Origin: Polynucleobacter sp. 71A-WALBACH
Lineage (GTDB): Bacteria; Pseudomonadota; Gammaproteobacteria; Burkholderiales; Burkholderiaceae
Direction: 5' to 3'
Assembly: GCF_018882365.1 (NCBI RefSeq)
Contig: NZ_JACVOP010000001.1
Coordinates: forward strand, 1,363,341-1,427,340
DNA: 64,000 nt
Positions within the stretch are counted from its first letter, which is position 1, and each line of letters opens with the position of its first letter. The position numbers and the translations under genes were made by a program. A model generated the notes under the pieces. The model did no database searches. It was not told the DNA's origin and worked only from the letters and a program-made list of their open reading frames with translations. This document shows, piece after piece, positions 1 to 64,000 of the stretch.

Positions 1-1
1 T

Positions 2-532
2 AATCAGCGCACTGACGAATACGGTGGCTCACATGAAAACCGCATCCGCTTTCCATTGGAATTATTTGCGGCGGTACGCAAGGCTTATCAAGGTGTATTA
101 GGTATTCGGATTTCCGCAAGTGATTGGATTGAGGGTGGCTGGACTCCGGAAGAAACGGCTGACTTCGCTTCGCGTCTGAAACCGCTGGGCTGTGACTTTG
201 TTCACATCTCATCAGGGGGGATTTCACCATTGCAAAAGATTGCGATCGGACCAAACTATCAAGTGCCATTTGCAAAGATTGTCAAAGATCAATCTGGCAT
301 TCCGACCATGACAGTGGGCTTAATTACCGAGCCTCAGCAAGCTGAAGATATTTTGCAAGCAGGGGATGCGGATCTGATTGCCTTGGCTAGAGCATTTTTG
401 TATAAGCCCCGCTGGGCCTGGGAGGCTGCGGCAGCCTTGGGCGGCATAGTGCCATCTAACGAGCGTTACTGGCGTTGTTTACCGCGTGAGGCACAAGCCA
501 TCTTTGGTGATGTCAAAGTAGGGCAACGATAA
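2..532 (+). CDS. NADH:flavin oxidoreductase, Old Yellow Enzyme family (C-terminal part, 5' end outside window)
   Basis: The reading frame is open from the left edge of the window, so only the last 176 codons are seen. The first residues read NQRTDEYGGSHENRIRF, the hallmark FMN/substrate-barrel segment of OYE-family flavoproteins. Further on, the GLITEPQQAEDIL and DLIALARAFLYKPRW segments match the phosphate-binding end of the TIM barrel, where FMN binds. Members of the family reduce activated C=C bonds or nitro compounds with NAD(P)H in the cytoplasm; the YqjM-like subgroup is most likely, but the substrate cannot be told. A Bug-type binding protein follows 43 bases downstream on the same strand, so the two may be co-transcribed. 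Confidence 0.9.
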   Translation, partial: NQRTDEYGGSHENRIRFPLELFAAVRKAYQGVLGIRISASDWIEGGWTPEETADFASRLKPLGCDFVHISSGGISPLQKIAIGPNYQVPFAKIVKDQSGIPTMTVGLITEPQQAEDILQAGDADLIALARAFLYKPRWAWEAAAALGGIVPSNERYWRCLPREAQAIFGDVKVGQR

Positions 533-575
533 TTAAATTTACTCAACACAAAAGATTGAGTCATTGGAGACTAGT

Positions 576-1553
576 ATGAAAAAAAGTAAATCAATTTACC
601 GTTATTTAGCCAGCATGAGTTTTGCATTGGGATGTAGTCTAGTCCAGGCTCAATCATTCCCTGATCGACCGATTACTTTGGTTGTTCCCAATCCACCGGG
701 CGGTCTAGTCGATACCTCAGCGCGTCTATTAAGCGAGCCACTGACTCGCGTCATTGGTCAGCCAGTGATTGTCGATAACAAGCCAGGGGCTAGTGGAAAC
801 ACTGCCTACCAATATGTCGCTAAGGCTAAGCCTGATGGCTATACCTTGCTCATTTCTTATTCGGGATATCACGTTGGCAATCCCTCGTTGATGGATAAAT
901 TGCCATGGGATCCAGTTAAAGATTTTGCTCCTGTAGCACTCCTCACGGTTTCTACGAATGTAATTGCAGTGCATCCTTCCGTGCCCGTGAATAACTTAAA
1001 AGAATTGATTGCTTATGCCAAAGCCAATCCTGGAAAGTTAAATTACGCCTCCCAAGGTAATGGCTCTGTGTCTCACATTGGAACTGAAATCTTTAAGCAA
1101 AATACGGGTGTTGATATTGTTCACGTGCCATATAAAGGCTCTGGCCCTGCAGTGCAAGATGTCTTGGCTGGTCAGGTGCAATTGTTTATTACGACACCAC
1201 CTTCGGTAATGCAGCATGTACAAAGTGGCAAGCTAAAAGGCCTAGCGGTGACTGGAAAAAATCGTCATCCGGGCATGCCTAATGTGCCGACAACTACCGA
1301 GGCCGGTTTACCTTCATTCCAGTTAGAGTCATGGGTAGCCTTATATGCTCCAGCAGGTGCACCCGCACCAGTCATTACTAAACTGACTGAGTCAGTGAAG
1401 AAAAGCCTTGCTTTACCAGAAGTGAAAGAGCGCTCTGATGCTGCTGGTGTTGAGTTGCGTTACCTCACACCCACACAGATGGATGCCTTACTGAAAAAAG
1501 AATTACCTTATTGGGATAAAGCAATTAAATCGGCCAATATCAAGCTGGATTAA
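576..1553 (+). CDS. Bug/TctC-family periplasmic solute-binding protein
   Basis: This encodes a 325-residue periplasmic binding protein of the Bug (TctC) family, which is strongly expanded in Burkholderiales. An N-terminal signal peptide (about residues 1-26, ending in VQAQS) is followed by FPDRPITLVVPNPPGG, the family signature around the ligand-binding loop. The ATG at 576 was chosen over an in-frame TTG at 564 because GGAG lies about 7 bases ahead of it. Members bind carboxylates or other small organic acids, sometimes for tripartite tricarboxylate transporters. No TctA/TctB membrane subunits are adjacent, as is usual for orphan Bug proteins, so the ligand is unknown. Confidence 0.88.
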   Translation: MKKSKSIYRYLASMSFALGCSLVQAQSFPDRPITLVVPNPPGGLVDTSARLLSEPLTRVIGQPVIVDNKPGASGNTAYQYVAKAKPDGYTLLISYSGYHVGNPSLMDKLPWDPVKDFAPVALLTVSTNVIAVHPSVPVNNLKELIAYAKANPGKLNYASQGNGSVSHIGTEIFKQNTGVDIVHVPYKGSGPAVQDVLAGQVQLFITTPPSVMQHVQSGKLKGLAVTGKNRHPGMPNVPTTTEAGLPSFQLESWVALYAPAGAPAPVITKLTESVKKSLALPEVKERSDAAGVELRYLTPTQMDALLKKELPYWDKAIKSANIKLD

Positions 1554-1584
1554 CTTTAGCGTAAGTACCCCCTTAATTACAGAA

Positions 1585-2259
1585 TTGAATGAACTGCAGA
1601 TGAAGCAACATACCGTACGAGAATCCTGGCTGGAAGACGCCGTAAGACATTTAGAGCCCGTATTTTCAAAAGCGGGGTATGCCATTCCGCCAGTGAGAGT
1701 CTCTTGTGGTTTTCCAGCCTCTAGTAGCCCGAGGACAACACTAGGGCAGTGCTGGCCTCGTGAGCGTTCTGGCGGTGGAGTGAATGAGATCTTTATCTCA
1801 CCTAAGTTGGATGATCCAGTGCAGCTCTTAGATACCTTGGTGCATGAGTTATGTCATGCAGTCGATGATTGCTTCAGCGGTCACGGTGAAGACTTTAAGG
1901 GCATCGCCCAGACTGTTGGTCTAGAAGGGCCCGCCAGAATGGCGCATGCAACTGAAGAGCTGATGGTTCGCTTGATGATGATTAGCCAAGAGCTTGGCCC
2001 TTATCCCCACCAGGCGATTGTTTTTCCACCCCCAAGGCCTAGTAATGCAAGTCGTAATAAAGCCAAGTGTGGTCAATGTGGATACGAGGTTACGCTATTA
2101 AAGAAGTGGGCTACCTATGGAGCCCCAATTTGCCCCAAAGATAACATTCGAATGCAAGAAGCCGTAATTGAGACTATTGAAAACACGACTGAGTACGATA
2201 CAGAATCCGTCACAGGAACCAAGCCTAAGACAGATGAAATCCGCCGCGCGATTAGCTAA
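1585..2259 (+). CDS. SprT-like zinc metalloprotein
   Basis: The protein of about 220 residues carries the metalloprotease motif HELCHAVDDCFSGHGEDF (HExxH plus a downstream His), typical of SprT-like domains. A C-terminal zinc-ribbon-like segment follows, CGQCGYEV...PICPKDNIRM. SprT-like proteins are putative zinc proteases; eukaryotic Spartan relatives act on DNA-protein crosslinks, but the bacterial role is unsettled. The start is ambiguous between TTG 1585 and ATG 1600, and neither has a clear ribosome-binding site. The 3' end faces dnaQ, and a terminator-like hairpin for this gene lies inside the dnaQ 3' end. Confidence 0.8.
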   Translation: MNELQMKQHTVRESWLEDAVRHLEPVFSKAGYAIPPVRVSCGFPASSSPRTTLGQCWPRERSGGGVNEIFISPKLDDPVQLLDTLVHELCHAVDDCFSGHGEDFKGIAQTVGLEGPARMAHATEELMVRLMMISQELGPYPHQAIVFPPPRPSNASRNKAKCGQCGYEVTLLKKWATYGAPICPKDNIRMQEAVIETIENTTEYDTESVTGTKPKTDEIRRAIS

Positions 2260-2272
2260 CAGCGATTAGTAA

Positions 2273-2983
2273 TTAACCAGCGATAGCAGAAGGACTCCAA
2301 ACGGGGTCCTTTTTACTTGCCTTAGCAATTTCACCCAAAATCTTCTCATGTAGTTCGCAATCCTCTGCGTTCGCTGTCATGAGTTTGAGATTAGTAGGAA
2401 GGGCTTTCATTTGGCCAGATGCATCTGTGCCCACTGTGTAGTCAATCAAGTCAATCGAGAGATCTTCTTGGCCACGCGTCATAGCTACATAGACTTCAGC
2501 CAATAACTGGGCGTCAAGTAAAGCACCGTGTAAGGTGCGATGTTGATTGCTAATAGCAAATCGTTCGCAAAGCGCATCTAGTGAATTACGCTTGCCTGGA
2601 AACATTTGACGAGCATCTAATAGGGTATCGGTAACTTTAGATGCAAGACCTCGAAAAGGAGGGCGCTTAAGCAAAGCAAATTCGTTATCAAGGAATCCCA
2701 AGTCAAACGCCGCGTTATGAATCACTACTTCGGCGCCATCAACAAACTCAATTAGCTCTTCGACAATACTGCCAAATACTGGCTTATCGGATAAGAATTC
2801 GCGGGAGAGTCCGTGAACGGCAAAGGCGCCCGCATCGATATCGCGCTCAGGATTAATGTAGTAATGGAAAGTGCGGTCGGTTAATCGACGGCCTACCATT
2901 TCAACGCAGCCGATTTCAATAATGCGATCGCCTGTGGCGGGGTTCAGTCCAGTGGTTTCAGTATCGAGAATAACTTGACGCAT
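2273..2983 (-). CDS. dnaQ: DNA polymerase III epsilon subunit (3'-5' proofreading exonuclease)
   Basis: The 236-residue DEDDh exonuclease supplies proofreading to the replicative polymerase. ExoI is seen as LDTETTGLNP (residues 6-15), ExoII as HNAAFDLGFL (about 89-98) and ExoIII as HGALLDAQLLAEVY, with the catalytic His and Asp. The C-terminal about 60 residues would hold the segment that binds the alpha subunit. The start codon overlaps the stop of the upstream RND pump gene by one base (TAATG), so translation is probably coupled. In E. coli dnaQ neighbours rnhA; here the pump and its adaptor separate them. Confidence 0.93.
   Translation of the reverse strand: MRQVILDTETTGLNPATGDRIIEIGCVEMVGRRLTDRTFHYYINPERDIDAGAFAVHGLSREFLSDKPVFGSIVEELIEFVDGAEVVIHNAAFDLGFLDNEFALLKRPPFRGLASKVTDTLLDARQMFPGKRNSLDALCERFAISNQHRTLHGALLDAQLLAEVYVAMTRGQEDLSIDLIDYTVGTDASGQMKALPTNLKLMTANAEDCELHEKILGEIAKASKKDPVWSPSAIAG
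2290..2315 (+). terminator. Rho-independent terminator after the SprT-like gene, inside the dnaQ 3' end
   Basis: A 9-bp stem (2290-2298 with 2303-2311, one T-G wobble, loop AAAC) is followed by a T run on the plus strand. It sits 30 bases past the SprT-like stop codon and lies within the last codons of the opposing dnaQ gene. Confidence 0.6.
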
Positions 2984-5900
2984 TAGGTGCCTTCCAGAAC
3001 GGATGGAGGAATATCCATTGGGCCAGTGCCCGCATATTTATCCAGATAGAGGTAGATTACTGGCGTAATAATCAATGTGACAAACTGCGAAAAGATCAAT
3101 CCGCCTGCAACGCTAATACCAAGCGGTTGACGCAGTTCTGCACCGGCACCAATTCCAAAAGCGATAGGGAGGGCGCCCATTAGAGCGGCAAAGGTAGTCA
3201 TCATGATCGGGCGGAATCGCAATATACAAGCTTCACGAATAGCCTTCTCTGGCGACATGCCTTGATTGCGCTGAGCGTCCAAGGCGAAGTCGATCATCAA
3301 GATCGCATTTTTCTTCACAATACCAATCAGCAACAAAATACCAATCGATGCAATGATGGTGAGCTCGAAGCCAAAGATGCGAAGCGCCAAGATGGCACCA
3401 ATTGCAGCCGATGGAAGACCCGCCAGAATAGTCAGCGGATGAATATAGCTCTCATAGAGAACGCCTAGAAGAATATAAATCACACCTAGGGCAGCAAAAA
3501 TCAAGATCAACTGACCCGATTGATTGCTCTTAAACACTGCGGCATCACCACCATAACTGGTGATGATGGAGGAGGGTAAATTAATTTCTTTTGTATAGGC
3601 CTCAATCTTTTTAGTGGCATCACCCAAGAAGATATCTGGCGCTAAATTGAAGGACAAGGTCACCGCTGGAATTTGTCCTTGATGGTTCACTGCGGTAGGG
3701 CCAATAGTTCTAGTGAAGCTGGCCACACTCGAAAGCGGAATGAGTTTGTCGGTAGCGCGTCCACGCACAAAGATCTTGTTGAGATCGGTCTCATATTGGC
3801 GGTCTTCCTCCGCGGCCTCAAGAATGACATAGTAAGTATTTACCGGCGTGTAAATGGTAGAGACTTGTTTTTCACCATAGGAGTTATAGAGTGCTGAGCG
3901 AATATCGGTAATCGTGACACCTGCACTAGCTGCTTTTTCACGGTCAATATCGATCTTGACATTCAGGCCCTTCAATTGAGAGTCACTGGTAACGTCACGG
4001 AACATGGGGTCAGCACGCATCTTCTGCATCAGCTTATCTGCCCACTCATTGACACCTTCAAAACCAACGCTTTGCAATGTAAATTGATAGCGACTCTTAC
4101 TACTCCTACCGCCGAGTTGTAAGTTCTGAACAGGACGCATATAAACCTGCAAGCCAGGGATTTCTTTGAACTTCGCTCGCAGACCTTCCATGATCTTGGC
4201 CATTTTGGCGCGATCACTCTTGGGTTTAAGGATGATGAAGATACGGCCGGTATTGCTACCAGAGCTATTACCACCACCAACGACTGAAATAGAGCTGGCC
4301 ACATTCGGATCTGCATTAACTAGGGCTGCAGCTTGATCTTGAAGCACTAGCATTGCCTTGAAAGAAATATCTTCCGATGCCTCCGTTGTTGCGAGGATCT
4401 GCCCAATATCCTCTTCAGGGAAAAATCCCTTTGGACTATTAATAAAGAGAACGACCGTAATCACGAAGGTGGAGAGGGCGCCCCACAAGACCTTCTTGCG
4501 ATTAATGAGTGCTAAGTCTAAGTAGTGAATATAGGTCTTGAGCATCCAATCAAAAAAGCGATCAAACTTTTTATTGATGGCGTACTCTTTTGCGTGCTCC
4601 CCAGGTTTTGGTAAATAGCGACTGCACAACATCGGAACTACAGTAAGAGATACGAGTGCGGAAACTAGGATCGATAGGGATACAACGACAGCAAACTCTC
4701 TAAACAGCAGGCCGATAGGACCGGGCATAAAAAAGAGGGGGATGAAGACTGCAACCAAAGAAATTGAGATGGAAATAATCGTAAAGCCAACTTCCTTACT
4801 TCCTTTGAGGGAGGCTTTCAGTGGATCCATGCCTTGTTCCACATAACGCATGATGTTCTCTAGAACCACAATCGCATCATCAACTACCAGGCCCACTGCC
4901 AGCGTAATTCCCAATAGGGAAATGTTATCTAGGCTGTATCCCAAGAAATACAGCAAGAAGAAAGCGCCAATCAAGGAGATTGGCAGGCTTATCGACGGGA
5001 TAATGGTGGCTGATATGTGCTTCAGGAATAAGAAGATCACGAGAACCACGAGTAGTACTGTTAAGGCTAATGTGAGATTGACGTCGTGGATCGCCTCAAT
5101 AATAGAAAGTGATCGGTCATTTAAAAGCTGTAGCTTGATGGAGTCAGGCATTTGCTTTTGAAGTTGGGGCAGTAGTTCTTTTACAGACTTCACTACTTCA
5201 ACTGTGTTTGCATTTGGTTGACGCAGAACAGCAATCGCAATGGATCTTTCGCCATTGGCACTGGCCAAGGTTTTTACATCTTCATAGCTCTCTACAACTT
5301 CGGCTACGTCTTTCAGGTAAATCGGCAAACCATTCTTTTGGCTAATGATGAGGTTGCCAAATTCTTCAGGCTTTACCAGTTGCGGGTTGGCATAAATAGT
5401 GATTGATTGACGGGGGCCATCTAGCACGCCCACAGGGCTATTGGAGTTCGCCTTATTAATTGCCGTAGCAACATCATCCATCGTCAAGTTGCGATTGCCT
5501 AGCGCATCGGGATGAACGCGAACACGTACTGCGTAGCGTTTCGCCCCATAGACCAAAACCTGTGCAACACCACTAATGGTAGATAGGTTGGGCGAGAGTA
5601 AATTTTCAGCATAAGCATTGAGCTCAGACAGGCTGACGGAGGGGGACTGCATCCGGACAACTAAAACCGGCGTATCGGCAGGATTAATCTTGCGATAAGA
5701 CGGCGGCACTGTCATCTCAATCGGCAGACGCTTTTGTGCGCGCAGTAGGGCTGCTTGAACGTCTACAGCTGCTTTATCAATATCTCGATCGTTGTTGAAC
5801 TCTAAGGTAATGCTGGTGCTACCTAAAGAGTTGGTAGAGCTAATGACCTTGACGCCATCGATGGTGGAAAATTCTTTTTCGAGCGGGAGCGCTACCGCGG

Positions 5901-6081
5901 ATGCCATATTTTCTGGAGAGGCACCAGGAAGGGAGGCGCTAACAGAAATAACTGGTGTATTGAAGCTGGGAAGCGCTGCAACGGGAATGTTCAGGTAAGC
6001 CACAGTTCCAGCGATGACGGTGGCCACAGACAGCAGCACCGTCATTACGGGCCGGCGAATACATAACTCGGATAGGGTCAT
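2983..6081 (-). CDS. RND multidrug efflux pump, inner-membrane AcrB/MdtC-like subunit
   Basis: This 1032-residue protein has the full RND layout: TM1 at about residues 12-32, a large periplasmic loop, TM2-6, a second loop and TM8-12. Proton-relay residues are present in TM4 (VGLVVDDAIVVLEN) and TM10 (GIVKKNAILMIDF). The sequence most resembles the MdtB/MdtC branch of HAE1 drug exporters. It exports hydrophobic compounds by proton antiport together with the adaptor encoded just upstream, whose stop overlaps this start (ATGA). No outer-membrane TolC-type channel gene is adjacent, so a channel encoded elsewhere must be used. The substrate is unknown. Confidence 0.92.
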   Translation of the reverse strand: MTLSELCIRRPVMTVLLSVATVIAGTVAYLNIPVAALPSFNTPVISVSASLPGASPENMASAVALPLEKEFSTIDGVKVISSTNSLGSTSITLEFNNDRDIDKAAVDVQAALLRAQKRLPIEMTVPPSYRKINPADTPVLVVRMQSPSVSLSELNAYAENLLSPNLSTISGVAQVLVYGAKRYAVRVRVHPDALGNRNLTMDDVATAINKANSNSPVGVLDGPRQSITIYANPQLVKPEEFGNLIISQKNGLPIYLKDVAEVVESYEDVKTLASANGERSIAIAVLRQPNANTVEVVKSVKELLPQLQKQMPDSIKLQLLNDRSLSIIEAIHDVNLTLALTVLLVVLVIFLFLKHISATIIPSISLPISLIGAFFLLYFLGYSLDNISLLGITLAVGLVVDDAIVVLENIMRYVEQGMDPLKASLKGSKEVGFTIISISISLVAVFIPLFFMPGPIGLLFREFAVVVSLSILVSALVSLTVVPMLCSRYLPKPGEHAKEYAINKKFDRFFDWMLKTYIHYLDLALINRKKVLWGALSTFVITVVLFINSPKGFFPEEDIGQILATTEASEDISFKAMLVLQDQAAALVNADPNVASSISVVGGGNSSGSNTGRIFIILKPKSDRAKMAKIMEGLRAKFKEIPGLQVYMRPVQNLQLGGRSSKSRYQFTLQSVGFEGVNEWADKLMQKMRADPMFRDVTSDSQLKGLNVKIDIDREKAASAGVTITDIRSALYNSYGEKQVSTIYTPVNTYYVILEAAEEDRQYETDLNKIFVRGRATDKLIPLSSVASFTRTIGPTAVNHQGQIPAVTLSFNLAPDIFLGDATKKIEAYTKEINLPSSIITSYGGDAAVFKSNQSGQLILIFAALGVIYILLGVLYESYIHPLTILAGLPSAAIGAILALRIFGFELTIIASIGILLLIGIVKKNAILMIDFALDAQRNQGMSPEKAIREACILRFRPIMMTTFAALMGALPIAFGIGAGAELRQPLGISVAGGLIFSQFVTLIITPVIYLYLDKYAGTGPMDIPPSVLEGT

Positions 6082-7520
6082 TTTTTGTCTGCTACTGGAG
6101 GGGTTGCTGGGGCTGGGGTAGTCGGTGAAGCTGGCGCTGGGATTTCTGGAGTTGCTGAAGCAGCAGGAGTAGCAGGGGCGGTAGATGCTATACCTTTAGC
6201 TTCTTTAGCCTCTTTGGTTTTGCTACCAGGACGTAAATTCTGCTTGCCCTCAACTACCACTCGATCGCCGGACTCAATACCAGTAATTACAGAGGAGCCT
6301 TGATATTCGTAAACGACTTTCACAGGCTTAGAGACCGCTTTGCCATCTTTATCTACCGTGTAGACCAACTTACCGCGTGGGCTAATCACAATTGCTTGAG
6401 ATGGCACTGCGAGCGCATCTTTCAAATTATTGGCAACAAGCGATACGCGCGCAAACTGGCCAGGCAGAAGCGTCATCGCATCATTTGGAATTTGCGCCTT
6501 CACACGGACTGCGGCAATTGAAGGATCTACTTGGTTGTCGATCACAAGGACTTTGCCTTCATAGGTTCTTTTACCGGCATCACCCACGGTTACTTTGACT
6601 GTAAGCGGTTCACCATCTAATTGATTCTCTAACAAGACAGGGATATCTTTTTCGGGAATGACGAATTGAACGTTGATGGGATTTAATTGGGTTATGGTGA
6701 CCATGGAACCGACGCTAGATGTCGCGGTTGAGCTGGTCGCTGTAGTCACTACGTTGCTTGCCTGCACTAAAGATCCAGGAAACACGTTAATGATTCCAGC
6801 GCGACCATCAATCGGCGAGCGAATCGAATCGAACGACAGTTGCACCTCCGCAGAGCGGGCGGCTGCTTGTGCTGATTTGGCATTGGCCAGAGAAGTTTCT
6901 AAGCCTGCTTTGGAAATAAAGTTTTTCGCTACCAACTCTTTGGCACGCAGGTATTGCTTTTGCGAGTCATCGGCTAAGGCCTTTAATTTCTCGTAGTTAG
7001 CCTTGTCGTTACGATCATCGAGGGTAAAGAGGAGTTGACCTGCTTTTACTTCTTCGCCATCTTTAATGTGAATCTTTGCGACCGTATTGGTCACCATGGG
7101 ACGAATATCCACAATGCTATTGCTCACAATGGTGCCAGTAGCCTCAATCACCAAAGGAATCTCTTTTTTATCCACCACGATGGTGCTGACAGTAACTGGA
7201 CCACCAGCCTTATCGGCAGTAGGGAAGAAATAATCGATTGCCTTGGATCCCGCATAAAGCACCATGAGCACAGCCAAAATCCGCCACTTGTATTTGATGG
7301 TGAATTCTTTAGTGGTTGCGTAGTCTAATTTTTTGACTTTATCGAGATGAGGGGAGAGTTTTTGCCAAAGCGTACACAGGCGAGACTTGATCCCATTTTT
7401 AAGGGCTGGTAATTTGGCAACAGCTTTGTCGAGTGCAGATTCAATTTTTGACACGGTCTCGGTATTTTTCTTTGTTCTATATGGGTTAAGCGGTGAATTC
7501 TGTACCTGCTTTGAATCCAA
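6078..7520 (-). CDS. RND efflux membrane-fusion (adaptor) protein with a long N-terminal cytoplasmic extension
   Basis: A periplasmic adaptor of up to 480 residues links the RND pump to an outer-membrane channel. The barrel-sandwich/lipoyl motif (VDIRPMVTNTVAKIHIKDGEEVKAGQ split around a coiled hairpin), the beta-barrel and the membrane-proximal domain are all recognisable. A single hydrophobic anchor near residues 79-98 replaces the usual lipoprotein signal. About 75 charged residues precede it, which is longer than typical MdtA/AcrA proteins. The only in-frame start covering this extension is TTG 7520; an in-frame stop lies immediately upstream. The C terminus is an Ala/Pro/Thr-rich tail. 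The stop overlaps the pump start by 4 bases. Confidence 0.88.
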   Translation of the reverse strand: MDSKQVQNSPLNPYRTKKNTETVSKIESALDKAVAKLPALKNGIKSRLCTLWQKLSPHLDKVKKLDYATTKEFTIKYKWRILAVLMVLYAGSKAIDYFFPTADKAGGPVTVSTIVVDKKEIPLVIEATGTIVSNSIVDIRPMVTNTVAKIHIKDGEEVKAGQLLFTLDDRNDKANYEKLKALADDSQKQYLRAKELVAKNFISKAGLETSLANAKSAQAAARSAEVQLSFDSIRSPIDGRAGIINVFPGSLVQASNVVTTATSSTATSSVGSMVTITQLNPINVQFVIPEKDIPVLLENQLDGEPLTVKVTVGDAGKRTYEGKVLVIDNQVDPSIAAVRVKAQIPNDAMTLLPGQFARVSLVANNLKDALAVPSQAIVISPRGKLVYTVDKDGKAVSKPVKVVYEYQGSSVITGIESGDRVVVEGKQNLRPGSKTKEAKEAKGIASTAPATPAASATPEIPAPASPTTPAPATPPVADKK

Positions 7521-7570
7521 TCATTCTCTCATAAGACCGCCAAAATTGGGCTTAGGGAGTCCTGTCTGGC

Positions 7571-8026
7571 TTAGGGCAGAAATTCTTCCACACCTTTGTT
7601 TGCGAGGAGGTCCGCAAGCTCATTTCCTGGGTGACCATTGTGCCCACGCACCCAATGCCAAGAGATCTTGTGATCGGGGATGAGGGCATCTAATTCTTGC
7701 CATAAATCAGCATTCTTGACCGGATCCTTGCTGGCAGTCTTCCAGCCTCTTTTTTTCCAGCCTTCCAGCCATTCCGTGACGCCTTTTTGGACGTATTGAG
7801 AGTCAGTCCAAAGCTCAACTGAGCTGGTTTGTTTGAGAGCCCTTAATGCATGAATCACTGCGCTAATCTCCATGCGGTTATTGGTGGTGTGCTCAGCTCC
7901 GCCATGCAGGTGCTTTTCATGGGCTCCAGAGCGTAAAACGGCACCCCAGCCACCAGGGCCAGGATTACCTTTGCAGGCACCATCGGTATAAATGATGATG
8001 TGTGGGAGTGATTTGGTATGCGGCAT
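7571..8026 (-). CDS. rnhA: Ribonuclease HI
   Basis: The 151-residue enzyme degrades the RNA strand of RNA-DNA hybrids (primers, R-loops). The catalytic acidic residues are visible: Asp in [20 protein letters not shown], Glu in [13 protein letters not shown], Asp in [12 protein letters not shown] and the late Asp in [10 protein letters not shown]. The conserved [13 protein letters not shown] loop is also present. Length equals the E. coli enzyme. It lies 4 bases after the upstream methyltransferase gene, a neighbourhood shared with E. coli (yafS-rnhA). Confidence 0.95.
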
Positions 8027-8030
8027 GACG

Positions 8031-8846
8031 TTAATTTACTTGTTCTTGGCTATTAGCTAAATTCTGCCGACTTTCGGCAGCCGGACTTAATTGGGTTATT
8101 GCTGGAATGCGTAAGCCCTGAACTTGCCCAATCAGGCGAATACCTTGCTGCCGTTTAATAGCTGAAACCAAAAAAACAGCTCCAAAAATAGGCCACCAGC
8201 GGTTGCCTGCAGGTTCCATGAAGTCCATTCTGGCCATGCCTGACTCACTGCTGAGGGGAAGTTTGTAGCAACCAAAATGACCCCGGTCTAATGAGAAATT
8301 CAAAAGCTGTAGCCAATCTTTAATTCTGAGCAGGCCAATAAATTGCCCATCCCTTGGCAGGTAGGGGCTACCTATCAGTCTGCTGAGATATTGGCGCATA
8401 CCCCAAAGACTGGCTGGGTTAAAGCCCGAAATAATCAAACGGCCTTCTGGGCGCAGGACACGCTCAGCCTCCCTCAGAATTTGATGAGGATCTGCCGCAA
8501 ACTCCAAAACATGCGGTAGCACTAATAGGTCGATGGTTTCAGAGGCAAAAGGTAGTTCGTTGGCATTGCCTTCAATTTGATGCCAGTTAAATTCATTGAC
8601 ATGTTTTTGGCGGTCATTTGCATGAATTAACAGGGCATGTAAAGGCATGCGGTTTTCTGCCAAGGTATTGATTTGTGGCAAACCGATTTGTACGGCGTAA
8701 AAACCAAAGACATCGGCCACGATTTGATTGAAGCATTTCTGCTCCCAGGCAAGCAAATAGCGTCCAGGAGGCGATTGCAGCCACTTTTCCCATGAACTCC
8801 ATGGTGGTGCAGGCATCTGAGATGGGGAGGGTGGGGTTGGTATCAT
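8031..8846 (-). CDS. SAM-dependent methyltransferase, YafS-like
   Basis: This encodes a class I methyltransferase fold of 271 residues. The segment [25 protein letters not shown] corresponds to motifs III-IV of Methyltransf_11 proteins, followed by [14 protein letters not shown]. The substrate is unknown. The gene sits between gloB and rnhA exactly as yafS does in E. coli, which supports a YafS-type assignment by position. The start codon (8846) is only 6 bases from the divergent gloB start; an alternative ATG at 8816 would leave 36 bases. Neither has a convincing ribosome-binding site. Confidence 0.8.
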
Positions 8847-8852
8847 CGGTCT

Positions 8853-9662
8853 ATGGTGAAGAATACTTTATTGCAGGTTTGGCCGATACCGGCCTTTGAT
8901 GACAATTACATCTGGTGTATCCATGATGGCCAATCAGCCTTGATCGTGGATCCGGGTGATGCTGCCCCCGTATTGCAATACCTGGAGAGTAAAAATCTCA
9001 CCCTGACAGGTATTTTAATTACCCATCATCATGCTGACCATACTGGTGGCATCCTAGCTCTATTGCAGGCTCTTGGCTTAGATGTCCCGGTTTATGGCCC
9101 TGCCCATATTGATATTCCTGGTCGCACCAATGCGATGATGGAGGGCGACAAGATTGAGATAGCTGCGCCACGTATTAGCCTTGAGGTGTATGAGGTACCT
9201 GGTCATACCCTGAGCCATATTGCTTACTTCGCCAATATGCAGGCCAATGTAGTCGAGCCGATGTTGTTCTGCGGAGATACCTTATTTGCTTCGGGTTGTG
9301 GTCGTTTATTCGAGGGCACCCCAACGCAGATGAGTCAGTCCCTCGCCAAGTTCATCGCCTTGCCAAAAAATACCCTGGTGTATTGCACCCACGAGTACAC
9401 CTTATCCAATATTCGGTTTGCTTTAGCGGTTGAGCCCAATAATGCGAACCTTATTACCTGGGCGCAAACTGCCAAGGCTCTGCGCGATCAACATTTACCT
9501 ACCTTGCCAACGACTATTGGGCAGGAGTTGCAAGTGAACCCGTTCATGCGCTGCGATCAACAGGCCGTGATTGATGCTGCCCTCGAGGTCTCGGGAGAAA
9601 AATCCCTACCGACACCGGCACATGTCTTAGCCGTGATTCGGGCCTGGAAGGATCGGTTCTGA
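8853..9662 (+). CDS. gloB: Hydroxyacylglutathione hydrolase (glyoxalase II)
   Basis: A 269-residue metallo-beta-lactamase-fold enzyme that hydrolyses S-D-lactoylglutathione to D-lactate and glutathione, the second step of methylglyoxal detoxification. The binuclear metal motif THHHADHTGG is at about residues 55-64, the later ligands appear in VPGHTLSHIAYF and FCGDTLFASGCGRLFEG, and the C-terminal glutathione-binding domain is complete. It is divergent from the methyltransferase, and its stop overlaps the mltD start by one base (TGATG), indicating translational coupling. Confidence 0.94.
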   Translation: MVKNTLLQVWPIPAFDDNYIWCIHDGQSALIVDPGDAAPVLQYLESKNLTLTGILITHHHADHTGGILALLQALGLDVPVYGPAHIDIPGRTNAMMEGDKIEIAAPRISLEVYEVPGHTLSHIAYFANMQANVVEPMLFCGDTLFASGCGRLFEGTPTQMSQSLAKFIALPKNTLVYCTHEYTLSNIRFALAVEPNNANLITWAQTAKALRDQHLPTLPTTIGQELQVNPFMRCDQQAVIDAALEVSGEKSLPTPAHVLAVIRAWKDRF

Positions 9663-11071
9663 TGTTGTGGCGCTACGCGGCGATCTTGCTGATTGCCGCA
9701 CTCTCTGGTTGTGCCACTACGGGAGATTGGTCTTCGGATACTCCGACTCGTAAAGATCCACGTGCTGCCAGAGCGAAGAGGGTGAACTTGCAGAATCAAT
9801 CCGTGAGTGACTTGTATGCACCTTCAAGCAATCTCTGGATTCGAATTCGGGATGGCTTTGAGATGGAGCCCATGAACACCCCGCTAGAAATCGAGCAGGT
9901 ACGTTGGCTCAGTGCTCGTCCTGACTATGTCAATCGATCGATGACCCGTTCATCACGTTACCTGTTTTATATCGTGCAAGAAGTGAACGCGCGAAATATG
10001 CCGACGGAGATAGCCTTACTTCCATTCGTTGAAAGTGCTTTTGTCACCAATGCCAAATCCAGCGCTAAGGCGATGGGTTTGTGGCAATTTATGCCAGCGA
10101 CTGGCAAGGACTTCCGTTTGACGCAAAATGTCTTTAGGGATGAGCGTAGGGATGTATTGCAATCTACTGATGCTGCCCTGGATTACTTGCAACGTTTGTA
10201 CAAGCAGTTTGGCAGCTGGGAGCTTGCATTGGCAGCTTACAACTGGGGCGCGGGTAATGTTGCTAAAGCGCAGAAGCGCAATTTGGCTGCAGGGCTTCCA
10301 ACAGATTACCTCAGCCTGAATATGCCCAATGAGACACGTAATTACGTGCCTAAGCTCATGGCCTATCGACAGATCGTACTGGATCCGAAAGCCTACGGAA
10401 TTGTGTTGCCTGAACTTGAAAACCACCCTTACTTTGTAGCGGTGGATGTCGGGTCTGATATTGATGTGGCCCTAGCAATCAAGTTGAGCGAAATTCCAGA
10501 AGATGAGTTTCATAGCCTGAATCCATCCTTTAATAAGCCAGTCATTTTGAGTAACGCCAATCAGCAGATTTTGCTGCCTTTCGGGCATGCGGAAATCTTC
10601 CAAGAAAACCTCAAGAAGTACAACAAGCCACTCTCTTCTTGGGCGGCCGTTCAGGTGACCAAGACAGAGTCTGTAGACCAAGCCGCTAAAACCTTAGGGG
10701 TAGATGCCGATACCTTGCGAGAGGTGAATGGCATTCCGAAGGGAATGCGGATTCGTTCCGGATCAACTGTTTTGGTACCCAAGACTAGCCGGCGCCCAGG
10801 GGATATCTCCTTGGCAATGGCAGAAAATGGCAGCCTCAGCCTAGATAAACCAGCGCCACCAGCGCCTAAAAAATGTGCAAAAGGAGCCAAATGCCCAGTT
10901 GTGAAGCCGGTAAAAGGATCAACTAAGGGTAATTCTTCTGCAAATAATGCTGCATCTCAGCATAAATCCGCATCGACAGGGCTTGCAAAATCTGCGAAAA
11001 ATGGAACCGCGAATGCTTCTAGCTCTACTGCCAAGGTTTCGAACAGCAAAGGGGTTAGCAAGATTCAGTAA
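9662..11071 (+). CDS. mltD: Membrane-bound lytic murein transglycosylase D
   Basis: A 469-residue lipoprotein cleaves peptidoglycan glycan strands to 1,6-anhydro ends. The signal ends in a lipobox (LSGC, Cys about 18). The SLT domain shows the catalytic Glu in LLPFVESAFVTNAKS, then AMGLWQFMPATG and the AAYNWGAGNV motif. A LysM-like region (VQVTKTESVDQAAKTLGV...) follows, and the last about 100 residues are Lys/Ser/Ala-rich low-complexity sequence likely to lie against the cell wall. The gloB-mltD coupling is as in enterobacteria. Confidence 0.93.
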   Translation: MLWRYAAILLIAALSGCATTGDWSSDTPTRKDPRAARAKRVNLQNQSVSDLYAPSSNLWIRIRDGFEMEPMNTPLEIEQVRWLSARPDYVNRSMTRSSRYLFYIVQEVNARNMPTEIALLPFVESAFVTNAKSSAKAMGLWQFMPATGKDFRLTQNVFRDERRDVLQSTDAALDYLQRLYKQFGSWELALAAYNWGAGNVAKAQKRNLAAGLPTDYLSLNMPNETRNYVPKLMAYRQIVLDPKAYGIVLPELENHPYFVAVDVGSDIDVALAIKLSEIPEDEFHSLNPSFNKPVILSNANQQILLPFGHAEIFQENLKKYNKPLSSWAAVQVTKTESVDQAAKTLGVDADTLREVNGIPKGMRIRSGSTVLVPKTSRRPGDISLAMAENGSLSLDKPAPPAPKKCAKGAKCPVVKPVKGSTKGNSSANNAASQHKSASTGLAKSAKNGTANASSSTAKVSNSKGVSKIQ

Positions 11072-11106
11072 GCCCAGACACTTTAATTTACTTATTTAGG
11101 TTGACC

Positions 11107-12990
11107 ATGTCCTATAAATCAGAACACGAACGCTCCATTAAAGACCCAGATGGATTCTGGGGAGAGCAGGCAAAACTCATTCACTGGGAAAAACCATTTA
11201 ACAAAGTTCTGGATTACGCAAACCCGCCATTTGCCAAATGGTTTGAGGGTGGCTTAACTAATATTTGCTACAACGCAGTCGACCGTCATCTTAAAGATCG
11301 CCCTGATCAAATTGCTCTCGTTGCCGTTTCCACAGAAACCAATTTAGAAAAAGCCTATACATTTAAAGAGCTCTACGAAGAAGTGAATCGTATGGCTGCT
11401 ATCTATAAAGCCAATGGCGTCAAAAAGGGTGATCGTGTTTTGATCTATATGCCAATGATCGCCGAAGCTTGCTTTGCGATGTTGGCTTGTGTGCGTATTG
11501 GAGCAATTCACTCGGTTGTGTTTGGAGGCTTCGCTTCCCACAGCTTGGCATCACGTATTGATGATGCAAAACCAAAAATGATTGTGACCGCAGAGGCGGG
11601 CGCGCGTGGCGGTAAAGCGGTGCCTTATAAGCCTTTATTGGATGAAGCGATTACCTTAGCCACTTATAAGCCTGAGAAGGTGTTGATCGTGAACCGCGGT
11701 CTGACTGAGTTCACTACAGTAGCTGGCCGTGATTTGGATTACGCGACAGAGCGTCAAAAGCACCTCAACGATATAGTTCCAGTTGAATGGGTAGATGCAA
11801 CCCATACTTCTTATATCTTGTATACCTCTGGAACCACTGGTAAGCCAAAAGGCGTGCAACGTGATACTGGAGGTTACGCGGTTGCTTTAGCTTCAACCAT
11901 GAAGCACATCTTTTGTGGCAATCCTGGTGAGACCATGTTCTGCACCTCAGACATTGGTTGGGTTGTAGGCCATAGCTACATCATTTACGCGCCATTGCTT
12001 AACGGCATGGCAACGATCATGTATGAAGGCACACCACTGCGTCCTGATGCGGGTATTTGGTGGGAACTGGTAGAGAAGTACAAGGTATCAGTCATGTTCT
12101 CAGCGCCAACTGCAGTTCGTGTGCTGAAGAAACAAGATCCTGCCTTCTTAACTAAATATGATCTCTCAAGCCTACGTGCATTGTTCTTGGCGGGCGAGCC
12201 CTTAGATGAGCCAACCGCCACTTGGATTCATGATGCGATTAAGAAACCAATTGTGGATAACTACTGGCAGACAGAAACTGGTTGGCCAATGTTAGCTATT
12301 CAGCGTGGCGTAGAAGTAATGCCCCATAAGTTTGGTTCGCCTGGCGTTCCTTCGTTTGGTTACAACATGAAGTTGTTGGACGATGCCACTTCAGAAGAGT
12401 TGGGCCCAGATCAAAAAGGGGTAATTGCCATTGAGGGTCCTTTACCTCCAGGTTGTATGCAAACTGTTTGGGGTGATGACAAGCGTTTTGTGAGTACCTA
12501 TTGGGAAACTATCCCCGGCAAGACTATTTATTCCACCTTTGACTGGGGCATCAAGGACGAAGATGGTTACTTCTTCATCTTGGGCCGCACCGATGACGTG
12601 ATTAACGTCGCTGGTCACCGTTTAGGCACTCGTGAGATTGAGGAGAGTATTTCTGGCCATCCCAATATCTCTGAGGTAGCGGTAGTGGGTATTGAGGACA
12701 AGCTTAAGGGCCAGGCTGCGATTGCCTTTGTGATTCCGAAGGATGCGACTAATACCGCTACTTTGGAAGCTGAATGCATGAAGACGGTGGACAGCACCTT
12801 AGGTGCAATTGCTCGTCCAGGCCGTGTTTACGTGGTTACAGCGCTGCCAAAAACCCGTTCTGGCAAGATCGTCCGCCGTGCACTTCAGGCTGTAGCTGAA
12901 GGGCGCGATCCTGGTGATATCAGCACCATGGAAGATCAGAACGTTTTAGCTCAAATTAAGACCATCATCGAGCAAAGCGCAAAGCCTTAA
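11107..12990 (+). CDS. prpE: Propionate-CoA ligase (propionyl-CoA synthetase)
   Basis: A 627-residue AMP-forming acyl-CoA synthetase that converts propionate, ATP and CoA to propionyl-CoA, usually feeding the methylcitrate cycle. The adenylation motif YTSGTTGKPKGVQRDTGGYA, DNYWQTETGW and the C-terminal PKTRSGKIVRR, with the acetylatable catalytic Lys, are present. The N-terminal DPDGFWGEQAKLIHWEKPF and NPPFAKWFEGG segments fit PrpE better than Acs. The ATG at 11107 is preferred over the in-frame TTG at 11101, with AGG about 6 bases upstream. No prpBCD genes are nearby. Confidence 0.88.
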   Translation: MSYKSEHERSIKDPDGFWGEQAKLIHWEKPFNKVLDYANPPFAKWFEGGLTNICYNAVDRHLKDRPDQIALVAVSTETNLEKAYTFKELYEEVNRMAAIYKANGVKKGDRVLIYMPMIAEACFAMLACVRIGAIHSVVFGGFASHSLASRIDDAKPKMIVTAEAGARGGKAVPYKPLLDEAITLATYKPEKVLIVNRGLTEFTTVAGRDLDYATERQKHLNDIVPVEWVDATHTSYILYTSGTTGKPKGVQRDTGGYAVALASTMKHIFCGNPGETMFCTSDIGWVVGHSYIIYAPLLNGMATIMYEGTPLRPDAGIWWELVEKYKVSVMFSAPTAVRVLKKQDPAFLTKYDLSSLRALFLAGEPLDEPTATWIHDAIKKPIVDNYWQTETGWPMLAIQRGVEVMPHKFGSPGVPSFGYNMKLLDDATSEELGPDQKGVIAIEGPLPPGCMQTVWGDDKRFVSTYWETIPGKTIYSTFDWGIKDEDGYFFILGRTDDVINVAGHRLGTREIEESISGHPNISEVAVVGIEDKLKGQAAIAFVIPKDATNTATLEAECMKTVDSTLGAIARPGRVYVVTALPKTRSGKIVRRALQAVAEGRDPGDISTMEDQNVLAQIKTIIEQSAKP

Positions 12991-13012
12991 AAGTCCACCC
13001 AGAATTGGTCAC

Positions 13013-13048
13013 AATAAGCCCCTTGGTCTCATGACTCAGGGGCTTATT
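13013..13048 (+). terminator. Hairpin terminator after prpE
   Basis: A perfect 10-bp stem (13013-13022 with 13039-13048) encloses a 16-base loop that can itself form a small GTC/GAC stem. It starts 22 bases after the prpE stop. It lacks a long T run, so it may be a weak or Rho-assisted terminator. Confidence 0.55.
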
Positions 13049-13227
13049 CCCTTCCAAGCCTAATTGGCTGGGAATCCAAGGGTTTATACGCAAAACTGGT
13101 ATCATTACTAGGTTCAAAACTTAATAAATTACCCTAGCGCTTAAAGACACTCACCTCCCGCACAAACAGTCCTGGGTTGGTCTTTTTGGGGTGTTGAGCG
13201 TCGGATGGAGCAGGGACTGGAGATGGT

Positions 13228-14430
13228 TTGTCACCCTTGCTTCCTTCTTTTCCTCCCGCCGTGTTGGCTTTAGCTGACGGCACTATATTTCCCGGACTCA
13301 GTATTGGCGCCCCTGGCGAAACTACCGGTGAAGTCGTTTTCAATACCGCACTGACTGGTTATCAAGAGATCATTACTGATCCTAGTTACTCACGCCAAAT
13401 CGTTACCCTAACTTATCCTCATATTGGAAACGTTGGGGTAAATGGTCAGGACGCTGAATCGGATCAGATTCATGCGGCTGGATTGGTCGTAAAAGACCTC
13501 TCTAAGCGTGTATCTAACTTCCGCTCTGAAGAAACTCTCGATAGCTACCTGACAAAATCAGGGGTAGTCGGCATCTCTGGTATCGATACACGTAAGCTCA
13601 CACGAATCCTGCGTGACAAAGGCGCCCAGTCTGGCGCAATTGTTGCTGGCAAGATGGGTGATGACATAGAGACCCTCAGTAAGAAAGCTTTGGGATTGGC
13701 TAAAGCTTTTCCAGGTATGGCTGGCCTAGATCTGGCTAAAGTTGTTACCACTAAATCCTCGTATCAATGGCGTGAAGCTGAGTGGGATCTGCATGGTCCT
13801 GAAGGCAAGCCTGTCTACAGAACTCTGAATACAAGTAAGCCAATCAAAAAAGTGGTGGCTTATGATTTTGGTATGAAACGCAACATCTTGCGCATGCTCA
13901 CTGAGCGTGGTTGCGAGTTAACCATCGTTCCCGCACAAACTAGTGCCGCTGAAGTATTGGCGATGAACCCAGATGGCGTGTTCTTCTCGAATGGCCCTGG
14001 CGATCCTGGTCCTTGTGATTATGCGATTGCTGCTGCAAAAGAAATTATTGAAAAGGGTATTCCGACCTTTGGTATTTGCTTGGGTCACCAGATCATGGGA
14101 TTGGCCGCCGGTGCTAAAACCTTGAAGATGAAATTTGGTCACCATGGTGCGAACCATCCAGTTAAAGATTTGGATACTGGGCGCGTAGCGATTACTTCTC
14201 AGAATCATGGCTTTGCCGTTGATGCTAATACTTTGCCTGACAACATTCGCGTCACGCACGTTTCTTTATTTGATGGATCGCTACAAGGTCTTGCTTGGAA
14301 AGATAAACCTGCCTTCTGTTTCCAGGGCCACCCTGAGGCCTCACCAGGTCCTCATGACATTGCTTATTTATTTGATCGTTTTGTGGAGCTGATGAATGCT
14401 GCCGCTGTTGGTAATAAGGGGGGCAAATAA
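13228..14430 (+). CDS. carA: Carbamoyl-phosphate synthase small (glutaminase) subunit
   Basis: This about 400-residue subunit releases ammonia from glutamine for carbamoyl-phosphate synthesis (arginine and pyrimidines). The N-terminal domain ([14 protein letters not shown]...) and the class I amidotransferase domain are complete: nucleophile Cys in [13 protein letters not shown] and the His/Glu pair in [15 protein letters not shown]. No ATG is available; the frame offers TTG 13228, preceded by GGAG at 5 bases, or TTG 13237, which gives an [16 protein letters not shown] terminus close to family members. The stop overlaps carB by one base (TAATG), consistent with equimolar subunits. Confidence 0.93.
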
Positions 14431-17400
14431 TGCCTAAGCGTAGCGACATTAAGAGCATTCTGATTATTGGTGCTGGTCCAATTGTGATTGGACAAGCCTG
14501 TGAATTTGATTATTCTGGAGCGCAAGCCTGCAAAGCGTTGCGTGATGAAGGTTATAAAGTCATTTTGGTAAACAGCAATCCTGCAACCATCATGACTGAT
14601 CCAGAGATGGCAGATGTAACTTACATCGAGCCGATTACTTGGGAAGTAGTGGAGCGCATTATTGCCACTGAAAAGCCAGATGCAATTTTGCCAACGATGG
14701 GCGGTCAAACTGCCTTGAACTGCGCACTCGATTTGCATCGTCATGGTGTTCTCGAGAAGTACGGCTGCGAACTTATTGGAGCATCACCAGAAGCAATTGA
14801 TAAGGCGGAAGATCGTCAAAAGTTTAAAGATGCTATGACCAAAATTGGTCTAGGCTCCGCTAAGTCTGGTATTGCGCATTCGATGGATGAAGCGCATGAA
14901 GTGCAGCAGCGCATTCAAAAAGAAACTGGTAGTTTGGGTTTCCCGGTAGTAATCCGTCCTTCATTCACTATGGGTGGATCAGGTGGTGGTATTGCTTACA
15001 ACCGTGAAGAGTTCGAAGAGATTTGCAAACGCGGTTTAGATTTATCACCAACCCGTGAGCTCTTAATTGAAGAGTCTCTCTTAGGTTGGAAAGAGTTCGA
15101 GATGGAAGTGGTGCGTGACCGCGCCGATAACTGCATCATCGTTTGCTCAATCGAAAACTTAGACCCAATGGGCGTGCATACCGGTGACTCAATTACTGTT
15201 GCCCCTGCGCAAACATTGACGGATAAAGAGTATCAAATTCTGCGCAACGCCTCAATTGCGGTATTGCGTGAGATTGGCGTAGATACGGGTGGATCAAACG
15301 TTCAGTTCTCTATCAACCCAGTTGACGGTCGCATGATCGTCATTGAAATGAATCCACGCGTTTCACGCTCATCCGCCTTGGCTTCAAAAGCAACGGGTTT
15401 CCCAATCGCGAAGATCGCTGCGAAGCTGGCGGTAGGTTACACCTTAGATGAATTGAAAAATGACATCACAGGTGGTGCTACTCCGGCATCCTTTGAGCCA
15501 TCCATTGACTATGTTGTGACGAAGATTCCTCGCTTTGCCTTCGAGAAATTCCCGCAAGCCGACTCTCGTTTAACTACTCAGATGAAGTCCGTTGGAGAAG
15601 TGATGGCCATTGGCCGTACTTTCCAAGAGTCATTCCAAAAAGCACTACGCGGTTTAGAAGTTGGCGTAGATGGTCTGGATGAAGTTTCTACCGACTTAGA
15701 TGACATTATTCAAGAAATCGGTGAGCCTGGCCCTGATCGCATTTGGTATTTAGCGGATGCGTTCCGTATGGGTATGGGCCTTGATGAGGTTTACAACGAG
15801 ACTAAGATTGACCCTTGGTTCTTGGAGCAGATCGAAGAACTGATCACTATGGAAGCTGAACTCAAGCAACGCAAGATTGATAGCTTGTCTGCTGCCGAGT
15901 TACGCTTTATTAAGCAAAAAGGTTTTTCAGATCGTCGCCTAGCGAAATTGTTGGGAGTAGATGCTTCCTCCGTTCGCGCTGCACGCCATCGCTTAAAGGT
16001 GGTTCCTGTTTACAAGCGCGTAGATACCTGTGCCGCTGAGTTCTCAACCAATACTGCATATCTCTATTCCACTTACGAAGCAGAGCATGGTGAGTGTGAA
16101 TCGCAGCCAACGACCAAAGATAAGATCATGGTATTAGGTGGCGGCCCTAACCGTATTGGTCAAGGTATTGAGTTCGACTATTGCTGCGTGCATGCCGCTC
16201 TAGCAATGCGCGAAGATGGTTACGAAACCATCATGGTGAACTGCAATCCAGAGACTGTTTCTACCGACTACGATACATCTGATCGCTTGTACTTTGAGCC
16301 TTTGACTTTGGAAGATGTTTTAGAGATCGTTGCAATTGAAAAGCCTAAGGGTGTGATCGTGCAGTACGGTGGTCAGACTCCTTTGAAACTGGCCTTAGAC
16401 CTCGAGGCTAATGGGGTGCCGATTATCGGTACTTCGCCTGACATGATTGACGCTGCAGAGGATCGTGAGCGCTTCCAAAAGTTATTGCATGAGTTGAACT
16501 TGCGTCAGCCGCCAAACCGTACCGCTCGCGCGGAAGATGAGGCGCTGAAGCTTGCTGAAGAAATTGGCTATCCATTGGTAGTTCGTCCTTCCTATGTATT
16601 GGGTGGCCGAGCAATGGAAATCGTGCATGATGGTCGCGATCTCGAGCGCTATATGCGTGAAGCGGTGAAGGTTTCTCATGATTCACCAGTTTTGTTGGAT
16701 CGATTCTTAAATGACGCAATTGAGTGCGACGTCGACTGTATTAGTGATGGTCAACAGGTATTCATTGGTGGTGTGATGGAACATATTGAGCAAGCTGGCG
16801 TGCACTCTGGTGACTCTGCCTGTTCATTGCCGCCATATTCTTTATCCGATGAAACGATTGCGGAGATCAAACGTCAAACTGCGGCGATGGCCAAAGGTCT
16901 GAATGTAGTTGGTTTGATGAATGTGCAGTTTGCGATTCAGAATGTTGATGGTAAAGATGTCATCTATGTTCTCGAAGTAAATCCACGCGCATCCCGTACC
17001 GTACCATTTGTTTCTAAAGCAACTGGTTTGCAACTTGCTAAGATTGCAGCCCGCTGTATGGTTGGTCAAACGCTTGAGCAACAGGGCATTAAGAGTGAAG
17101 TGAAGCCTGGCTATTTCTCAGTTAAAGAGGCGGTATTCCCATTCAATAAATTCCCAGGTATTGATCCGATTCTAGGACCAGAAATGCGTTCTACTGGTGA
17201 AGTGATGGGTGTCGGTAAAACATTCGGCGAAGCCTTATTTAAATCTCAGCTAGGCGCTGGTATTAAGCTACCTAAGAGCGGAACTGTAGTGTTGACTGTG
17301 AAAGATAGCGACAAGCCAAAAGCGGTTGAAGTGGCAAAGCTCTTGCATCAGTTGGGTTTCCCAATGGTCGCTACTAAAGGTACTGCTGCAGCAATTGAAG

Positions 17401-17693
17401 CGGCAGGCTTACCAGTGCGCGTAGTGAATAAAGTAAAAGATGGTCGTCCCCATATTGTTGACTTGATCAAGAATGGTGAGATCTCTCTAGTATTTACTAC
17501 TGTGGATGAAACCCGAACTGCGATTGCGGACTCACGTTCCATTCGTACTAGTGCACAAGCTAATAACGTGACCTACTACACTACGATCAGTGCGGCACGC
17601 GCGGTGATGGATGGCTTGATGACCTCACAAAACGGCAACAAAGAGTCTCTTGAAGTGTATTCATTACAGAATCTGCATAAGACTCTCAATTAA
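14430..17693 (+). CDS. carB: Carbamoyl-phosphate synthase large subunit
   Basis: The 1087-residue synthetase makes carbamoyl phosphate from bicarbonate, ammonia and two ATP. Two homologous ATP-grasp halves are visible: [20 protein letters not shown] at the start of the first and [19 protein letters not shown] at about residue 565 for the second. Each half carries an ATP-binding MNPR/VNPR segment. The C-terminal MGS-like allosteric domain begins near residue 945. It is about 15 residues longer than E. coli CarB because of small insertions. It is coupled to carA and followed 19 bases later by greA. Confidence 0.96.
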
Positions 17694-17712
17694 TTTAAGT
17701 TAGGTAAGAAGC

Positions 17713-18189
17713 ATGAGCACAATTCCAATAACTAAGCGCGGCGCAGAACTTCTCAAAGAAGAGTTGCATCGTCTTAAGCATGTAGAGCGACCATCAGTGA
17801 TCAATGCGATCTCTGAAGCGCGTGCTCAGGGTGATCTTTCTGAGAACGCGGAGTACGATGCCGCCAAAGAGAAGCAGGGCTTTATTGAAGGTCGTATTCA
17901 GGAGCTTGAAGGAAAGCTATCCGCTGCTCAAATCATCGATCCAGCAACTCTTGATGTTAATGGCCGTATCGTGTTTGGTGCGACTGTAGATCTTGAGGAC
18001 TTAGAAGATGGTACTAAGCTAACTTACCAGATCGTTGGTGATGACGAAGCCGATATTGAATTCAACAAAATTTCGATTAGCTCACCGATTGCCCGTGCCT
18101 TAATCAGCAAAGAAGAGGGTGATGTGGTTTCAGTTCAAGCCCCTGGTGGTAATCGCGAAGTAGAAATCCTCGCGGTTCGTTACATCTAA
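17713..18189 (+). CDS. greA: Transcription elongation factor GreA
   Basis: The 158-residue factor rescues backtracked RNA polymerase by stimulating transcript cleavage. The N-terminal coiled coil contains the conserved [20 protein letters not shown] tip with the acidic catalytic residues. The C-terminal FKBP-like domain ends in the usual VEILAVRYI. It follows carB closely, as in many Burkholderiales, so it is probably read from the car promoter. Confidence 0.96.
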
Positions 18190-18200
18190 TACTGAGCTCA

Positions 18201-18698
18201 ATGAACATGAAGACTTTAGAGGCTCCTAATTACATTGGGGCTCAAAGACTCTTTATTTTGATCGCGGGATTATGGGTTGGTAGCTTACTCGCCGTTGGCT
18301 ACTTAGTTGCCCCAGCCATTTTTAGCACCATGACTGATCGTCAAGCCGCTGGCATGGTGGCTGGTAGTATCTTTAGACTCGAGGCTTATCTGAGCTTGAT
18401 TGTCTGTATTGGACTAATGGTTCTGGCTAATCTCTTGGTTAATCGAGGCCTTAATCAATTCCGACTGATTCGTTGGCTCTTATTAATCATGTTGCTTTGC
18501 TCAATCGCAGCAGCTTTTATTTTTATTCCCTGGATGAATACTCTCAGAGATAACGCGTTAGCTCAAGGTATGCCAGTAATGCTCTCTCCCTCAGCTACTT
18601 TGTTCGGCAGGCTACATGGTGCTTCTAGCATTCTGTTTATGTTGCAGAGCATTTTGGGTGTCTACCTAGTTTGGCGACTTACTAAGAACCGGGAATAG
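18201..18698 (+). CDS. DUF4149-family integral membrane protein
   Basis: A 165-residue hydrophobic protein with four predicted membrane segments (about residues 15-37, 55-80, 88-110 and 137-160). The arrangement FILIAGLWVGSLLAVGYLVAPAIF near the N terminus matches DUF4149. Function is unknown. It directly follows greA (11-base gap), a linkage common in betaproteobacteria, and its transcription ends at the strong hairpin just downstream. Confidence 0.75.
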   Translation: MNMKTLEAPNYIGAQRLFILIAGLWVGSLLAVGYLVAPAIFSTMTDRQAAGMVAGSIFRLEAYLSLIVCIGLMVLANLLVNRGLNQFRLIRWLLLIMLLCSIAAAFIFIPWMNTLRDNALAQGMPVMLSPSATLFGRLHGASSILFMLQSILGVYLVWRLTKNRE

Positions 18699-18700
18699 TA

Positions 18701-18726
18701 AAAAACGCCGACTAGCGGCGTTTTTT
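18701..18726. terminator. Bidirectional Rho-independent terminator
   Basis: A perfect 10-bp stem (18701-18710 with 18716-18725, loop ACTAG) with a run of T on the right and A on the left. It ends the greA-DUF4149 transcript and can also serve the convergent yhbY gene. Confidence 0.85.
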
Positions 18727-18759
18727 ATTTAGCAGAGGCGCTCTTTAATGCTCTTGAGA

Positions 18760-19386
18760 TTAGGAGCCCAATGATTTCTTCTTAGTGCTACTCATGCGCA
18801 CCTTACGTTTCTTAATTGGCGCAGGTGCTGCAGCTGCCTTGCGATAGCCTGGTGATGACCAACCGATTTTGGATTCAGCGGCATCTGCACGCAAAACGCG
18901 CTTCTTAGGGGTGGCGCTTTTCACTGCAGCCGCTCTTTCAAATGGAGACTTGCTAGCAGCTGAGCGACGATCCGATCTCTCGGAAGTGCTGGTGCGAACA
19001 CCTGCTTTTGATACAACGCGATTAGGCTGGCGTTTGGTGCGAGGTGCTTGCAATGATTTCTTGGTTTGCTTGCTCGATCTTCCTAAATTAGAGAAGGCCT
19101 CATCCACGATATCAATCGGCTTCCAAAGTACCAGCAATTTTCCGATGTGCTGAACTGGAGCTGCGCCAAGTTTGTCGCAAAGCTCTTCATAAATGGCTAA
19201 ACGTGCATCACGATCATCGCCAAAAACGCGAATTTTAATGAGGCCGTGATGAGAAATAGCGAGCTTAGCCTCTTTAACGACCGCAGGGGTCAGGCCATCG
19301 CCACCAATCATGACGACTGGACTCAGGCCATGGGCGTCAGCTTTAAGGGATTTGCGTTGTGCGGGGGTAATAGTAAGTGCAGTCAT
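18760..19386 (-). CDS. yhbY: YhbY/CRM-domain RNA-binding protein with basic C-terminal extension
   Basis: Residues 1-95 form a CRS1-YhbY (CRM) domain (LTPAVVKEAKLAISHHGLIKIRVFGDD), a ribosome-associated RNA-binding fold linked to large-subunit assembly in E. coli. The remaining about 110 residues are a Lys/Arg/Ser/Ala-rich tail absent from the 97-residue E. coli protein and probably disordered. It is divergent from rlmE, which modifies 23S rRNA, fitting a ribosome-assembly role. The GTG and ATG alternatives upstream lack support; the start at 19386 gives the usual MTALTITPAQRKSLKADAH. Confidence 0.88.
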   Translation of the reverse strand: MTALTITPAQRKSLKADAHGLSPVVMIGGDGLTPAVVKEAKLAISHHGLIKIRVFGDDRDARLAIYEELCDKLGAAPVQHIGKLLVLWKPIDIVDEAFSNLGRSSKQTKKSLQAPRTKRQPNRVVSKAGVRTSTSERSDRRSAASKSPFERAAAVKSATPKKRVLRADAAESKIGWSSPGYRKAAAAPAPIKKRKVRMSSTKKKSLGS

Positions 19387-19524
19387 GGACTCGATGATAG
19401 AGCATTAGGGCTTGTAAATCAGGGCTTTCGACCTCATATAGGCTGATATCAAGATGTTTTAAGTCGATTCCTTTTGCCTTGTAGGGCATAAACAAGGAAA
19501 ATAGACGCCGAAAGTGGGTAAGTT

Positions 19525-20199
19525 GTGGCAAAGAATAAATTTAATAAAAGTTGGTTGCAGGATCATCTGAATGATCCCTACGTGAAGATGGCTCAAAAAG
19601 AGGGTTATCGTGCACGTGCCGTCTATAAGCTGAGTGAGATAGATGAGCAAGACCGACTTATCAAAGCAGGTATGACTATTGTGGATCTTGGGAGTGCTCC
19701 CGGGAGCTGGTCTCAGTACGCCCGTAATCGCCTAACTGAGCTTGGTAAAAATAATCCAAATATAGAGTCTGGTAAGCCCGATGGAATCATTATTGCGATA
19801 GATATTCTGCCGATGGAGGATATTGCGGACGTTTCTTTTATACAGGGAGATTTCCGAGAGGATGAGGGTTTAAAGGCGCTGGAAGCGCTTTTACCGGCCA
19901 ATGCAGAGGGAAAGGTCGATCTGGTGATGTCTGATATGGCGCCCAACCTTTCTGGGGTGGGGGTGGCTGATGCCGCTCGAATGGCCTTTTTGGCTGAAAT
20001 CGCCTTGGATTTTTCGGTTCAGCACCTCAAGCCAGAAGGAGCCTTACTCATTAAGTGTTTCAACGGAAGTGGCTATAGCCAGATCGTGGAATCCTTTAAA
20101 AAGGTCTTTAAAACGGTGGCCTCCAGAAAGCCAAAAGCTTCTAGAGCCAAGTCCTCAGAAATCTTTTTGCTCGGCCGAGAGCTCAAACCACCCAAATAA
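19525..20199 (+). CDS. rlmE: 23S rRNA 2'-O-ribose U2552 methyltransferase
   Basis: The 224-residue RlmE (FtsJ/RrmJ) methylates U2552 in the ribosomal A loop. SAM-binding motif I is seen as [14 protein letters not shown] and the catalytic tetrad surroundings as [10 protein letters not shown] and [11 protein letters not shown]. It starts at GTG ([19 protein letters not shown]), the usual N terminus. The yhbY-rlmE-ftsH-folP-glmM order is the same as in E. coli. Confidence 0.95.
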
Positions 20200-20221
20200 C
20201 CCCTAAAAGTAGGGGCTTATT
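20200..20221 (+). terminator. Short hairpin after rlmE
   Basis: CCCCTA / TAGGGG 6-bp stem (20200-20205, 20210-20215) with loop AAAG, followed by CTTATT. It directly overlaps the end of rlmE and probably attenuates read-through into ftsH. Confidence 0.4.
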
Positions 20222-20325
20222 AAATAAATTCGCTCTCAGCCCTTGAAAAAGGCTGGTAGTAGAATCAAATACTTAGGTATAGCAATCCGCTTTAACTCCC
20301 GGATTAATCCGGCAAAGGTCTCCTT

Positions 20326-22203
20326 TTGAATAGCAATATGTTGCAAAAAATCGGTGTGTGGCTCATTGTGGGTCTGGTGCTGTTTACTGTTTTCAAACAG
20401 TTTGACAAGCCAAAAGATCAAACTCAAGTCACGTATTCTCAATTCATGGACGATGCCAAAGCTGGCAAAGTTAAGCGAGTTGATGTGCAAGGTCGCACGC
20501 TGCAAGTTACCCCTAATGACGGCAACAAATATTCCATCATCTCCCCGGGAGATATTTGGATGGTTGGCGATCTGATGAAGTACGGCGTACAAGTAACAGG
20601 TAAGGCGGATGATGAGCCCAATATGTTGGTTTCTGCTCTGTACTATCTTGGGCCTACTTTATTGATTATTGGTTTCTGGTTCTTCATGATGCGACAGATG
20701 CAGGGTGGCGGTAAGGGCGGAGCATTCTCTTTCGGCAAATCTAAAGCGCGTTTGATAGATGAGAACAGTAATACCGTTACCTTTGCCGATGTTGCTGGTT
20801 GCGATGAGGCTAAAGAGGAGGTCTTTGAGATTGTTGACTTCTTAAAAGATCCGCAAAAGTTTCAGAAGCTCGGCGGTCGTATCCCGCATGGTGTCTTGCT
20901 AGTAGGTCCTCCAGGTACTGGTAAGACCTTGCTAGCGCGTGCGATTGCAGGTGAAGCCAAAGTACCTTTTTTCTCAATCTCTGGTTCAGACTTTGTCGAG
21001 ATGTTTGTTGGTGTTGGCGCTTCACGCGTGCGAGACATGTTTGAGAACGCTAAGAAAAATTCTCCTTGCATCATCTTTATTGATGAGATTGATGCTGTCG
21101 GTCGCCATCGTGGCGCAGGTATGGGTGGTGGTAACGATGAGCGCGAACAAACTCTTAACCAAATGCTGGTGGAGATGGATGGTTTTGAAAGTAATAGTGG
21201 TGTGATCGTCGTTGCTGCAACCAACCGTTCTGACGTATTGGACAAGGCCTTATTACGTCCTGGCCGTTTCGATCGCCAGGTGCATGTTGGCTTGCCAGAT
21301 ATTCGTGGTCGCGAGCAAATCTTGCAAGTGCATATGCGTAAAGTTCCGATTGATCCAGATGTGGATGCGGCTGTATTGGCGCGTGGTACTCCTGGTTTCT
21401 CGGGTGCGGATTTGGCCAACTTGGTAAATGAATCCGCATTGTTTGCAGCACGTCGCAATAAGCGTGCCGTAGATATGAAAGACTTTGAAGATGCCAAAGA
21501 CAAGATTTACATGGGTCCTGAGCGTAAGTCTGCAGTGATGCGTGAAGAAGAGCGCCGCAATACGGCGTATCACGAGTCTGGTCACGCAGTGGTCGCCAAG
21601 GTATTACCTAAGGCGGATCCAGTTCATAAGGTCACCATCATGCCGCGCGGTATGGCCTTGGGTGTGACATGGCAGTTACCGGAGTTTGATCGTGTGAACT
21701 TGTACAAAGATCGCATGATGGAAGAGTTGGCTATTTTGTTTGGTGGTCGTGCTGCTGAAGAAGTTTTCTTGCACTCCATGAGCACTGGTGCATCGAATGA
21801 CTTTGAGCGTGCTACTAAAATGGCCCGCGACATGGTGACTCGTTACGGTATGAGCGATAGCTTGGGTACGATGGTCTATGTTGATACTGAATCTGAAAGT
21901 ATTTTTGGACGCAACAGCACCAAGACAGTTTCTGAGTTGACGCAACAAAAAGTGGATGCAGAGATTCGTGCGTTGGTAGATAGTCAGTACGCGTTGGCAA
22001 GATCGATTCTTGAGCAGAATCGTGACAAAGTTGAAGCTATGGTCGCTGCTTTGCTTGAGTGGGAAACCATTGATGCTGAGCAGATTACTGACATCATGGA
22101 AGGTCGTCCGCCGCGTGCTCCTAAGCCACCTCCAGCAACCCAGTTTGGTAACTCTGCTGGCACGCCAGGTCCTGCTGCTGGCGCCGCTCCAGCGACTGCT
22201 TAA
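20326..22203 (+). CDS. ftsH: ATP-dependent zinc metalloprotease FtsH
   Basis: This 625-residue membrane-anchored AAA protease degrades misfolded membrane proteins and regulators. TM1 (about residues 10-25) and TM2 (about 103-123) flank a periplasmic domain. Walker A is GPPGTGKT, Walker B is [12 protein letters not shown], and the zinc site HESGH lies in the C-terminal peptidase domain. TTG 20326 is preferred over ATG 20338: AAGG lies 7 bases ahead of it, and the resulting MNSNMLQK N terminus matches beta-proteobacterial FtsH. The C-terminal tail is Pro/Ala-rich. Confidence 0.96.
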
Positions 22204-22226
22204 CTAGCCTGCTGGTAAGTCTCTCA

Positions 22227-23099
22227 GTGGCTATGCAAAATCTGCCCGCAACGTGGCGTTGCGGGCGTTTTCTTTTTGACTTTAGTAAACGTCAACGCCC
22301 ACTCGTGATGGGTATTCTCAATGCCACACCAGATTCCTTTTCTGATGGTGGCAAGTTCAGAACTCCAAGCGATGCCATTGCCCGAGCCGAACTCATGATT
22401 GCCAATGGTGCGGACATTATTGATATCGGTGGCGAATCGACTCGTCCTGGTGCTGAACCCGTCTCTCTACAAGAAGAGTTGGATCGCGTCTTGCCGGTGA
22501 TTCATGCTTTAAAAGATTGTGGCGTAGCTCTATCTATTGATACTTATAAATCCGAGACCATGTGCCAAGCGCTCAAGGCTGGCGTCGATTGCATCAACGA
22601 TATCTGGGCATTGCGACAAGAGGGTGCAGTCGAGACTGTCATCGAGAGCGATAAAAATGAGCCAGATAAACAGTGCGGCATTGTTTTAATGCATATGCAA
22701 CGCGATCCTCAAACGATGCAATTTGATCCCGATTATCAAGATGTGATTGGCGAGGTAAAGCTATTTTTGCAAAAGCGGGCAAGCTTGCTCGAAAACCAAG
22801 GTGTCGCAAAAAATAGAATTGCCATCGATCCTGGTTTTGGGTTTGGTAAAAGTCTGGAACACAACCTCAAGATGCTAGCTAATTTTGATCAATTCTCTGA
22901 ATTAGGCTATCCAGTTTTGGCAGGAATTTCTCGTAAATCCATGCTGGGTAAGTTAACTGGTCGGGATACCAATGAGCGAGTGGCACCTAGTGTCGCTGCT
23001 GCCATTTTGGCCGCTGATCGGGGTGCCCGCATTATTCGAGTCCATGACGTTCAGGAGACGGTTGACTCCTTGAAGATCTGGGAAGCGATCAAAGGGTAA
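22227..23099 (+). CDS. folP: Dihydropteroate synthase
   Basis: A 290-residue TIM-barrel enzyme that condenses p-aminobenzoate with dihydropterin pyrophosphate in folate synthesis, the target of sulfonamides. The signatures MGILNATPDSFSDGGKF and GADIIDIGGESTRPGAEPV are present, as is the late GISRKSMLG pterin-binding loop. The start may be GTG 22227 or ATG 22233. It follows ftsH by 23 bases and precedes glmM, the usual order. Confidence 0.95.
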   Translation: MAMQNLPATWRCGRFLFDFSKRQRPLVMGILNATPDSFSDGGKFRTPSDAIARAELMIANGADIIDIGGESTRPGAEPVSLQEELDRVLPVIHALKDCGVALSIDTYKSETMCQALKAGVDCINDIWALRQEGAVETVIESDKNEPDKQCGIVLMHMQRDPQTMQFDPDYQDVIGEVKLFLQKRASLLENQGVAKNRIAIDPGFGFGKSLEHNLKMLANFDQFSELGYPVLAGISRKSMLGKLTGRDTNERVAPSVAAAILAADRGARIIRVHDVQETVDSLKIWEAIKG

Positions 23100-23139
23100 C
23101 TTACTTGTCTAAATACCCACAAGTTTTATAATCAAACCC

Positions 23140-24483
23140 ATGAAAAAACAATTCTTTGGAACTGATGGCATCCGCGGTGAAGTAGGGCAATTTCCAATTG
23201 TTCCAGAGTTCATTACGCGCCTTGGTTATGCAGCTGGTAAAGTGCTAAGCAGTCATGCAAAACCCGGTGAGCGCTGCAAGATTTTGATTGGCAAAGACAC
23301 GCGTGTTTCTGGTTATTTATTGGAGGCGGCCTTAGAGGCTGGCTTTGCTGCCGCTGGAGTTGATGTGATGCTGTGTGGACCTATGCCAACACCAGGCGTT
23401 GCTTATCTGACTAAAGCATTACGTTTATCCGCAGGTGTTGTGATTTCGGCATCGCATAATGCTTATCAAGATAATGGCATTAAATTCTTCTCCGCTGAAG
23501 GCGGTAAATTAACTGATGAGTTTGAGTTGGCAATTGAGGCGGAGCTTGCAAAGCCGATGGGCTGCGTCAGCTCTAAAGAATTAGGTAAAGCCTTCCGCTT
23601 AGATGATGCAGCAGGTCGTTATATTGAGTTCTGTAAATCTACTTTCCCTGGCGACTTAAATCTTAAAGGCATGAAATTGGTTGTGGATTGCGCCCATGGC
23701 GCTGCATACCATACCGCTCCTCACGTCTTCCATGAGCTCGGCGCAGAAGTGATTTCAATTGGCGTGCACCCTGATGGACGAAATATCAATGATGGTTGCG
23801 GTGCTACAGCTCCCGAGGCATTAATTGCCAAGGTAAAAGAAGAGGGAGCTGATCTCGGTATCGCTTTGGATGGTGATGCTGATCGCTTGCAAATGGTCGA
23901 TGCTTCTGGTCGGTTGTTTAATGGTGATGAGCTCTTATACGTGCTTGCAAAGGATCGTATTGAGCGGGGTCAAAAAATAGGTGGTGTAGTTGGCACCTTG
24001 ATGACAAACCTAGCAGTAGAAAATGCGATCAAAGGTTTGGGTATCGGATTTGAACGTGCCAATGTTGGTGACCGTTATGTTTTAGAGATGCTCAAACAAA
24101 AAGGCTGGATTATCGGTGGCGAAGGCTCAGGTCATCTGCTCTGCTTGGATCAGCATTCAACTGGTGATGGCACTATTGCCGCATTGCAAGTTCTGGCAGC
24201 TATGAGTCAGAGCAAGAAGAGTTTGGCTCAATTATTGGACTCTGTAAAAATCTTCCCCCAAGTTCTTCTGAATATCAAATTCAAATCCGGTTACGACTGG
24301 AAGTCCGATGATGCACTCAAATCTAAGATAAGCCAGGTTGAGAGCGATCTCAAGGGTACGGGGAGGGTGCTCATCCGCGCCTCAGGCACAGAGCCTGTTC
24401 TACGCGTCATGGTTGAGGCTCAAGATGGTAACGTAGCCATGAACTCGGCTAAGAGCATTTCTGAGCTCATTCCAGCAGCATAA
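23140..24483 (+). CDS. glmM: Phosphoglucosamine mutase
   Basis: The 447-residue enzyme interconverts glucosamine-6-P and glucosamine-1-P for UDP-GlcNAc, peptidoglycan and LPS. The active-site phosphoserine loop is [12 protein letters not shown], the metal loop ALDGDADR, the sugar loop GGEGSGH and the phosphate-binding loop [12 protein letters not shown]. Length and all four domains are normal. It ends about 40 bases before the Pho box of pstS. Confidence 0.96.
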
Positions 24484-24520
24484 GCAATTGATTATATTGG
24501 GATAATTTCTTTTATGACAA

Positions 24521-24554
24521 TTGTCATAAAAGAGTCATACACAGATCGTATCGT
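24521..24554 (+). promoter_or_regulatory. PhoB box and probable -10 of pstS
   Basis: Two direct half-sites with 11-bp period, TTGTCAT (24521-24527) and GAGTCAT (24532-24538), match CTGTCAT at 6/7 and 5/7. A possible -10, TATCGT (24549-24554), follows at about 10 bp, the spacing expected when PhoB replaces a -35 element. The first half-site also forms the right arm of a perfect 20-bp palindrome at 24511-24530. Confidence 0.75.
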
Positions 24555-24598
24555 TCATATATCGCAATATTGCGTTATTTATCTGAGGATCGATCCAC

Positions 24599-25621
24599 AT
24601 GAAATCATTCTTGAAAAAAGCGTTAGTTATTAGCGCAATTTCAATTGCTCCAGTCACTTTTGCTGCTGATATGACTGGTGCTGGTGCAACATTCCCATAC
24701 CCAATTTACGCTAAATGGGCCGAAGCTTTTAAAGCAAAAACTGGCTCTAACTTGAACTATCAATCTATTGGTTCTTCAGGTGGCATTAAACAGATTAAGG
24801 CAAAAACTGTAGATTTCGGTGCGACCGATAATCCAGTGAAATTCGAAGATCTAGAAAAAGATGGTTTAGTTCAATTCCCGGCAATTATTGGTGGCGTTGT
24901 TCCAGTCATCAACGTCGAAGGAGTAAAACCAGGCGAAATTAAGTTAGATGGCCCAACATTGGCTGATATTTTCCAAGGCGTCATTTCTGATTGGGGTGAT
25001 AAGCGTATTGCCATCATGAACCCAGGTGTAAAGATTCCTTCAGGTCCTATTACAGTAGTTCATCGTGCTGATGGCTCTGGCACAACAGCTATTTTTACCG
25101 ACTACTTAGCTAAAACTAGCACACTCTGGAAAGATGCTGTTGGTGCAGGAGCTGCTGTTAAGTGGCCAGCCGCCTCATCTGTTGGCGGCAAAGGTAATGA
25201 GGGTGTAGCTGCAAACGTATCCCGTGTAAAGAACTCAGTTGGTTACGTTGAATATGCTTATGCTAAGAAAAACAAAATGACTTATATCTCTTTGAAGAAT
25301 AAGGATGGTAATTTTGTTGCCCCTGATGATTTGACATTCGCCGCTGCAGCAGCTGGTACTGATTGGGCGAAGGTTCCAGGGATGGGTACATTCATCACTA
25401 ATGCAGGTGGCGCTAAGTCATGGCCAATTACTGGTGCTTCTTTTATTCTCTTGTACAAGAACCCTGAAAACAAAGCAAATGCTGCTGAAGTTATTAAGTT
25501 CTTCGATTTTGCATTCAAAGATGGCAAGAAGATGGCGGAAGAGTTGGATTACGTTCCAATGCCTGATGCAACTACAGAATTTATTCGCAAGAATGTATTC
25601 ACAAAGGTCATTACTAAGTAA
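24599..25621 (+). CDS. pstS: Phosphate ABC transporter, periplasmic phosphate-binding protein
   Basis: This 340-residue protein captures phosphate in the periplasm and delivers it to PstCA. A signal peptide (about 1-22, ending TFA-AD) is followed by MTGAGATFPYPIYAKW. The phosphate-contacting segments SIGSSGG and HRADGSGTTAIF are visible, with the conserved C-terminal region around LDYVPMP. It is the first gene of the pst-pho operon, preceded by a Pho box and followed by an intercistronic hairpin. Confidence 0.96.
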   Translation: MKSFLKKALVISAISIAPVTFAADMTGAGATFPYPIYAKWAEAFKAKTGSNLNYQSIGSSGGIKQIKAKTVDFGATDNPVKFEDLEKDGLVQFPAIIGGVVPVINVEGVKPGEIKLDGPTLADIFQGVISDWGDKRIAIMNPGVKIPSGPITVVHRADGSGTTAIFTDYLAKTSTLWKDAVGAGAAVKWPAASSVGGKGNEGVAANVSRVKNSVGYVEYAYAKKNKMTYISLKNKDGNFVAPDDLTFAAAAAGTDWAKVPGMGTFITNAGGAKSWPITGASFILLYKNPENKANAAEVIKFFDFAFKDGKKMAEELDYVPMPDATTEFIRKNVFTKVITK

Positions 25622-25626
25622 GGATT

Positions 25627-25650
25627 GATGATTGAGATTTCTCATTCATC
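25627..25650 (+). other. Imperfect hairpin between pstS and pstC
   Basis: An 11-bp stem with one mismatch (25627-25637 with 25640-25650) lies directly after the pstS stop. Together with the next hairpin it may stabilise the pstS 3' end. Confidence 0.45.
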
Positions 25651-25658
25651 TTCAAATA

Positions 25659-25685
25659 ACAGCTCCACTTAACATGGGGCTGTTT
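25659..25685 (+). terminator. Intercistronic attenuator between pstS and pstC
   Basis: An 8-bp stem (25659-25666 with 25676-25683, one T-G wobble, 9-base loop) followed by a short T run. A partial terminator here would keep PstS in excess over the membrane components, as is typical for binding-protein operons. Confidence 0.55.
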
Positions 25686-25708
25686 CAATATTTATACAAG
25701 TAGAATTT

Positions 25709-26698
25709 ATGATTGAATCGACCCAGTCTCATTCAGCTCCGACGCCACAAGCGCTCCGTATTGCTAAGTTACAGCGTATTCAGGATTTCTTATTCCACGG
25801 CATCACGCAATTCTTTGCTCTATCTGTATTAATTGCTTTGCTTGGAATCATGATCTCGCTTGCTATCAATGCTTGGCCAGCGCTAAGCACTTTTGGACTT
25901 GGATTTTTCTTCACCCAAGAGTGGGATATTGTGAATGGTGAGTTTGGCGGTCTGATAGCTATCTACGGCACCTTGGTAACTTCCTTGATTGCCTTATTGA
26001 TTGCTGTTCCTCTCAGTTTTGGCATTGCTGTTTTCCTCACGGAATTATGCCCGGGCCCTCTACGTAGGCCCCTAGGTACGGCAGTGGAATTGTTAGCGGC
26101 AGTGCCATCTATCATCTACGGCATGTTTGGTTTATTTATTTTTGCACCGCTGTTTGCGGAATATATTCAACCTGCCTTAGCTGTAACCCTCGGGAAGATT
26201 CCGGGGTTGGGTATTTTATTCTCCGGCGCATTTAATGGTATCGGTGTTCTGTGTGCGGGCCTAATTTTGGCAATGATGATTCTGCCTTTTATTGCTTCTG
26301 TAATGCGAGATGTTTTTGAGATTGTCCCGCCAGTGCTTAAAGAGTCCGCCTATGGCATTGGTTGCACAACTTGGGAAGTGGTGAAGAACGTTGTGCTGCC
26401 TTACACCAAAGCGGGTGTGATTGGCGGCGTAATGCTAGGTTTGGGTAGGGCTCTTGGTGAAACTATGGCCGTAACCTTTGTAATTGGTAATGCGCACCGT
26501 TTATCACCATCCTTATTCGCCCCCGGAACCTCTATTGCATCCACATTGGCCAATGAGTTTGGTGAGGCTGAGGCAGGTAACCATTTGTCCTCTTTGTTCG
26601 CCTTAGGACTAGCGCTATTCATTATTACCTTCGTTGTCTTGGCATTCGCTAAATGGATGCTGAGCAATATGGAGAAGAAGCAGGGCTTAAAAACATGA
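25709..26698 (+). CDS. pstC: Phosphate ABC transporter permease PstC
   Basis: The 329-residue inner-membrane permease has about six to seven TM segments. The EAA loop facing the ATPase is seen as [31 protein letters not shown] in two parts, and [16 protein letters not shown] is typical of the first periplasmic loop. It pairs with PstA. The stop overlaps the pstA start (ATGA). Confidence 0.95.
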
Positions 26699-27561
26699 AC
26701 AACATTTCGAATATTGATCCAGCTGTTTTTGCAAAACGTAAGCGTGCCAATAAGATTGGCTTAGCTTTGTCTATGGGTGCCATGGGCTTAGGCATGATCT
26801 TTCTGCTTTGGATTCTGGGTGTATTGGTAATTAAGGGATTTTCAGCGCTTGATATAACCCTCTTTACTCAAAGCACTCCAGCTCCGGGATCCGATGGTGG
26901 CGGTTTAGCTAATGCAATTGTCGGTAGCTTAATGTTGGTGGGTTGCTGTACTTTAATCAGTACACCAATTGGCGTCTTAGCAGGCTTGTATCTTTCGGAA
27001 TACGGTGACCGCAGTCGCATCGCTTCGATTACTCGTTTTGTTACCGACATTATGCTTTCCGCGCCATCTATTGTGATCGGCTTATTTGTGTATGCATTTG
27101 TTGTTGCACAAGTGCGTCACTTTTCTGGTTGGGCCGGCACGATTGCTTTGGCTTTGATTGCTATTCCAGTGGTAGTTCGTACTACTGAGAACATGTTGCG
27201 CTTGGTGCCCGGTAGCTTACGAGAGGCGGCCTATGCTTTGGGTACACCAAAGTGGAAAGTGGCTTTCATGATCACATTAAGAGCTGCGCAAAGCGGTGTG
27301 ATGACAGGTATTTTGTTGGCCTTGGCTCGTGTGAGCGGTGAAACTGCTCCCTTGCTCTTTACTGCTCTTAATAATCAATTTTTCTCTACCAATATGAACG
27401 CCCCAATGGCGAACTTACCAGTAGTAATCTTTCAGTTTGCGATGAGCCCCTATGACAACTGGGTTGACCTCGCATGGGGTGGCGCTTTATTGATTACTTT
27501 TGCCGTATTGGGCTTAAATATTTTGGCTCGTGTGGTATTCCGAGAGAAAGTACAAGGATGA
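26695..27561 (+). CDS. pstA: Phosphate ABC transporter permease PstA
   Basis: The 288-residue second permease subunit. The ATG at 26695 overlaps the pstC stop and is favoured over the longer frame. The EAA motif [15 protein letters not shown] and the opening periplasmic loop [20 protein letters not shown] are conserved. It forms the phosphate channel with PstC and is coupled to pstB by an ATGA overlap. Confidence 0.95.
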
Positions 27562-28403
27562 TGAGCAATATGAAAACAATGTTTGACTTAAATCAGGTTG
27601 ATAGTCAGGGAGCTAGAATGGATACAACCCAACCGACCCAACGAGAAGTTAAAAATGCGCTTGAAGTGCGCAATCTTAATTTCTTTTATGGCACATTTCA
27701 GGGTCTGAAGAATATTAATTTGGATATTGAAGAAGGAAAGGTCACTGCTTTTATTGGACCATCCGGGTGTGGAAAATCGACTTTACTTCGCACTTTAAAT
27801 CGTATGTATGACTTGTATCCCGGCCAGCGTGCTGAAGGCGAGATTAACTTTTATGGCCAGAATATTTTAGAGCCTGGACAAGATCTTAATTTACTTCGCT
27901 CAAGAATTGGTATGGTCTTTCAAAAGCCAACACCTTTTCCAATGTCAATTTATGAAAATATTGCATTTGGTGTGCGCCTCTACGAAAAGCTTTCTCGCTC
28001 TGAAATGGATGAGCGGGTAGAGTGGGCACTTAATAAGGCCGCCTTGTGGACTGAGGCAAAAGACAAGCTAAATCAAAGCGGCCTATCTCTTTCAGGCGGT
28101 CAGCAGCAACGCCTGTGTATTGCACGCGGTGTCGCAGTGAAGCCATCAGTTATTTTGCTTGACGAACCAACTTCAGCCTTAGATCCAATCTCTACTGGAA
28201 AAATTGAAGAGTTGATCAATGAACTCAAGCATGAATATACGATTGCTATCGTTACTCACAATATGCAGCAGGCGGCTCGCGTGTCGGATTACACTGCTTA
28301 CATGTATCTTGGAAGTCTGATTGAGTACGGTAAGACGGATGAAATCTTCATCAAGCCAAAACGCAAAGAAACAGAAGATTACATTACCGGCCGTTTCGGT
28401 TAA
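27558..28403 (+). CDS. pstB: Phosphate ABC transporter ATP-binding protein
   Basis: The ATPase of the Pst transporter, 281 residues from ATG 27558 (a second ATG follows at 27561), with AAGGA just upstream. Walker [12 protein letters not shown], the signature LSGGQQQRL, Walker [14 protein letters not shown] and the H-loop VTHNMQQA are all intact. About 35 residues precede the core domain. PstB also takes part in PhoR/PhoU signalling of phosphate sufficiency. Confidence 0.96.
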
Positions 28404-28415
28404 TTGGAGAGCTAA

Positions 28416-29123
28416 ATGCCAGATAAACACCTTTCATCGCAGTTTGATGCCGATTTAAATTCCCTCTCGAGTCGTTTGCTTGAGATGGGGGGCTTGGTAG
28501 AGTCGCAGATTTCAACAGCGATGCGCGCCTTTACGCAGATGGACATTGAAACCTGTAATGTTGTGATTCAGAATGAAAAACAGGTTAATGATCTTGAAAT
28601 TCAGATTGACTTGGCATGTACTGAGTTGATCGCACGCCGTCAACCTACGGCTCGTGACCTGCGCTTGGTAATGGCGGTATCTAAAGCGATTACCAATTTA
28701 GAGCGGGCAGGGGATGAAGCTGAGCGCGTTGCCAAAAGAACGAAGCGTTTAATTGAAGCTGGGGCTACTCACAACATTAACGTAGCTGAAATTCGTCTTT
28801 CAGGCCAAATGGCAATTTCACTATTGCGTCGAAGCTTAGATGCTTTTGCTCGCTTGGATACCGTAGCTGCAGCAGATGTAGTGCAAGAAGACCGCCAGAT
28901 CGATGAAGAATTTAGAGGATTCGTTCGTAAGTTGATTTCCTACATGATGGAAGATCCCCACACCATTACCACTGGTCTTGACATGTTGACTATTGCTAAG
29001 GCGATTGAGCGTATCGGTGACCATGCGAAAAATATCGCTGAATTCGTAATCTATATTGCTAAAGGGTCTGACGTACGTCATATTCCTCATGAGGATTTGG
29101 TTCGCGAGGCAAATAGACCATAA
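28416..29123 (+). CDS. phoU: Phosphate-specific transport regulator PhoU
   Basis: The 235-residue all-helical protein restrains Pst activity and keeps PhoR in the inhibitory state when phosphate is plentiful. Two repeats of the PhoU three-helix bundle with E/DxxxD metal motifs are visible (ERAGDEAERVAKRTKR in the first, ERIGDHAKNIAEF in the second). It follows pstB by 12 bases and precedes phoB. Confidence 0.96.
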   Translation: MPDKHLSSQFDADLNSLSSRLLEMGGLVESQISTAMRAFTQMDIETCNVVIQNEKQVNDLEIQIDLACTELIARRQPTARDLRLVMAVSKAITNLERAGDEAERVAKRTKRLIEAGATHNINVAEIRLSGQMAISLLRRSLDAFARLDTVAAADVVQEDRQIDEEFRGFVRKLISYMMEDPHTITTGLDMLTIAKAIERIGDHAKNIAEFVIYIAKGSDVRHIPHEDLVREANRP

Positions 29124-29143
29124 ATTAAATCAATACGGAATTC

Positions 29144-29860
29144 ATGATGACTCACCGCATATTGATAGTTGAAGATGAGCCTTCTATTGCAGAGCTGATT
29201 GCCATTAACTTGACCCATGCTGGATATGAGGTTGAGAAGGCTATGCAAAGTGATATCGCGCTAAATATGATGCGCGATGAATTGCCTAGTCTACTGATTC
29301 TAGATTGGATGTTGCCGGGAAAATCTGGCGTTCAATTTGCCAGGGAGTTGCGCGCAAATGATCGCACTCGATCGTTGCCCATTCTCATGCTTACTGCGAA
29401 AAGCGAAGAGTCTGATAAAGTTTTGGGTCTTGACTCCGGGGCTGATGATTACGTCACTAAGCCTTTTTCACCAAAAGAATTGGTTGCACGCGTAAAAGCG
29501 CTGTTACGCCGTCAAACTCCAATTGAGGATACCGGGCCATTATCTGTTGGTCCATTGAGGCTGGATCCGCTTTCACACCGCGTTACTGCCATTTGGCCCA
29601 ATATGGATCCTCAATCACTTTCACTAGGCCCTACGGAATATCGATTGTTGCAGTTTTTAATGGCCAATCCTGAAAGGGTGCATTCCAGAGCTAACTTGTT
29701 AGATAAGGTCTGGGGTAATGAGGTCTACATTGAAGAGCGCACAGTTGATGTTCATATTAAAAGGTTGAGGGCTGCTTTAGCTTCATCGGACTGTGATCGC
29801 TATATTGAGACTGTTCGGGGAAGTGGTTACAGAATTACTAAGATCCCTACCCAGACCTAA
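29144..29860 (+). CDS. phoB: Phosphate regulon response regulator PhoB
   Basis: The 238-residue OmpR-family regulator has a receiver domain with acidic pocket EDE (residues 10-12) and phospho-acceptor Asp 54 in LLILDWMLPG. The winged-helix DNA-binding domain ends YIETVRGSGYRI. It binds tandem 11-bp-spaced CTGTCAT half-sites; several such sites are seen across the following 20 kb. The start may be ATG 29144 or 29147. Confidence 0.96.
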   Translation: MMTHRILIVEDEPSIAELIAINLTHAGYEVEKAMQSDIALNMMRDELPSLLILDWMLPGKSGVQFARELRANDRTRSLPILMLTAKSEESDKVLGLDSGADDYVTKPFSPKELVARVKALLRRQTPIEDTGPLSVGPLRLDPLSHRVTAIWPNMDPQSLSLGPTEYRLLQFLMANPERVHSRANLLDKVWGNEVYIEERTVDVHIKRLRAALASSDCDRYIETVRGSGYRITKIPTQT

Positions 29861-29921
29861 TTAGCTTGGGGCTTCCAGGCGGGTTATCTACCCCAGCATC
29901 AAGATGCTCTAAGATTGTCGT

Positions 29922-31220
29922 ATGTTATCCGTAATCACCCGTTTTTCCCTGCTCATTTCCCTGGGATTTCTTGCCGGCTATATCGCCTTAATTAATTTAG
30001 GCCCCCTATCTGGAATAGCGGCCGGAATCTTTGTTCTTGCTATTCCATTAATCTATTCCTATATTAATTTAGCGCGCTTAAGAAAATTTACGCTGACCGA
30101 TTCCGTTGAGTCCATGCCATTGCCTAGCGGGTACTGGGAGGAGATTTTTTTCCGACTTCAACGTTTAGTCCGAAACCTTAAGCAAGAAATTAGGACAATA
30201 GAAAAACAGCACGATCGTTTTATTGAAGCATTCCAAGCTTCACCTAATGGCATCGTAATGCTTGATGATCAAGATCAAATTGATTGGTGTAATGCCATTG
30301 CTGAGCGTTTCTTTGATCTCAACTTTAAGCGTGATGCACTGCAAAGAATTAACTTTCTTATTCGCCGCCCCGAGTTTGTTCAGTATCTCTATAGGCGTCA
30401 ATTTGAGGAGCCATTGTTACTTGAGCGCATGGGACCCAGCTCGAACCTCAGTCTGATGTTGCAAGCTTTTCCTTTTGGGGATAAACGCCATCTCTTGCTG
30501 ATCCAGGATGTCACAGATTTACAAAAAGCAGATGCGATGCGGCGAGATTTCGTGGCTAATGTGTCTCATGAAATGCGTACCCCAATTACCGTATTGATGG
30601 GTTTTTTAGAAACGATGCAGTCGCTTGATCTGGATAAAGCACAGCAAAATCAGTATTTTGAGATGATGATGTCTCAGGCTCAGCGAATGAGGAGTTTGGT
30701 AGAGGACTTGTTAACCCTAGCCAATCTTGAGGCTAATACCTTACCAGCGCCAATGCAGGTAATTGATATTCCCACGATCATGGCACTCCTCAAGAATGAT
30801 GCGGAAGCGCTTTCGCAGGGGCGCCACGCGTTTCATTTCAATGTCGCTAGCCAAAGCAATTTGATGGGCGAAGAGCGCGAGATTCTCTCGGCATTTGGGA
30901 ATCTCGTTTCCAATGCGATTCGCTACTCTCCTGATGATGCTTCAGTCAGCGCAAACTGGAGTGTGAATAGCCTTGGTGAGGGTGAATTTTCTGTAACCGA
31001 TACCGGGCCAGGCATTGCTTCAGAGCACCTCTCTCGATTAACTGAGCGGTTTTATCGTGTAGATAGAAGCAGATCTAGGGATACCGGAGGAACTGGATTG
31101 GGATTGGCGATTGTCAAACATATTGCTAATCGCCATCAAGCTCAATTGATTATTGAGAGCGCTCCTGGAAAGGGGAGTACATTTAAGTTGCGCTTTCCAA
31201 AAGAGCGCATTGTGGGTTAG
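29922..31220 (+). CDS. phoR: Phosphate regulon sensor histidine kinase PhoR
   Basis: The 432-residue kinase has two N-terminal TM helices (about 8-26 and 30-50) with almost no periplasmic loop, as in E. coli PhoR. A charged linker and a PAS domain (about 98-200) follow, then the H-box FVANVSHEMRTPITVL with phospho-acceptor His 216. The ATPase domain has the N box GNLVSNAIRYSPD and G boxes TGPGIA and GGTGLGLAIVK. It senses the state of Pst/PhoU and controls PhoB. Confidence 0.95.
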   Translation: MLSVITRFSLLISLGFLAGYIALINLGPLSGIAAGIFVLAIPLIYSYINLARLRKFTLTDSVESMPLPSGYWEEIFFRLQRLVRNLKQEIRTIEKQHDRFIEAFQASPNGIVMLDDQDQIDWCNAIAERFFDLNFKRDALQRINFLIRRPEFVQYLYRRQFEEPLLLERMGPSSNLSLMLQAFPFGDKRHLLLIQDVTDLQKADAMRRDFVANVSHEMRTPITVLMGFLETMQSLDLDKAQQNQYFEMMMSQAQRMRSLVEDLLTLANLEANTLPAPMQVIDIPTIMALLKNDAEALSQGRHAFHFNVASQSNLMGEEREILSAFGNLVSNAIRYSPDDASVSANWSVNSLGEGEFSVTDTGPGIASEHLSRLTERFYRVDRSRSRDTGGTGLGLAIVKHIANRHQAQLIIESAPGKGSTFKLRFPKERIVG

Positions 31221-31235
31221 AAGCGCTTTATCTGT

Positions 31236-31469
31236 TTAATCCTTCTTATCCTTCTTATCTTTTTTATCCTTCTTTTCCTTTTTATCTTTCTTCTTTTTGG
31301 ATTCCTTAGGAAGCTTATCTAGTTGTCCATTGGCATAAAGACACCACACCTTAATTTCCTCGAGAAGCTCATTTAAATCCTCATAGGAGAGATTTTTGAA
31401 GTCTTGCAAGCCAATAGCGCCAGACTCTTGAAGCTGTTTAACAGCATCTTCATATTGGTAATTGCTCAT
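31236..31469 (-). CDS. Small protein with lysine/aspartate-rich repeat tail, unknown function
   Basis: A 77-residue acidic-helical N-terminal part (YEDAVKQLQESGAIGLQDF...EEIKVWCLYANGQLDKLP) is followed by a tail of repeated KKDK units over the last about 20 residues. I do not recognise a family. The gene is convergent with phoR, only 15 bases from its stop, with a possible weak Pho box upstream. The codons of the tail are near-tandem DNA repeats, so its length may vary between strains. Confidence 0.6.
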   Translation of the reverse strand: MSNYQYEDAVKQLQESGAIGLQDFKNLSYEDLNELLEEIKVWCLYANGQLDKLPKESKKKKDKKEKKDKKDKKDKKD

Positions 31470-31507
31470 GGTTTTCTGGGTATATGTTGTTAGAACGGGG
31501 AAATGTT

Positions 31508-31525
31508 AGCAAAGTAATATGACAA
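31508..31525 (-). promoter_or_regulatory. Possible weak PhoB box before the lysine-rich small protein
   Basis: On the minus strand TTGTCAT (6/7) is followed after 4 bases by CTTTGCT (4/7), with the right orientation and about 40 bases before the start codon at 31469. Only one half-site is strong. Confidence 0.3.
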
Positions 31526-31553
31526 ATCTAATATTTCTTGGTTCAGCGGTGAT

Positions 31554-32030
31554 TTAATCTGGATCCGGAGAAATTTCTGAGCCATGCTTGATTCCCGTGA
31601 TCCTGGCCAGCAATCTTTCAAGGGGGCCCCCGATCATAAGAGTGATCAGGATGGCAAAAAGAGAAAGGCCGCCAAGCATGAGCTCTCCAGCCCCGAAGGC
31701 TGCAGCTATGAGGGCGCAAGACCAAATACTGGCCGCAGTGGTAAGTCCGTGAACCCGCTGAGAGCTATGTTCCCGAATAATCACGCCAGCCCCTAGAAAG
31801 CCTAAGCCGGTAATTAATCCCTGTAGGACATGGCTTAGGGCTTGAACATCGACCACCCCCAAGCGACTGATCGACATAACCGCAGTCGCTGATCCAATCG
31901 CAACTAAGGAGTGGGTTCTGATGCCTGCGGATTTATGATGCATCCAGCGATTAAGCCCCAAAATGGTGCCTGCAAGGAGAGCTAAAAAAAGTCGGAGAAT
32001 CATTCCGCTGTAGAGGTCAAAATATTCCAT
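31554..32030 (-). CDS. MgtC/SapB-family membrane protein (short form)
   Basis: This 158-residue protein has about four to five TM helices and the MgtC signature: LALLAGTILGLNRWMHHKSAGIRTHSLVAIGSA in two parts, then GLGFLGAGVIIRE. It lacks the C-terminal ACT-like domain found in the longer paralogue at 39.5 kb. MgtC relatives are linked to low-Mg and low-phosphate physiology. It lies 36 bases after the CorA-type gene and is probably in one operon with it. Confidence 0.85.
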   Translation of the reverse strand: MEYFDLYSGMILRLFLALLAGTILGLNRWMHHKSAGIRTHSLVAIGSATAVMSISRLGVVDVQALSHVLQGLITGLGFLGAGVIIREHSSQRVHGLTTAASIWSCALIAAAFGAGELMLGGLSLFAILITLMIGGPLERLLARITGIKHGSEISPDPD

Positions 32031-32066
32031 ATAGTCCTTATTGCGATATTTCGAATACGCGTTTCA

Positions 32067-33122
32067 TTAAATAATTTTTTTCACCTTAAGGCCAAGATAC
32101 ACTGCTGCACCTGCGAGCGCCATCAGGGTCATGACGATATAGAAGGATTCTTTTAGGCCTGGTAAGTCCTCCATATTCATCCCCATAATGCCAGTGAGCA
32201 GGGTCATTGGCAAAAAGATCACCGTCATCACAGACAAGACTTGTAAATTGCGGGCATTGAATTCTGCTACATGCGCCGCCTGCTCGTCCTGTAATACCTT
32301 GGCCCGATCGTAGAGGTTGGATATTTCTTGAACAAGATAGGACAGTAGATCTACGTCTTCATTTAATCTGAACTTATCATCTTCAGAGAACCAGTAGGGC
32401 AATCGTTTTTGTAGTCTATGCAAAGCAATCAGCTCTGGAGAGAATTGACGTCTTAGGCGACTACATTGAATTCGGATGCGCCCAAGATATTCATGTTCAG
32501 GTAATTCTTTTCCTTTGAGAAGAATTTCTTCTAAATCATCCATTGTTTCAGATAGACGAATTAGGAGTGTTCTTAAGTATTCTGCGCGCAGGTCAATCAG
32601 CTCATGGAACAACTCAATGGTTGAGCGGGGATTTAATAAACCATTTCTTAAGTCAAAACGTAATTTATCAGTTGTTCTCAGGGGGTTATTTCTAAGTGAA
32701 ATCATGAGACGGGGAGTGAGAATGGCCCACAGAGTGCCCAGGCTTGAGTCACTATCGCCCTCGCCAAATTCTTGATGAAAATCATTCATCACCATGAGCA
32801 AGCAATCATCTAGCTTTTCAATGCGCTCAAGTCGGCTACGAGTAACCCCTTCATCAATCATTTCGACAACACGCTCCGGCACTAAGCCAGTGCTTCTGAG
32901 CCAGCGTTGTACTTGGGAATTAGAGAGATTCAGGTGTAGCCAAATCGATAACTTGGGATTATTTAATGCAATCGCAATGTCGACAAGGGGAATCTCATGG
33001 TTATTCCCCTCGTCAGTCATTGCCCAAGCAAATACAACACCGTTGACTGGAAAAGGATGGTTGTTTAATTCATTCACGGATGGTAGTTGTTTATGGCTAA
33101 AAGTTAAATGACTATCGCTCAT
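32067..33122 (-). CDS. CorA/ZntB-family divalent cation transporter
   Basis: The 351-residue protein has a long cytoplasmic alpha/beta domain and two C-terminal TM helices. The pore motif GMN occurs in TGIMGMNMEDLP just after TM1. The acidic/His character and FAWAMTDEGNNHEI-type N terminus are closer to ZntB/CorA-like proteins, so the metal (Mg, Zn or other) is not certain. ATG 33122 is preferred over the upstream in-frame TTG 33143. The downstream neighbour is MgtC-like. Confidence 0.85.
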   Translation of the reverse strand: MSDSHLTFSHKQLPSVNELNNHPFPVNGVVFAWAMTDEGNNHEIPLVDIAIALNNPKLSIWLHLNLSNSQVQRWLRSTGLVPERVVEMIDEGVTRSRLERIEKLDDCLLMVMNDFHQEFGEGDSDSSLGTLWAILTPRLMISLRNNPLRTTDKLRFDLRNGLLNPRSTIELFHELIDLRAEYLRTLLIRLSETMDDLEEILLKGKELPEHEYLGRIRIQCSRLRRQFSPELIALHRLQKRLPYWFSEDDKFRLNEDVDLLSYLVQEISNLYDRAKVLQDEQAAHVAEFNARNLQVLSVMTVIFLPMTLLTGIMGMNMEDLPGLKESFYIVMTLMALAGAAVYLGLKVKKII

Positions 33123-33260
33123 TGTAAGGTGGCGACATTGCAATCGGAGTCATGACACCTCACTGTCTTATTTGACCTCTATGATCTAAACGTGAAAATT
33201 ATTTTGATAGGGATTAGCATCTTTCTATAGGCGCCAATATTTTGTTAATAGGATCTACTT

Positions 33261-33353
33261 ATGAAAAGTCTCATGATTGAATTTCTAGCCACATGGCACG
33301 AGGTGAGGGTGATCTATCGTAATCGGTATGCAAAACATCGACTCGGCAGTTAA
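33261..33353 (+). CDS. Possible 30-residue small protein
   Basis: ATG 33261 has AGGA about 7 bases upstream and opens a frame of 30 codons ending at TAA 33353. The peptide begins MKSLMIEFLATWHEV and ends RYAKHRLGS, basic and aromatic with an amphipathic first half. It fills the intergenic space between the CorA-type gene and the opposing phosphoesterase gene. I recognise no family; support is only the ribosome-binding site and a protein-like composition. Confidence 0.35.
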   Translation: MKSLMIEFLATWHEVRVIYRNRYAKHRLGS

Positions 33354-33366
33354 TTTTTTGGATTCC

Positions 33367-34356
33367 CTATTTTGATTGTGATGGGGTAGAAATATTTTGC
33401 GGCACGATCAATGGTCGAAAGCTAAAAGGACTCGACTCGTTGGCATTGACATGTATTTCGACGGCTTGCACATTCTCTGCTCCCATTACTTCTAGTCTAT
33501 AAACATTCTCTATCAGCTTTCCCTTGCTATTACGAAGGGGCTGATCAATCTTCAGTTGGTGACTGTCACCATGGATGAGTAGGATTGGAATGGGGAGTTT
33601 TTCAGATTGCTCTTGAAGTAGCTCGATCGTATCTTTATACCCGCTAGAGGGGTTGATTGCCAGGTCCGGACTATAGAATATGTCCGCCTGAAATGCGAAA
33701 ATGATTCCTGAATACTTCTTATCTTTCGCCACTTCATATGCGCGATGGATCCAGGCTAAATTTGCCTTATTTCGGGATGCATATTCTTGGTCGGATTCTT
33801 CATCTCGCCCCAGATTATTGTTTGAACCAGGTATATGCAGGCTGACAAAAAGAAAGCCAGCCTTGCTCCACATTGAATTTTCAACATAGCTTGAAAATTC
33901 TGGCATGACATCTGCCTGGCGTTGCAACTTTAATGAAGGCTTACCAAGACTATTGGCATTTAGAAATTGCGTAGAGCGTATGTATTCGAGTCGCTCTAGT
34001 GGGTTATATCCACCAGCCAATACACGATGACAGTCTGTCCACTCGTTATCGCCAATACTATAAATGAGCGGGGCTTTAAAAGAATTAAAGTAAGCAGCCA
34101 TCTTTTTGACATGCTCATTAGTGCAGGGTGTGCTCCCAGATTTTGTATCACCAACAAATATAGAAAAGGCGGGTTTTTGTGTATCAATTGCGCTAATTAA
34201 ACGCTCAAATCGTGGGAAGTCGGCGGGCTGGGAGTAGGGCATATCTCCTAAAGCCACAAATTTAAATGATTGTGAAAGTACGCTTCCTGCAAATAAAAAT
34301 TGTGCGGCCAAAATGATGAGCCCCAGCCTGATTGCGCCAAATTGTGTAATGCCCAT
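33367..34356 (-). CDS. Secreted calcineurin-like metallophosphoesterase
   Basis: A protein of about 329 residues with a signal peptide (about 1-28, ending VLSQS). Metal-binding motifs of the calcineurin-like fold are recognisable: GDMPYS, FVGDTKSG, SIGDNEW and the late LLIHGDSHQL. It is predicted to cleave a phosphoester in the periplasm, plausibly to scavenge phosphate. The start ATG 34356 overlaps the upstream gene's stop by one base (TGATG). The local context (PhoB-controlled neighbours) supports a phosphate role, but the substrate is unknown. Confidence 0.75.
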   Translation of the reverse strand: MGITQFGAIRLGLIILAAQFLFAGSVLSQSFKFVALGDMPYSQPADFPRFERLISAIDTQKPAFSIFVGDTKSGSTPCTNEHVKKMAAYFNSFKAPLIYSIGDNEWTDCHRVLAGGYNPLERLEYIRSTQFLNANSLGKPSLKLQRQADVMPEFSSYVENSMWSKAGFLFVSLHIPGSNNNLGRDEESDQEYASRNKANLAWIHRAYEVAKDKKYSGIIFAFQADIFYSPDLAINPSSGYKDTIELLQEQSEKLPIPILLIHGDSHQLKIDQPLRNSKGKLIENVYRLEVMGAENVQAVEIHVNANESSPFSFRPLIVPQNISTPSQSK

Positions 34357-35198
34357 CAAAACCTCCAAGTTAAGCCAATTTCGGAGCGTGAGGCTCTCAC
34401 GCCAACATTGCTGATCACAATGCCCATATTCTCGGCACTTTGCATATACGATAACCCGATATCAATATCCTCTGTTGGTGAAAAGATGGCTGCCAATAAG
34501 GCATAGTTGGTTAAATATTGCTCGTTACTGGGCGGGTTAGTGGTGAGCCCCACATCTAAAGCCAACTTAAACCCAGGGACCACTGTCCAAACTGGTGCTG
34601 CAGACAAAAAAATGATATTGGTGCGGTTGGGTGAGTCGCTCAACCCAATTAGATAATTAGTGTTGTAGAGAGACTTTGTGTATAGGGCGTTGATGTGTAG
34701 TTCAATGGGGTCCCAGTAACTTGACCCAATCAAGTTGAGTCCGTAGCTGGGAAGTCCGAGGCCCAATCCATGAACTTGTTGTTGCGGTGTCCCTGGCAGC
34801 CCAATGGTTGGCTTGATTGCCAGAGCCCATTTTCCATCACCGTCCTCGGCAAATCGCCATTTAATTGCGATGACTTTATTTGAGGCGGGTGAATAATTTC
34901 CGCGGGGACTCGCAAAGTAGGTGGCGCCCAAGGATAGCTCTGTGTTTTCAGCAATACCTCGAGTGTAAGTTAGTGGAAATGCTTTAGCGCTTCCTCCGCC
35001 AAAGTACTCCTCTCCCGGGGTGGAAATATCTACTGTGTTGGCTGTTCCGCCGCCGTGGCTGGCTGTTTTAAAGAAGTATTGCTCTATTTGGTTACGGTCT
35101 TTAGCAACCGTTCCAGCATCATCTGTATTCAGTGGCTCAAATGCGCAGACGAGCGCTGGTACCAATAGAAGCAGGAGGGCGATGAATCGCATAGCCAA
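34356..35198 (-). CDS. Outer-membrane beta-barrel protein, unknown function
   Basis: The 280-residue protein has a signal peptide (about 1-19, ending VCA-FEP), FEPLNTDDAGTV at the mature start, alternating amphipathic strands and a C-terminal aromatic ending (GLTWRF), all typical of outer-membrane barrels. The start resembles the MetA-pathway/transporter-like barrel families. It is translationally coupled to the phosphoesterase, suggesting an uptake or tethering partner. The promoter lies in the 170-base region shared with the divergent small gene. Confidence 0.65.
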   Translation of the reverse strand: MAMRFIALLLLLVPALVCAFEPLNTDDAGTVAKDRNQIEQYFFKTASHGGGTANTVDISTPGEEYFGGGSAKAFPLTYTRGIAENTELSLGATYFASPRGNYSPASNKVIAIKWRFAEDGDGKWALAIKPTIGLPGTPQQQVHGLGLGLPSYGLNLIGSSYWDPIELHINALYTKSLYNTNYLIGLSDSPNRTNIIFLSAAPVWTVVPGFKLALDVGLTTNPPSNEQYLTNYALLAAIFSPTEDIDIGLSYMQSAENMGIVISNVGVRASRSEIGLTWRF

Positions 35199-35276
35199 AA
35201 AAATGCCATCTAAGTCAATGCTAGAAAGTAACTTACTAATGTGACGAATTTGAGTAAACGACTCTTCCTTGCTGCT

Positions 35277-35312
35277 TTGTCACAAAAGCTTCATTAAATT
35301 GAAACATATAGT
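35277..35312 (+). promoter_or_regulatory. PhoB box candidate before the small ORF and arsC-like gene
   Basis: TTGTCAC (35277-35283) and GCTTCAT (35288-35294) are direct half-sites with 11-bp period. A -10-like TATAGT (35307-35312) follows about 12 bp later. The second half-site is imperfect. Confidence 0.5.
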
Positions 35313-35368
35313 TTTTAGTATCCATGCAAACTATCCCATCTTCATCAGTCCAGAGAGGATCACTCACC

Positions 35369-35545
35369 ATGAAGCTAAAAACGAACTTATCTCAATTGTT
35401 TCGTCAGCCTGATGTCAAATCAGCTCTTCAATATATGGCGTCAGAAAAGCAGATCCATATGACTCCTGCTTGCTCAGTCAAATCAAAAGATAGACCTTTT
35501 TTAGTCGATCGAAAATATGCTTTGCAATTAGATGAAATTATTTAA
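35369..35545 (+). CDS. Small protein of unknown function downstream of a Pho box
   Basis: The 58-residue peptide starts at ATG 35369, preceded by GAGG; a longer in-frame start at 35324 has no ribosome-binding site. It is basic, contains RQPDVKSALQYMASEKQ and a single Cys, and has no signal peptide or TM helix. I do not recognise it. It sits directly after the Pho-box-like promoter and 11 bases before the arsenate-reductase-like gene, so both are probably PhoB-controlled. Confidence 0.55.
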   Translation: MKLKTNLSQLFRQPDVKSALQYMASEKQIHMTPACSVKSKDRPFLVDRKYALQLDEII

Positions 35546-35556
35546 TACTGTTATTA

Positions 35557-36063
35557 ATGACTCGCCCCTATAACATTCTCTTTTTGTGTACTGGTAATTC
35601 TGCGAGATCAATTCTTGCGGAAGCGCTAGCAACCACTTTAAGCCACGGGCGATTTATCGGCTATTCAGCTGGTGCGAAGCCCGTTGGGAAGGTCCATCCA
35701 ATTGCTTTAGATCTCATCAGATCAATGGGCTATCCCTTGCAGTTAGCTCGGAGTAAGAGCTGGGATGAGTTTGGTCGCGAAGGTGCACCTCAGATGGATT
35801 TCATTATTACTTTATGCGATTCTGCGGTCGGAGAAAGTTGCCCCTACTGGCCCGGGCACCCATCGACTGCTCACTGGGGCTTTCCGGATCCCTCCGCTGT
35901 TGAAGCTGGAGACGAGGCGATGCTGTCCGCATTTAAGCAAGTGGAAATCGGTCTTCGCAATAGGATTGAGTTGTTGCTTGATTTGCCCATTGCTCAATTA
36001 GACCGCTCTGAGCTAAGGGATAGACTGCAGACCATTCATCATCGACTGAAGTTTACTAAGTAG
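35557..36063 (+). CDS. Arsenate reductase-like low-molecular-weight phosphatase
   Basis: The 168-residue LMW-PTPase-fold protein has the P-loop LFLCTGNSARS (CX5R). Further Cys occur in ITLCDSAVGESCPYWPGHP, which matches thioredoxin-type ArsC proteins. WGFPDPSAVEAG supplies the general-acid Asp. It would reduce arsenate to arsenite, or dephosphorylate proteins. Its place in the phosphate island makes sense because arsenate enters through Pst when phosphate is scarce. No arsR or arsenite exporter is adjacent. Confidence 0.8.
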   Translation: MTRPYNILFLCTGNSARSILAEALATTLSHGRFIGYSAGAKPVGKVHPIALDLIRSMGYPLQLARSKSWDEFGREGAPQMDFIITLCDSAVGESCPYWPGHPSTAHWGFPDPSAVEAGDEAMLSAFKQVEIGLRNRIELLLDLPIAQLDRSELRDRLQTIHHRLKFTK

Positions 36064-36124
36064 TTTGGTGATTCCATGATCAAGACCTGTAATAATAGGC
36101 TGATTATTCCCTTGTGAATCTCGT

Positions 36125-37603
36125 ATGTCAGTCACATTAAAAGTATCAAAATCTAAATTACGATCTCAGTCTGCTGAGAAGATTGCCACTCTTGTTCCAG
36201 TCGAATCATATCAACACTCAAAGCGCCCCAGCATTAAAAAACGCTTCAGTAATGGCAGGGCTTTACGTAAAAAGGTAAGCCATGTAGAACAGGGCATTTA
36301 TACCCCACCCAAAGATCGAATCGGTCCGATTGAAGTTTTAGAAAACCAAGCTAAGCAACGCATTAAATCCCTTATCCCGATTCGTTATGAGCGAATGTTG
36401 CAATCGCCTTTCGCCTTTTATCGTGGGGGCGCCGCAATCATGGCGCAAGACTTGGCAATTCAACCCACTACTGATATTACGGTTCAACTTTGCGGTGATA
36501 TGCATGTATCCAATTTTGGATTATTTGGTACCGCAGAGCATCGACTCGTATTTGGAATCAACGATTTTGATGAAACCCTGCCAGGAAGTTGGGAGTGGGA
36601 TCTCAAGCGATTAGTTGCAAGTGCCGTAATTGCCTGTGAGGCGCTTGGTGGCAGCCAAGACCTTGGCAAAAAATTGGTTTACCGAATCAGCTCTGAATAC
36701 CAAAAGCGTATGGCCCAGTATGCCCAGATGCCTTACTTGGATCTCGCCCAACAATTTATTGGTGAGAAGGATATCCGCAAACACTTCAATAGTGTTCATC
36801 AAAAGAAATTAGATGCCTATCTTAAGGAAACTAAAGGTCAAAACAATATTCAAGTTCTTGAGAAGCTAACCACCTTGGTTGGAAAAAATCGCAAAATTAT
36901 TAATAAGCCTCCGCTGATTGATCATTTCGACAAGTCAATACATGGCATCCCAATGGCTGGTTTAGTTGAAAAAGCACTTTTCAATTACAGCTCAACTTTG
37001 CTGGCCGATCGACAGGTTTTATTCCAGCGATACAACTTGCAGGATTTCGCTGGAAAAGTGGTTGGCATAGGTAGTGTGGGAACCACTTGCATGGTTTTAT
37101 ATTTTGTCGGGGATAGCCCAAAAGACCCTCTTTTTTTGCAATACAAAGAGGCCCAAGAGTCTGTATTGACACCATACTTAGGTAAATCGGCCTACTCTAA
37201 TATGGGTCATCGAGTTGTGGCAGGGCAGAGATTGCTTCAGGGTGCGCCAGATATATTTTTAAGCCCTGGATATATACAAGATGGCAGCATCAAAGTGCAG
37301 GAGTTCTATCTGCGCCAGTTAAGAGATATGAAAGGCGGTATTGATGTTGGTCCTGGGGGTGTTTCGCTTAAGAATTTCCCTGATTATGCAAAATTATTTG
37401 GTTGGGCTCTAGCCCTTGGTCATGCCCGCTCTGGGGATGCCGCCATGATCTCTGGGTATTGCGGCCAGTCAAAAGCCTTTGATGAGGCGATGTATCGTTT
37501 TGCCACGTCTTACGCTAAGCAGAACCAGGCTGATTACGAGGTGTTCTGTGATGCGGTAAAAAGCGGTCAAATTGAAGTGGCTAAGAAGAAGGCTGCACTT
37601 TAA
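36125..37603 (+). CDS. DUF2252-family protein
   Basis: A 492-residue protein of the DUF2252 (COG4320) family. Family features are RMLQSPFAFYRGGAAIMAQDL, CGDMHVSNFG, GINDFDETLPG and WEWDLKRLVAS; GDMHxxNFG and NDFDE resemble the catalytic and metal loops of aminoglycoside-phosphotransferase-like kinases. No substrate is known. A basic N-terminal about 60-residue leader precedes the domain. It lies between the arsC-like gene and phoA; a weak CTGTAAT half-site at 36087 precedes it. Confidence 0.85.
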   Translation: MSVTLKVSKSKLRSQSAEKIATLVPVESYQHSKRPSIKKRFSNGRALRKKVSHVEQGIYTPPKDRIGPIEVLENQAKQRIKSLIPIRYERMLQSPFAFYRGGAAIMAQDLAIQPTTDITVQLCGDMHVSNFGLFGTAEHRLVFGINDFDETLPGSWEWDLKRLVASAVIACEALGGSQDLGKKLVYRISSEYQKRMAQYAQMPYLDLAQQFIGEKDIRKHFNSVHQKKLDAYLKETKGQNNIQVLEKLTTLVGKNRKIINKPPLIDHFDKSIHGIPMAGLVEKALFNYSSTLLADRQVLFQRYNLQDFAGKVVGIGSVGTTCMVLYFVGDSPKDPLFLQYKEAQESVLTPYLGKSAYSNMGHRVVAGQRLLQGAPDIFLSPGYIQDGSIKVQEFYLRQLRDMKGGIDVGPGGVSLKNFPDYAKLFGWALALGHARSGDAAMISGYCGQSKAFDEAMYRFATSYAKQNQADYEVFCDAVKSGQIEVAKKKAAL

Positions 37604-37624
37604 TTCTGAGATTTGATTGGATTA

Positions 37625-37658
37625 CTGTCACATTACTGTCATTAAGAGTGTCCATATT
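37625..37658 (+). promoter_or_regulatory. PhoB box and -10 of the alkaline phosphatase gene
   Basis: CTGTCAC (37625-37631) and CTGTCAT (37636-37642), 11 bp apart, are essentially perfect matches to the E. coli Pho box. A -10-like CATATT (37653-37658) follows at 10 bp. This is the best PhoB site in the window. Confidence 0.85.
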
Positions 37659-37700
37659 CGATAGTTGCATCTTTAACCTCTCATTGACTGATTTGTGACT

Positions 37701-39446
37701 ATGAATACCTCAAGCCTTACGCGCTTAGTTTCTTTTTTAATTTTGCTACTGAATTTAGGCTCTTTACAAGCGGCCGCGCTTTATCCAATTCAGAACGCAG
37801 AGATCCTAGCTGGATCACAGTTTGATATCAAAATAGAATTTGATGCTGTGACCTCGATTGAGAATGTGGATGTTCGGCTAAATAACATTCCAGCTGCCAC
37901 CTCATTAAGAAAACCAGTTTCTTTTATTGCTAATGAAGCTGGGAAGGGTAGCTCCCTCATTTATCGCGATGTCCAATTAAATAAACCTGGAAAATATGTA
38001 CTGACTGCAAAAGCGGGACAAGAAAATCTGAGCGTGAGCTGGGATGTCTATGCGAGTGGTCCGAGAAGGGTAAAGAATGTCATTCTATTTATTGGTGATG
38101 GCATGACGATTGCAAACCGAACATCTGCACGTGTTTTATCAAAGGGAATATCCGAAGGTAAATATCAGGGGAAGTTATCTTTTGATGACATGCCCAACAC
38201 AGCGCTCATCGGCACATCTGGGTCGGATTCTCTGATTACTGATTCAGCCAATTCCATGAGCGCCTATACAACTGGGCATAAGACGGCAGTCAATGCGATG
38301 GGCGTGTACGTCTCGAGGGCTCCTGATAACTTATCTCATCCCAAGGTTGAAACGATTGCTGAGTTGGTCAAGCGCAAGACCAAAATGTCGGTAGGCATCG
38401 TGTCTGACGCAGAATTACAAGACGCCACACCCGGCGCAATGGTTGCTCATACACGTAGGCGAGCAGATAAACCATACATTGCCGACCAATTATTAGCCAG
38501 TGGCGCGGCAGTCATTTTAGGCGGTGGATCAGCATACTTCTATCCACAGTCAAATCCGGTATCAAAGCGCAAGGATGAGAAAAATCTAGTCGAGCAGTTT
38601 AAGAAAGATGGGTACGAAGTTGTATTTACTAAGGATGGGTTGAAAGCAGCAAGCAATGCTACTTCTACCAAAAAGCTCTTTGGCGTTTTTCATCAGGACA
38701 ATATGGATGGATCACTGGATCGTTTCTTTTTAAAGAAAAATACGGTTGAACAGTATCCCGATCAACCTGATTTAACAGATATGACGAAGTCAGCGATCAG
38801 CATTCTCTCTAAAAATCCCAATGGCTTCTTCTTGATGGTAGAGGCAGCCTTGATTGATAAATTTAATCATCCATTGGATTGGGAGCGCGCAGCTTTTGAC
38901 ACCATTATGTTGAGTAATGCCGTACAAGTCGCCAAGGATTTTGCTAAGACCCATCCTGACACCTTAATTATTGTGACTCCAGACCATACCCATAGCGGAT
39001 CTATTAGCGGCGTTGTTAATGATGCCAAGCCTGGCCCTCTAAGGGAAAGGGTGGGAGTTTATGCCGATGCAGGCTACCCAAATTACCCCAAGGCCAATAT
39101 TGAGGGTTACCCCGATCAAATTGATGTCTCTAAGCGCTTAGCTTTTTTCTATGGCAACTATCCAGATCATTATGAGACTCTACATCCTAAGTTAGATGGG
39201 ACTTTCAAGCCTGCCATTAAGAATGATAGCGGTCAATACATTGCCAATCCAAAATACATTCAAATGCAAGAAGACTCTATTCATGTGGGTGGCAATCTTC
39301 CGTCGCATCAGGATGTTGGTGTCCATACGGCAGATGATGCGGTATTAAACGCTATGGGGCCAGGTTCCGAAAAATTCCGCGGATTCATGGATAACACCGA
39401 AGTTTTTAAAGTAATGGTTCAATCTCTGGGGCTTAGCCAAAAGTAA
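37701..39446 (+). CDS. phoA: PhoA-type alkaline phosphatase with N-terminal Ig-like domain
   Basis: The 581-residue secreted phosphomonoesterase starts at ATG 37701 (the GTG at 37695 is less likely). It has a signal peptide (about 1-25, ending LQA-AALYP), a beta-rich about 90-residue domain, and the alkaline phosphatase fold from about residue 125. Metal and nucleophile segments are NVILFIGDGMTIAN, TDSANSMSAYTTGHK (catalytic Ser) and TPDHTHSGS. It releases phosphate from organic esters in the periplasm. It is strongly predicted to be PhoB-controlled. The mgtC-like gene begins 3 bases after its stop. Confidence 0.92.
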   Translation: MNTSSLTRLVSFLILLLNLGSLQAAALYPIQNAEILAGSQFDIKIEFDAVTSIENVDVRLNNIPAATSLRKPVSFIANEAGKGSSLIYRDVQLNKPGKYVLTAKAGQENLSVSWDVYASGPRRVKNVILFIGDGMTIANRTSARVLSKGISEGKYQGKLSFDDMPNTALIGTSGSDSLITDSANSMSAYTTGHKTAVNAMGVYVSRAPDNLSHPKVETIAELVKRKTKMSVGIVSDAELQDATPGAMVAHTRRRADKPYIADQLLASGAAVILGGGSAYFYPQSNPVSKRKDEKNLVEQFKKDGYEVVFTKDGLKAASNATSTKKLFGVFHQDNMDGSLDRFFLKKNTVEQYPDQPDLTDMTKSAISILSKNPNGFFLMVEAALIDKFNHPLDWERAAFDTIMLSNAVQVAKDFAKTHPDTLIIVTPDHTHSGSISGVVNDAKPGPLRERVGVYADAGYPNYPKANIEGYPDQIDVSKRLAFFYGNYPDHYETLHPKLDGTFKPAIKNDSGQYIANPKYIQMQEDSIHVGGNLPSHQDVGVHTADDAVLNAMGPGSEKFRGFMDNTEVFKVMVQSLGLSQK

Positions 39447-39449
39447 TTT

Positions 39450-40184
39450 ATGTTTATTTATAGCAATATGGAATCGTTCAATAATATTAATTTAATTTCT
39501 CTGGCCGATAGCGCCGTAAGCCTTTCAGTCGCCTTCATACTTGGTGGCTTCATTGGTTTTGAGCGTCAGTATCGACAGCGGACAGCAGGTTTGCGAACCA
39601 ATATCTTGGTCGCTGTGGGTGCGGCCATTTTTGTTGATGCGGCTAATCGCCTAGTAGGACATGAAGGGGCCGTCCACGTCATGGCCTATGTCATCTCCGG
39701 AATAGGTTTTCTTGGGGCCGGCGTCATCATGCGAGAGGAAGGTAATATCCGAGGAATTAATACGGCCGCAACCTTATGGGGATCAGCTGCAGTGGGGGTT
39801 TGTGCTGGAGCGGATTTGATCTTAGAGGCAGTGCTTGCCACCTTTTTTGTTTTAGCGGCGAATACTTTGTTGCGCCCCGTAGTTAGTTTAATTAATAGAC
39901 AGCCTTTAGATACCCAATCTGTAGAGGTTACGAATTCCGTTTACATCATTACTCCAAAACATTCTCAAAAACTGGCTCTGAAACAATTTATTGACACCCT
40001 AGAGGCGGCCGGGTATCAAGCCCAGGATGTCGAAGTTCATCAATTTGGAAGTGAAGATGTTGAGATTCAGGCGGTATTGACCACATCAGCAGTAGAGGGT
40101 GATCAGATGGATGCCTTGATTGCAAGGCTTGCCGCAATGGATTTTGTAAATCAGGCATTTTGGAGTCCAAGCACAACGGACTAA
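39450..40184 (+). CDS. mgtC: MgtC/SapB-family membrane protein (long form)
   Basis: This 244-residue protein has the MgtC membrane domain (AFILGGFIGFERQYRQRTAGLRTN in two parts, SGIGFLGAGVIMREEGNIRGINTAATLW) and a C-terminal about 80-residue ACT-like cytoplasmic domain. In Salmonella MgtC is reported to modulate ATP synthase and phosphate uptake through PhoR. Here it is apparently co-transcribed with phoA, which supports a phosphate role. The start may be ATG 39450 or 39468. Confidence 0.88.
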   Translation: MFIYSNMESFNNINLISLADSAVSLSVAFILGGFIGFERQYRQRTAGLRTNILVAVGAAIFVDAANRLVGHEGAVHVMAYVISGIGFLGAGVIMREEGNIRGINTAATLWGSAAVGVCAGADLILEAVLATFFVLAANTLLRPVVSLINRQPLDTQSVEVTNSVYIITPKHSQKLALKQFIDTLEAAGYQAQDVEVHQFGSEDVEIQAVLTTSAVEGDQMDALIARLAAMDFVNQAFWSPSTTD

Positions 40185-40190
40185 AGGTAT

Positions 40191-40451
40191 TTGAAGCCTT
40201 GTCTTCATCCTGAAATATTTGAAGTTCAATATTCGGCTGTGAATACCATTATCCAAAATCAACATTCTGTCATTACCTGCCCGAATTGTCGTGGCCATGA
40301 AATCCTGGAGATTCCCCGCGGTTCCTCTCAGCACCTGTATCGTTGCCCATCCTGTAGCACTATTTTGAAGCCCAAGTCTGGCGACTGTTGCATCTTCTGT
40401 AGTTTTGGTAGCTCAGATTGCTCGAGTTCTGAGCAGAATTTAGCGGCTTAG
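40191..40451 (+). CDS. Small cysteine-rich zinc-ribbon-like protein (GDCCxFCSxGS type)
   Basis: The protein is 70-86 residues, depending on whether TTG 40191 or GTG 40239 is used. It contains CPNCRGHEILEIP and YRCPSCST, two CxxC pairs of a zinc ribbon, followed by LKPKSGDCCIFCSFGSSDC. The GDCCxFCSxG tail is characteristic of a family of short uncharacterised proteins often near metal-handling genes. It follows the mgtC-like gene by 6 bases and precedes the ppx promoter. Confidence 0.65.
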   Translation: MKPCLHPEIFEVQYSAVNTIIQNQHSVITCPNCRGHEILEIPRGSSQHLYRCPSCSTILKPKSGDCCIFCSFGSSDCSSSEQNLAA

Positions 40452-40499
40452 ACTTATTTCAGCAAGGAAACTAGTAGACTGGCAGATCTTTTCACAAAT

Positions 40500-40528
40500 A
40501 TGTCATGATAATTTCATAAAATAGACAT
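40500..40528 (+). promoter_or_regulatory. PhoB box before ppx (three half-sites)
   Basis: Three half-sites with exact 11-bp period: ATGTCAT (40500-40506, 6/7), ATTTCAT (40511-40517, 5/7) and TAGACAT (40522-40528, 4/7). They lie 32 bases before the TTG start of ppx. Confidence 0.6.
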
Positions 40529-40560
40529 ATTCATTTAAGCGCAGGGCTATTGGAACTATC

Positions 40561-42123
40561 TTGGCTTCATATAAAGGCGTCCCCGAAATAAATGCATCGG
40601 ACCTAGTGGCCGCCGTGGACTTGGGCTCGAATAGTTTTCGGATGTTGGTTGCCCAAGTTGTGCACACCCCATCTGGTACCCAACTACGTCCTATTGACAC
40701 CCTTAGGGAGTCTGTACGACTTGCAGCAGGCCTGACCGACAACAAGTTATTGGGTAACGATGCCTATCAGCGTGGCATTGCTGCGATCCGTCGCTTTGGT
40801 GAGCGGATCCGAGGTTTTGATCCCTCCAAAGTTCGTGCAGTTGCCACCAATACATTGCGCGTTGCCAAAAATGCACCTAACTTTGTTCGTGACGCTGAAG
40901 AAGCTCTAGGTTTTCCAATTGAAATCATTGCTGGTGTTGAGGAAGCGCGTTTAATTTACATTGGCGCTGCACACGAGGTTCCAGCAGTACATGGCAATCG
41001 CCTAGTTGTCGATATTGGTGGCGGATCTACCGAGCTCATTATTGGCAAAGGATATGAGCCAAAGCTCATGGAAAGTCTTTATATTGGTTGTGTATCCCAT
41101 AGCCTTCGTTTTTTCCCTAGGGGCAATATTGATTCACATGCTTTTAAAGAGGCTGAGCTAGCTGCGCGCCGTGAGATTCAAGTAATCTCTGGCGCTTATT
41201 TAAAGAGTGGGTGGAAGCAAGTGATTGGTTCTTCAGGCACTGCCCGTGCGTTAGCAGAGCTGATTGCTGATAACGACTTTAATGGACAGGCTGATGGCCT
41301 CACTATGGGTCGAGTGAATGGCTCCAGTGGTTTAATCACACGTGATGGCTTAAGAGCCATGAAAAAACATCTTCTGAAGTACGAGCATGTTAGTCAGGTA
41401 GAGTTATTGGGCCTCAAGGATGATCGTCGCTCTGTCTGGCCCGGAGGCCTTGCGATCATGATTGCAGTCTTTGATGAGCTTGGTATTGAGAGTATGGAAG
41501 TGACTGATGCCGCGTTGCGTATCGGCGTTCTATATGATCTATTGGGCCGCTCTCAACATGACGATATGCGTTTTGTCACTGTCGAGCAATTTATGCAGCG
41601 CTATGCTGTCGATCGAGAACAGGCTAAGCGAGTTGGTAATTTAGCGGCTGAGTTTTTGGCTCAGCTTCCAAAGCCAGATGCAGAAAGTAGGGCGGACAAT
41701 ATCGCCTTATTGCAGTGGGCCGCAAATCTACATGAAATTGGTTTATCGATTTCTCATAACGGATATCACAAGCATTCAGCCTATATTGCAGGAAATGCCG
41801 ACATGCCTGGATTCTCAAAGAATGATCAGGCGCGACTGGCTGCCTTACTGATTGGTCATACGGGTAAATTAGGAAAGCTGGCCAATAACGCCAGTTTCTC
41901 TGATTGGCGCATGTTGTTCTGTTTGCGACTTGCTCAAGTGCTATGCCGTGGACGGAGTGATGGAAGTTTGCCTAAAGTAAAGGTATCGGAGCATGATGGC
42001 TCTTACTTAATCAGTCTTTCGCATGCTTGGACTAAGGAGCATCCGTTAACGGAATTTAGTCTACAAAAAGAAGCGGCCGAATGGGAGCGTATCGGCCGAC
42101 CTTACAGCGTTAGCTTGAAATAA
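40561..42123 (+). CDS. ppx: Exopolyphosphatase / pppGpp phosphohydrolase family
   Basis: The 520-residue Ppx/GppA protein removes terminal phosphate from polyphosphate. The ASKHA-fold phosphate loops are VAAVDLGSNSFRMLVAQ (about 15-31) and VVDIGGGSTELIIG (about 143-156). An HD-like C-terminal domain follows (LLQWAANLHEIGLSISHNGYHKH split around the metal-site-like HEIG). TTG 40561 is the first start in frame. Family resemblance alone does not separate Ppx from GppA; the Pho box and PPK2 nearby favour Ppx. It converges on the olsB-like gene. Confidence 0.88.
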   Translation: MASYKGVPEINASDLVAAVDLGSNSFRMLVAQVVHTPSGTQLRPIDTLRESVRLAAGLTDNKLLGNDAYQRGIAAIRRFGERIRGFDPSKVRAVATNTLRVAKNAPNFVRDAEEALGFPIEIIAGVEEARLIYIGAAHEVPAVHGNRLVVDIGGGSTELIIGKGYEPKLMESLYIGCVSHSLRFFPRGNIDSHAFKEAELAARREIQVISGAYLKSGWKQVIGSSGTARALAELIADNDFNGQADGLTMGRVNGSSGLITRDGLRAMKKHLLKYEHVSQVELLGLKDDRRSVWPGGLAIMIAVFDELGIESMEVTDAALRIGVLYDLLGRSQHDDMRFVTVEQFMQRYAVDREQAKRVGNLAAEFLAQLPKPDAESRADNIALLQWAANLHEIGLSISHNGYHKHSAYIAGNADMPGFSKNDQARLAALLIGHTGKLGKLANNASFSDWRMLFCLRLAQVLCRGRSDGSLPKVKVSEHDGSYLISLSHAWTKEHPLTEFSLQKEAAEWERIGRPYSVSLK

Positions 42124-42125
42124 TC

Positions 42126-43064
42126 CTAGAGACCTAAAAAATGCTTCGCGTAGCGTGGATTGATTTCTGATAAACGCAGCATAGTTAGAACGTCTGCTGT
42201 ATTGAAGTCTGGATCCCAGGCCGGAGCACTACAAATTTTTGCCCCTAATTTAAGGTAACCCTTGATCAAGGGCGGCGGCTCCACCTCTAGGCCACCATTG
42301 AGGCGATCCAACGGTAAAGGTAGGCGTGGAAAAGCGTGGTTTTCTACTGGCGCCATTTGATCGTTACTAAGAGAGTTATAAAGGCTAGCAGCAAAGTGAC
42401 CTCCATCCGCCATAGGAATGCTTGCGCAGCCGAGCATGATTTCATAATCATGTTTTTGCATATATTGAGCCAGACCGCTCCAGAGTGCCATGATCACTGC
42501 GCCAGAGCGATAGTCCGCGTGAACACAAGATCTGCCCAACTCAACCATTTTAGGGCGCAAATGATTTAAACGCGATAAATCAAATTCAGAATCGGAATAT
42601 AAACGCCCAATTTCGGAAGCTTTGTGAGGGGGCAATACGCGATACGTTCCTACAACCTTTAGTGATTCTTGGTCGCGAATAAGTAAGTGGTCGCAATAAG
42701 CATCAAACTCATCAATATCTAAGTTTTCTGCATTTTTGGGCAAGTTAGCGCCCATTTCTTCGGCGAATACCTTGTATCGCAAGCGCTGCGCCTCTTTAAT
42801 CTCACTGGCATTGCTGGCCCATGTAATTTGAAGTGCAGGGCGTTTTGACTTGGCTACTGCCTTTTCAAGGGCGACCGGCTCTTGAATGCTTAACTCAGTA
42901 CGCGTTCTCGTAGCAAACTTTTTCCCAAATAATTTTTTAGCCATCTTCTTAGAAAAGAGCTTTTTAATAACTTCTGTTTTGTTTTTATTCTTCTTCTTTG
43001 GCTTACCCTCAAAGCGTGAGTTGAAGATATCGAATGCGCCTAAGGGGTTTGGAATGTCAGACAT
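42126..43064 (-). CDS. olsB: OlsB-like N-acyltransferase (GNAT/COG3176, often called hemolysin)
   Basis: A 312-residue protein with a very basic N-terminal about 60 residues and then the OlsB-type acyltransferase domain. Family segments are EAQRLRYKVFAEEMGA, DEFDAYCDHLLIRD, VGTYRVL and ELGRSCVHADYRSGAVIMALW. OlsB attaches a 3-hydroxy fatty acid to ornithine, giving lyso-ornithine lipid, a phosphorus-free membrane lipid. The assignment rests on the family and on the position as last gene of the plcP-agt-dgkA operon; related acyltransferases could use glycine or other amines. Confidence 0.72.
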   Translation of the reverse strand: MSDIPNPLGAFDIFNSRFEGKPKKKNKNKTEVIKKLFSKKMAKKLFGKKFATRTRTELSIQEPVALEKAVAKSKRPALQITWASNASEIKEAQRLRYKVFAEEMGANLPKNAENLDIDEFDAYCDHLLIRDQESLKVVGTYRVLPPHKASEIGRLYSDSEFDLSRLNHLRPKMVELGRSCVHADYRSGAVIMALWSGLAQYMQKHDYEIMLGCASIPMADGGHFAASLYNSLSNDQMAPVENHAFPRLPLPLDRLNGGLEVEPPPLIKGYLKLGAKICSAPAWDPDFNTADVLTMLRLSEINPRYAKHFLGL

Positions 43065-43105
43065 AGTTTTCCTTTATTAATTCTTCTGATGTTAGAAGTG
43101 CTGTA

Positions 43106-43510
43106 TTACCAATTCATGACAAGTGGCGTGCAGATAGTGATCCAAAGTAGTGCTGCAATTAGCAGGGCCAACATCACCGCAGCTGATCCAAAGTCCTTTG
43201 CTCTTTTGGATAGATCATGGTGATCAAATGAGATGCGATCGATAGCTGCCTCAACGCTCGAGTTCAATAGTTCAACTACTAGAACCATCACTATTGAGAC
43301 GATCAAGACGCATTTTTCAAGAGGGCTAATTGGCAGAAACAGTGCTACTGGGGTAAGCAATACAAGTAGTGTCAGTTCCTGTCTAAATGCACTTTCTTCC
43401 TTAAACGCGTAAACAATCCCGCACCACGAGTTTTTGGCTGCATGCCACGCCCTAGTAACCCCACGATTCCCTTTATGGGGATTTTGTTTAATGTTGTAAG
43501 GGGTAGTCAA
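43106..43510 (-). CDS. dgkA: Diacylglycerol kinase
   Basis: The 134-residue integral membrane kinase phosphorylates diacylglycerol to phosphatidate. The family signature VELLNSSVEAAIDRIS followed by HHDLSKRAKDFGSAAVM is complete, with three TM helices. In this operon it is 9 bases downstream of the agt-like gene, so it can act on the diacylglycerol released by the PlcP-like enzyme and compete with the glycosyltransferase for it. Confidence 0.92.
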   Translation of the reverse strand: MTTPYNIKQNPHKGNRGVTRAWHAAKNSWCGIVYAFKEESAFRQELTLLVLLTPVALFLPISPLEKCVLIVSIVMVLVVELLNSSVEAAIDRISFDHHDLSKRAKDFGSAAVMLALLIAALLWITICTPLVMNW

Positions 43511-43519
43511 AATAAGGCC

Positions 43520-44548
43520 TTAAGCTAGAGCAGTCACATGAACTTCGGGTGATGGGACGGGCTTGAGGTGATTAACAAATTGCTCGGAAGCTGCTCTCCA
43601 GGAGAATTTCTCGGCATGCTCTCTAGCTAATTCACGAGGGATTTTGAGAGCCTGCATGCAAGCCTCACGCAAATCCTCATTCATTGCGCCTGCAGGTGAC
43701 TTACCTAGGACATCTATTGGGCCTGTAACTGGATAAGCCGCAACAGGGGTGCCACAGGCCATTGCCTCAAGTAACACCAGGCCAAATGTGTCCGTTTTGC
43801 TGGGGAAGACGAATACATCAGCTGCTGCATAGACTTTGGCTAATTCATGTTGCTGTAAAACTCCGAGATAATTAATGTTGGGATATTTTTCTTTAATGGC
43901 GGCCATTGCTGGACCATCACCAACAACCCATTTGGAGCCCGGTAGGTCAATCTCTAGAAAAGCATTGATATTTTTTTCAACAGCAACTCGACCAACATAC
44001 AAAAAAATTGGATGGGCGGTATTAAGCGCCTTGGAATCTTGCATTTTAAAAATATCCAGATCTACACCTCTAGACCACAACACCACATTATTTAAGCCGT
44101 ATTTTTCTAGATCATCTTTAACTACGATAGTTGGCGCCATCACTGCCATGGAGGGCCCATGGAACCAGCGTATGAACGCGTAGGTAATAGCGAGTGGAAT
44201 TCCAGTACGGGCTTTGACGTACTCCGGAAAGCGGGTGTGATACGCGGTCGAAAACGGAAGTTTATTTTTGACCGCATAGGAGCGGGCAGATAATCCTAAT
44301 GGACCTTCTGTAGCAATATGCATAGCATCTGGCGCAAATGCTTTAATTCTGCGGGCAACTTCTTTCCCTGGAAAAAGTGAGAGTGCGATATCGGGGTAGG
44401 TAGGGCAGGGAATAGATTTAAACCCATTTGGCGTAATCATCTCCACTTCATGACCCATGCTAATTAATTCGGCGCGAGTTTGTTTGAGTGTTCTCACAAC
44501 GCCGTTCACTTGCGGATCCCATGCATCGGTGATGATCATAATTTTCAT
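43520..44548 (-). CDS. agt: GT4-family glycosyltransferase, Agt-like glycolipid synthase
   Basis: The 342-residue GT-B glycosyltransferase has the donor-site signature VFPSKTDTFGLVLLEAMACG and the N-terminal DPQVNGVVRT loop seen in lipid glycosyltransferases (SqdX/MgdA/Agt types). Its start overlaps the stop of the PlcP-like gene (ATGA). Agt enzymes next to plcP in marine and soil bacteria glycosylate diacylglycerol to glucosyl- or glucuronosyl-diacylglycerol under phosphate limitation. The sugar donor cannot be read from sequence. Confidence 0.78.
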   Translation of the reverse strand: MKIMIITDAWDPQVNGVVRTLKQTRAELISMGHEVEMITPNGFKSIPCPTYPDIALSLFPGKEVARRIKAFAPDAMHIATEGPLGLSARSYAVKNKLPFSTAYHTRFPEYVKARTGIPLAITYAFIRWFHGPSMAVMAPTIVVKDDLEKYGLNNVVLWSRGVDLDIFKMQDSKALNTAHPIFLYVGRVAVEKNINAFLEIDLPGSKWVVGDGPAMAAIKEKYPNINYLGVLQQHELAKVYAAADVFVFPSKTDTFGLVLLEAMACGTPVAAYPVTGPIDVLGKSPAGAMNEDLREACMQALKIPRELAREHAEKFSWRAASEQFVNHLKPVPSPEVHVTALA

Positions 44549-45354
44549 GCGCTAACCTCTTTGATAAGTGTTTCAATTGCGGGTTGGAAGGGGATTTCAG
44601 AAGCTTGGACTGGATCGCCTTTAATCTGAGTCCAATAAATAATTTTGAGTTCGCCAGTAGTGGTCTCAACTAGAGCTGAGAGACTTTCAACCCAGTCACC
44701 ATCGTTGCAATACAACAGGCCATCAATCTCACGGATTTCTGCCTTATGGATATGGCCGCATACGACTCCATCACAATTACGTAAGCGCGCCTCTCTAGCC
44801 ATAATGTGTTCAAAGTCGGCGATATAACTCACCGCATTCTTAACTTGATGCTTGAGGTATTGAGAAAGGGACCAGTATTGGAGGCCCATCTTTACGCGCA
44901 ACATATTGAAGTAGCGGTTGATATACAGGATGAAGGAATACATTGAGTCGCCAACATAAGCAAGCCATTTGGCATATTGCATGACTCCATCAAATAGATC
45001 GCCATGGGTGACCCAAAGTTTGCGACCATCTAAAGTGGTATGAATAACCTCTTCCTCAACCTTGATATCACCAAAGGACATGCCAAAGTATTGCCGGGCA
45101 CTTTCATCATGGTTACCTGGAATATAAATTACCTCAGCACCTTTACGGGCCTTGCGTAGTAACTTTTGTACAACATCGTTGTGAGCCTGTGGCCAGTAGA
45201 AAGATCTTCTCAGTCTCCAGCCATCGATGATGTCACCAACTAAATAAAACTGATCAGCTTCATTATGTTTTAAGAAATCGAGGAGGTAGTTAGCCTGACA
45301 CCCCGATGTTCCTAGGTGTACATCCGAAATCCAGATAGCTCTGTAGTGCGTCAT
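44545..45354 (-). CDS. plcP: PlcP-like phospholipase C (COG2908 metallophosphoesterase)
   Basis: The 269-residue calcineurin-like phosphoesterase has metal ligands Asp11/His13 (SDVHLGTSGCQAN), Asp41 (GDIIDGW), Asn81-His82 (GNHDE), His117 (THGD) and His201/His203 (GHIHKA). It resembles LpxH, but the opening motif, YWPQAHNDVVQKLLRKARKG and the genetic link to a glycosyltransferase fit PlcP, which hydrolyses phosphatidylcholine/ethanolamine-type lipids to diacylglycerol and a phosphorylated head group. It is first gene of the plcP-agt-dgkA-olsB operon, with a Pho box upstream. Confidence 0.8.
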   Translation of the reverse strand: MTHYRAIWISDVHLGTSGCQANYLLDFLKHNEADQFYLVGDIIDGWRLRRSFYWPQAHNDVVQKLLRKARKGAEVIYIPGNHDESARQYFGMSFGDIKVEEEVIHTTLDGRKLWVTHGDLFDGVMQYAKWLAYVGDSMYSFILYINRYFNMLRVKMGLQYWSLSQYLKHQVKNAVSYIADFEHIMAREARLRNCDGVVCGHIHKAEIREIDGLLYCNDGDWVESLSALVETTTGELKIIYWTQIKGDPVQASEIPFQPAIETLIKEVSA

Positions 45355-45389
45355 GAGTAAGCATTAAGCCTACTCATGATGTAATCCTC

Positions 45390-45418
45390 GTGACACATTT
45401 AAGTCAGTTTGATGACTT
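45390..45418 (-). promoter_or_regulatory. PhoB box upstream of plcP (three half-sites)
   Basis: Read on the minus strand: AAGTCAT (45418-45412), CTGACTT (45407-45401) and GTGTCAC (45396-45390), each 11 bp apart, matching CTGTCA(T/C) at 5/7, 4/7 and 6/7. It lies 36 bases before the plcP start in the divergent region shared with the plsC/olsA-like gene. Confidence 0.6.
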
Positions 45419-45439
45419 GATTTATATTGATACTTGCTT

Positions 45440-46234
45440 ATGAAAAAATCTTCCCAAAATCACAAAATAAATGAGACGCCAATAATCTTGCGTATTTGGG
45501 TGTGGACTCAAATTTGGGTTCATGTCATGTGCGGCGTCTGTACCTTGTCACTTGTATTTCCGTTTTTAGATCGCAGAAATAAACATCGAGCGATCCAGAA
45601 GTGGTCAAAGCATCTTCTGAGAATATTCAATATTGAGCTTATCGTGCAAGACGGCGCATTGCTCGGAAACATACCTCACTTAATTGCCGCAAACCATATT
45701 TCTTGGTTAGATATCCATGTGATTAATGCGTTTAAGCCTATTTGTTTTGTTGCCAAGTCTGAGGTAGAAGGGTGGCCAATATTTGGCTGGATGGCTAAAC
45801 AACTTGGCACGCTATTTATTAAAAGGGATAGCGCGCGCGACGTAAGGCAAGTAGTGAATCAGATGGCGGAGGTATTGAAAGCCGATTCCGTCTGTATTTT
45901 TCCTGAGGGAACATCTACGGCAGGTGAAAGTGTGCTGCCCTTTAAGCCCAATCTTTTTGAGACTGCGATTTTGGCCCAGACCCCTGTTTTTCCGCTTGCG
46001 CTTCAGTATTTATCGAAAACTACCGGAAATAGAAGTGAATCTCCCGCTTTTATTGGCGAAATGGGCCTTTTGGAGTCTATGTCTAACATCATTAAAAACC
46101 GCGCTTTGGAGGCGAAAATCACCATCCTGCCGGCATTTCCCTGGTCTCAGCAGACAATAATCCCTGCTGATCGAAAGCAAGTGGCGAGCTATTGCGAGAA
46201 TTTCATTGCCAAAACCCTAGAACAGCAAATGTAA
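45440..46234 (+). CDS. PlsC-family 1-acyl-glycerol-3-phosphate / OlsA-like acyltransferase
   Basis: A 264-residue acyltransferase starting at ATG 45440 (TTG 45434 less likely). An N-terminal hydrophobic helix is followed by the HX4D catalytic motif in AANHISWLDIHV and the substrate motif FPEGTSTAG. PlsC acylates lysophosphatidate; the close relative OlsA acylates lyso-ornithine lipid. The position, divergent from plcP and in a cluster with an OlsB-like gene, favours an OlsA role, but sequence alone does not decide. Confidence 0.82.
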   Translation: MKKSSQNHKINETPIILRIWVWTQIWVHVMCGVCTLSLVFPFLDRRNKHRAIQKWSKHLLRIFNIELIVQDGALLGNIPHLIAANHISWLDIHVINAFKPICFVAKSEVEGWPIFGWMAKQLGTLFIKRDSARDVRQVVNQMAEVLKADSVCIFPEGTSTAGESVLPFKPNLFETAILAQTPVFPLALQYLSKTTGNRSESPAFIGEMGLLESMSNIIKNRALEAKITILPAFPWSQQTIIPADRKQVASYCENFIAKTLEQQM

Positions 46235-46257
46235 TAAAAATGTCATATCCTTGAGAT
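46229..46257 (+). promoter_or_regulatory. PhoB box before ppk2 (three half-sites)
   Basis: ATGTAAT (46229-46235), ATGTCAT (46240-46246) and TTGAGAT (46251-46257), 11 bp apart, match CTGTCAT at 5/7, 6/7 and 4/7. The site overlaps the stop codon of the upstream acyltransferase gene; a TATTGA -10 candidate follows. Confidence 0.55.
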
Positions 46258-46286
46258 ACAAAGAAAGTATTGATTTAGGGGATGAA

Positions 46287-47192
46287 ATGACTTCAAAACA
46301 TCAAGAGATGGCTGAATGGTATCAGCGTGCTCAAGAAGAAATCTTGGATAGTATGGATGAAGAGCTCGAAATGGAGCTCGATGATGATCGCCTATCTCAG
46401 GATGGTGGTAGTGGTTCTGTTATTCCTCGACATATTTATTTCAAGGAACTTTTCCGTTTGCAGGGCGAGCTAGTCAAGTTGCAGGACTGGGTCGTTGAAA
46501 ATAAACTCAAAGTGGCTGTTTTATTTGAAGGTCGTGATTCTGCCGGTAAGGGCGGTGCAATTAAGCGTATTACACAGCGACTGAACCCGCGAGTGTGCAA
46601 GGTGGTTGCATTAAACGCCCCAAGCGAACGAGAAAAGACTCAGTGGTATTTTCAGCGTTACGTATCAAATTTACCTGCTGGCGGTGAAATAGTCTTGTTT
46701 GACCGCAGTTGGTATAACCGTGCTGGCGTAGAAAAGGTCATGGGATTTTGTACTGATGATGAGTACGAAGAGTTTTTGCGTACAGTGCCAGAATTCGAAC
46801 GCATGATCATCAGATCCGGGATTATTTTAATCAAGTATTGGTTCTCGATTTCTGATGATGAGCAGTACAACCGCTTCATGATGCGTATTCATGATCCGCT
46901 CAAGCAGTGGAAGCTGAGTCCTATGGACTTAGATGCACGTCGCCACTGGGAGGCCTATACCAAGGCAAAAGAGACCATGCTAGAGCGTACGAATATCCCT
47001 GAAGCGCCATGGTGGGTGGTTGCGGCCAATGACAAGAAAAAAGCCCGCCTCAATTGCATCACCCATTTGCTTGATCAGATCCCATACAAAGAAATTAACC
47101 ACCCTGAAATTACTTTGCCTGCTCGTGTCCATAACCCAGACTACTTGCGTGGACCAGTGCCCCCTGAGATGTATGTGCCCGAGGTATATTGA
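46287..47192 (+). CDS. ppk2: Polyphosphate kinase 2
   Basis: A 301-residue class I PPK2 that transfers phosphate between polyphosphate and nucleoside diphosphates. Walker A is FEGRDSAGKGG, Walker B is LFDRSWYNRAGVEKVMGFC with Asp present, and the lid region contains FSISDDEQYNRF and DPLKQWKLSPMD. ATG 46287, preceded by AGGGGA, is preferred over the in-frame TTG 46251. An acidic about 50-residue N-terminal leader precedes the domain. It is first in a probable operon with the CYTH-like and CHR genes. Confidence 0.92.
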   Translation: MTSKHQEMAEWYQRAQEEILDSMDEELEMELDDDRLSQDGGSGSVIPRHIYFKELFRLQGELVKLQDWVVENKLKVAVLFEGRDSAGKGGAIKRITQRLNPRVCKVVALNAPSEREKTQWYFQRYVSNLPAGGEIVLFDRSWYNRAGVEKVMGFCTDDEYEEFLRTVPEFERMIIRSGIILIKYWFSISDDEQYNRFMMRIHDPLKQWKLSPMDLDARRHWEAYTKAKETMLERTNIPEAPWWVVAANDKKKARLNCITHLLDQIPYKEINHPEITLPARVHNPDYLRGPVPPEMYVPEVY

Positions 47193-47240
47193 GCTTCTCT
47201 AGAAAGTGTTAATCTCTTATAGACATTAGGGGATTAATAC

Positions 47241-48068
47241 ATGAAGTTACATGAATCGATTACCAACCGGGAGTTCAAGCTCCTGATTAAGCCTAAAGGC
47301 TTGGATAGACGTCGCAAAATTACTGAATTAAGTGATCAAATCCTGGCTTTCTGCAAAAAGAGCAAAGTGGATTTTTTCCACTTAGACAACGCGACTACCG
47401 GTCTTCGCAATATCTACTTTTACGATACACCCGGGGAAGATTTTCGTCGTAACAATGTTATTTTGCGAGTTCGCGAATCCCGTCAAAATATTTGGGTGGA
47501 CGATTGGTGTGAGGTAACACTCAAATGCCGGTCACATGATCTTCTCGAGTCCTCCAATTTCAATCCCAGTCCTAAGAAGAAAATTAAATCGAGACTACGT
47601 TTAAAGGAGGAGATACTGCGCGGTGATGAAGTTGGCTCCAAGCGATCCATCTACTCCAACAATGCAATTTTAGATTCGGTGCCTTTGGATAATTTATTTG
47701 ATCGATCCTTGGCTAGTGTTGGTAGCTTTTTTCCTGGAATCGCAGATCTGAAGATTGATAAAAAATTACCACTACGTATTGTTGGTGGAAGTACAAATAA
47801 AATTCTAGAGGCTTGCTTGCCAATAGGAAATTTGGTTTTTGGGGATGGAGTCCAGGCTCATTGTGATATTGCAATCTGGATGAAAGGCGTAGGCGAACCA
47901 ATTGTTGGTGAATTAGCGTTCTCTTATCGTGTGAATAATGAAAATCGCTCGCAATCAAAAGCCCATAAGCGTGCTGATAAATTCTTTAAGAAACTTCAAT
48001 TAGAGTTAGCCGACTGGTTGGAGATAGGCAGCACTAAAACTGCCTTGATTTATGGGAAGCCGGAGTGA
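47241..48068 (+). CDS. CYTH-like (triphosphate tunnel) domain protein, unknown function
   Basis: The 275-residue protein starts with an acidic/basic pattern NREFKLLIKP, then YFYDTPGEDFRRNNVILRVRES and WCEVTLKCRS. This alternation of charged beta strands is typical of CYTH/triphosphate-tunnel enzymes. Such enzymes hydrolyse inorganic triphosphate or thiamine triphosphate, and VTC4 relatives polymerise polyphosphate. It follows ppk2 by 48 bases, supporting a polyphosphate connection. The fold assignment is tentative; catalytic activity is not demonstrated by these motifs. Confidence 0.55.
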   Translation: MKLHESITNREFKLLIKPKGLDRRRKITELSDQILAFCKKSKVDFFHLDNATTGLRNIYFYDTPGEDFRRNNVILRVRESRQNIWVDDWCEVTLKCRSHDLLESSNFNPSPKKKIKSRLRLKEEILRGDEVGSKRSIYSNNAILDSVPLDNLFDRSLASVGSFFPGIADLKIDKKLPLRIVGGSTNKILEACLPIGNLVFGDGVQAHCDIAIWMKGVGEPIVGELAFSYRVNNENRSQSKAHKRADKFFKKLQLELADWLEIGSTKTALIYGKPE

Positions 48069-48637
48069 ATCTAGAGTCGACTGAATTAGTCTCTGCGGCT
48101 AATTCACCAACACTGTACGATATTTTTTTACAGTTTTTAGCTATTGGCGCTATCAGCTTTGGTGGTGGAATTATTGCCTATGAACGCATTCTATTAGTGG
48201 AAAAGCGTCGATGGTTATCGCCAGATGAGTTCATGGCTTATCTAGCAATTAGTCAAACGATGCCTGGGTTGAATTCAGTCAATATGGCCGTTCTGGCGGG
48301 AGATCACCTACGGGGTGCTCGAGGTGCAATTGCTGCAACGATTGGTTTGATTTTTCCTGGTAGCCTCTTTGTGCTGGGTATTGGTATTTTGTATTCCAGC
48401 GCAGCCGACCATCCCCTAGCCAATTTGATTTTGATTGGAATCGCAGCGGCCGCTAGCGGCTTGCTTGCGGCGATCACTTACCGAATCGGTGAGGATAGCT
48501 GGCGTCATCTTAAATCGATCCTCATTATTGTTGCCACCTTCTTGCTGATGAGCATTGCGAAATTATCTTTGCCTTTAGTTCTCGTAATTATGGCCCCCAT
48601 CGCGGTATACCTTTATCGACCCACCAAGAGCGCATGA
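48065..48637 (+). CDS. chrA: CHR-family transporter, N-terminal half-type subunit
   Basis: A 190-residue short-chain CHR protein begins at GTG 48065, overlapping the previous stop. The conserved FLAIGAISFGGGIIAYERILLVEKRRWLS region (read in two parts) and ISQTMPGLNSVNMAVLAGDHLRG are CHR signatures. Together with the next gene it makes the two-chain chromate/anion transporter type. In this setting the physiological anion may not be chromate. Confidence 0.85.
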   Translation: MNLESTELVSAANSPTLYDIFLQFLAIGAISFGGGIIAYERILLVEKRRWLSPDEFMAYLAISQTMPGLNSVNMAVLAGDHLRGARGAIAATIGLIFPGSLFVLGIGILYSSAADHPLANLILIGIAAAASGLLAAITYRIGEDSWRHLKSILIIVATFLLMSIAKLSLPLVLVIMAPIAVYLYRPTKSA

Positions 48638-49158
48638 GTCTTTTAATACATCTTGCCCTTAGCTTTGCGCTGCTCTCAATTTTGGCGGTAGGAGGAGGTA
48701 CGGCAGTGTTGCCGGAGATGCAGTCATTACTAGCCCATCAATTTGCTATAGACCACACTCAATTTGTGCATATTTACAGTATTGGTCAATTGGCGCCCGG
48801 ACCCAATATGCTGATGGTATTGGTCATTGGCTATAAATTGGCGGGTCTGATTGGTGCTGGAGTTGTTTTACTTTCCTTCTTTCTGCCTTCTAGTGTTCTC
48901 TGTTTTTATATAGGCAGACTGTGGAATCGCTTTGGCGAGAGCCCTTGGAGAAGGGCTATTCAAAATGCCCTGGAGCCAATCTCTCTTGGTTTAATGGCTT
49001 CTGGCGTATATGCGGTAGGGAAGGCGTCTATCGTCAGTCCCATTACCTTAGTGCTTGCATTAATCACCTTCTACCTCATTCTCAAAACAAAGTTAAATCC
49101 TGTTTTCCTCATCTTGGGTTCGGGTGTGATTGGTGCATTGGCAATGCATTACTGGTAA
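48634..49158 (+). CDS. chrA: CHR-family transporter, C-terminal half-type subunit
   Basis: The 174-residue partner overlaps the previous gene by ATGA. The CHR domain shows LLSILAVGGGTAVLPEMQSLL and IGQLAPGPNMLMVLVIGYKLAG. About five TM helices in antiparallel topology to the first chain are expected. Both chains are needed in the characterised Bacillus pair. It is the last gene of the ppk2 operon and converges on the TonB receptor gene. Confidence 0.85.
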   Translation: MSLLIHLALSFALLSILAVGGGTAVLPEMQSLLAHQFAIDHTQFVHIYSIGQLAPGPNMLMVLVIGYKLAGLIGAGVVLLSFFLPSSVLCFYIGRLWNRFGESPWRRAIQNALEPISLGLMASGVYAVGKASIVSPITLVLALITFYLILKTKLNPVFLILGSGVIGALAMHYW

Positions 49159-49171
49159 TCGGAGTTAGCTC

Positions 49172-51277
49172 CTAAAAGGCGCCCCTCAATCCCACCATAA
49201 GACTTCTGCCCGGTTGTGGCGCATAAAGTCTCACTGCCATTGGTGTTGTGGCATATCGAATCTGCTCATTGAGTAAGTTCTTTAAGTTCGCATACACAGT
49301 CCAGTTCACATCCTTCACTCGCTCTGTATAAGAGATCCCAGCGTTTAACAGGTTATATGCTGGAGCAGGGCCTTGTTCCCAGTTTGCTAATCGATTCTGT
49401 TGGTAGCTATAAATGTAAGTTGCATTGGTAAGCCAGCCATTGCGCTGATGAGCGACTTCAGCGCCTAGGCGCGGAGCAGGCTGCAATGGTAGATTGCCAC
49501 CCGCATCAAAAGTGCCTTGGGAGGCATCACCAAATACTCGACCACCTAGACCTGTTTGATTCCAGTTATATGTGAGTTCACCTTCAATTCCTTTAATGGT
49601 GGCGGCAGCTTGCTGCGCAGTGACAACGTTAAATCCATTGCCATCTTGCCCGCCGTTGTTGATAACGCTACCCGTGTAGTACCCATAAATATAGTTATTA
49701 AATCGATTGGCATAGATACTTGCCTTGCTTCGCATTAACCCACTCGTTTTTTGTACATTGAATTCGAGATTATGTGAGGTCTCTTTTGTGAGATTAGGGT
49801 TGCCAATATCAAAGGTTGCAGTAGATTCATGCGCGCCATAGGAATAGAGTTCTTGGGCGCTTGGAGCGCGTTGTGAAACTGTGTAGGCCACTCCAGCTCC
49901 ATATCCCTGTAAGAAATTCCATAAGCCACCCGCAGAGTAAGACATCAGGTTGAATTTGCGATTCTGCAGGGTAATGCTGGGCGTGGTTCCAGTAGGATCA
50001 ATTGTGGGCTGAGGCTCTAAAGTGGTTCCTAAATTGGGATTCTTGGCTACATTGTTATACCTAAGTCCCAGGCTTCCTTGTAAGGAATTCCATTTGCCTT
50101 CCTCAATCCAAAATAAGGCATTGGAATTAGTCTTTGTTGGCGGAACAATCGCGTAGCTTCCAGACCCAACTTCTGTAGCATTAAGTGAAGCCGCGGAGAA
50201 TTGCGCTCCGAAAGTACCTTTCCATCCAACGACAGGATTATGTGCTAGCTCAAAGCGGGCCTCATTAGCAATATTTTTCCAGATCGAAGCTGCTCCACCG
50301 GAACTATTAAATTCAGTATGGTTGTAATTCGAATTGGCGGCGCTCAATTTAAATGAGGAGAATCCTTCAAATGGGTCACGCGTTTGATGTTGAAGGTCGT
50401 AGCGATTCTGCGACTGATTAATAGACCCACCCTCAGGGGTCGGAATGCCATAGTTATTATTTAATCGTTCTACAGATACTCCGGTGTAAGCAGATTCTCC
50501 AATATAGGAGACCCCAAATCCTAAGTTGTTTTGATTGCTAAAGGAGTTGGGTAACTTGCCGCTGTAATTATTTCCACCGTTGCCCCCTGGAGGTACTGTC
50601 CAGCCCCCTGCAGGCTCACCTTGCGATTGTGTTGAGTTACCCGGTATACGGTAATTATTCGCATTGTTAATAGCGGTATCTACGTGAACAGCAACAGAAC
50701 CAAAGGCACCATCTACTTCGACTGCTCCAGCCCTGCCATTGTTTACTGTTTCATAGCTGGTATTAATGGCTCCCGTAGGCCTATCAGGCAGGTTGGTCAG
50801 GATGCGATCATTGACTACGTTGACGAGTCCACCGCTTGAGCCGGATCCATAGAGTAGGGCGGCTGCACCGCGCAAAATTTCTACTTGATGGGCATTTTGC
50901 ATATTGTTTCCAACGGCGTGATCTTGTGAGATGTTAGATACGTCACCAACTGATAGACCATTTTGCAAAATTTGCACTCGAGAGCCTTCAAGACCCCGAA
51001 TGACTGGTCGAGAAGATCCGGCGCCGTAGCCTGTTGCCGCAACCCCTAATTCATTGGCGAGCGTGGCGCCGAGTGTTGTCCCAAGCTTATTCAGTAGCTC
51101 ATCGCCTTGCAAAATCTTTGTTGGCGTCAAAATGCTTTGAGTTGCTTCCTGAGAGCCTGTCGCAGTAATTTCTAAGTTTGGGGTCGCTGATTGAGCGGTG
51201 GCAACTGAGCTTAGCAAGCCCGAGATAAGGGCAAAAATCAGTTTTTGCTTGCATAAAAAATGATGGGGGTGCTGCAT
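49172..51277 (-). CDS. TonB-dependent outer-membrane receptor
   Basis: A 701-residue receptor from ATG 51277, with signal peptide (about 1-28, ending VATAQS). The plug domain has RPVIRGLEGSRVQILQNG and VEILRGAAALLYGSGSSGGL, and the 22-strand barrel ends in SLMVGLRGAF. Plug-domain spacing (QDHAVGNNMQNAHQVEILRG) resembles ZnuD/metal receptors, but no His-rich loop is obvious, so the ligand is unknown. The longer frame to 51358 lacks a signal peptide at its start and is not used. The gene follows a DUF2946-like gene. Confidence 0.9.
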   Translation of the reverse strand: MQHPHHFLCKQKLIFALISGLLSSVATAQSATPNLEITATGSQEATQSILTPTKILQGDELLNKLGTTLGATLANELGVAATGYGAGSSRPVIRGLEGSRVQILQNGLSVGDVSNISQDHAVGNNMQNAHQVEILRGAAALLYGSGSSGGLVNVVNDRILTNLPDRPTGAINTSYETVNNGRAGAVEVDGAFGSVAVHVDTAINNANNYRIPGNSTQSQGEPAGGWTVPPGGNGGNNYSGKLPNSFSNQNNLGFGVSYIGESAYTGVSVERLNNNYGIPTPEGGSINQSQNRYDLQHQTRDPFEGFSSFKLSAANSNYNHTEFNSSGGAASIWKNIANEARFELAHNPVVGWKGTFGAQFSAASLNATEVGSGSYAIVPPTKTNSNALFWIEEGKWNSLQGSLGLRYNNVAKNPNLGTTLEPQPTIDPTGTTPSITLQNRKFNLMSYSAGGLWNFLQGYGAGVAYTVSQRAPSAQELYSYGAHESTATFDIGNPNLTKETSHNLEFNVQKTSGLMRSKASIYANRFNNYIYGYYTGSVINNGGQDGNGFNVVTAQQAAATIKGIEGELTYNWNQTGLGGRVFGDASQGTFDAGGNLPLQPAPRLGAEVAHQRNGWLTNATYIYSYQQNRLANWEQGPAPAYNLLNAGISYTERVKDVNWTVYANLKNLLNEQIRYATTPMAVRLYAPQPGRSLMVGLRGAF

Positions 51278-51367
51278 CGTGAAGCCTTCATTCTGAAAAG
51301 TATCCCCAGTAAAGTGGAGGTACTCAATAAATCGGTAGGCCAAGCATTGGCTTGGCATGATTAAAGA

Positions 51368-51733
51368 TTACAGAATGAGGTTGGGTGGAGCTCTAGATTG
51401 GTAAAGCCCAATGGGAGCACGGGCAGGCGAAGCGTCGTTCGTGGCGACTTGTACTTCATGAAAGAAGTTGGCGTCAATTACTGACCTAGGAGTTGAGGTG
51501 ATGAAGCCGGCCAGTGTGAGCGCATCTAATAGATGGCAACTAACAGCGCTATGACCGAGGGTAGGGGCTTGATCTACACAGCTAAGTTGGATGTTTTGAT
51601 GATGGATGCCTGAGTGTGAAATGCCGTGGGCAAAGCCAACCCAGTGGGTGCCTAATAAGCTAATCAGCAGAAAACCGAGGGCGATAACCCCTGTTATTTG
51701 CTTTCTGAATTTGCTTAAAAATAAGGCTTCCAT
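51368..51733 (-). CDS. DUF2946-like small periplasmic/membrane protein
   Basis: The 121-residue protein has an N-terminal TM/signal (about 14-34) followed by HWVGFAHGISHSGIHHQNIQL, a His cluster, and paired Cys (LSCVDQAPTL, VSCHLLDALTL). The H...C..D...C pattern resembles DUF2946 proteins, which are often encoded beside metal TonB receptors. Function is unknown. It lies 90 bases upstream of the receptor and is probably co-transcribed. Confidence 0.55.
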   Translation of the reverse strand: MEALFLSKFRKQITGVIALGFLLISLLGTHWVGFAHGISHSGIHHQNIQLSCVDQAPTLGHSAVSCHLLDALTLAGFITSTPRSVIDANFFHEVQVATNDASPARAPIGLYQSRAPPNLIL

Positions 51734-51752
51734 CCTCCGAATCTTACAGTAT

Positions 51753-51782
51753 TTGCCCTTCTAGGCCATCTCGGTGTAGAAT
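51753..51782 (+). promoter_or_regulatory. Probable sigma-70 promoter of the tRNA pair
   Basis: TTGCCC (51753-51758), an 18-bp spacer and TAGAAT (51777-51782, with a preceding TG) lie 11 bases before the tRNA-Pro 5' end. Confidence 0.55.
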
Positions 51783-51793
51783 ATCGATTCCGT

Positions 51794-51870
51794 CGGAGTG
51801 TAGCGCAGCCTGGTAGCGCACCTGCTTTGGGAGCAGGGGGTCCAAGGTTCGAATCCTTGTACTCCGACCA
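51794..51870 (+). tRNA. tRNA-Pro(TGG)
   Basis: A 77-base cloverleaf: acceptor CGGAGTG pairs with the TACTCCG region, anticodon loop TTTGGGA (anticodon TGG, positions 51828-51830), T loop GTTCGAATC and encoded CCA end. Confidence 0.95.
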
Positions 51871-51909
51871 CTTTCCCCTCAGTTTTACGAATTTTAGTCC
51901 CAGTACATA

Positions 51910-51986
<77 letters not shown>

Positions 51987-52113
51987 CCCCCTCCACATTC
52001 CTGCATTTCCCGCTTCTTTTGCCCCTATTGAGGGATATTCATACTATTCATTTTGATATCTATGGATATACTAGTGTGGACATTTTGATGTTTATAGACA
52101 ATAGGAGACATTC

Positions 52114-53028
52114 GTGAAAAGTAAAAAACTCAGTACAAACTGTTTAATCGCCGCATCATTGTTGATGGGCGCTGTAAACGTGAACGCCGCAAGCCAGACT
52201 TTGGATAAAATTAAATCTACTGGTGCGGTAACCATGGGTGTTCGTGAATCGTCTATTCCAATGTCTTACACCACTGGTGATAGCCGCTTTGATGGCTATC
52301 ACGTTGAGATCTGCCGTATGATTTTGGCTGATGTAAAAGATAAGTTGGGTTTGAGTACTTTGCGCATTAACTATCAACCCGTTACATCACAGAACCGCGT
52401 GCCTTTGGTTCAAAATGGCACGGTAGATATTGAGTGCGGTACGACTACCAATAACACTGCGCGCGCCAAGGATGTTGGCTTTGCTAATACCCTTTACGTT
52501 GAAGAAGTTCGGATTGCGGTGAAGGCCAACTCTGGCATTACTTCAATCTCTCAGTTAGCTGGAAAAAAGGTTGCCACAACTACGGGTACTACTTCCGTAC
52601 AGTTGCTGCGCAAACATGAAAAAGCTAACGGTGTGAATTTCGAAGAAGTATTTGGCAAAGATCATGCTGACAGCTTCTTATTGCTTGAGTCTGGTCGTGC
52701 CGATGTTTTTGTAATGGACGGTTCAATCCTGGCTGGAAACATTGCGAACTCCAAGAATTCAAAGGATTACAAGATTGTGGGTGAGGTGCTTGCAACTGAG
52801 CCTATCGCGATCATGGTTCCTAAGAACGATCCTGAATTTAAGGCTGCTGTGAATGCTGCGATTGCTAAGATTGTGGCTAATGGCAATATGCCTAAACTCT
52901 GGAATAAATGGTTTTTAGCTCCAATTCCACCAAAGAATATTGTTGTAGGTCTTGAATTGTCTCCAGCAACTAAAAATGCATGGGCCAATCTCAACGATAA
53001 GCCTGCTGAAGATTACAACAAGAAATAA
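52114..53028 (+). CDS. gltI: Glutamate/aspartate-type ABC transporter substrate-binding protein
   Basis: The 304-residue periplasmic protein starts at GTG 52114 with AGGAG 6 bases upstream. The signal peptide ends VNA-ASQTLDKIKS. The family 3 solute-binding segments are SIPMSYTTGDSRFDGYHVEICRM (in two parts) and QNGTVDIECGTTTNN, which binds the amino-acid carboxylate. Order with two permeases and an ATPase matches gltIJKL. The exact amino acid (Glu, Asp or both) is inferred from the family. Confidence 0.9.
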   Translation: MKSKKLSTNCLIAASLLMGAVNVNAASQTLDKIKSTGAVTMGVRESSIPMSYTTGDSRFDGYHVEICRMILADVKDKLGLSTLRINYQPVTSQNRVPLVQNGTVDIECGTTTNNTARAKDVGFANTLYVEEVRIAVKANSGITSISQLAGKKVATTTGTTSVQLLRKHEKANGVNFEEVFGKDHADSFLLLESGRADVFVMDGSILAGNIANSKNSKDYKIVGEVLATEPIAIMVPKNDPEFKAAVNAAIAKIVANGNMPKLWNKWFLAPIPPKNIVVGLELSPATKNAWANLNDKPAEDYNKK

Positions 53029-53057
53029 GCTGCATTCACTAAATACGAGTTAATAAT

Positions 53058-53846
53058 ATGTCTTTAGATTTAGGTGTTTTTTGTAAGAACACCTTAGATG
53101 GAGAAGTGGTAGATCACTGCTTCTCCGCTCTTTTTGGCTTAGCCCAGAATAGCGATCCAAGCTATCTAGACTGGCTGATGAAGGCTTGGGGTTGGACTTT
53201 GGCTGTAGCTGGTCTTGGTTTGACTATCGCCTTGATTTTGGGTGCAGTGATGGGTACGCTGCGTACTCTTCCAAATACCACTTCACTCAATAGATGGCTT
53301 ATTCGTATTTCTACTGCTTGGGTGGAGTTATTTAGAAATATTCCGATCTTGGTTCAAGTGTTTCTTTGGTATCACGTGATCCCATCTTTTGTGCTGCCCC
53401 TAAAGTCTTTGCCATCCTATTGGTTGGTAAGCATTGCTCTTGGATTTTTCACATCTGCCCGTATTGCGGAGCAGGTTAGAGCGGGGATTCAGGCCTTGCC
53501 CAGTGGGCAAACAGCTGCCGCAACTGCATTGGGCTTAACCACTGCGCAGAGTTATCGCTATGTCATCCTGCCAATGGCATTACGAATAGTGATTCCACCT
53601 CTAACGTCTGAGAGTATGAATTTAATTAAAAACTCCTCAGTTGCCTTTGCGGTTTCTGTGCCAGAGTTGACCTTATTCGCTATGCAAGCTCAAGAAGAAA
53701 CATCTAAGGGTGTTGAAATCTACTTGGCAGTAACGTTCTTATATGCTCTATCAGCATTTGCAGTTAACCGAGTGATGACTCTGATTGAAAAACGCAGTCG
53801 CATTCCCGGTTTTATTGTCTCTAATGATGCAAGCTTGGCTCACTAA
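53058..53846 (+). CDS. gltJ: Amino-acid ABC transporter permease GltJ
   Basis: A 262-residue permease with about five TM helices and the EAA loop SGQTAAATALGLTTAQSYRYV. The long N-terminal segment before TM1 (residues 1-40) is typical of GltJ. It forms the membrane channel with the next gene product, 11 bases downstream. Confidence 0.9.
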   Translation: MSLDLGVFCKNTLDGEVVDHCFSALFGLAQNSDPSYLDWLMKAWGWTLAVAGLGLTIALILGAVMGTLRTLPNTTSLNRWLIRISTAWVELFRNIPILVQVFLWYHVIPSFVLPLKSLPSYWLVSIALGFFTSARIAEQVRAGIQALPSGQTAAATALGLTTAQSYRYVILPMALRIVIPPLTSESMNLIKNSSVAFAVSVPELTLFAMQAQEETSKGVEIYLAVTFLYALSAFAVNRVMTLIEKRSRIPGFIVSNDASLAH

Positions 53847-53857
53847 AGGTTGATGAT

Positions 53858-54526
53858 ATGTTGAGCTTAGATCTGAGTTTTTATAATTGGGAATTATTTA
53901 CCAACTACATTCTGAAGGGCTTGCTCTTTAGCGTTCAGTTAACTGTTTTTGCAACGGTAGGCGGCATCCTATTTGGGACCTTCTTAGCCCTGATGCGCTT
54001 GTCTGGTAGACCAGCATTGGTTTATCCAGCCACCTTTTATGTGAATACGATGCGGTCCATTCCCCTGGTGATGGTCATTCTTTGGTTTTTCTTGCTGATT
54101 CCAATGTTAATTGGTAGGCCAATTGGCGCAGACCTTTCTGCCACGATTACCTTCATTGCATTTGAAGCGGCATTTTTCTCGGAGATTGTTCGCGCTGGTA
54201 TTCAGTCTGTGCCAAAAGGCCAGACCTATGCGGGGGAGGCCTTGGGTATGACTTATGGCCAGAACATGCGTCTTGTAGTTTTACCCCAGGCCTTTAGAAA
54301 CATGATCCCAATTTTTATGACCCAGACGATTGTTTTGTTTCAAGATACGTCTTTAGTCTATGCAATTGGCGCATACGACTTACTCAAAGGATTTGAGATT
54401 GCCGGTAAAAATTATGGCCGTCCAATTGAAACCTATATCTTGGCAGCAGCCACTTATTTTGTAATTTGTTTCTCGCTTTCCAAGGTGGTGCGCAAGATTC
54501 AAGCTAGAGTCGCCATTATTCGCTAA
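53858..54526 (+). CDS. gltK: Amino-acid ABC transporter permease GltK
   Basis: A 222-residue permease with signature ELFRNIPL-type sequence replaced here by VNTMRSIPLVMVILWFF, and EAA loop KGQTYAGEALGMTYGQNMRL. It pairs with GltJ. The ATPase gene follows after 30 bases. Confidence 0.9.
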   Translation: MLSLDLSFYNWELFTNYILKGLLFSVQLTVFATVGGILFGTFLALMRLSGRPALVYPATFYVNTMRSIPLVMVILWFFLLIPMLIGRPIGADLSATITFIAFEAAFFSEIVRAGIQSVPKGQTYAGEALGMTYGQNMRLVVLPQAFRNMIPIFMTQTIVLFQDTSLVYAIGAYDLLKGFEIAGKNYGRPIETYILAAATYFVICFSLSKVVRKIQARVAIIR

Positions 54527-54556
54527 TCTCATCCAGTGCAAATTAAATAGATCATC

Positions 54557-55291
54557 ATGATTGAACTTCAAAATGTTTCCAAATGGTATGGCTCATTTCA
54601 GGTATTAACTGATTGCTCCACATCGATTAAAAAGGGTGAGGTTGTTGTGATTTGCGGCCCTTCAGGTTCCGGTAAATCTACCCTGATTAAAACCATTAAT
54701 GCTCTTGAGCCTTTTCAGGCTGGCGAGATTTCGGTTGATGGAATTGCCTTACATGATCCCAAAACCAATTTACCTAAACTACGCTCACGTGTGGGCATGG
54801 TTTTCCAGCACTTTGAGTTGTTCCCACACCTCAGCGTTACCGAAAACCTGACGCTTGCTCAGATGAAAGTCTTGGGTAGATCTGCGGATGAAGCTAAGGC
54901 TCATGGTCTGAAGTATCTAGAGCGCGTTGGCCTAATGGCTCAAAAAGATAAGTTTCCAGGGCAGTTATCTGGAGGTCAGCAGCAACGTGTGGCGATTGCC
55001 CGTGCTCTAAGTATGGATCCAATTGTGATGCTATTTGATGAGCCAACCTCGGCCCTTGATCCCGAGATGGTGGGTGAGGTGCTAGATGTCATGGTGAAGT
55101 TAGCCAATGAGGGTATGACAATGTGCTGCGTTACCCATGAGATGGGTTTTGCTCGCAAGGTAAGCCACCGTGTGATCTTCATGGATCAAGGCAAAATTAT
55201 TGAGGATTGCAGCAAAGATGAGTTCTTTGGTAATCCTGAGGCTAGGTCGCCAAGAGCTAAAGATTTCTTGTCAAAAATCTTAGATCACTGA
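54557..55291 (+). CDS. gltL: Amino-acid ABC transporter ATP-binding protein GltL
   Basis: The 244-residue ATPase has Walker [16 protein letters not shown], signature [15 protein letters not shown], Walker [17 protein letters not shown] and switch His in VTHEMGFA. It powers the GltIJK transporter. It is the last gene of the operon; no clear hairpin follows. Confidence 0.94.
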
Positions 55292-55308
55292 TCTAAACTC
55301 TGATTACT

Positions 55309-55638
55309 ATGCGCATTGCCATCCTGTTTTTCGCGCTCGCTCTACTAGGTGCCTGTACTGTTGATAAGCTTGAAGCGAGACTTCAGGCTGACCCCCAATG
55401 CAAGTCGGTAATGAATGCCAAAACGGGTACTTTAATGCCTTGCCCCGGTACCGACAAACAATTTTATCAATCTATTCCAGCCTTGAATGTAGGTGTACCC
55501 AAAGTGAGCCAGGCTGCAGTTACTCAGCTACCTTCCTCAGAAGTAAAAGCTGGCGCAAAAGTCGTAGATGCACCAGTAGAGTGCAAGCCGCAATTACATC
55601 AAAAGTCTGGCAGTCTAATGCCTTGTCCAGCACCATAG
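55309..55638 (+). CDS. Small lipoprotein with a duplicated Cys-rich motif, unknown function
   Basis: The 109-residue protein has a lipoprotein signal (ALLGAC, Cys about 16). The mature part carries two copies of a short unit, CKSVMNAKTGTLMPCPG (about residues 39-55) and CKPQLHQKSGSLMPCPA near the C terminus, each with two Cys. No family is recognised. It starts 17 bases after gltL and might be read through from that operon. Confidence 0.65.
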   Translation: MRIAILFFALALLGACTVDKLEARLQADPQCKSVMNAKTGTLMPCPGTDKQFYQSIPALNVGVPKVSQAAVTQLPSSEVKAGAKVVDAPVECKPQLHQKSGSLMPCPAP

Positions 55639-55730
55639 ATAAGCTTAATTCCTCGCCCTTAATGAGCGTATGATCTGATAAAAATAGCTTAAGAGCTAAC
55701 ACCAATAACCCAACACACTGGACGTAAAAA

Positions 55731-56417
55731 ATGAATAAATTAGGCACTTTAGTTGCAGTAATCTCTGCAGCTACTTTATTGGCTGCTTGTAGCAATACTC
55801 CTAAATTATCAAGCCAACCAATGCCAAAGTCTGGCTTCTTATCGAATTACTCAGTGCTGGTTCCAATGGCCACCTCCGAGGCGGATACTCGCATTTGGAG
55901 ATACCGTAAAGCGGGAGTCAACCCAGGTTCATACACCGCTGTTATTTTGGATCCCATTTACTTGAATCAGAACGCTACTAAAGAAATTTCTCCGCAGGTA
56001 ATTAATCAGGCTAAGGTGGCATTACAAGACTCAATGGTGAACGCAGTCATTAGTCGTGGCAATATTAAGATTGTTAATCAGCCTGGTCCAGGCGTAGCCC
56101 GAATCTCTGTTGGTATTACTGGCGCAGAGAGCTCAACCGATAGTTTGCAGCCATGGAATTTCACACCAATTGGTTTGGCAATGAACGCAGCTGCTTATGC
56201 TGGTGGTGTGAACTCTAAAACTCCGGCGATGTTAGTTGAGAGCAAGATCACAGACAGTCAAAGCAAAGAAGTCATTGGTGAGGGCTTGGTAACCATTCAA
56301 GGTGAATCATTCCGCACTGGTGGTGGTTCAGTCGAATCATTTGTTGCCATGGCTAAGAAAGTTGTCAAGGTAGCAATGGAGACCTCTGCTGATCCAAGAG
56401 CTACTACTGCAAGATGA
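55731..56417 (+). CDS. DUF3313-like lipoprotein
   Basis: A 228-residue lipoprotein (lipobox LLAAC, Cys about 20). The mature sequence SGFLSNYSVLVPMATSEADTRIWRY and the IAVILDPIYL-like strand match the DUF3313 family of envelope proteins of unknown role. The stop overlaps the start of the EF-hand protein gene (ATGA), so they are coupled. Confidence 0.7.
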   Translation: MNKLGTLVAVISAATLLAACSNTPKLSSQPMPKSGFLSNYSVLVPMATSEADTRIWRYRKAGVNPGSYTAVILDPIYLNQNATKEISPQVINQAKVALQDSMVNAVISRGNIKIVNQPGPGVARISVGITGAESSTDSLQPWNFTPIGLAMNAAAYAGGVNSKTPAMLVESKITDSQSKEVIGEGLVTIQGESFRTGGGSVESFVAMAKKVVKVAMETSADPRATTAR

Positions 56418-56683
56418 ATATGCGAAATCTTATTACATACCTAGGCCTCATTGGCGCGATGGCACTCATGTTTGTCGCGGCCCCTGCGCGTGCTGATGAC
56501 GCTTCTCGTAATAAAGAAATTCAAGAGCGATTTTCTAAATGCGATCTTAATCGTGATGGCAGACTCACTCTTGATGAGGCCAAAGGTTGCATGCCTCGGG
56601 TCTATGATAATTTCAGCAGAATTGATGGGCAAAATAAAGGCTATGTCACTGCTGCAGAAATTGAGGCGATGGCCGCTAGGTAA
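56414..56683 (+). CDS. Secreted EF-hand protein
   Basis: The 89-residue protein has a signal peptide (about 1-27, ending ARADDA) and one canonical EF-hand loop, DLNRDGRLTLDE. A second degenerate hand (RIDGQNKGYVTAAE) lacks several acidic ligands. It probably binds calcium in the periplasm. The role is unknown; it is coupled to the DUF3313-like gene and closed by a strong terminator. Confidence 0.75.
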   Translation: MNMRNLITYLGLIGAMALMFVAAPARADDASRNKEIQERFSKCDLNRDGRLTLDEAKGCMPRVYDNFSRIDGQNKGYVTAAEIEAMAAR

Positions 56684-56697
56684 GAGTTGATAAATTG

Positions 56698-56725
56698 AAA
56701 GAGCCTCATCTGAGGCTCTTTTTTA
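56698..56725 (+). terminator. Rho-independent terminator
   Basis: Arms 56698-56708 and 56711-56721 are perfectly complementary and are followed by T residues. It ends the lipoprotein/EF-hand transcript. Confidence 0.85.
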
Positions 56726-56734
56726 TTGGAGTAG

Positions 56735-57631
56735 ATGATGACGTATGTGATTGAAGGTTTTAAAGACTCCATCATTGCAGTCCCCTCGGCAGATGGTCCT
56801 ATTGATATTGCTTGCCAAACAGCGGGCTCTGGGCCTGCTTTGCTCCTGCTACATGGCTTTCCTCAAACTAAAGCTATCTGGAGACATATAGCCCCTGAGT
56901 TAGCGAAACGATTTTCTGTTGTTGTGACAGATCTTCGGGGTTATGGCGCTTCATCAAAGCCTGTAGGTAGACCAGATCATTCGACTTATTCTAAGAGGTC
57001 AATGGCTGCTGATCAGCATGCTGTGATGCAAGCTCTTGGGCATCATCAATTCTCAGTATTAGGCCATGATCGGGGTGGTCGGGTTTCGCATCGCTTGGCG
57101 ATGGATTTTCCTGAAAGCGTAGAGCGTTTGATGGTTCTTGATATTTCTCCAACGCTGACTATGTATGAGAACACCAGCATGGAGTTTGCTAAGGGATATT
57201 GGCATTGGTTTTTCTTAATCCAGCCTTCTCCTATTCCAGAAACGCTGATTGGCGCCAACCCAGAGTTTTGGCTCAGAAATCATATGGGTAGACATGCTGG
57301 CACTGGCATTTTTGACCCAGAATCCTGGGCTGAGTATCTTGCGGGTGCAAGTAATCCAGAGTCCATGCATGCAATGTGTGAGGACTATCGTGCGGCTGCC
57401 TCAATTGATTTAATCCATGATCGAGCTGACCGAGATGCTGGCAAGAAACTACCAATGCCATTTCGTGTCCTATGGGGAGATCACGGCCTAGTGGCTAAGT
57501 GTTTCTCGCCAATTGAAGATTGGAGGAGGGTAGCCGAGGACGTTTCTGGAAAAGGAGTACCTTGCGGTCACTATATTCCTGAAGAACTACCGCAAGAGTT
57601 GCTGGCTGAAGCAGAACTATTCTTTTCGTAG
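56735..57631 (+). CDS. Alpha/beta hydrolase, haloacetate-dehalogenase-like
   Basis: The 298-residue hydrolase has the oxyanion HGFPQTKAIWRHIAP and nucleophile elbow LGHDRGGRVSHRLA (Asp nucleophile with two Arg). A YWHWFF segment can supply the halide-binding His/Trp, EDYRAAA the Tyr, and CGHYIPEE the catalytic His. This set matches fluoroacetate dehalogenases rather than epoxide hydrolases or lipases. Predicted reaction: haloacetate to glycolate plus halide. The natural substrate is not proven. ATG 56735 or 56738. Confidence 0.75.
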   Translation: MMTYVIEGFKDSIIAVPSADGPIDIACQTAGSGPALLLLHGFPQTKAIWRHIAPELAKRFSVVVTDLRGYGASSKPVGRPDHSTYSKRSMAADQHAVMQALGHHQFSVLGHDRGGRVSHRLAMDFPESVERLMVLDISPTLTMYENTSMEFAKGYWHWFFLIQPSPIPETLIGANPEFWLRNHMGRHAGTGIFDPESWAEYLAGASNPESMHAMCEDYRAAASIDLIHDRADRDAGKKLPMPFRVLWGDHGLVAKCFSPIEDWRRVAEDVSGKGVPCGHYIPEELPQELLAEAELFFS

Positions 57632-57664
57632 GAAGCTGGCTTGATTGCCAAAATAGCAAAGAGG

Positions 57665-58438
57665 CTACTTAAAGAGCTTGGGTAGCGCCTTAGAATTTGT
57701 TGGGCATGCCATCACAATCTTTGGATCAATCTTGAGGATTTTCTTGTCCTTATCTGGATAGTCAACTCGTGATAACAAGTCGGCGATTAGGTTAAGGTGT
57801 GCAAGCTTTTTATCGTTAGCATTAATCACCGTCCATGGTGCATCTGTTGAGCTGGTTTGCTTGAGCATTTTATTTCTTGCCTCAGAGTAAGCATTCCACA
57901 TCTTTTGTGCCTTTTGATCTATTGGACTAATCTTCCACTGCTTTAACGGATCTTTAGCGCGATCTTTGAGTCTATCCGCTTGCTCTTCCTTGGAGATATC
58001 TAGGTAATACTTTATTAGCTCTATATCGGATCCAATCAGCAAAGATTCAAAATCATTTACTGTATTCATGAACTGCTTGTATTGCTCATCGGTACAAAAA
58101 CCCATCACCTTTTCAACGCCAGCACGGTTATACCAACTGCGGTTAAATAATACGAATTCACCAGCGGTGGGAAGTTCGGCAACATACCTTTGAAAGTACC
58201 ATTCACCTTCCTCGCGAAGAGAAGGCTTGTTCAGGGCTACGACTCTGCTATCTCTTGGGCTTAAATGCTCGGTAATACTTTTGATAGAACCATCTTTACC
58301 TGCCGTATCGCGTCCTTCAAAAATTACTAAGAGGCGCTTACCTTTTTGAATAATGTGACGCTGTAGTTTGACTAGTTCAATTTGAAGAAGTCGTAAGTCT
58401 GCCTCGTAAGTATGTTCGGTAATTAAAGATTTACTCAC
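57665..58438 (-). CDS. PPK2-family protein with Asn in place of the Walker B Asp
   Basis: A 257-residue second PPK2 paralogue. Walker A is FEGRDTAGKDG. The Walker B segment reads LFNRSWYNRAGVEKVMGFC, where the paralogue at 46.3 kb has LFDRSWYNRAG. The lid region with KDRAKDPLKQWKISPID is intact, and the acidic N-terminal leader is missing. The substitution may change metal binding or nucleotide preference; activity is uncertain. It follows the H1-like gene by 24 bases on the minus strand. Confidence 0.85.
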   Translation of the reverse strand: MSKSLITEHTYEADLRLLQIELVKLQRHIIQKGKRLLVIFEGRDTAGKDGSIKSITEHLSPRDSRVVALNKPSLREEGEWYFQRYVAELPTAGEFVLFNRSWYNRAGVEKVMGFCTDEQYKQFMNTVNDFESLLIGSDIELIKYYLDISKEEQADRLKDRAKDPLKQWKISPIDQKAQKMWNAYSEARNKMLKQTSSTDAPWTVINANDKKLAHLNLIADLLSRVDYPDKDKKILKIDPKIVMACPTNSKALPKLFK

Positions 58439-58462
58439 GGGCAGCCTTTGCTGAGAAATTGA

Positions 58463-58735
58463 TTAAGCAGCGGTCACTGGTGCAACTTTTTTCGCAACAA
58501 CCTTTTTGGCAGCTACTTTTTTAGCTGGGACCTTTTTAGCAACCACTTTCTTTGCTGGTGCTTTTTTCGCTGGCGCCTTTTTGGCAGGAACTTTTTTAGC
58601 CGGCGCTTTCTTAGCAGGCGTTTTTTTATCGAGCTTATCTAGTGCTTTTGCAAGCTTGTCGATTAACTTTTCTCTATCAGCCTCGAGCTTGTCTAGTTTT
58701 TTTAATAACTGCTTAACTAATTTTTTTTGACTCAT
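58463..58735 (-). CDS. Histone H1/AlgP-like lysine-alanine-proline repeat protein
   Basis: The 90-residue protein has an N-terminal coiled-coil-like part (KKLVKQLLKKLDKLEADREKL...) and a tail of repeated KKAPAKK/KKVPAKK units. Such H1-like proteins bind DNA non-specifically in many Proteobacteria, and polyphosphate is a plausible polyanion partner given the PPK2 neighbour. A perfect CTGTCAT half-site lies upstream (58833-58839, minus orientation) without a convincing second half. Confidence 0.75.
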   Translation of the reverse strand: MSQKKLVKQLLKKLDKLEADREKLIDKLAKALDKLDKKTPAKKAPAKKVPAKKAPAKKAPAKKVVAKKVPAKKVAAKKVVAKKVAPVTAA

Positions 58736-58877
58736 GATGTATTCCTTTGAAGAGAGTGCTTTGTTAATCTATGTAATTCGTCATTGTTTACTTGCCTATC
58801 CTACGTTTTATTGGGGGGAGTTTCAAGTGATTATGACAGTCGGAACCATATTTAATTTGATGCTACATTGAGTCAAT

Positions 58878-60065
58878 ATGTTTAAGACATTATTTTCTCT
58901 TCCGCAAACTGTCTGGCTCATCGGTCTAATCAGCTTTGTGAATGATGCTGCTAGCGAGATGCTCTATCCATTGATGCCCCTCTATTTAGCAAGCGTCCTC
59001 ATGGCCGGTCCCAAGGCGCTAGGCTTGATTGAAGGGATTGCAGAGGCCACCTCAAGCATCTTTAAATTGGTTTCTGGTGTGATTGTTGATCGCACGAAGA
59101 CGACTAAGCCCTGGATTGTGATTGGCTATTTCTTAGCCGGCATAGGGAGACCTTTGGTTGCGATCGCCAATTCCTGGACATGGGTTTTATGTATTCGGTT
59201 TACTGATCGCCTTGGTAAGGGATTGAGAAGCTCTCCAAGGGATGCATTATTGGCTGAAAGTATTGAGCCTAATCAACGTGGGATTACTTTTGGTCTGCAC
59301 CGATCAATGGACAATGCGGGTGCAGTCTTTGGACCCTTGATGGCAGCATTCTTGCTATCGATACATATTCCTTTGAGGGATATCTTTTTATGGGCGATCA
59401 TTCCCGGAGTTATTGCCGTGGTTTTAGCCCTTTGCCTCAAAGAGCCGCCACGTGAGCAAGCGGTGGTGCAGCCATTTTCATGGTCACTTGAAGGCTTACC
59501 GCCTCAATTCAAACGCTACATTTTAGTTGCTGGTATTTTTGCTCTAGCAAACTCATCTGATATGTTTTTATTATTGCGTGCGAGGGAGCTCGGTGTTCCT
59601 CAGGAGCAAATTCCCTTGCTGTGGGCTGCCATTTCTTTGATCACCACTGTTTTTGGAACACCACTCTCATCCTTGTCGGATAGGTTCAGTCGTAAGAATT
59701 TCATTTTGATTGCCTGGTGTGCTTTTGCATTCTTCTATATTGCTATGAGCTTTTCTGGCCTCTCTTTGTGGATTCTCTGTGGGCTATTTGCGGTCTATGG
59801 CTTATTTAAGGCTGCGACTGAAGGGGTTGAGAAGGCCTTAGTAGCTGATCTGGCTCCCAAGGGAATGGCCGGTACAGCCTTCGGGTGGTTCAATCTGGTT
59901 TCAGGCTTGATGTTGCTACCGGCTTCCCTGATATTCGGCTGGCTTTATGAATCTTTCAATCCCAGCTACGCCTTCTTGTTTTCAGGCTCCTGTGCTGGAT
60001 TCGCCTTTCTCTTGTTGGCTTTTTGGGTGTTTAGCCCCAAGCAAGAACATCAAGTTAATATTTAA
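58878..60065 (+). CDS. Major facilitator superfamily transporter
   Basis: The 395-residue protein has 11-12 TM helices. The segments DRLGKGLRSSPRDAL (loop 2-3) and ANSSDMFLLLRARELG are typical of an uncharacterised MFS group. The substrate is unknown. A rhodanese gene follows after 33 bases and may be in the same transcript. Confidence 0.85.
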   Translation: MFKTLFSLPQTVWLIGLISFVNDAASEMLYPLMPLYLASVLMAGPKALGLIEGIAEATSSIFKLVSGVIVDRTKTTKPWIVIGYFLAGIGRPLVAIANSWTWVLCIRFTDRLGKGLRSSPRDALLAESIEPNQRGITFGLHRSMDNAGAVFGPLMAAFLLSIHIPLRDIFLWAIIPGVIAVVLALCLKEPPREQAVVQPFSWSLEGLPPQFKRYILVAGIFALANSSDMFLLLRARELGVPQEQIPLLWAAISLITTVFGTPLSSLSDRFSRKNFILIAWCAFAFFYIAMSFSGLSLWILCGLFAVYGLFKAATEGVEKALVADLAPKGMAGTAFGWFNLVSGLMLLPASLIFGWLYESFNPSYAFLFSGSCAGFAFLLLAFWVFSPKQEHQVNI

Positions 60066-60098
60066 CTCTTCTACCAATTTAGATTAGAAAGTATCGAT

Positions 60099-61100
60099 AT
60101 GTATTACTCCAAAAAATACTTCTTCGCGATGCTGATATTACTCATCAGCACATTGTCTGCGGCGCAGCAAAATGATGCCATTATCCAGACGGGGCAAGTG
60201 CAGGAGGCACTAGCGCGAGGCGCAATCGTTTGGGATGTTCGAGATGAAAAGAGTTACTTAGAAGGGCATATTCCTGGCGCTATCAATATCGGTGATGCTG
60301 GTAATACGCTGAGGGATGCAAATAAAGAAGACTACATTTCTACAGCCAAGATTCAGGCAATTTTTAATCAGGCCGGGCTTGATGTGAATAAAGATATCGT
60401 GGTCTATGGCTCGCGCGGAAATCCTTATGCTTACTTCGGCCTGTATACGATTAATTATTTCGGTGGTAAGCAGGCTCAAATCTATCACGATGGTATTGAT
60501 GCCTGGAAATCAGCTGGCTTACCCTTGCAAAAAGAGCGCTCCATTCTGCCAGCCGTCTCTGTAGTGTTGGCCCCTCAGCCTCAGTTACTAGTGAGCAATG
60601 AGGAGATGTTGAAGCTGGCTCAATCCAAATCGGTTCAAATCATTGATGCCAGAACTCCAGATGAATTTTCCGGAAAGGATGTTCGTGCGATTCGTGGGGG
60701 TCATATTCCCAATGCAATCAATATTCCCTTTGAGGAAAACTGGCAGGATCCCGCTACCTCTATCAAGCTTGGTAAGAAGCAGGTCTCCGATAATTCTGGG
60801 ATGGCATTAAAAAGCCAGACGGATTTGAAAAAGCTCTATTCGGGCTTGGATCCAAATCAAGAGACGGTTGTCTATTGTCAGAGCGGCGTACGCGCTTCAG
60901 AAACGGCGACAGTGTTAAAAAACCTAGGCTTCAAGAAAGTGAAGGTTTATGACTCATCTTGGCTAGGCTGGGGAAATAACCTAAAAGCTCAGGTCTCAGA
61001 TGAAAGCTTCTTAAATGTGGGTGCGCTAAACGCAAAAATAGCTGCAATGCAAAACAAGATTAATCAGCTCGAAGAGGCTTTAAAAGCTAAAAGCAATTAA
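60099..61100 (+). CDS. Secreted tandem rhodanese sulfurtransferase
   Basis: The 333-residue protein has a signal peptide (about 1-22, ending SAAQQ) and two rhodanese domains. The second has the active-site loop VVYCQSGVRASETA with Cys. The first has VVYGSRGNPYAYF at the same place and no Cys, so it is probably a non-catalytic structural domain, as is normal in two-domain rhodaneses. A coiled-coil C terminus (AAMQNKINQLEEAL) follows. Expected to act on sulfane sulfur in the periplasm. Confidence 0.82.
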   Translation: MYYSKKYFFAMLILLISTLSAAQQNDAIIQTGQVQEALARGAIVWDVRDEKSYLEGHIPGAINIGDAGNTLRDANKEDYISTAKIQAIFNQAGLDVNKDIVVYGSRGNPYAYFGLYTINYFGGKQAQIYHDGIDAWKSAGLPLQKERSILPAVSVVLAPQPQLLVSNEEMLKLAQSKSVQIIDARTPDEFSGKDVRAIRGGHIPNAINIPFEENWQDPATSIKLGKKQVSDNSGMALKSQTDLKKLYSGLDPNQETVVYCQSGVRASETATVLKNLGFKKVKVYDSSWLGWGNNLKAQVSDESFLNVGALNAKIAAMQNKINQLEEALKAKSN

Positions 61101-61126
61101 CTCCCGCCATTTGATGGCTCGGAAGT

Positions 61127-61163
61127 AAAAAATCCCAGAAAAGCTGATTTTCTGGGATTTTTT
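61127..61163. terminator. Bidirectional Rho-independent terminator
   Basis: A perfect 16-bp stem (61127-61142 with 61148-61163, loop GCTGA) flanked by A and T runs separates the convergent rhodanese and 61-residue genes. Confidence 0.9.
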
Positions 61164-61175
61164 AAATGCGGAGAA

Positions 61176-61361
61176 TTATTCTGGGTGAAAGTTATTACTT
61201 GCCATAAAGCTAATGGTGCGCTCAAAGCCCAAAATACGGATGTAACGCCAAGCGATATCGCGGTATTTGCTATCTAAATAGCCAATAGCGACCTCAGGCG
61301 TCCTTTTGGACAAGTCGATCTGTTGAATTGCACGGGCCCAACGTTTGAGTCTTGTTGACAT
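61176..61361 (-). CDS. Small conserved-looking protein, unknown function
   Basis: The 61-residue protein starts at ATG 61361, directly after a very strong ribosome-binding site (GGAGGTGG about 6 bases upstream); the longer frame to 61451 has none. It begins MSTRLKRWARAIQQ and contains EVAIGYLDSKYRDIAWRYI, basic and helical. No family is recognised. It lies downstream of DUF2069 and wrbA. Confidence 0.65.
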   Translation of the reverse strand: MSTRLKRWARAIQQIDLSKRTPEVAIGYLDSKYRDIAWRYIRILGFERTISFMASNNFHPE

Positions 61362-61474
61362 ATTTGCCACCTCCATGAGCATACAACGCATGGAAAAGTG
61401 GCTGAGATGACAGGAATAAGTAATATTTTTGGATAAATCAGTAAAAATCACTCTAATTGATAGATTTTTACCTT

Positions 61475-61873
61475 TTAAGCCTGTTTTTCAGCCTGAGCTT
61501 GTTCTTTTTTTGCTGCCTTGGCCCGTGCTTTGATGGGTTTAAGGTAGATGAGCAGGCAAACAAAGGCAATCGTGCCTATGGTGGTTTCCAAGAGTGCCAT
61601 CCAGAAATTGGCCCCAGTTTCTAGAATACGGACTAATCCCTCGGTGATGTAAAGCAAGATCAGCATGGACGCCCACTGCATGGTGTAAACATTGCCTCTC
61701 CATAGTCCAGGAATAGCAAATAGCAGGGGGATGGCCTTCAGGATAAGCCATGAACCTCCGGGTCTGAGTGGGGAGATAAACCATTCCCAGGAAATGCACA
61801 GAATGAAGAGATCGACGAAGGCAGCGGTAGCGATCAGTTGGCATGGATTTTTTGAGAGCCAGCTTTTAAGCAT
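61475..61873 (-). CDS. DUF2069-family membrane protein
   Basis: The 132-residue protein has four TM helices (segments ILCISWEWFISPLRP, AIPLLFAIPGLWRG, SMLILLYITEGLVRI and IGTIAFVCLLIYL) and a Lys/Ala/Gln tail. These match DUF2069 proteins, which commonly sit next to wrbA in betaproteobacteria. Function is unknown. Confidence 0.8.
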   Translation of the reverse strand: MLKSWLSKNPCQLIATAAFVDLFILCISWEWFISPLRPGGSWLILKAIPLLFAIPGLWRGNVYTMQWASMLILLYITEGLVRILETGANFWMALLETTIGTIAFVCLLIYLKPIKARAKAAKKEQAQAEKQA

Positions 61874-61882
61874 GAAATACCC

Positions 61883-62488
<606 letters not shown>

Positions 62489-62497
62489 TTATCTCTT

Positions 62498-63358
62498 ATG
62501 ATATGGGCGATGCGCTTTATTCAGAATCCTCAATTATGGCTCTCTCTTGGAAAAGAGATCTGGGAGCGCAATCGCGGTCAGAATCTCAAGCAAGTAGCTG
62601 CTAGTTTGGCTTTTACGACCACACTTGCCTTGGTGCCCATGCTAACTGTGGCCTCCATCCTGATAGGCTATCTACCCAGCGTGGTGCGAATTAAGTATGC
62701 CTTTCAGGCTTGGTTGCTCGATACCTATATGCCCGGCGGATTAAATCAGCAGGTCTTTAATTATTTAGATCAATTTTCAGCTCAGGCCAAGGGTCTGACC
62801 TTAATTGGTTTGCTTGGTCTGGTCATTACGACGATCATGACAATGGCAGTCATTGAGAGTGCTTTTAATCAGATCTTTCGTGTTACTCAGAGAAGACCCA
62901 TTCTGAAGAAAGTGGCGATCTACTCTGCCGCAACGATATTGGGTCCAATTTTGCTGGGTGTCGGAACTTACTTGAGTGGTCTTTTATTTAGTGCGGCTGA
63001 GGGCTGGACAGAAAACTTAAGCTTTGGTTTGGGATTTGTTGCTACGGTAGTACCGGTGCTTCTGGCAATGTCCGTATTCTCGGTGGCCTACAAAATACTT
63101 CCTTATGCTCAAATTCAGTGGCGTGATGCGTTGAGTGGGGCCTTCTTTGCGGCCCTTACTTTTGAGCTGATGAAGTTTGGCTTTGGCCTCTTTTTAACGA
63201 ATGTGGCCTTTTATAAAACAGTCTACGGCGCCTTTGCTATTTTCCCCTTGGCGCTCATTTGGATTTACCTGACCTGGTGGATTACCTTGGCTGGAGCGGT
63301 TCTGGTTGCCAACCTGCCAAGTATTCGGAGTGGGGTGGTTAGGGTTATTCGTTACTGA
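62498..63358 (+). CDS. YihY/BrkB-family inner-membrane protein
   Basis: The 286-residue protein has about six TM helices and the segments GQNLKQVAASLAFTTTLALVPMLTV and IWIYLTWWITLAGAVL of the YihY (formerly RNase BN) family. Function is unsettled; the RNase assignment is not supported by family knowledge. Starts at ATG 62498 or 62510 are possible; the longer TTG 62471 overlaps wrbA and is not used. Confidence 0.85.
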   Translation: MIWAMRFIQNPQLWLSLGKEIWERNRGQNLKQVAASLAFTTTLALVPMLTVASILIGYLPSVVRIKYAFQAWLLDTYMPGGLNQQVFNYLDQFSAQAKGLTLIGLLGLVITTIMTMAVIESAFNQIFRVTQRRPILKKVAIYSAATILGPILLGVGTYLSGLLFSAAEGWTENLSFGLGFVATVVPVLLAMSVFSVAYKILPYAQIQWRDALSGAFFAALTFELMKFGFGLFLTNVAFYKTVYGAFAIFPLALIWIYLTWWITLAGAVLVANLPSIRSGVVRVIRY

Positions 63359-63435
63359 AATATCTCATTTCACCCTTGATTCTGTATGGGCTTGAGAATA
63401 TATTGTTCCTATAAGAACTGATTGCTGGAGACCAA

Positions 63436-63891
63436 ATGAAAGTTTGTGACATTTTGCGTGTAAAGGGGAGCACACTATTTACAGTGGCCCCAGAGACTGC
63501 CTTACAAACTGCCGTCTTGGTAATGAGTGAGCACGATATAGGCTCTTTGGTGGTGATGGAGTACGACAAGCTTGTGGGCATCCTGACATTCCGTGAGGTG
63601 ATTGCGGCTTTAGCCAAACACCACGGTAAATTGGACGATCTTAAGGTGAAGAGCGTGATGAATGCCAAGCCGCTGACCTGCAATATGGAAACTGAGATTG
63701 ATGAAGTGCGTCGGATGATGCTTGTCGATCATGCCCGCTATCTCCCGGTAATTGATCAAAAGATGCTGATGGGTGTGATTTCTTTCTACGATGTGGCTAA
63801 ATCCGTGGTTGAGGCTCAAGACTTCGAAAACACCATGCTCAAGGCCTATATCCGCGACTGGCCTGAAGAGGCTGAAAAGACATCCTCCTAA
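63436..63891 (+). CDS. CBS-domain pair protein
   Basis: A 151-residue protein made of two CBS domains (ILRVKGSTLFTVAPETALQTA and KSVMNAKPLTCNMETEIDEV), a Bateman module that usually binds adenine nucleotides. No effector domain is attached. It lies 43 bases upstream of aroC. Confidence 0.85.
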   Translation: MKVCDILRVKGSTLFTVAPETALQTAVLVMSEHDIGSLVVMEYDKLVGILTFREVIAALAKHHGKLDDLKVKSVMNAKPLTCNMETEIDEVRRMMLVDHARYLPVIDQKMLMGVISFYDVAKSVVEAQDFENTMLKAYIRDWPEEAEKTSS

Positions 63892-63933
63892 GTAGCTTAG
63901 CCTGATAGTCCTGACAAATGACATAATGTCGAT

Positions 63934-64000
63934 ATGTCAGGAAATACATTAGGCCTTCTCTTTACTGTCACCACTTTTGGTGAATCCCATGGTCCCGCGA
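63934..64000 (+). CDS. aroC: Chorismate synthase (N-terminal fragment, truncated by window end)
   Basis: The first 22 codons read MSGNTLGLLFTVTTFGESHG plus PA, the invariant N terminus of chorismate synthase, which makes chorismate for aromatic amino acids. The start codon lies in the right arm of an inverted repeat (63909-63916 with 63935-63942), and no clear ribosome-binding site is seen. Confidence 0.9.
   Translation, partial: MSGNTLGLLFTVTTFGESHGPA

Follow-up and report, generated by a model that had tools for sequence, protein, structure and literature searches.

In the genome of Polynucleobacter sp. 71A-WALBACH, a short array of repeats resembling PhoB half-sites lies between a plcP-like gene and a divergent acyltransferase gene. 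Does PhoB control membrane lipid genes from this array, and which of the two sides would respond? An earlier note on the window, that is the whole stretch of 64,000 nucleotides analysed here, had described three minus-strand heptamers spaced by 11 bp, AAGTCAT, CTGACTT and GTGTCAC, with 36 bases between the inner edge of the triple and the plcP ATG at 45354. The letters, the spacing and the distance were all found as described (Table 1). Each heptamer has two mismatches out of seven relative to CTGTCAT, and there is no second triple of such a kind on either strand of the window. Taken alone, the triple is weak evidence because first-order Markov simulations that preserve the dinucleotide composition yield 0.41 triples per window on average, with at least one in 66 of 200 simulated windows. 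When a fourth unit with at most three mismatches is added, the expectation drops to 0.03 per window. Such a unit, ATTACAT, had been overlooked, so that the array counts four half-sites and not three; the -10 element CTTAAT was also absent from the earlier note. All four units carry two or three mismatches to CTGTCAT. A genome-wide consensus scan allowing two mismatches returned 45 sites, against 53 with the reversed control; it showed no enrichment, did not include the plcP array, and was dropped as support. The significance of the array comes from its conservation and not from its match to the consensus.

We propose, with a probability of about 0.75, that the array is the PhoB-activated promoter of a plcP-agt-dgkA-olsB membrane-remodelling operon, with transcription starting at or just before the plcP ATG, an internal Pho promoter serving olsB, and the olsA-like gene not activated by the array.

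Table 1. Features of the plcP region and Pho promoters of the window used for comparison (window coordinates; half-site matches are given relative to CTGTCAT).
Feature	Coordinates	Strand	Remarks
PhoB half-site 1 (predicted), AAGTCAT	45412..45418	-	at least 5/7 matches in 78/79 loci
PhoB half-site 2 (predicted), CTGACTT	45401..45407	-	at least 5/7 in 67/79 loci
PhoB half-site 3 (predicted), GTGTCAC	45390..45396	-	at least 5/7 in 79/79 loci; GTCA invariant
PhoB half-site 4 (predicted), ATTACAT	45379..45385	-	at least 5/7 in 42/79 loci; T[AT]CA in 79/79
-10 region GGCTTAAT, hexamer CTTAAT at 45368-45363	45363..45370	-	10 bp past half-site 4
8 nt GCTTACTC + ATG, predicted leaderless start	45352..45362	-	transcript start expected at about 45356-45354
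plcP-like metallophosphoesterase, first operon gene	44545..45354	-	Pfam Metallophos; name given by context
agt-like GT4 glycosyltransferase	43520..44548	-	ATG overlaps plcP stop; same-strand match in 79/80 loci
dgkA, prokaryotic diacylglycerol kinase	43106..43510	-	PF01219; same-strand match in 78/80 loci
Internal Pho box TTGTCATGAATTGGTAAT (43122-43105), N10, TAACAT, before olsB	43089..43122	-	predicted
OlsB-like ornithine N-acyltransferase	42126..43064	-	NF052555, 180 bits, cut-off 320; same-strand match in 77/80 loci
OlsA-like acyltransferase	45440..46234	+	best model OlsA, 130.8 bits, cut-off 300
Probable -10 of olsA-like gene, TATATT	45423..45428	+	
phoB and phoR	29144..31220	+	TIGR02154 and TIGR02966, above cut-off
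pstS Pho box, -10 TATCGT at 10 bp	24521..24554	+	comparison site
phoA Pho box, -10 CATATT at 10 bp	37625..37658	+	comparison site
ppx Pho boxes, units 11 bp apart, -10 TAAAAT or TATTCA at 10 bp	40489..40533	+	
ppk2 Pho box, -10 TACAAA at 10 bp	46229..46262	+	comparison site

A single scan provided 80 named plcP loci of the Polynucleobacter type, 50 of them titled Polynucleobacter and the rest being MAGs named to higher ranks only. Upstream DNA was present in 79, corresponding to 77 distinct promoters, and was aligned without gaps from the plcP ATG. The compared species are related, and all locus counts are those of non-independent events, uncorrected for phylogeny. The closest named locus has a plcP gene 95% identical to that of the window. 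In the 79 loci the conserved columns formed four blocks at 11-bp steps, followed by a GGCTTAAT block at positions -16 to -9. The registers -64, -53, -42 and -31 were the top four of 92 offsets, with mean half-site scores of 5.14, 5.10, 6.41 and 4.63 of 7, respectively, compared to an all-offset mean of 1.94. Half-site 3 was the best conserved unit; together with half-site 4 it makes up the two successive halves of the core box proposed below. The hexamer at -14 to -9 was strongly conserved (CTTAAT in 63 loci, CCTAAT in 11 and other letters in 5). The promoters are not uniform: their median pairwise identity was 0.65 between -75 and -1, and 0.34 between -110 and -67. Among 18 further loci of the same genus, NNNAAT occupied the same place before the ATG in 17, L217 being the exception (read by eye). 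As to the gene itself, 11 of the 151 genomes from the genus Polynucleobacter, some being incomplete, gave no plcP match, and matches were broken or weak in others; outside the genus, a broken plcP was likewise seen in a single genome (L254).

Other promoters of phosphate genes allowed the geometry of the array to be compared. For each of pstS, phoA and ppx, 61 Polynucleobacter-genus genomes were searched, and the comparison was made on the 30 loci obtained per gene. The start was aligned in 25 phoA rows, of which three with a box score below 12/18 were dropped and 22 kept. For ppk2 the named loci were used, 67 of them being usable. Exactly 10 bp after the best box, TANNNT was present in 30/30 pstS loci and 21/30 ppx loci, and NANNNT in 21 of the 22 kept phoA loci. 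After the ppk2 box the same distance led to TACAAA, TAAAAA or TATAAA in 50/67 loci. At plcP, the 10-bp spacing seen at these four promoters leads from unit 4 to CTTAAT, and the spacing between the pho box and the core promoter is considered strict (PMC10294691). A -10 element placed 10 bp past pair 1-2 or pair 2-3 was rejected: columns -36 to -31 and -25 to -20 hold no run like that at -14 to -9, and show single conserved columns of up to 1.66 bits (inside unit 3) and up to 1.32 bits, respectively. Some peculiarities of the comparison sites were also visible. The ppx promoter (40489-40533, +) has four tandem half-site-like units and two alternative -10 elements, both at the 10-bp spacing, and the ppk2 Pho box (46229-46246, +) shares bases with the olsA-like stop codon. 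A Pho-box-like site, TTGTCACAAAAGCTTCAT, followed by N10 and CATATA, was seen at 35277 (+) before an ORF of 58 residues (35369-35545); this ORF stays a lead, its four matches in the examined loci having boxes of only 11-12/18.

A matrix built from the pstS, phoA, ppx and ppk2 boxes, without plcP, was run over the whole window as the earlier note had suggested. It placed the overlapping plcP pairs 2-3, 1-2 and 3-4 at ranks 10, 11 and 19 among 127,966 window positions, pair 3-4 being weak (9.6 bits, below the 99.99% background of 11.7) and falling to rank 33-114 with smaller matrices. The matrix is no blind test, because the E. coli consensus had served to select its rows, and the 10-bp spacing is a more independent test. 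The best-scoring pair was 2-3 in 50 of the 79 loci, 1-2 in 25, 3-4 in 3 and another offset in 1. Because pair 3-4 scores weakly and is so rarely the best, the assignment of units 3-4 as the core rests on the spacing and on the other genera of the family.

Of 200 genomes of this family, 173 had a plcP match, and the upstream DNA was read for 32 chosen loci from 14 other genera (10 + 16 + 6). A half-site-like pair (4-7 of 7 letters) followed by N8 and GGCNNAAT was present in 26/32 loci and 12/14 genera, a strong resemblance and not a blind count, because the layout formed part of the score by which sites were chosen. This arrangement is that of plcP units 3-4 with GGCTTAAT, and most of the 26 loci have a GTCAY-like unit at the place of half-site 4. 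The layout was absent in six loci of two genera (g21 and g22), one of which satisfied the letter rule, though its half-sites were poor, and was left out of the count. Since the same layout recurs in other genera, units 3-4 would represent an old core box. An in-frame ATG lies 27-32 nt past the hexamer in 26/26 layout-bearing loci, compared to 8 nt in Polynucleobacter; as GGCNNAAT is kept despite this greater distance, it is probably a part of the promoter and not of the start codon. The true plcP starts in these genera are uncertain because 10/26 loci also have a nearer in-frame start codon, which overlaps the hexamer in five (in L241 an ATG is 7 nt away). Counted from the first in-frame start, the PlcP N-termini of the 26 loci are 46-90 residues longer.

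The position of the hexamer relative to the coding sequence has a consequence for translation. In 78/79 loci, 8 nt separate the end of NNNAAT from the ATG (the exception, L081, has CACAGT), and for this reason the plcP message is predicted to be leaderless. Transcription of plcP is expected to begin no more than about 3 nt from the ATG, and the likely start is downstream of all four units, which would leave the repeats outside the transcript. The start codon is ATG in 79/79 loci. The nearest in-frame upstream stop is at -6 to -18 in 76 of them and further off in three, a possible alternative start being present between stop and ATG in 2/79. The longest Shine-Dalgarno match before plcP was 3 nt in 69 loci, 4 nt in 9 and 6 nt in 1; matches of at least 4 nt were found at 29/30 pstS and 42/64 ppk2 loci. 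In a published survey, leaderless genes are marked by a TA-like signal of the form TANNNT, located about 12 bp ahead of the start (PMC3160421). The centre of the plcP hexamer falls at this position, about 12 nt ahead of the start codon; the hexamer reads CTTAAT, not TANNNT. Mapped leaderless messages exist in Burkholderia cenocepacia (PMC4603805).

It could be argued that plcP is transcribed from a more distant upstream promoter, with a leader of the usual kind, and that the conserved GGCTTAAT has another function. CTTAAT is indeed poor as a -10 element, with 4/6 matches to the consensus and no A at the second position, and pairs 1-2 and 2-3 outscore pair 3-4. Against this, the distance between hexamer and box equals that of the other Pho promoters, and 12 other genera retain GGCNNAAT with an equal gap to the half-site pair. 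We consider an ordinary leader doubtful. There is in our opinion an even chance that Polynucleobacter fused a PhoB promoter to the first codon of plcP, with loss of the leader and of the N-terminal extension, and that the result is a starvation message with its AUG at the start site, leaderless and driven by a four-unit array. If true, PlcP, unlike PstS, would be translated without reliance on Shine-Dalgarno pairing when phosphate is short. This leaderless fusion may be the new part, the promoter type itself being already known. In the literature searched, which left most subscription journals outside, no article combined Polynucleobacter and plcP, and those joining "leaderless" and "Pho box" dealt with other subjects, as judged by their titles.

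The earlier note had also suggested that the divergent gene, which it called plsC/olsA-like, shares the control by PhoB. This gene does not reach the OlsA NCBIfam cut-off, hence the name OlsA-like only, and scored 100.1 bits on the 1-acylglycerol-3-phosphate acyltransferase (PlsC-type) model (cut-off 102.95). A second PF01553 acyltransferase gene exists elsewhere in the genome, beside ORFs that we take, from their translations, to be gmhB and ksgA. Its best model is of the PlsC type (80.3 bits, same cut-off), and the name plsC was rejected for the divergent gene on the OlsA model, to which the two genes gave 130.8 and 49.4 bits, respectively. An olsA-like match faces the array in 79/79 loci, and the half-sites are oriented toward plcP. 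TATATT was located in 56 loci, separated from unit 1 by 4 bp in 32 of them, by 18-25 bp in 22 and by another interval in 2; it was not found in the remaining 23. On the olsA-like strand, the best matrix score per locus averaged 5.7 bits (maximum 13.2). The variable distance and the low scores on this strand indicate that no fixed PhoB geometry exists toward the olsA-like gene, and, with the orientation of the half-sites, they speak against the shared control.

A dual role of the array, in which PhoB would activate plcP while blocking or activating the olsA-like gene, draws on the 32 loci with the 4-bp distance, where a -35 element at 17 bp would fall inside unit 2, and on the fact that PhoB is a dual regulator (PMC10294691). 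Competition at the olsA-like -35 position is possible in this group. A regulatory function toward both genes is nevertheless unlikely, as the spacing is not kept and the half-sites point in one direction. In Acinetobacter, moreover, olsB has a Pho box and responds to phosphate, whereas olsA lacks both the box and the response (PMC11828411). As a separate observation, an ATG was present 10-12 nt after the olsA-like TATATT (45423-45442, +) in 40 of 56 TATATT-bearing loci; this ATG may not be the start, and if it is, the olsA-like message may be nearly leaderless too.

Which protein would read the repeats? The phoB and phoR genes are in the window, in a segment (24599-31220) with genes presumed from their translations to be pstS-C-A-B and phoU. 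Further phosphate genes of the window are those of an alkaline phosphatase (37695), ppx (40561) and ppk2 (46287). The DNA-binding domain of this PhoB is close to that of E. coli and aligns to E. coli PhoB chains, including 1gxp; the stretch that we take to be the recognition helix shows few differences. A different OmpR-family regulator reading direct repeats at 11 bp might bind the array in place of PhoB, since other members of the family read 7-bp direct repeats with a 4-bp spacer (PhoP, PMC4832192). We find this improbable, because the plcP pairs are picked up by a matrix made from the pstS, phoA, ppx and ppk2 boxes, the -10 spacing is equal at all of these promoters, and the phosphate genes are beside phoBR. 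It is hardly credible that the dyad AAGTCA-N6-TGACTT in units 1-2, a perfect 6-bp dyad in the window, is the true operator of a dimeric regulator of another type, and this candidate was dropped, as the dyad is perfect in only 17/79 loci whereas units 1, 2 and 3 have at least 5/7 matches in 78, 67 and 79. The proposal of the earlier note that PhoB drives the lipid operon holds as a prediction, supported by the genus-wide register, by a motif and spacing shared with the pstS, phoA, ppx and ppk2 promoters, by phoBR in the window, and by the core layout in other genera. Control of plcP by PhoB is very likely on this sequence evidence, from which we infer PhoB binding and a response to phosphate.

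The product of the first gene of the operon matched no curated PlcP model; the best NCBIfam model was of the LpxH type (42.6 bits, cut-off 134), and the gene adjoins the agt-like glycosyltransferase gene. The same-strand counts of the operon genes in Table 1 include 12 of 80 loci whose sequence extends less than 3.2 kb past the start of plcP. Further along the operon, the box before olsB scored at least 12/18 in 56/76 loci, and TANNNT followed exactly 10 bp on in 49 of these 56, none being seen at shifts of 1-3 bp. The box overlaps the 3' end of dgkA, so that some of its conservation may reflect the coding sequence. An internal Pho promoter of olsB within the plcP operon is thereby predicted, and Pho boxes have been predicted before olsB in Burkholderia sensu lato (PMC7814305).

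We propose the following model of the plcP promoter. Upon phosphate starvation, phospho-PhoB would occupy the four half-sites head to tail. Units 3 and 4 would replace the -35 element and hold the RNA polymerase on CTTAAT, 10 bp downstream, with units 1 and 2 as an extra upstream pair, probably the tighter one. Transcription would start 0-3 nt before the plcP ATG or at the ATG itself, giving a practically leaderless message that lacks a Shine-Dalgarno site. Inside the operon, olsB would be served by an additional Pho promoter, and the divergent olsA-like gene would use its own -10 element, with no activation by the array. Under this model, a freshwater genus would have its genes for glycolipids and ornithine lipids controlled by PhoB, with a genus-wide signature usable for annotation, while the array gives no ground for counting the divergent olsA-like gene in the regulon. 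It also makes plcP a natural case for asking whether a gene required under phosphate starvation tends to adopt leaderless translation.

Pho boxes before plcP and agt are already known (PMC8528852, PMC4796936). In P. aeruginosa PA3219-PA3218 and in marine heterotrophs, a PlcP-type gene is likewise found with a glycosyltransferase gene, with a Pho box, CTGTCATNNNNCTGTCAT, in the promoter (PMC8528852, PMC4796936). In comparison with promoters of the PA3219-PA3218 type, the four half-sites, the -10 element 8 nt from the ATG, and the presence of dgkA and olsB in the operon were read from the Polynucleobacter locus alone. A predicted Pho box likewise precedes olsB in Burkholderia sensu lato and Acinetobacter (PMC7814305, PMC11828411), whereas the Polynucleobacter box is inside the plcP operon and overlaps the end of dgkA. 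The E. coli PhoB promoters, in which the pho box lies over the -35 position, share the tandem direct repeat, with a PhoB dimer placed beside sigma and RNA polymerase (PMC3348028); plcP differs by a predicted start codon at the start site and by the extra upstream pair. Known leaderless genes, including those of B. cenocepacia, likewise have a -10-like element just before the ATG and little or no Shine-Dalgarno sequence (PMC3160421, PMC4603805). Compared with these, plcP has CTTAAT in the place of TANNNT, a predicted activator of starvation genes, and a genus-wide retention of the arrangement.
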